DNA of 23,523 nt, taken from NCBI GenBank assembly GCA_023515795.1, contig JALGPX010000008.1, positions 176,034 through 199,556 of the forward strand, read 5' to 3'. The notes under the pieces are model-generated. The model was not told the DNA's origin. It searched no databases and saw only the letters and a program-made list of their open reading frames with translations. This DNA comes from Amoeboaphelidium occidentale. Lineage: Eukaryota; Aphelidiomycota; Aphelidea. A program made the translations under genes and the position numbers. Of this stretch, positions 1-23,523 are shown piece by piece (the stretch's first letter is position 1; each line of letters begins with the position of its first letter).

Positions 1-909
1 GTCGATTACAAGCTTCAACTTCACGGCACAATCGTCTGGCTGTTTAACCCACATTAGCTCAGTAGGCCCTTGCTTCAGCTTCAAATTAGTCTCCCCATCA
101 AGATTCTTTGTCTCGACATAACACAAATTATCTGTTTCAGAGGTAGAAAGTACAATTATGTCAGCGGGCAAAGCGTCATTGTTCTGAACATAGATAATGT
201 CACCAACTCGAATGTCTTTCCATGAAGTTTGAACCCAACGATATCCTCCAACATCGATCGCTATTGGCCTCTCAGAGTACTGCCTAGTTCGCTGTTCTAA
301 ACGATCTTTGAATAACCCAATCTGCGTGATCAAGAGGTCAATATAGTATCGTATCTTCCGCCTAATCTTCTTCGCTAATCTAATATTTATGATATCCGGA
401 TAATTATAATTCCTCCAGTGGTCCTGCCCCAAAGTAAAAGCTTGACGATTATTAACTTGCTTATCAGACATCCATCTGCGATAATCTTCCACGCCGTCCT
501 TAACAGCAGTAACGGCCACAATAAATATAATCGGCAGGGCAGCAATAATCGGATGAACTGTTTTGAATAGTGGAAAGCTCTGTAGAATGACCAGGAGCAG
601 AAAGAAGAAGTTGGCTACTCTTCTGAACTGTTCAAAAAGGTTCTTTGGTATAAATGACAAGATGGTATACTTTGACGTTCGAATTCTAAAGAGGAAATGA
701 GCTGTAAGAAGAACATATCTGCGGATTTACCTGTTGGTTTCATAAGTGTGCTTAGGCACATAGCGACCTTGAGCTTTGCGAGCAGAATCCAACTGATCGT
801 CAGGCAGAGGCATGTTGACGTAAATCTGTCGTGCTTGACTGGCAGATGCTAAGGCTATTGTGCTGTTCGTAGAGGGCGCATAGTTATTTCTTCCCTGATT
901 GTCCGACAT
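1..909 (-). CDS. P4-type ATPase (phospholipid flippase), N-terminal part, cut by window start
   Basis: A P-type ATPase of the lipid-flippase class, which moves aminophospholipids from the outer to the cytosolic leaflet of Golgi, endosome or plasma membranes. Exon 1 is 731-909 (ATG at 907-909) and exon 2 is 685 down to the window edge. The 45-nt intron 686-730 has GTAAAT and TTTAG ends and splits an Arg codon. The 288 visible residues begin with a short cytosolic tail and the family hallmark NRIRTSKYTILSFIPKNLFE. The first two membrane helices follow at about residues 83-120, then VTAVKDGVEDYRRW and the start of the actuator domain with ETKNLDGETNLK, the P4 signature. The phosphorylation Asp and nucleotide domain lie outside the window. 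The family assignment is secure; the subclass (Drs2/Dnf/Neo1) is not. Such enzymes usually need a Cdc50 partner, which is not seen here. Confidence 0.95.
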
Positions 910-1043
910 TTCTAAGAGGTGACGAATGTGGCGATATCGCTCGCTTCGAAGGTTGTCTCAAAGATTGAACTTTAAAAAGGGTGATCATGAAAACTTCCCT
1001 TGATACCTACGGAAACTGAAATCTATTATTACTTTTATCTGTT

Positions 1044-1920
1044 TTAAGCATCATCCTGATCACCTGCTGAATCCTGTTCACTCTGCCCAGCTTGATCAAT
1101 ACTTGCTTGCGAGGTGTTGCCTTCGATCGCTTGAGGTGCAGCAGATTGAACCGATATTTGTCCTTGTTGTAACATCCTAGCATATTGCATCTGTTGTAAC
1201 TGTTGATATGCCATGTTTGGATCAGCATACGGAAAGTATTGTTGGCCGGATAAAGCAGCGTACTCTGGCGCCATCAGACTCCTTGCTTCCTAAATTGCAA
1301 AAGATTAAATCTGATCCAAGACATCACTATCACCATACCTCTGCTCTCTTTGCACTCGCCTGTTTACTCATTTCATCTCTTGGGACAATGTCAATTAGGA
1401 AGTCGAATACTTCGGATTTAGATATTGCTGTTGCGATATCACTTCTTTGTAGTGTTCTTCTCTTGTTCTCCTCTGTATGTATCCAAGCCCTCATTGTAAG
1501 CTCAAGAATGAATATCTCGCATGCCTTTGCGAATAGGACTGGGGCTTCTCCGGATATCATCTAATACAGATTAGGCATGAATCATTATAGAGTTGTATCA
1601 AGTACCATCTTGTTTCGAACATCCTCGTCTGTCTTCATGACTTTCTTGATACGGGCAAGTGGCAAGGAGTGTTCCTTGAAGTCTATTTGGGAGTTCTCTA
1701 TCTGTATCAATTGATCAGCCCAGAATTGGTTGATCATTTGCAGGTGCTGATGGTGCAAGTTGGTTTGGGCATGAATTTGTGATGGTTCATAAAGGGCTGC
1801 AGCTGCAGCTTGTTGTGCAGCTAAAGCTTGAGCCATTTGCTGCTGTTGTTGCTGCTGTTGAGCACTTGATGTTGGCACAGGAGGTCCAGTTGGAATTTGA
1901 CCATGATGTTGATCAGACAT
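1044..1920 (-). CDS. HAP5: NF-YC / Hap5 histone-fold subunit of the CCAAT-binding factor
   Basis: This is a subunit of the trimeric CCAAT-binding transcription factor; it pairs with NF-YB (Hap3) through its histone fold and recruits NF-YA (Hap2). There are three exons: 1606-1920, 1339-1560 and 1044-1289. The introns are 1561-1605 (45 nt, GTACTT...TTAG) and 1290-1338 (49 nt, GTATGG...TTTAG), both phase 0, giving about 260 residues. The N-terminus is glutamine- and alanine-rich. The core reads [20 protein letters not shown], then [17 protein letters not shown], then [40 protein letters not shown] and [12 protein letters not shown], all near-invariant in NF-YC. The C-terminus is again Gln-rich. 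The first junction gives an NKM insertion before the conserved MISGEAP, so that splice site is the least certain part. The start at 1920 is the first ATG, 54 bp beyond the HPS1-like stop. Confidence 0.95.
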
Positions 1921-1974
1921 GTCTCGACGTCAACTTAGGAAAAAGAAACCAACATAGCGTTGTACTATTGAATA

Positions 1975-3285
1975 TTATTCATTTAATAAACTTAAAAGAG
2001 ACTTATTTTGTGTTAGCAACGACTTTGGTGGTATCATGCTGAGCCACAAAGACCACAGCTCATTGCTGGCATTCGCGATCGTTTGGTTATCGTTTAGGCC
2101 AAGTTCTCCACTGAACGATGAGCTTCTTTTCTTAAAAGTTTCTCGTGTAAACTGTGAAGCTTTAAATTGCCGCTCGTAGACCATTGTGAAGTGTTTCTGC
2201 CTGAGTAATATGCGATTCTTCCTCTCAGATGATCCGTTACATAACGCTAGCAATGATAGTAACGCATTCTTGACAGAATTCTTCAAGGTTGTACGTTTTG
2301 CATCAAAACCTTCTGAGTCATGGCCTGGAGGACTAAGAAAGATAGAATCCATGTCCGGTATTAAGCAACATTGTCTCTGATGATCCAAATACACAAAATA
2401 AACAAGACCAGGAAAGGAACTTAAGTAATTTGTCATGGGCAATCGTGTTTCCTTCAATGTGCTCAAGAAACCAGTGAACTGCGAAAGTTTTAACTTCTGA
2501 AACTCGCCGATTAAATCCATTGACAAGGTGCTGTCATCTGCAAGAACTGCTAAAAGCCAAATATCTTCCAGCTCATTCAGAACCTGACGGTAAAGAAAAC
2601 AATTCGAATGGCCATGGTGAAGATCAACGTAGCATTGATGTTGAACATGTTTGATAATCAGTAACTCGTCGTTATCCAAAGTTATGCCATTCGATGTAGA
2701 GTTAACTTTGCACAATAATTTCGACCCAACAAAGAGCATTATATAAGGCTTCATTAATGACCCAGAAAGAGCTGAATTGTACACAGAATCATAGGATTGC
2801 CTGCATAAATCCCTCACGACAAGCATTAGATCATTAGATACTGGTAAAGTCTCTACAGCTCCAAACAGCGCATCCTCAGAAAGATGCTCTTGAAGTATTA
2901 AATCACGCAGAACCTTCATAAAGGCGTTCATTTGATGCCCTTCGTAGCTTTTGGACTTGAGATCAGCATAAGTAAATCGAAGCAATAGCAAGCTTTTCTC
3001 CAGTAGACACAGTATGCGTTCCCTTTCTACCTTTGAAGTATCAATAGAATCCAAATATAAATAAACATATTCCGTAGAACCATTTAGTAGCACTGGCTTT
3101 ATAGCAACTACGCCACGATCACCAGTGAATTCGACAATTTCAGACTCTTCCTTATTAAACACGTGCATAAACAAGTTCACCGTTGCCATTAAAGGAAAGA
3201 ACTTTAAAGTATCACCGTCATTCACAGCTTTCACGGCGTCCAGGAGGATATTCCCTTGCTGATCCAAAACCAAAGCACGAAACAT
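1975..3285 (-). CDS. HPS1: HPS1-like subunit of BLOC-3 (Rab32/38 exchange factor)
   Basis: A protein of about 436 residues resembling HPS1. In animals HPS1 forms BLOC-3 with HPS4, which activates Rab32/38 during biogenesis of lysosome-related organelles. The N-terminus MFRALVLDQQGNILL has the shape of the HPS1/Mon1/Ccz1 longin start, so the ATG at 3283-3285 is preferred over an in-frame ATG at 3330. The C-terminal part has YLSSFPGLVYFVYLD, close to the HPS1 block that ends in FPGLVHFIYVD, followed by a KNSVKNALLSLL helix and a segment with FTMVYERQFKA. The C-terminal LWSLWLSMIPPKSLL fits the family end. The protein is shorter than vertebrate HPS1 (about 700 residues), mainly because the low-complexity middle is missing. 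Assignment rests on motif recall, not on a search. Mon1 or another tri-longin family is the alternative. Confidence 0.72.
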   Translation of the reverse strand: MFRALVLDQQGNILLDAVKAVNDGDTLKFFPLMATVNLFMHVFNKEESEIVEFTGDRGVVAIKPVLLNGSTEYVYLYLDSIDTSKVERERILCLLEKSLLLLRFTYADLKSKSYEGHQMNAFMKVLRDLILQEHLSEDALFGAVETLPVSNDLMLVVRDLCRQSYDSVYNSALSGSLMKPYIMLFVGSKLLCKVNSTSNGITLDNDELLIIKHVQHQCYVDLHHGHSNCFLYRQVLNELEDIWLLAVLADDSTLSMDLIGEFQKLKLSQFTGFLSTLKETRLPMTNYLSSFPGLVYFVYLDHQRQCCLIPDMDSIFLSPPGHDSEGFDAKRTTLKNSVKNALLSLLALCNGSSERKNRILLRQKHFTMVYERQFKASQFTRETFKKRSSSFSGELGLNDNQTIANASNELWSLWLSMIPPKSLLTQNKSLLSLLNE

Positions 3286-3350
3286 CTCAAAGAGAGCAGC
3301 GAGCGATGATCGCATGAAACAACAACGCATTACGGAATTTTCACACGGAA
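3286..3350. promoter_or_regulatory. 65-bp divergent promoter gap between HPS1-like gene and peroxisomal enzyme gene
   Basis: The two start codons (3285 minus, 3351 plus) face away from each other with only 65 bp between them. Both promoters and 5' leaders must therefore sit in this gap or overlap the coding starts. I see no clear TATA box. The function is inferred from gene arrangement only. Confidence 0.5.
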
Positions 3351-6087
3351 ATGACTAAACTGACTTTTGAAGGAAAAGTTGTCGTTGTAACGGGCGCTGG
3401 CGGAGGTGCGGTTCCTCATATTCTTATGGCTTTGACTAATTTCCTGTTTAGGGCTCGGTAAAGTTTACGCTTTGGAGTATGCCAAAAGAGGTGCTGCTGT
3501 TGTTGTTAATGATTTGGGTGTGAGCAGGTCTGGTTCCGGTTCATCTTCCAAAGCCGCAGATGTCGTCGTTGATGAGATAAAGGCTAAGGGAGGCAAGGCT
3601 GTTGCGAACTACGACAGCGTTGAGAATGGGGACCAAATCATAAAGACTGCCATCGATGCTTTCGGAAGAGTCGACATTGTTATTAACAATGCTGGGATCC
3701 TTAGGGACAAAACATTTAGTCGAATGGATGATTCCGACTGGGACTTGGTTCATGCTGTTCATTTGAGAGGTTCTTACAAGGTTACGAAAGCTGCATGGGA
3801 GTATTTTCAGAAGCAGAAGTTTGGCAGAGTTATTAATACTGCATCTGCTGCTGGAATTTACGGAAACTATGGTCAAGCTAATTATAGTGCTGCTAAATTA
3901 GCTCTGCATGGTTTCAGTTCCACGTTGGCTCGCGAAGGAGCAAAGTACAATATCAAAGTTAATACGATTGCTCCTTTGGCTGCTTCTAGAATGACAGAGT
4001 CTGTCCTTCCTCCTGAGATTTTGCAGAATCTTAAGCCTGAATATGTTGCGCCTTTGGTTTTGTACTTGACACACGAATCCACTGAAGAAACAGGCGGCTT
4101 GTTTGAAGTTGGTGCAGGATATGTTGGTAAATTGCGCTGGGAAAGATCTAAAGGAGCTATTTTCAAGACTGATTCCTCTTTCACTCCTGGAAGCGTCCTG
4201 CAGAAATGGAAGCAGATTTGTGACTTTACAAATGCTGATCATCCTGAAACTATTATGGATGTTGACTGGATGGGTATTTTGGACAAGGCAAAGAGTCAAG
4301 CAGCTAATCCTGATGTATCTCCTCCATTAAACTACAAAGGTCGTGTTGTTATTGTCACTGGTGCAGGTGGAGGTCTTGGTCGTGCATACGCTTTGCACTT
4401 TGCCAAGTTTGGAGCGAAAGTTGTTGTTAATGACTTGGGTGTCCAAAAACGTGGTCAAGAATCTGTCAAAGCAGCTGATATAGTTGTTAATGAGATCAAA
4501 AAAGCAGGCGGTGAAGCAGTGGCCAATTATGACTCTGTTGAAGATGGAGATAAGGTTGTCAAAGCAGCAATTGATACGTTCGGAAGAGTTGATGTTGTTA
4601 TTAATAATGCTGGTATTTTGAGAGATAAGTCCTTCAGTAGAGCCACTGATGCAGACTGGGATCTTGTACAGAGAGTGCATTTGAGAGGTACATACAAAGT
4701 CACAAAAGCTGCATGGCCGCACTTTCTAAAGCAGAAGTATGGTAGAATTGTCAACACTGCTTCTGCTGTTGGCTTGTACGGAAACTTTGGACAGGCAAAC
4801 TACAGTGCTGCTAAATCGGGTCTTATTGGATTCAGTAACACTCTTGCAATTGAAGGAGCGAAACACAACATTTTGGTTAATACAATTGCACCAAATGCTG
4901 GTACTGCGATGACTGCAACTGTGATGCCTCCTGAAATGGTTGAAGCATTGAAACCTGATTATGTTGCTCCTTTGGTTGCTTTCTTGGGTCATGAGCAAAA
5001 CAAGACAACTGGCGGAGTTTTCGAAGTGGGAAGTGGATGGGTTGCAAAGAACAGATGGCAAAGGTCTGGCGGTGTTGGCTTTCCACTGGACACGCCATTG
5101 ACTCCTGAAGCTATTGCTGCAAAATTTAGCGAGATTGTGAACTTCAATGATGGCCGTGCAACTAATCCTACTTCTACCCAAGAATCATTCCAAGCAGTAT
5201 TTGAAAACATGCAAAAGGCGTCTAAGCCTGCTCCTTCTAAGACTGTTGTCGGAAAGTTTTCGTATACTTCGAGGGATGTGATTCTTTATAATTTGGGAAT
5301 CGGTGCCAAAAGAGAGGATTTACAGTTTGTCTATGAAAACAATGCAGACTTTAAGCCTATTCCTACTTTTGCTGTTACTCCACCGTTCTCTATGATGCTT
5401 ACATTCCCAATGAATGAAGTAGTTGGTGATTTCAATCCAATGATGTTGTTGCATGGAGAACAATACTTGGAATTCAAGAAACCTTTGCCGAATGAAGGAA
5501 CACTCACCAATGAAATGAAAGTTGTTGATGTTGTAGATAAAGGTAAAGGAGTTGTTTTGGTTCTTGGAGTTACCAGTAAGGATGCTTCTGGAGACGTTGT
5601 TTGCTATAATGAATTCTCCAACTTCATCAGAGGAGTCAAGGGAGTTGGAAACAAAAAAGGCAAAGACAGAGGTGCTGCAACAGCAAATGTTAGCCCCCCA
5701 TCTAGAGCACCAGATGTGGTCGTTGAAGAAAAGACCGACGAAAGTCAGGCAGCGTTGTACAGATTGAGCGGTGATTACAATCCGTTGCACATTGATCCTG
5801 AAATGTCTGCTATGGGTGGTTTCGATGTTCCTATCCTTCATGGTTTGTGCACTTTTGGAATAGCTGGTAAGCATGTGTTCAAGCATTTCTGTGGCAATGA
5901 TTCCAAGAAGTTCAAGTCTATTAAGGCAAGATTTGCGAAACACGTTTTCCCTGGTGAGACTCTCCGCACCGAAATGTGGAAAGAGGGATCAACCGTCATT
6001 TTCCAGGTTCGCGTTCTAGAAAGAGATGTTCTAGCCATCACCAATGCTGCAGTTCAGCTTAACATGACACAACAATCAAAGTTGTAA
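3351..6087 (+). CDS. FOX2: Peroxisomal multifunctional enzyme type 2 (Fox2): two 3R-hydroxyacyl-CoA dehydrogenase domains plus enoyl-CoA hydratase 2
   Basis: Carries out the second and third steps of peroxisomal fatty-acid beta-oxidation: hydration of trans-2-enoyl-CoA to the 3R-hydroxyacyl-CoA, then NAD-dependent oxidation. Exon 1 is 3351-3405 and exon 2 is 3452-6087, with a 46-nt intron (GTGCGG...TTTAG) that splits a Gly codon in the first Rossmann loop; total 896 residues. SDR domain A has TGAGGGLG near residue 14 and catalytic Tyr163/Lys167 in YSAAK. SDR domain B has GAGGGLG at about 322 and Tyr469/Lys473. The hydratase 2 (MaoC-like) domain has YRLSGDYNPLHIDP from residue 788 with catalytic Asp793 and His798, then PILHGLCTFG. 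The protein ends in SKL, a PTS1 peroxisomal signal. Two SDR domains and no SCP2 domain is the fungal layout; animals have one SDR and an SCP2 domain. Confidence 0.97.
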
Positions 6088-6238
6088 GTTGCAGTTGGAA
6101 CATGATTAGCTATTGACGAAGGAATAAAAAATAAGTTGCAAAGTTTTTCAATGCTTTGGCGAAGGAACCTGACGGCGAATCTGGCAGAATGCCTCCAAAA
6201 AAAGAAATCTTGCGGAATCAACCGCAAGTAAAAAAGAA
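6088..6238. other. Short intergenic stretch with a perfect inverted repeat
   Basis: No coding potential is seen. A 7-bp perfect inverted repeat, CTTGCGG (6209-6215) and CCGCAAG (6222-6228) with a 6-nt loop, lies just beyond the tRNA terminator. On the minus strand it is followed by a second T-run at 6197-6203. It may be a backup transcript end or chance. The 3' end of the Fox2 transcript must also fall here. Confidence 0.5.
6230..6235 (-). terminator. RNA polymerase III terminator of the tRNA (T6)
   Basis: Six A residues on the plus strand, read as TTTTTT on the minus strand, begin 3 nt past the discriminator base at 6239. This is the usual pol III stop signal and position. Confidence 0.8.
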
Positions 6239-6325
6239 CGATCACACCAGGGCTCGAACCTGGGACCTCCCGCTGACTTGCTGTACGCTCGTAGGCGGAT
6301 GCTCTTCCAACTGAGCCATGTGACC
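6239..6325 (-). tRNA. tRNA-Arg (anticodon ACG) with a 14-nt intron
   Basis: A full cloverleaf can be drawn on the minus strand. The acceptor GGTCACA (6319-6325) pairs with TGTGATC (6240-6246), with one G-U pair. The D arm is GCTC/GAGC, the anticodon stem TCCGC (6295-6299) with GCGGG (6269-6273), the variable loop AGGTC, and the T arm CCAGG-TTCGAGC-CCTGG (6247-6263). The anticodon loop is too long by 14 nt. An intron at the canonical place after position 37 (6275-6288) leaves a 7-nt loop CTACGAA with anticodon ACG. The intron contains CGT, able to pair with the anticodon as in many eukaryotic pre-tRNAs. CCA is not encoded. The isotype depends on where the intron is placed; that this is a tRNA is not in doubt. 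Confidence 0.88.
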
Positions 6326-6399
6326 TTGATGAAAACTTAGTTTTTGCGTCAAACAACAACGCGTACTTTATTGAAAATTTCCAAGTCAACTTCAAACCT

Positions 6400-7875
6400 T
6401 TAAGAGTTGAGCATTTCACAAATATCTCTGAGTGGATTCTGCTGTGTATTATGATCAATTAGCTTTCCTAAGTTTGTCTGCTTTAAATCTTCCAATGGCA
6501 TTTGTCGCCAAGAGAGAAATTTTTTGTACAAGTCTTCACTCGATGCGATAAGATTCAAGTACTTCGCTAGGTCTTGAGGTGAATCAAAATCAGAAGTCTT
6601 TACCAGAGAGGAGTTGGATGGAGCAAAATCATACACGTTAGGTGCACCCATGTAAACTGGTACGGTCCCGGCCATAAAGGGATCGTAAAGCTTTTCTGTC
6701 ACGTACGAGTAACAATTAGAATTCTCAAACGCAAGAACAAATTTGTAATTAGATATTAATTTAAGCTTCTCAGTTCGCCATTCTTTTAAACGACTATCTT
6801 TGTGTCTTATACTCGAACTTGAATTCATGGGGATACAAGCACCTAGTGAATCAATGTCCATAAACTTGGAAAGCTTCTTCACCAGCTGATCTCTGCCATT
6901 GGCCGCATTACAATGAGAAGCCAAATAGACTGCCATTTTCTTCTTCGCAAAAGGGACTTCCTTTGTTGAAACTAAAGATTTAACTGAAGATGGCACATAA
7001 GCATTGATTTGGGTCTGGTAAAATCTGGTATCGTGACCCCAGGAGTAATCGAAATGCTCAAGGAAATCAGGATCTTCAGAGAGCGGATAGTATGTTGCAC
7101 TCTCTCCTGCAGCGAACACAGCCCAAAGCTGATCATTCTTTGTCCTTATTGCAGGCTTCACAATCTGGTATAGGTCTTCAACAATGTAATTATCCAACAA
7201 GTCTTTGAAGCTGAACGCATTTACGACTACTGCTGAAGCTTTAGTTATATCAAGTAGATTCTTTGATACATCACAAGGGCCTATTTGATTAGCTGAGCTG
7301 GGCCTGGTCTCTTCCCCCAAAAGATTTCTAAACACGTAACATGGTAATCTTCCTTTGGAATCGCATAATCCAAGTGATATTTTCTCCCTAGAGCAAATAA
7401 TTCTTGCCCATTCAGGGATCGGAAAATTGCAGTAGCCAATGGTCTTGTTGGTCTTTGATGCTCGATCCTTCAACCTCTTGAAACGGGATGCCATTTTAGC
7501 AATGAGCATCGGATGGCTTCCAAAGTCAGAGAGATCAAGTATCAGTTTTCTTTTTGCATTGCTTAAGCCTCTTGGCGGCTCTTTACCCCAATTCCGTTGG
7601 ACTTTGAAGATGTCATATGTGTCTCGGTTCTTCTTATTGCAAAACGAAGTGTTCCAGCCCTCAGACATACGAATATTATTCCATTTATCTTCGTATTCTT
7701 GGCGCACACTTGCAGCAGATTTATGATCATGATCATGATTTTGAGGCCCTTCCATTTCTTTGAGCATCATAAAAGTGCCTGTCAGACTGATTAGACTCAA
7801 AGCCAACATCAAAACGCTTGTACTCCGCACAGAACAGCGTCTGACGGCATTGTACTTGAATGATACGACAGTCAT
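6400..7875 (-). CDS. GT10 alpha-1,3-fucosyltransferase (type II membrane protein)
   Basis: A 491-residue Golgi-type glycosyltransferase predicted to move fucose from GDP-fucose onto N-acetylglucosamine-containing glycans. Residues about 18-36 (SVLMLALSLISLTGTFMML) form a single signal anchor after a short basic tail, giving type II topology. The catalytic part carries the GT10 donor-site block FVLAFENSNCYSYVTEKLYD and then AGTVPVYMGAPNVYDFAP, at about residues 378-420. This corresponds to the family pattern FENS..DYVTEK...AG.VPV..G. An upstream KKKMAVYLASHCNAANGRDQ segment fits the first helix of the GDP-binding domain. The start chosen is the ATG at 7873-7875; the codon before it is GTG. The acceptor cannot be read from sequence. 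Dikarya generally lack GT10 enzymes, whereas early fungi, plants and animals have them. Confidence 0.92.
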   Translation of the reverse strand: MTVVSFKYNAVRRCSVRSTSVLMLALSLISLTGTFMMLKEMEGPQNHDHDHKSAASVRQEYEDKWNNIRMSEGWNTSFCNKKNRDTYDIFKVQRNWGKEPPRGLSNAKRKLILDLSDFGSHPMLIAKMASRFKRLKDRASKTNKTIGYCNFPIPEWARIICSREKISLGLCDSKGRLPCYVFRNLLGEETRPSSANQIGPCDVSKNLLDITKASAVVVNAFSFKDLLDNYIVEDLYQIVKPAIRTKNDQLWAVFAAGESATYYPLSEDPDFLEHFDYSWGHDTRFYQTQINAYVPSSVKSLVSTKEVPFAKKKMAVYLASHCNAANGRDQLVKKLSKFMDIDSLGACIPMNSSSSIRHKDSRLKEWRTEKLKLISNYKFVLAFENSNCYSYVTEKLYDPFMAGTVPVYMGAPNVYDFAPSNSSLVKTSDFDSPQDLAKYLNLIASSEDLYKKFLSWRQMPLEDLKQTNLGKLIDHNTQQNPLRDICEMLNS

Positions 7876-8095
7876 CACTAGTTATTCACTGAGTCGACTA
7901 TTGTGGATGAAAAAGTTAATTGAAGTTGCTTGAAGTTACCGGGTTGCTATGGTAAATTTCTGACTGATGTATACAGAGTCTAGACCCCACTGTCATCAGT
8001 GATATTTACCATCACGCAAATATAGTTTCAGGGGATAAGATCGACACTTGAAGCACCAAATCTAATCGGAATTCACATCGTCCATCTTTCTAACT
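7876..8095. promoter_or_regulatory. 220-bp divergent promoter region
   Basis: This gap separates the start codons of the fucosyltransferase (minus) and the helical protein gene (plus), so it must hold both promoters. I found no convincing TATA box or repeated operator-like element. Confidence 0.4.
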
Positions 8096-9250
8096 ATGGA
8101 GCGCGGTCATAGTGTGGCAATTATCAAAGACCTCTTAGCTATTATGAGGTCGAACGATAAATATGCAGTCTATCGAGCAAAAGAAGAGATTCTTCAGCAA
8201 TTCTTTGGAGAACACGAAGACGATGATGAAGAGCAAATAGAGCATAGCCACGCTTTGGCACGCGCCACAATCATTCTGGGTTTCGGTCAGGCATATCTCG
8301 CTGCATCGGATGAAGAAGGTATGAAGGAAAAGGAGCTATTTGGTCTTTTGGAGCTTGTTTACCAACTGATTAAGTGCAAGTATGTTCATGGTTGCTGTGA
8401 TGCTCTTGGTTTGTTGCAAGAATGTGCTCATGAGATCGGTTACCTTGTTCAAACGCTCTTGCTAGAGACTTCAAGGAAGTTACGTGGCGTCAAATATCAG
8501 TTTGGAAGGGTTTTGAATGCACTTCTAAAAGTTGTACTGCGTGATCATCAAATAGCTTCAAGACTTGGCGTTTCAATTGAAGAATACAAAGAAACACCTG
8601 CTATTTTGATGTCTATTGGTCTCTTTGATATTCTTAAAGCCGTTGCCGTGACAGAAGGCGACAAAATGGCTAAGCGGGCTGAGATTGCGCTGAATTTGAT
8701 GACCTTGCTAAAGTATTATTACAAATCTGCACATATTTGCACATTATTATCTTACAATACATTGTTATCAGACTATGATACGACCCATTTAAGCTCTGAT
8801 GAATGTGATGATCTAGTTTACAAAGGGTACATGGTGTTGATCAAGGAAACTATCTCTCCAGATATTAGTAGCACTTCACACGTTGTACAGATCTCTAGAT
8901 ATCTTATTAATATCGATGATACTCTTTTAAGAACGTATTGGTTACTGGTTACAGAGGCTATCAATGAAAGCAAAGTTGTTTCTGCGATAAGCATCCGAAA
9001 CTTGATTTTTGCCTTGCATGAAGGTGCAAGCCTAACTCTAATAGCCGGAGATTTGTTCAGGGGAGACAAAGGAAAAGGGAATTTCGCGTATACTATCGAG
9101 CTATGGTTACAGGCTTTAGGGAATGATACAACATTACTTGACTCTAAGCTAAAGCAAGTAATCAGGGACTTATATCTTGGATTAATCTCAGACGAGTTCT
9201 TGGAGAACTATTCAGATTTGATAGAAGCATTTAAACACATTCTGCAATAG
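8096..9250 (+). CDS. Conserved-looking all-helical protein of unknown function
   Basis: I do not recognise this 384-residue protein. It is one uninterrupted exon from the ATG at 8096. The composition is Leu-rich and almost wholly helical. There are repeated amphipathic helix pairs, such as LFGLLELVYQLIKCKYVHGC and LNALLKVVLRDHQIASRLG, that suggest an armadillo- or HEAT-like solenoid. A short acidic stretch (EHEDDDEEQIEH) lies near residue 42. There is no signal peptide, no membrane helix and no cysteine cluster, so a cytosolic or nuclear scaffold is the simplest guess. Coding is supported by length, by codon use like its neighbours and by the compact convergent end: its stop lies 9 bp from the stop of the gamma-tubulin complex gene. 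Two of my own searches for family motifs (neurochondrin, ataxin-10) gave no firm match. Confidence 0.8.
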   Translation: MERGHSVAIIKDLLAIMRSNDKYAVYRAKEEILQQFFGEHEDDDEEQIEHSHALARATIILGFGQAYLAASDEEGMKEKELFGLLELVYQLIKCKYVHGCCDALGLLQECAHEIGYLVQTLLLETSRKLRGVKYQFGRVLNALLKVVLRDHQIASRLGVSIEEYKETPAILMSIGLFDILKAVAVTEGDKMAKRAEIALNLMTLLKYYYKSAHICTLLSYNTLLSDYDTTHLSSDECDDLVYKGYMVLIKETISPDISSTSHVVQISRYLINIDDTLLRTYWLLVTEAINESKVVSAISIRNLIFALHEGASLTLIAGDLFRGDKGKGNFAYTIELWLQALGNDTTLLDSKLKQVIRDLYLGLISDEFLENYSDLIEAFKHILQ

Positions 9251-9259
9251 ATAAACGAT

Positions 9260-11974
9260 TTATGGACGACATAATCCACTTTCCTGAATAACTTGACTGA
9301 GAGATTTGACTACCGCTGATCCACCATTTGCTTCCTTCATACCATCCAAATTCTGTACGAATTCTTTCAATTGCGTCTAAAGTGGTTACGAAAATGAAGT
9401 GGAACGTACCTTATATGGCCCATCGTACAAAGAATTTAAATCATTGAGTGCTTTCAACCATTCCATATCAGACTCAACTGATGAATCCCAATTAGGTCTA
9501 GTAGGTGACAATAAACTTGATACACTGCCACCGCGAACAATCCCGCCCTTCTTTAAAGATATTTTGAGAGTATTCAAATACTGTTCAATTGTGTCCAGAA
9601 GTACATAAAAGCTAAGTATGACCTCTTTTGGAGTCGTTCCTTTGGCACTCCCAGATGGAGACACTAACTGACCAATTTGGTTCATATAAGAATTGAAATA
9701 AAAATCAACGATAGAATCAAAATCATGTCGATGTCCTTGAGTATCTTCTTCTTCTCGATTGAAAAAACTAATTAAGGAATCGAAACAAGAATCGAAGAAT
9801 AACTGAAAGTGACTGAATATAGCATTCAATAAACAAGTTTGAAACTCAAACAGCACATAACCAGTCCTCCTCCATCCCAATTTAACCTTTGTATTTGTCG
9901 TATTATTCATTTTTTGTTGAATGCTCAAGGCTCTTTGAAGTTCACCAGCATTGCAAGATAAGCGCCTAATTCTGAACAAGAGTACAAATACTTTCTCGTA
10001 GACCTCAACTGTTGTGTCATTCAAAAACACTTTAATAAGATCATCTTCCCTGCTATTTGATGAAGACTCTGAACTTGTAGTTTTATAATCGATCATAAGA
10101 TTGCTCCAAGGAGAATCGGCGTCATTACCCAATAATCGCACATCAAGTCGCTGCTTAACACTGACATCATCAAATTTCGCAACAGACTTATCCACACAAT
10201 CATCTAAAGCATTGACCAGCAAATGTCTGTAGACTGCAACGCCGCCGTCCCAACCAGATTGACTGGATGTCGTGAAAAGTGAATCGAACTCTTTTAGAAT
10301 ATTGAGATAGAAGTCTCCCTTTCCCATAAGATAATAATCTTTCATGGCCTTTAAATGCAACACAAGATTTGATCTTCCCAGATAATCGATCATACATTTG
10401 TTCACGTGATGATACTTGCTATTTATCAGTTCGACTGTAATTTTGTCGCCCATCGGTAAAGTGTATTGAGGAGCTTTATCAACATACTTAAGGTAATTCA
10501 GCGTTTTCCCAATGACATATACTCTTCTTAGTAATTCAGGAGTCAGAGAAAAGCTAACGTCAATCTTCTTGAGAAAGTAAGTATCCCACATGTTGATATT
10601 AACTCCAGTAGATTTACTTATAATGAACTCGTCATACGGATCTTCAAGCGAGCCACGTTCCATCCATGCTTTTAAAAACTCATAAAAAGGCTTCACACAC
10701 ATTTCCCAAAGCCTTGGAAGGACATCAGAGTCTTCATCGGATTTGCAACTATAAATACGGTTTAGAAGTTCGATACCATTTAAATCTTTAGAGGCGGCTA
10801 TGGTTAAGACTTTCTTAACACACAATATCCGTTTGAGCTGTTGCCGTGTTAAATGCAAGACTCTAATCATTGAGATGTGCTGATCTGACGACACCATTTG
10901 AGACAAAGAGTCAATAAAGCGCAGATACTCCATATCCTCACTCTTTGCAGCGTCAAATAAACACTTTCTTACTAAAGAGCTAGAGTTATCCGTTTCCAAT
11001 AAACGTTTGAATTCCATGTATTCATTCGGTAATCTGATCATCTCTTTGAGTAAATTGATAATACTTAAAGACAAGGAAGTATTTGCATAATTCACTTCAT
11101 AAGAACCATCTTTCTTTCTGGCCAGAATAGGTTGCGAATTCTGATCCTTTATAACATTAGCAGAGGAGGATGAAACGTCTAGCGATTGACAACTATAAAC
11201 AAACTCCCTCACAATGCGCCGATTCAAATCTTTACGGACGTGGCCCAAAACATTGTTGTTACCACCGGAAGAATTCTTTCGCTCTTTCTCGTCGACCACA
11301 AAGTCGCCACTGGGTGCGTTAGACAGCGGCTTTTGAAACAGCGCAGAGGAAGACGATGAAACGCTATTAATCCCAGCCAAAAGTAACAAACTGCCGCCAG
11401 CGCTAGCACCGCCCATATCATCTGCGTTCGACCCTTTACCAATAGAATCCATCAAAGCCAATAGAAACCGCAACACATTTGCGTACAAATCCGTCGAGCT
11501 TTTAGAGCAAATTTGTAGCTTCTTCAAAAGATACCCAAACAGCACAGCCTTCTTCGTACCTTCTTCCTCTGTTGTATTCCTGGACTGCACCAGCTTCTTT
11601 TTGATCATCTCTGTAACAGAATATTCATCCAAAGCAACGCTGTTTACAGTATAAATGCGACTATTAAGAATTCTGTTCAAATAAGAGCTTAGAAGAACTA
11701 TTTGCTTTCGCTTATCCTCGGAACCAGATGGGACAGAATGTCTTATCAACTGAATCAGCAAGGCATTCTGTGTGTAGCCAACGGTCGCTGTAGTGCGCAC
11801 AGATGTGTTTAGCGATTCTGTTTCAGCGAACAGGGAAGGAACTCCAGAGCTAAAGTTCGAAGCGCCCTGCTTTACATTCGGCAAAATGCCGCTGCTGCTG
11901 TTCGCATTAAAAGTATTTTCCTTGAACGATGTCGAAAGCATTCTGCTATAGTTTTTGTTGTCTCCGTCGGCCAT
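9260..11974 (-). CDS. Gamma-tubulin complex protein, probably GCP3 (Spc98-like)
   Basis: A component of the gamma-tubulin ring complex that nucleates microtubules at the spindle pole or centrosome; about 893 residues. Exon 1 is 9410-11974 and a short last exon is 9260-9376. The start is the ATG at 11972-11974 (MADGDNKN); the codon 15 bp upstream in frame is TTG. GRIP-type features are: an N-terminal helical region from about residue 75; RGSLEDPYDEFIISK in the first GRIP module; YVIGKTLNYLKYV; HLKAMKDYYLMGKGDFYLNI; and RLDVRLL followed by WSNLMIDYKT. The last two are typical of GCP2/GCP3. GCP3 is favoured by RLDVRLL and by the N-terminal extension, but GCP2 is not excluded. The intron 9377-9409 would be only 33 nt (GTACGT...TTTAG). 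A second in-frame acceptor at 9353 would give 57 nt and drop eight residues. Confidence 0.85.
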
Positions 11975-12097
11975 GCGGAGGTGAAACAAATTTGTAAATA
12001 AAGAAGGAGAAGTTTATTGCGCAGAGCTTCAGCGTCTACATGCTGCGAGCTGGAGAGTATCGCGAAGATTTGAACCCTGCTCAGCCTAGATCGTCTT

Positions 12098-13597
12098 TCA
12101 TCGTCGAAAGTGATCCTTCTTGAACCGAAACTGTAAATACAAAACACCATTAGGATAGAATCTACACAGAAACCCTCTCCAATGCGCACACTCCCACTCT
12201 TGATTCTTTATCCTGAAACATACATCCAAGTAAGGATGGCCAGCAGTGAATTTTAATAGTACAGTCTCATCTTGACCATCAGTGCTTTTCGGGCTTTCAG
12301 GATCTTTAATAAGTTTATAGCTCGGAGTCACAGTGCTTCCAATTAACTCAGGATAGAATGCAATAAATCTGTAACCCTGTACCTTCTTTGGAGGAGGATT
12401 ATCAGCAGAATAATGAGTTTGATTGTATTTGTTCCATTCAAAGCCCATCATTACCCTATTGAGGAATCTAGGCTTCTTCCATCCTTGTAAATCTTTGACA
12501 TCAACAGGCAGTTGGACTTCCTCAACAGGATGGAATACTGTTACCTTGTCGCCTTCCGCAGCCTCATGAATAGCCTCAAGACGTCTAGCTTCTTTTAAAT
12601 ACAGAGCCGCGGCTGCAGCAGAGTCATCAAAAGGTACAAATGGTATTGAATGTGATTTGGTTGCTTCTGATACTTCTTGTACTTGTAGCAATGCGTTCAA
12701 CTGTTTCTCTTTGTAACTTAATGCTTTCTTGCGTTTCACTTGTGGTGTTTCTTCAGCCTGCAATAAATACTCTTCAGAATGAGACCGCTTTAGTGTCACA
12801 GAGACATCGTTGTCCTCTTGTATTGTTTGCTCCTGTACAATGTGTGGGGCCTCTGTTGTAGCATAATCATATAAACTTTCTTCTTTCCTCTTATCAAGTA
12901 TACTCAGTAATTCTTCAGCAGCATCAGATTCTCCCAGGGCTTTCAATTGTTCTATGCGCTTATTACAAAAACTCCGATAAATCTGAATTAATCGCGAGCG
13001 ATCCTTAAAAACTTTCAGTGCTGCCAACATCGTTTCCCAATAATCGACATCGACAATGCCCTGCGTCGTTCCAGCGTTCTTCAATTTTGTATTGACTCGC
13101 TTTTCTAATTTCAAAAGTTCTTCCAAGCTCTTCTTTGATAAACTTTCATGAATGTCCCTTAGCACTTGAGCATTTATAGATGCCGGGTTCAATGCAGCAA
13201 CAGAAGTAAACAAAAGACGTTCCTTAGTGGACCATTCAGAGTTAAGATCATTCGATAGCTTCTTCAGTTCATCATCGACAAGCCTTTGCAATATCATCCA
13301 ATACTCCGATTCTTCGTGCTCAGCTTCCACAATGAATGCGACTTCATCTTTCAATTGTAATAACTCATTATTGTCCAGATCATTCAGAATAACAAAAGGC
13401 TCAACGGGAAGAATATCACAATCCTCGAATATGCGCGCATTCTTTACAGCCTCTGAACAAATATTAACAAAACAAAGCAGAAGGTCCACTGCACAAGGTC
13501 GACTGCTTTTGATCCTCTGAGCAGCCTTTTGCTTCATTTGCGTTAGGTGAAAAGCATCCTCTTTGCTCAGCTCAGAAGTCTTTGCTACGGAAGACAT
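12098..13597 (-). CDS. Cactin-like spliceosome-associated protein
   Basis: A 499-residue protein whose C-terminus is the Cactin domain. FLNRVMMGFEWNKYNQTHYS is followed by DNPPPKKVQGYRFIAFYPEL and, at the end, EWECAHWRGFLCRFYPNGVL before LQFRFKKDHFRR. The family consensus is FNRV..G.EWNKYNQTHYD.DNPPPK.VQGY.FNIFYPDL ending in a basic RYRR. Upstream, EDAFHLTQMKQKAAQRI and the acidic helical region correspond to the Cactin middle domain. Cactins act in pre-mRNA splicing with the late spliceosome. The usual RS/Lys-rich N-terminus and first half of the middle domain are missing. Either this lineage has a short form or a small upstream exon escaped notice. The start is the first ATG (13595-13597); the frame upstream has no other ATG close by. 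It lies 77 bp from the PARP start. Confidence 0.9.
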   Translation of the reverse strand: MSSVAKTSELSKEDAFHLTQMKQKAAQRIKSSRPCAVDLLLCFVNICSEAVKNARIFEDCDILPVEPFVILNDLDNNELLQLKDEVAFIVEAEHEESEYWMILQRLVDDELKKLSNDLNSEWSTKERLLFTSVAALNPASINAQVLRDIHESLSKKSLEELLKLEKRVNTKLKNAGTTQGIVDVDYWETMLAALKVFKDRSRLIQIYRSFCNKRIEQLKALGESDAAEELLSILDKRKEESLYDYATTEAPHIVQEQTIQEDNDVSVTLKRSHSEEYLLQAEETPQVKRKKALSYKEKQLNALLQVQEVSEATKSHSIPFVPFDDSAAAAALYLKEARRLEAIHEAAEGDKVTVFHPVEEVQLPVDVKDLQGWKKPRFLNRVMMGFEWNKYNQTHYSADNPPPKKVQGYRFIAFYPELIGSTVTPSYKLIKDPESPKSTDGQDETVLLKFTAGHPYLDVCFRIKNQEWECAHWRGFLCRFYPNGVLYLQFRFKKDHFRR

Positions 13598-13674
13598 GAT
13601 CGGCTCAAAAAGCTTGTCGAGAAACCTTTCTGTCAAGCGACTTCAGCGCAAATAGAATCCTTCGGAACAACAAA
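13598..13674. promoter_or_regulatory. 77-bp divergent promoter gap between Cactin-like and PARP genes
   Basis: The start codons at 13597 (minus) and 13675 (plus) diverge with 77 bp between them, so the two genes probably share one nucleosome-free promoter. No specific site is recognised. Confidence 0.45.
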
Positions 13675-16511
13675 ATGCCAACAGAGAATGATCATATCAA
13701 ACCAGGCACTTTTATGGCTGAATACTCTAAAGTGATTTACTTCATCATTATGTTTCATAACTCATTCCGTAGAGTGACCGCAGTTCATGCAAAAGATGTA
13801 ACAAGGGAATCAAGAATGAGGCAGTCCGTATTATGCTGTTCCAAGCTTCGAACTTTCACGATGGCCTGCAGAAGACTAATTATCATCCGGAATGTTGTTT
13901 TGAGTATTTTTCTGGTATTCTACTGCACTGCGTTGATGATATCCTGCAATTTGACGCATTACGGAATGATGATCAAATGAAACTGAGAAAGTTATGGGAA
14001 GAGTACGCGGACGAGAATGATGAACAAGATGGAGTTAAGAAGGGCTACATGATAGAAAAGTCGAAAAGTGGCAAGAGCAAATGCAGGTCATGTTTGGAGT
14101 TCATTGAGAAGAATCACATCAGGATGGGCTTCAAAGTTCTTGGTGCTTTTGGTTTGCAGATGGCATGGTATCATGTAGATTGTTTTATGGAACAGTGTAA
14201 TGATATGGCTTCCTCTGTTAAGCAGTTTGGTAATTGGGATACATTGGAACAGGAAGAGATCGATCGCATAGAAAGCTTGTTTGCCAAAGTTGCTGTGCCC
14301 GTTGCTGATAAACAAGGCACTTCTAAGGTTGATAAGGATTCTAATGATAAGGAAAATTTGATCAAAAAGCAGAATGACGAATTATGGAAACTGAAAGATG
14401 ATCTGAACAAGAAATGCTTGCAACACTTGACGCTGAAAGACAGGAAAGCATTACTTATCGAGATTCTTCATAATAATAATGTCCAACTGGAGAGCAAGTC
14501 ACACACAGATCCTCTCGATGTTGTTCTTGATTGCACACTTTACGGGTTGCCAAAAGAATGTCCAGAATGTGGCAAATCAAGATTAATGTGGAGTTCTATC
14601 GATAACTTTTATAAGTGCCCAACATTCTTGGAATGGGGAAAATGTATAGGAAAACTAGATTCTGAACAAGGTGTAGATCCTAATGCAGACTTGCAGTTAA
14701 ATCTTTCTGAAGAATGGTATGCTGTAGATGAAAATGTACAAGGTGTAAAAAAGTATGTAGAAGCGTTGCTTAAAAGCTTAAAGAGCTCAAAGAAGAGAAA
14801 ACGAGCTATGAAGACAAAAGCAGGTATTCCAAAGAGTGAAGTGGTGACTACAGATGACCTTGCAAAGAAGAGAAAGAGAAAGCCAGAGGAAGAGACAAAT
14901 AATGTCAGCAAAGTGTATGTGAAGAATGGATATGAAATTGACGCCGAAACAGAACTGCAGGAAACACATCATATTTACGTCGAAGGAGACACTGCATACA
15001 CTGCAACACTGTCGTCTACAGATGTTCATTCTGGTAGAAATGCTTTCTATAAATTGCAACTACTTGAACCAGATAGTTTCAAAGGATCTTATTACTTGTT
15101 CAGATCATGGGGAAGAGTTGCCAGTAGTGCTGGAGGAACGAAGTTGCAAAGATTTATGAATGTTGAATACGCCAAGGAAGAATTTTGCAATCAATTTCTT
15201 GAAAAGACAGGTAATGAATTTGAAGCAAAGGAGTTTGTCAAGAAACCAAAGAAATTCTATCCACTAGCTGTTGAGGCAAAGGCTTTAGCAAAGACGGTAG
15301 ATTTGAGCAAGGAGAAAGCATCATCTTCACTTGCTCAAGAAGTTCAAGATTTGCTAATGTTGATTTTTGACCAGAATTTAATGAAGAAAGCTTTGAAGGA
15401 AATGGATCTTGACTTGCAGAAAATGCCTTTAGGTAACATATCAGAAACACAAGTGAAGAAAGGATACTCAGTTTTGTCGGAGATAGAACAAATATTATCG
15501 GAAAGCAAGACTATCAAGAAGTCTGAAATCCAGGCTTTGTCAAGCAAGTTCTTTACCATCATTCCACATAACTTTGCTCGTGGAATACAAATGCCTTTGT
15601 TAGACAATCATGATTTTGTCAAGGAAAAGATTAAGATGCTAGACAATATGAGGGAAATATCTGCTGGTTTTGAAATGTTAAAAGTAGATGTTGAAGACAG
15701 TGGTAAGAATCTATTGGATAGTCATTATGAGGCACTTAGCACCGAAATTACAGTGCTTCCACAAAAGGCAACTGAATTTGCTTTGATAGAAAAATATGTC
15801 AATTCAACACATGCTCCAACTCATAAAGACTATAATTTGGATATAACTGCTGTTTTTAAAGTCGCTCGCTCTAATGAAATGGACATTTACAAAGAGCATC
15901 TAAAACAGAATCCGCGCTTGGCTGAAAACAGGTTAATGTTATGGCACGGAAGTAGAGTTACAAATTTTGCTGGTATTTTGCATCAAGGTCTTCGTATTGC
16001 TCCGGCTGAAGCTCCAGTTACTGGATACATGTTTGGAAAAGGTATTTACTTTGCTGATATGGTCACCAAGTCGGCAAATTATTGTTGCGCTACACCTGAG
16101 GACCCTACTGGGTTGCTTATACTATGTGAAACTGCCTTAGGCGATATGCACGAATTGACAGAGTCTGAGTTTATCGAGGAACTTCCAGACGGTAAATTTT
16201 CCACAAAGGGTTTGGGTAAATCAATTCCATCTGGATTTGAGAACTTTCCGACTGAGGTTAAAGGCAAAACTAGCGAAAATACAGATTCAGGCTATTTAAA
16301 GAAAGCGAGATCAATGAGAAGTTCATCAAGGAAAAAGCCTGTTGATAGTACTGTGGTTATGCCAATGGGGCCTCCAACAAAAAATTCAAGTTTAAAGAAA
16401 AGCGAGCTCCTATACAATGAATACGTTGTTTACAACCCAAAGCAAGTTTGTATTAGATATTTGGTTCAAGTTAAGTTTCAGTTCAAAGGTCGAAAGTCTG
16501 GGCGAAGATAA
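13675..16511 (+). CDS. PARP1-type poly(ADP-ribose) polymerase, three zinc modules, WGR and catalytic domain, no BRCT
   Basis: A nuclear DNA-break sensor that polymerises ADP-ribose from NAD. Exon 1 is 13675-13731 and exon 2 is 13773-16511. The 41-nt intron (GTGATT...CCGTAG) lies inside zinc finger 1, and splicing it restores that finger; total 931 residues. Zn1: Cys25, Cys28, His57, Cys60. Zn2: Cys123, Cys126, His153, Cys156. Zn3/PADR1: from about residue 245, with CPECG at 282-286 and later FYKCPTF and GKC. Two basic patches (KKRKRAMK, KKRKRK) look like nuclear signals. WGR is at 465-467, then the helical regulatory domain (about 555-690). The catalytic domain has WHGSR with His744, GKGIYFAD with Tyr778, and NEYVVY with Glu902, completing the H-Y-E triad of active polymerases. 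No BRCT domain lies between Zn3 and WGR. Spacing of all ligands is nearly identical to human PARP1. Confidence 0.96.
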
Positions 16512-16560
16512 CTAAGGATGCCGCAAGCTGGCTTGTCAAGCCGACGCGCAGCAATCAGAA
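16512..16560. other. 49-bp gap between convergent PARP and Fanzor stops, with a near-palindrome
   Basis: The two stop codons (16509-16511 plus, 16561-16563 minus) are 49 bp apart. The gap contains the 13-nt perfect inverted repeat GGCTTG-T-CAAGCC at 16531-16543. It must contain the transcript ends of both genes and, if the mobile element is still bounded, its right end. No target-site duplication could be fixed by eye. Confidence 0.45.
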
Positions 16561-16680
16561 TTAGCTAGTCACAAAATAAAAATTACCTGCTACTTTAACC
16601 TGATAATCCCAAGAGTACCGGTTCTGCGGTCTTGCGACTGGTAGTAGCCTACAGGCCCGAAGGCTCACGAGCTTGTATCC
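16545..16680 (-). ncRNA. Possible guide RNA (fRNA) region at the 3' end of the Fanzor gene
   Basis: In TnpB and Fanzor systems the guide RNA scaffold usually overlaps the 3' end of the nuclease gene and runs to the element's right end. Here the minus strand has a GCC-UUCG-GGC tetraloop hairpin near 16660-16669, immediately followed by the small inverted repeat GCCT-GT-AGGC. ACCGG at 16617-16621 and CTGGT at 16638-16642 could pair by a wobble. The position fits the family; the structure is weak evidence and no transcript data are available. The boundaries given are approximate. Confidence 0.2.
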
Positions 16681-18582
16681 ACTTGATTCCAAATTCTTGA
16701 TCATAATATTCCGAGCAGCATTCATATCTCGATCGAACTTGAAACCGCAGTGTGTACAATTGAACTTTTTGTTTCCTCCAAGTTTGTGGTTGAGTCTCCC
16801 ACAAACTCCACATGCTTTTGAGGTGTATTCCTCGGTGACAACATGGACTGCACAGTTTGGATTTTCCTCTGCTTTTTGAAGAAGTTTTTGTTTGAACCTG
16901 TAATTGAGACCAATTAAGCATATTTCTTGCAGTTTTCGAATTGATCTTGCGATTTGTCTTGATTACCATCTTGCTAACATCAAAGGTAGGAATCAAGATG
17001 ACATTGTAACGGCTTATGAGATCGTGCGCAAGTTTGCCGTGAAAATCAGATACCAAATTCTTGATGCGCTGCCGAGCCCTCTGAATTGCCGCGTTCATTC
17101 TTCTTCGTTTGTACCGATTCTTCCGACCGGTCTTGACCTCAGCTGCTTNACATCAAAGGTAGGAATCAAGATGACATTGTAACGACTTGTAAGATCATGA
17201 GCAAGTTTTCCATGAAAGTTTGAAATCAAATTCTTGATGCGCTGCCGAGCCCTCTGAATTGCCGCGTTCATTCTTCTTCGTTTGTACCGATTCTTCCGAC
17301 CGGTCTTGACCTCAGCTGCTTTAGAAATTAAGCGATCCAAATTAAGACACAGCCTTTCAACTCTTCTGATATCGCCCTTTCCAGCCTCAAAGAAGTTCCC
17401 GAAGCTGTCGTACACGGTTTGAAACGTGCGAAGTCCAGGGTCTAGAGCAGCAGCCTTTGGATGATTTTCTTTAGTTTTTTCTTGATTGGTCTTGTTGTAA
17501 GGAAAGCACACGTAGAAGTGATCTGGCTTCTCCCAAACAACTTCAACTAGCCTCTTGTATTCCTTAGATCCTTGTTTGTTCATTTCATTCTCTATGATTG
17601 ATTTGGCCCGCTGAAATTCAGACTCTGATATGAGCTTAAGAGGCTTTCTGAGTGCATCAAGAGGAAGTTTCAGGCCAAAGTTTTTTCTTTCGGTGCATTT
17701 TCTGGCGCTGGTGGACTCAACACATCGAATCGCGTAAGCGCCCCCTGGGTAGAAGCTGAAGCTTTGCCGTACATCTTTCTTCTTTTTTCTTGACATTTTG
17801 TATTTGAANCTTTCTGAGTGCATCAAGAGGAAGTTTCAGGCCAAAGTTTTTCTTTCGGTGCATTTTCTGGCGCTGGTGGACTCAACACATCGAATCGCGT
17901 AAGCGCCCCCTGGGTAGAAGCTGAAGCTTTGCCGTACATCTTTCTTCTTTTTTCTTGACATTTTGTATTTGAATGCTTTGTTTTGTTCTCTAAATGATTC
18001 CTCGGTGGCTTTGATAGAGGAGACCAGTTTGTGAATAGTTTCTTCTTTAATTTTGCTTGAACAAATGTTTCCATCGTACAGCCATGGACGGCTTGCTCGA
18101 TCTTCCTCTGGAACATTGGAGGTAGTCACAATCTTGTTGCGAAGGGACTGCCAGTTCTTTGGGTGGCCACGGACGAACATTTCATCCAGCCCTTGATTCC
18201 ACACCACGCGAACAATTCCAAAGATCTGTTTGAGTGCAGCTTTTTGTATGGCGTCAGGATGAACACGAATCTTGACGGATCGCATTGTTTCATCTGCTGC
18301 AGGCCCAGATTTCATTCTGCTGCAGATCTGTTTCTCATTAAATGACATGCCAGATTGCAGCGGTTTTGTTTTCTTTCTCTTTTTACTTTCAGGGCTCTGC
18401 CTGTTTAAATGGTATGCTTCCGGTGGATTTTTATGAACGGTAATTTTGTTGTTCAGTTGTGCAAGCGGTGCATAGTAATTGGCAGTGCACCAAGAAATAG
18501 TCCCCTTTGATGCTTTGAACTGAGTTACGGCGCTTGGACTAGATCGTGTTCCAGTATACTGAATTGCTAGTCTTTGAGACAT
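16561..18582 (-). CDS. Fanzor, eukaryotic TnpB-like RNA-guided nuclease (frame broken in this assembly)
   Basis: A nuclease of the transposon-associated TnpB/Fanzor family, which cuts DNA guided by a short RNA made from its own locus. From the ATG at 18580-18582: a basic NLS-like ESKKRKKTKP; the N-terminal fold RSVKIRVHPDAIQKAALKQI followed by VRVVWNQGLD; RuvC-I as AALDPGLRTFQTVYD (Asp codon 17440-17442); RuvC-II region ILIPTFDVSKM; a zinc ribbon EEYTSKACGVCG...FNCTHCG; and RuvC-III FDRDMNAARNIMIKN (Asp codons 16732-16734 and 16726-16728). The gene ends at TAA 16561-16563. The frame is interrupted by a one-base insertion at 16901-16909 and by single-N joins at 17149 and 17809, each flanked by duplicated sequence; one flank at 17809 also has a homopolymer indel. 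With the duplications discounted, length is about 560-620 residues, normal for the family. No transposase was found beside it. Confidence 0.85.
16977..17321. repeat. 172-bp duplicated flanks around a single N (17149)
   Basis: 16977-17148 and 17150-17321 are equal in length and collinear. I count 12 substitutions, all in one stretch of about 55 nt, with the remainder identical. A lone N between them marks an assembly join, so the duplication is probably two alleles or two Fanzor copies laid end to end rather than a real tandem repeat. Confidence 0.85.
17644..17973. repeat. 165/164-bp duplicated flanks around a single N (17809)
   Basis: 17644-17808 and 17810-17973 are the same sequence except for one base in a T-run (six T in the first, five in the second). 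The six-T version keeps the Fanzor frame open (ERKNFGLKLP); the five-T version runs into TGA. This points to a homopolymer error or an inactive second copy at an assembly join. Confidence 0.85.
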
Positions 18583-18750
18583 TACTTTGGATTTATCAGT
18601 CCATCATGGCGCATATTTCAATGGTTGGGCTTGGTTTAATTGAGGAGTTGAAACAGGTGCTTGCGGAGCTGCTGCAGCTCTAGGAGTTCTATTAAGAGTC
18701 TGATATGGTTGGTGCTTTGGTTTCTTCTGCAATCTTGTTACGACAGGCAT
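18583..18750 (-). other. Upstream in-frame extension of the Fanzor reading frame through one TGA
   Basis: The Fanzor frame stays open upstream of its first Met except for a single TGA at 18604-18606. It reaches an ATG at 18748-18750. The upstream segment encodes 48 residues rich in Pro, Ala and Gln (from MPVVTRLQKKPKHQPY). After the TGA the frame reads WTDKSKVMSQRL directly into the protein. It may be the true N-terminus with a nonsense change or base error, a short upstream ORF, or chance. Confidence 0.4.
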
Positions 18751-19727
18751 TGCTTAATGAAGAAAATAGAAAGTCTACTGTTGAAACGATTTGATCATAG
18801 GGGCATTGATCTTGCCGAATAGGGTGGTAATTGATGTTACAACCCGCATGATCAAAAATCACTTTATAAGGAAATAAAAGTGTCATTAAATTGACAAATC
18901 AATGCAATTCTTCTGTCAGAGGATGTACAATTACTTTGGCGGATGTTGGAATCATTTGAGTGGCAAAGTGCAAGAACTGCAGTCCTGACGACGTTCCCGT
19001 CATGTGAGATACATAAAAGTTGCTCACTTGCGATGTTAAATAAGCCATGACTTAAATATTGACTTGAAACGAGAAGAGTTCTAAATGTTTCGATAGTCTT
19101 TGATTTCTGTGATTGAAACAGCGCAATCGCGAAAAGAACCTGAGGCCATATGATGTTTCCGACAAACGTATTCCAAATCTGTTGGAAGATTCTGAAAGGG
19201 CACTATGTGAAGTTTTATTTGGGCTGAATTCAAGCTCCCAGCTTGAGTCTTGAGAATGCCATCTCAACTAGTTCCTTTAATTTTGAACTTTCACACGCTT
19301 AGAGAGAGTTTAGCACCGAGATAGCAAATAAATGTTTCCTCTGTCACAAATAAACGACGATATTGATAGATACTACACGAAAACAGTGTTCAAGATGCCA
19401 TTATTGGAGTCTTTGCATGAGATCAAACATCAGTCTGAAACAACAACACCAACACGCTACCATGTTTCACGCTTCAAGCGTCATTTGACAGAATAGTAAG
19501 CAAAGACTCAGAACTGAGAGTTTCATGGGTACCGACTTAGAGCTGGGTAAGATATCTCGTTGAAACTACTTTTGGCGCATAAACGATGCGCTAATGCTGT
19601 TAAGCTGAAACTCTGCAATTAAGTTTTTTAAGAGATTCTATTGTGATATTCGTGCTTGTTATGTCATTGTTCGCCTTAATTGTCGTTCATTCAGAACCTT
19701 TTTATCATGGACTGAAACTCAAAAGAA
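18751..19727. other. About 1 kb with no confident gene
   Basis: No frame codes for a recognisable protein. Two short ORFs with a start and stop can be noted: 18899-19048 on the minus strand (49 residues, from MAYLTSQVSNFYVS) and 19332-19496 on the plus strand (54 residues, from MFPLSQINDDIDRYY). Neither resembles a known family and both are short enough to be chance. No terminal inverted repeats, target-site duplication, tRNA or tandem array was found. It may be part of the element that carries the Fanzor, or 5' sequence of the gene that follows. Confidence 0.4.
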
Positions 19728-19851
19728 ATGCCTAATCAGCTTGTTTCAACGTCTTTCAGCGCATTGAATGCATCACCAGAGGAGCAACATACTGCTACGC
19801 GATGTGATCTTTGTGCGCCATAAGTAAGAACTTGCTCAATTTAGAATAATT

Positions 19852-20442
19852 CTCAATGGGAACTCTTTCGCATTCATCTAATCTTGAGTCTTTCGACACG
19901 ATCTGCAGTGGTAGTATCCAAATCTTTCCTAGTCAAAGTTCTAAATACAATAAAGTCGTGCAATATTCTCCAAACTATCGCGACCATGTAGCAATTTCAG
20001 CAGCAGCAACAGAACTGAAAGTATGGTCTCTGTGAGATATTTTCATCTAAATCGCCAGCAGGTTTTCGTGAATATCTTCTTTCCATGTTGCTCATTGTTC
20101 TTAACAGTAAATTTACTTTTAGTATCGATTAAGCTTTGCAAACTGANCTCAATGGGAACTCTTTCGCATTCATCTAATCTTGAGTCTTTCGACACGATCT
20201 GCAGTGGTAGTATCCAAATCTTTCCTAGTCAAAGTTCTGAACATAATTATGGAGTGCAACATTCTCCAAAGTATCGCGACCATGTAGCAATTTCAGCAGA
20301 AGCAACAGAACTGAAAGTATGGTCTCTGTGAGATATTTTCATCTAAATCGCCAGCAAGTTTTCTTGAATATCTTCTTTCCATGTTGCTCATTGTTCTTAA
20401 CAGTAAATTTACTTTTAGTATCGATTAAGCTTTGCAAACTGA
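19852..20442. repeat. 295-bp duplicated flanks around a single N (20147)
   Basis: 19852-20146 and 20148-20442 align without gaps over 295 bp. I count 12 substitutions, nine of them within about 45 nt (19942-19984 against 20238-20280). The lone N between them indicates an assembly join of two divergent versions, as at 17149 and 17809, although a genuine tandem duplication cannot be excluded. Confidence 0.85.
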
Positions 20443-20708
20443 TAGTAAGATGCGCAAATAAGTGCGTGACAAAAGTAAAGGAGTGCGCACAAAGTAAAAC
20501 TATACATAGTATGAAAGCAAAAGAGTATGAGAGTGTAACAGTAACAGTTCTAAAGACAGTCACTGCAAAAAAACGGTGCAAGCATGGCAGATGTTTTAAG
20601 GAGAAAGAGCTGCAGCCCAAAAGAGTAATGATAATCTGTAGAACATCTCAGCAGAAGGATAGATTACGGAACAGAGCGATTTTTAGCAATATCAAGATCC
20701 AGGATTAA
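20152..20708 (+). CDS. Candidate small single-pass membrane protein gene, structure uncertain
   Basis: I do not recognise this gene. One model joins exon 20152-20316 (55 codons, from MGTLSHSSNLESFD) to exon 20355-20708 through a 38-nt intron (GTATGG...CGCCAG, with CTAAA as a possible branch site). This gives 172 residues with one membrane helix (VFLNIFFPCCSLFLTVNLLL) and a basic, Lys/Arg- and Cys-containing tail. A second model uses another frame in the first exon (ending in KVLNIIMECNILQSIAT), then a 34-nt intron and the segment MVSVRYFHLNRQQVF, which enters the same final exon. The substitutions between the two assembled copies are mostly non-synonymous in the first model and about half synonymous in the second, which slightly favours the second. 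The 5' end may lie upstream, near 19765 in the other copy. Confidence 0.35.
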
Positions 20709-20876
20709 CTGTTGGAAAAAGCTTGTCTTGTTTTGTCTTGATTCGTCTTGCGGCAACCATAAAGATAACGAATCTGATTGGGCGAATAGATGTTTCAGAA
20801 TTTTGCAGGGCCCAATACGGTTGGCGGACCTTGTAACAGCGTGCAACTCTTCACGATCCTGCCTATTTTTCTTGAA
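20709..20876. promoter_or_regulatory. Presumed promoter of the His-rich membrane protein gene
   Basis: The gap between the last stop and the preferred start of the next gene. It holds three GTCTTG hexamers spaced exactly 10 bp apart (20725, 20735, 20745), that is, on one face of the helix, about 130 bp before the start codon. No TATA box is clear. Function is inferred from position. Confidence 0.3.
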
Positions 20877-21956
20877 ATGATTCTCAAAAACTTAATCTAC
20901 GCCGCTTCATTAGCTTTATCAGCATTCTCAGCTCCTACTGAGTACAAAGACGTTGCTGAAACAAGCGTATCTGTCGACGAGATGGCCATTCCATCAAACA
21001 ATCATCACAGTGTATATTTGGTCACCGTCTTGCACAAGGAAAACCTCTTGGAAGATGGCAAAGTTGTCGCGAAACGCTTGTCAAACGTCAGACTCGTCTT
21101 TGATGTTGAAGATGGTCAATTGATGTGCAACGGTGAAATGGTTCCTGCTGGAGTCTCGAACAAAAGAGTTGCTGCTGAAATCTTAACCGGAATCTCTCAG
21201 GATAAACGTGATCAAGCAGATTTAATCAAGCAAAAGTTTGACAAGGGCATCGTTGATATCACGTTTGAAGTCAAGGTCGCTCAAGTTTCATTAGGAATTG
21301 TAACTGTTCGTCGTTTATACATCAGCGAACACATCAGACAAGTTAATGGAAATTCAGTTCTTCAAAAGGACTATGTTCAACACGTTATGGATATTTATCC
21401 ATCAGGTGAATTCAAGCTTCAACAAGTTCACGGCCATCACGAAGACAAGCATCATGAACATCACGAAAACAAGCATCACGGACACGGACATAAGCACCAT
21501 GGTCATCATGAAAGTAAGCACAAGAATGCTGCTCACGCCTTGCCTGCAAATGTTCACCCTGCTGTCGCTCCTATCGATGTAGCAGTTCGTCCTCATTTGA
21601 ACCATGCTGCTCTTATTCCAAAGTTTGTTTCACAATCTTCTCGCAATGGTGATAAGGGTAACTGGATTCTCTCAGATTACATGACCATGATTTTGACCAA
21701 CCTTGCTATGTGGGTTTGCGAATTGAATCCTATTATGCGTGGATTCCTCTTTGGTCTATCTGCCACTGTTGTCACATTGACAATCTTTGCATTTGTTCAA
21801 CTTGTTTCTGGCGCAATGAGCAGAAAGAAGTATGAACCTGTTCAGGTTGATTTTGAACAACAAATGTGGAAGCCAACAGCGGATAAGGACAAGTTTTACA
21901 AGCGTGGAAACGAGTCTGCTGTTTCATCCGTTAATTTGCTAACTCAACAGGAATAA
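20877..21956 (+). CDS. Secretory-pathway protein with His-rich segment and C-terminal membrane helix, unknown function
   Basis: A 359-residue protein that I cannot place in a named family. The ATG at 20877 is preferred over an in-frame ATG at 20790 because it begins a good signal peptide (MILKNLIYAASLALSAFSA). The luminal or extracellular part has beta-rich segments (HHSVYLVTVLHKENLL; VDITFEVKVAQVSLGIVTVR). It is followed at about residues 185-220 by a histidine-dominated run (HGHHEDKHHEHHENKHHGHG and onwards) able to bind Zn, Cu or Ni. After a Pro/Ala/Val linker, a hydrophobic helix at about 292-315 (RGFLFGLSATVVTLTIFAFV) precedes a cytosolic tail with basic and acidic stretches. The layout is a type I membrane protein. 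Its stop lies 33 bp from that of the convergent seven-helix gene. A metal-handling role is only a guess from the histidines. Confidence 0.82.
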   Translation: MILKNLIYAASLALSAFSAPTEYKDVAETSVSVDEMAIPSNNHHSVYLVTVLHKENLLEDGKVVAKRLSNVRLVFDVEDGQLMCNGEMVPAGVSNKRVAAEILTGISQDKRDQADLIKQKFDKGIVDITFEVKVAQVSLGIVTVRRLYISEHIRQVNGNSVLQKDYVQHVMDIYPSGEFKLQQVHGHHEDKHHEHHENKHHGHGHKHHGHHESKHKNAAHALPANVHPAVAPIDVAVRPHLNHAALIPKFVSQSSRNGDKGNWILSDYMTMILTNLAMWVCELNPIMRGFLFGLSATVVTLTIFAFVQLVSGAMSRKKYEPVQVDFEQQMWKPTADKDKFYKRGNESAVSSVNLLTQQE

Positions 21957-21989
21957 ATAATTAATCTCGATATGTTCTTTATTGAGCTT

Positions 21990-23459
21990 TCACCCTCTTC
22001 GCGCAGCTCCGTCGCCAACATCGGGTGTCATTCTTCGCATTTCGTTAATAGCTCTCATTCGAGTTGTTTCAATATTGCGCGCTAAAGCAATCCACAAACC
22101 AGTATCTTCAGCGAAAAACGTCCAGGTTGGCGTTGTGAATAAATGCGGTACAAACATTTCGGTGCTATGGTTTCCGTTCTCATCCTTAATAGATTTCCTT
22201 ATTAAACCAGTCACATCATAAGTCTTTGGATACATCCAATATGAAATAAAACTGTAAACCATAATATTGAACATTTCTATAAACAGCACATGAAACCATG
22301 ATTCTGTTGTGTATAAATACGGCCGAATGAATAGCAGCAGTGTTGGTAATATAATTGTGATGGGGACGATATTTCTGACATTCACTAGAACATTATAACG
22401 ATGATATAGACATATAGAGTTCAATGCGCCAACCTTGTCTATATCACCTTCTTGCATCGCAGTTCTTTGCCGAAGCCTAACTGTTGTAGCATAAGCAGCG
22501 ATATTCAGTACAAACGAAATAATTATTCGAAAGAACTCCATTCCAAGCTGTAACATAGTCTGCGCAAAGAGGTCACCAAAAAAGAATTGTTGTATAAAAC
22601 CCAACAAGAAGTACAAAGTGATCACGCCAAACAAAGATCCCTGTTCTCTAAGTGCAATAGATCTTTCGGTTATAGTCCATCCCAAACCAAAGGCGCAACC
22701 AACATAGTAGAATATACACTGTGCACTCAGCCCGAAAATGTTCGCAACTTGGTAAAGAGCAGTAGTGTCCGAGCCCAGTTGTTCTCTGACCCAATAATAC
22801 GCATAGTAAAATCCATAAGACAAGAAATTCAAGAGAATAAGAGCAAACATCATCCATGGAATAGGAAACCTTTTCATTAACGGATTATTCATTATCATGG
22901 AGTAACTGACAAGTAACAGCCCATAAGCTCCAAACAGATACATGTTGATGATGTACAAGTTTGCATCCTCCAAGGTAAAAGACTGAGCTATGAACTGCTC
23001 GTAGAATACTTTACCAACATAAGTAACATCATTCTTGTCTCCTGTTGGAGGAACCCACATATAGAAGTAATAGAACCCTGTAAAATCAATAGCTGTTTCC
23101 ACGAATATAGACTTCTTGAACTCATATCTCCTGTAAGAAGGCCAATTGTATCTTGCTTGAGCACTTGCGCTTGTTATCGCAGCGTACTGAGCTCTTGTGT
23201 ATATCGTCAAATACTTTACATCATCAGTATTCAAATCCAAGGAGAAGTTCAAATAAGTGTTTCCAATTATGGATATAGCTGGTGTAAGTTGAACCGGGAC
23301 AAAAGCTAGAGCTGTTTGAGGTGGTTGACCTTGCTGATCTTTCATACTCCTGGAGTATTTTCCATTGATCTCAACTGTTGGAGCAACACATACATTGGCA
23401 AGTACCAAAAGAAATACTAATAGAACACTTAACTTCGCTGATATCCCCTCTGTATACAT
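21990..23459 (-). CDS. Seven-transmembrane protein with signal peptide, GPR180/TMEM145-like (GOST/GpcrRhopsn4 type)
   Basis: A 489-residue membrane protein. A signal peptide (LSVLLVFLLVLANVCVA) is followed by a beta-rich N-terminal domain of about 150 residues (ISIIGNTYLNFSLDLN; FTGFYYFYMWVPP). Seven hydrophobic helices span about residues 170-420: NLYIINMYLFGAYGLLLVSY; MMFALILLNFLSYGFYYAYY; IFGLSAQCIFYYVGCAFGLG; FGVITLYFLLGFIQQFFFG; FRIIISFVLNIAAYATTV; IVPITIILPTLLLFI; and a last helix with FNIMVYSFISYWMYP. The motif GLGWTITERSI after helix three, and SYWMYP at the last helix, resemble the GPR180/TMEM145 family, whose members sit in the secretory pathway. The call is from topology and these motifs. 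TMEM87 or GPR107 relatives are possible alternatives. The start is the ATG at 23457-23459; the promoter is cut by the window end. Confidence 0.78.
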   Translation of the reverse strand: MYTEGISAKLSVLLVFLLVLANVCVAPTVEINGKYSRSMKDQQGQPPQTALAFVPVQLTPAISIIGNTYLNFSLDLNTDDVKYLTIYTRAQYAAITSASAQARYNWPSYRRYEFKKSIFVETAIDFTGFYYFYMWVPPTGDKNDVTYVGKVFYEQFIAQSFTLEDANLYIINMYLFGAYGLLLVSYSMIMNNPLMKRFPIPWMMFALILLNFLSYGFYYAYYWVREQLGSDTTALYQVANIFGLSAQCIFYYVGCAFGLGWTITERSIALREQGSLFGVITLYFLLGFIQQFFFGDLFAQTMLQLGMEFFRIIISFVLNIAAYATTVRLRQRTAMQEGDIDKVGALNSICLYHRYNVLVNVRNIVPITIILPTLLLFIRPYLYTTESWFHVLFIEMFNIMVYSFISYWMYPKTYDVTGLIRKSIKDENGNHSTEMFVPHLFTTPTWTFFAEDTGLWIALARNIETTRMRAINEMRRMTPDVGDGAARRG

Positions 23460-23523
23460 AATTTATTCGATATATCACACACTTTCAGTTTGCACAACAC
23501 CTGAATTCGAAGTGTTTGCGTCA

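Follow-up and report, generated by a model that had tools for sequence, protein, structure and literature searches.

The closest described systems are Fanzor2 nucleases carried by cut-and-paste transposons of Chloropicon primus and of molluscs (Fanzor2*), whose transposon families go unnamed in the passages that describe them (PMC10711439). The same account predicts that their terminal inverted repeat (TIR) and target site duplication (TSD) lie within the guide-RNA scaffold, gives the pairing of a DPG motif with a shifted RuvC-II glutamate (Ealt) as the fingerprint of Fanzors, and reports that a pseudoknot is needed for an IS607 TnpB (PMC10711439). Aphelids are described in abstracts as a sister lineage of Fungi, and are listed by NCBI as the phylum Aphelidiomycota within Fungi.

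Here we describe a Fanzor2 locus of the aphelid Amoeboaphelidium occidentale, in a stretch of 23,523 nucleotides (the window; contig C52, 176034-199556) from an 11.3-Mb genome in 204 contigs. It resembles the Fanzor2 elements above in combining DPG and Ealt with TIRs and TSDs and in not being of the IS607 type (PMC10711439); it differs from them in its aphelid host, its 8-bp TSD, its hAT-like ends, its own long branch in the tree and the broken state of its long copies. Our literature search for aphelid Fanzors and for Fanzor2 in hAT elements, outside whose scope most subscription journals lay, found no report showing this system. We consider it likely that the locus is a decayed, non-autonomous hAT-like cut-and-paste transposon carrying a Fanzor2, inserted one base past the stop codon of a PARP gene, and that it descends from a working guide-RNA system of the kind modelled below.

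Results

The window copy is a Fanzor2 gene in pieces

The Fanzor reading frame ends at 16561, 49 bases past the PARP stop codon (16509-16511) and tail to tail with that gene, as the first-pass annotation had placed it (Table 1). The single locus which that annotation drew at 16561..18582 is, however, not one open frame: it is divided by N joins and a frameshift, and belongs to an element extending over 16513-20761. We rejected real tandem duplications inside the gene, reading the repeats as single-N joins of overlapping contig ends; those at 17149 and 17809 are joins rather than biology because the copy on contig C12 runs through without them. The database gene model P0030 crosses two single-N joins and is an artefact there, and a 380-aa database protein of the species, MP638_003856, is made of the window's own translation.

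Table 1. Positions of the PARP gene, the transposon and its parts within the window
Feature	Position	Strand	Remarks
PARP gene	13833..16511	+	domains present (PF00644, E=5.5e-67); stop codon TAA at 16509-16511 inside TSD
Putative guide, if TSD is counted as scaffold	16484..16504	-	antisense to last PARP codons; placed by position, by analogy with an account in PMC10711439
TSD AAGATAAC, 8 bp, right-end side	16505..16512		contains PARP TAA
Whole element, hAT-like	16513..20761	-	TIRs and TSD; 4249 bp assembled, ~3.6 kb minus the three join repeats
Right-end TIR TAAGGATGCCGCAAG	16513..16527	+	13/15 bases common to left end
Putative reRNA scaffold	16513..16712	-	ORF end plus noncoding tail, terminal stem uses TIR; from conservation and structure counts
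Fanzor2 C-terminal piece	16561..17148	-	frameshift near codon 503, Ealt, zinc ribbon, RuvC-III
Single-N join	17149		repeat 16977-17148 / 17150-17321 (172 bp, 93%)
Fanzor2 middle piece	17150..17808	-	RuvC-I (DPG)
Single-N join	17809		repeat 17644-17808 / 17810-17973 (165 bp, 99%)
Fanzor2 N-terminal piece	17810..18582	-	HTH, basic stretch; frame extension upstream to 18753 broken by TGA, codon 49
Element 5' part	18583..20746	-	query 18560-20790: 64 genome matches, itself included
Single-N join	20147		repeat 19852-20146 / 20148-20442
Left-end TIR TATGGTTGCCGCAAG	20747..20761	-
TSD AAGATAAC, 8 bp, left-end side	20762..20769		sole other occurrence in window

Owing to the one-base shift near codon 503, RuvC-I is out of frame with the shifted glutamate, the zinc ribbon and RuvC-III; a further frameshift, near 17852, falls in a contig end, and the piece that overlaps it does not have this shift. 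Codon 49 is TGA both here and in the copy on contig C37, so that a methionine further along may be the one at which translation begins, as in P0030. The C-terminal piece lacks the stop that other copies have. An Rfam scan of the window put only tRNA above the cut-off, a snoRNA match over 16480-17000 being sub-threshold; the tRNA-like gene lies at 6239-6325 on the minus strand (51.4 bits), its anticodon not named by ARAGORN.

Motifs, profiles and a tree place the protein with Fanzor2

The Fanzor call of the first-pass annotation, and the motifs on which it was built, held up. RuvC-I reads ALDPGLRTF (minus strand, 17422-17448; ALDPGVRTF in the C12 copy); a C4 zinc ribbon and the RuvC-III motif DRDMNAARN are present, with a PF07282 match at 16705-16902 (66.6 bits, above the cut-off); and the basic stretches earlier likened to a nuclear localization signal are found in the protein. 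The shifted RuvC-II glutamate stands six residues before the zinc ribbon, in TEEYTSKAC in the window and TEEYASKAC in C12, and the N-terminal piece holds an OrfB/IS605 helix-turn-helix (PF12323, 36.9 bits). A profile search with the C12 copy and two distant relatives returned 228 proteins at E<=1e-8 among 7993 candidates scored; we examined 120 of these. DPG was present in 96 of the 100 whose zinc ribbon was readable by pattern, and every one of the 100 had the shifted glutamate. Natural relatives from metagenomes, P0033 and P0035 among them, appear to be full-length.

A tree of 114 RuvC cores, whose bootstrap had not settled and in which the window family occupies a long lone branch, grouped that family with 106 relatives, Naegleria and Moorena among them, at a support of 87/99; three relatives fell outside the group, and the genome's four Fanzor1-like proteins stood apart. 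Naegleria lovaniensis P0104 and Moorena P0139 and P0142, all within this large cluster, carry the motifs ALDPGVRTF and E.YTSKTC, with identities to the query of 47% over 33% (P0104), 45% over 39% (P0142) and 31% over 72% (P0139). The TDG motif of the Fanzor1 wedge domain is absent from P0034 and from P0030 and present in the four Fanzor1-like loci (L069-L072), a weak test of Fanzor1 because TDG also occurs in 9 of the 120 relatives. Among solved structures, the best match of the window's C-terminal part was the distant TnpB-like protein L79 (PDB 9b0l, E=4.7e-18), which we take to be a mimivirus Fanzor2; no solved-structure chain matched the truncated model P0030 at E 0.1. By motifs, profile matches and tree, the window protein is of Fanzor2 type, and a putative RNA-guided nuclease.

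The element has inverted repeats and an 8-bp target site duplication

An inverted repeat, GGTTGCCGCAAG, is located at 20758 on the left side. Across the genome, GGTTGCCGCAAGAC with at most one mismatch gave 30 matches (one for the reversed control), comprising 12 right ends and 18 left-like places, 13 of the latter exact; a 33-base right-end core occurred 15 times, 12 of them without mismatch, and its reversed control never. The copies are dispersed, and their right-end flanks differ, except for two copies on C71 that have a nearly common flank and for C12a and C54, whose flank is common.

For 15 of the 18 left-like places (C88 and C100 left out, C57 handled separately) we compared the flanks with those of 14 of the 15 right ends (C54 left out, as it repeats the C12a flank). 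Among these 15 x 14 flanks, three pairs matched in 8/8 positions at one offset, namely the window with itself, C168 with C37 and C71 with C71b, against a chance expectation of 0.0045 at one offset, three offsets having been scanned; two further pairs matched in 7/8, where 0.106 pairs of 7/8 or better would be expected. Both C168 and C37 break off within the element, which is what a single insertion split during assembly would give. Counting against are the C71 pair, whose orientation requires an assembly inversion, and the bases just outside GGTTGCC, which vary between left ends. C57 was rejected as a further case, the sequence after its left-end-like motif having no match to the window.

TIRs of hAT transposons begin YARNG, and the hAT target consensus has T expected at position 2 and A preferred at position 7. 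Set against that start, the right end reads TAAGG, and left ends read TATGG, ACAGG, GCAGG, AGAGG and others. In 23 target sites, from 13 right ends (without C71c, a near repeat) and 10 left ends (the five paired at 7/8 or better dropped), G stands at position 1 in 16 and A at position 7 in 16, with T at position 2 in only 10. We read the element as hAT-like: it resembles hAT transposons in its 8-bp TSD, the start of its right TIR and the A at position 7, and differs from them in that no transposase was found inside it; the earlier suggestion of a non-autonomous or captured element agrees with this picture. To the first-pass proposal of a comparison with an empty site downstream of PARP, the TSD gives an indirect answer. 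Since the TSD contains the PARP stop codon, the insertion left the PARP protein unchanged, and an AATAAA on the PARP strand at 16575-16580, inside the right end, could act as the poly(A) signal of PARP.

Candidate movers lie on other contigs

We searched four transposase and recombinase families, none of which matched on this contig, in keeping with the first-pass remark that no transposase was found within about 2.3 kb. Neither the Y1 HUH transposase (positive in five of 14 control genomes) nor the Helitron profile (which gave none in the control genomes either) had a match in the genome. Serine recombinases gave a single match genome-wide, at C172:89432-89881 (L044), on a contig where we found no copy of the window's Fanzor2 subfamily. 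hAT dimerisation domains occur at six places. A hAT gene on C120 was tried as the autonomous partner and is not supported, no TIR appearing in the two stretches read there. On the same contig, at 500-660 and 3200-3560 (L078 and L079), a copy of the 5' repeat seen in the window seems to split a hAT transposase reading, whose RWNSTYDM we take to be a hAT transposase motif.

Long copies are broken and bear the mark of past selection

The C12 copy forms one frame of 601 codons, interrupted only by a stop at codon 403, and all four copies that cover at least half of the gene (C12, C37, C71a and C71b) have at least one stop or frameshift. The first-pass annotation had raised the prospect of intact copies elsewhere: the window copy and these four are broken, and P0031, a 241-aa piece encoded on another contig of the species, has an open frame but is incomplete. 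Among ten pieces compared, the window's middle piece alone is free of stops and frameshifts. An intact copy may exist outside this assembly. Beside tandem Fanzor2 copies on C71, two near-identical ORFs that we read as kinase-like (L032, 2712-3293 and 7409-7981) look like a segmental duplication.

Against C12, dN/dS was 0.05-0.21 in nine of the ten pieces, with dS ranging from 0.53 to 1.19; C54, the tenth, is 99% identical and has no silent change. The nuclease was therefore selected for while the element spread; sequence comparison indicates purifying selection on the lineages between copies, and we infer that the breaks came later than this selection.

The right end is conserved beyond its reading frame

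A conservation profile of C12 against eight other sequences gave third-position identities of 0.52-0.78 in 12 of 14 bins across codons 241-520 (0.85 and 0.90 in the other two) and of 0.77-0.88 over the last 80 codons. In the noncoding tail total identity is 0.93-0.99, compared with about 0.4-0.6 expected from drift at the observed dS, and the 3' end of the right end is near-invariant among copies. The rise is uneven: among five close copies, third-position identity climbs to 0.96 for codons 571-590, with dips on either side (0.52 at 561-570, 0.70 at 591-600).

We propose a structure of three small hairpins, a terminal stem that includes the TIR and a 5-bp pseudoknot. Pairing across 11 copies holds in 94.4% of cells, against 23.7-47.7% for slid and 92.9% for shuffled alignments (1/500 reached it), and the covariation score is 0.071 against 0.044 when shuffled (1/500), counts that favour the drawn fold because it was drawn by eye on the same alignment. 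Two of 33 pairs change on both sides, a number reached by 196 of 500 shuffles. The RNAalifold fold differs outside the terminal stem, its covariation term of +0.06 bringing no covariation gain; for the C71a copy the folding energy does not stand out (z -1.42); the pseudoknot match could arise by chance alone; and the window copy breaks one terminal-stem pair and one pseudoknot pair. We regard the right end as constrained and the exact fold as tentative. The conserved right end, with its overlapping reading frame, is probably a guide-RNA scaffold, a role predicted from its pattern of conservation.

Other Fanzors and a shared 5' repeat

The PF07282 zinc ribbon occurs at 90 places in the genome, ten of them in open frames of at least 450 aa; Spizellomyces punctatus, for comparison, is reported to have a multi-copy Fanzor complement of 42 loci (PMC10432273). 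We read four of these open-frame loci, the Fanzor1-like L069-L072, and found TDG in all four. They are like the window protein in their genome, shifted glutamate and zinc ribbon, and unlike it in TDG, in RuvC-I (DPN, DMG, DPG and DPN) and in tree branches at least 3 away.

Inside the element, a repeat on the minus strand (19615-19036) has a sharp boundary at 19615, reading CAGAGTTTCAGC here and CAAAGTTTCAGC in L076 and L077. This segment recurs 3-4.4 kb upstream of Fanzor zinc-ribbon matches on C196, C26, C142 and C202. A boundary at 2624 of L034, tried as a left end and as capture of a UbiB-like exon (the name is our own reading), was dropped once the 5' segment turned out to recur throughout the genome.

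Discussion

The low dN/dS and the conserved right end together argue that a working system once existed. In that state, transcription of the transposon's right end would have yielded a guide RNA some 190 nt long, plus flank. Its scaffold would have comprised the last part of the reading frame together with the noncoding tail and the TIR, and neighbouring host DNA would have supplied the guide that came after it. The empty site matching the guide would be cut by the nuclease and repaired from the element-bearing copy, and a transposase supplied from elsewhere, presumably of hAT type, would move the element; cutting of empty sites with repair from the element copy would keep or spread the element whenever it was moved.

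Fanzor2s usually sit in IS607 elements, according to the accounts consulted (PMC10711439, PMC3627910), and the G that follows 10 of 13 right ends is reminiscent of the fixed right-flanking base of IS607; yet a classical element of that type, moved by a serine recombinase (TnpA) and having neither TIR nor TSD, is already disfavoured and strikes us as very improbable here, because TIRs stand at both ends, 8-bp TSDs are found in three flank pairs and the sole serine recombinase match is on a contig where no subfamily copy was found. The IS200/IS605 hallmarks, a Y1 HUH transposase and no TSD, do not describe the element either. Copies with more right ends than 5' parts, and a strong hairpin at the element's 3' end, recall Chlamydomonas CRe-1, whose copies are described as 3'-rich and 5'-truncated, with a 3'-terminal hairpin (PMC3627910). 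A Helitron or one-ended element of that kind would nevertheless have to accommodate the TIRs and 8-bp TSDs, and the apparent 5' truncation is partly a matter of contig ends; we give it even less credence than IS607.

Least probable of the alternatives is a host-adopted Fanzor gene kept beside PARP: it would fit the low dN/dS among copies and the tail-to-tail arrangement with a conserved gene, but the window copy is frameshifted and the selection signal comes from comparing dispersed copies of the element. A question of assembly deserves more weight. The overlap at 17149 is only 93% identical, so the 3' third (16513-17148) may derive from another copy than the middle piece, and the scaffold could be a composite of two copies joined at that point; we hold such a partial chimera to be unlikely, though a serious contender, since a heterozygous locus would look alike and the 8-bp TSD common to both ends shows that the outer pieces belong together.

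Returning to the hAT-like transposon, we venture as a speculation, more doubtful than not, that its TIR had a triple role, as transposase site, arm of the terminal stem and strand of the pseudoknot, and that one hAT-like chassis may carry several Fanzor kinds, as the 5' segment recurs near zinc-ribbon matches of which the ribbons alone were read. If the triple role is true, a Fanzor could be captured only by transposons whose ends fit its guide RNA.

An alga and molluscs already provide examples of Fanzor2 in cut-and-paste transposons; what this locus adds is a fossil Fanzor2 in a hAT-like element with exact ends. Placing a Fanzor2 in a hAT-like transposon of an aphelid, with exact ends and TSDs, gives a guide-RNA boundary that can be tested, and because the genome also has Fanzor1-like genes, the passage of RNA-guided nucleases between unrelated transposons becomes testable in one small genome.
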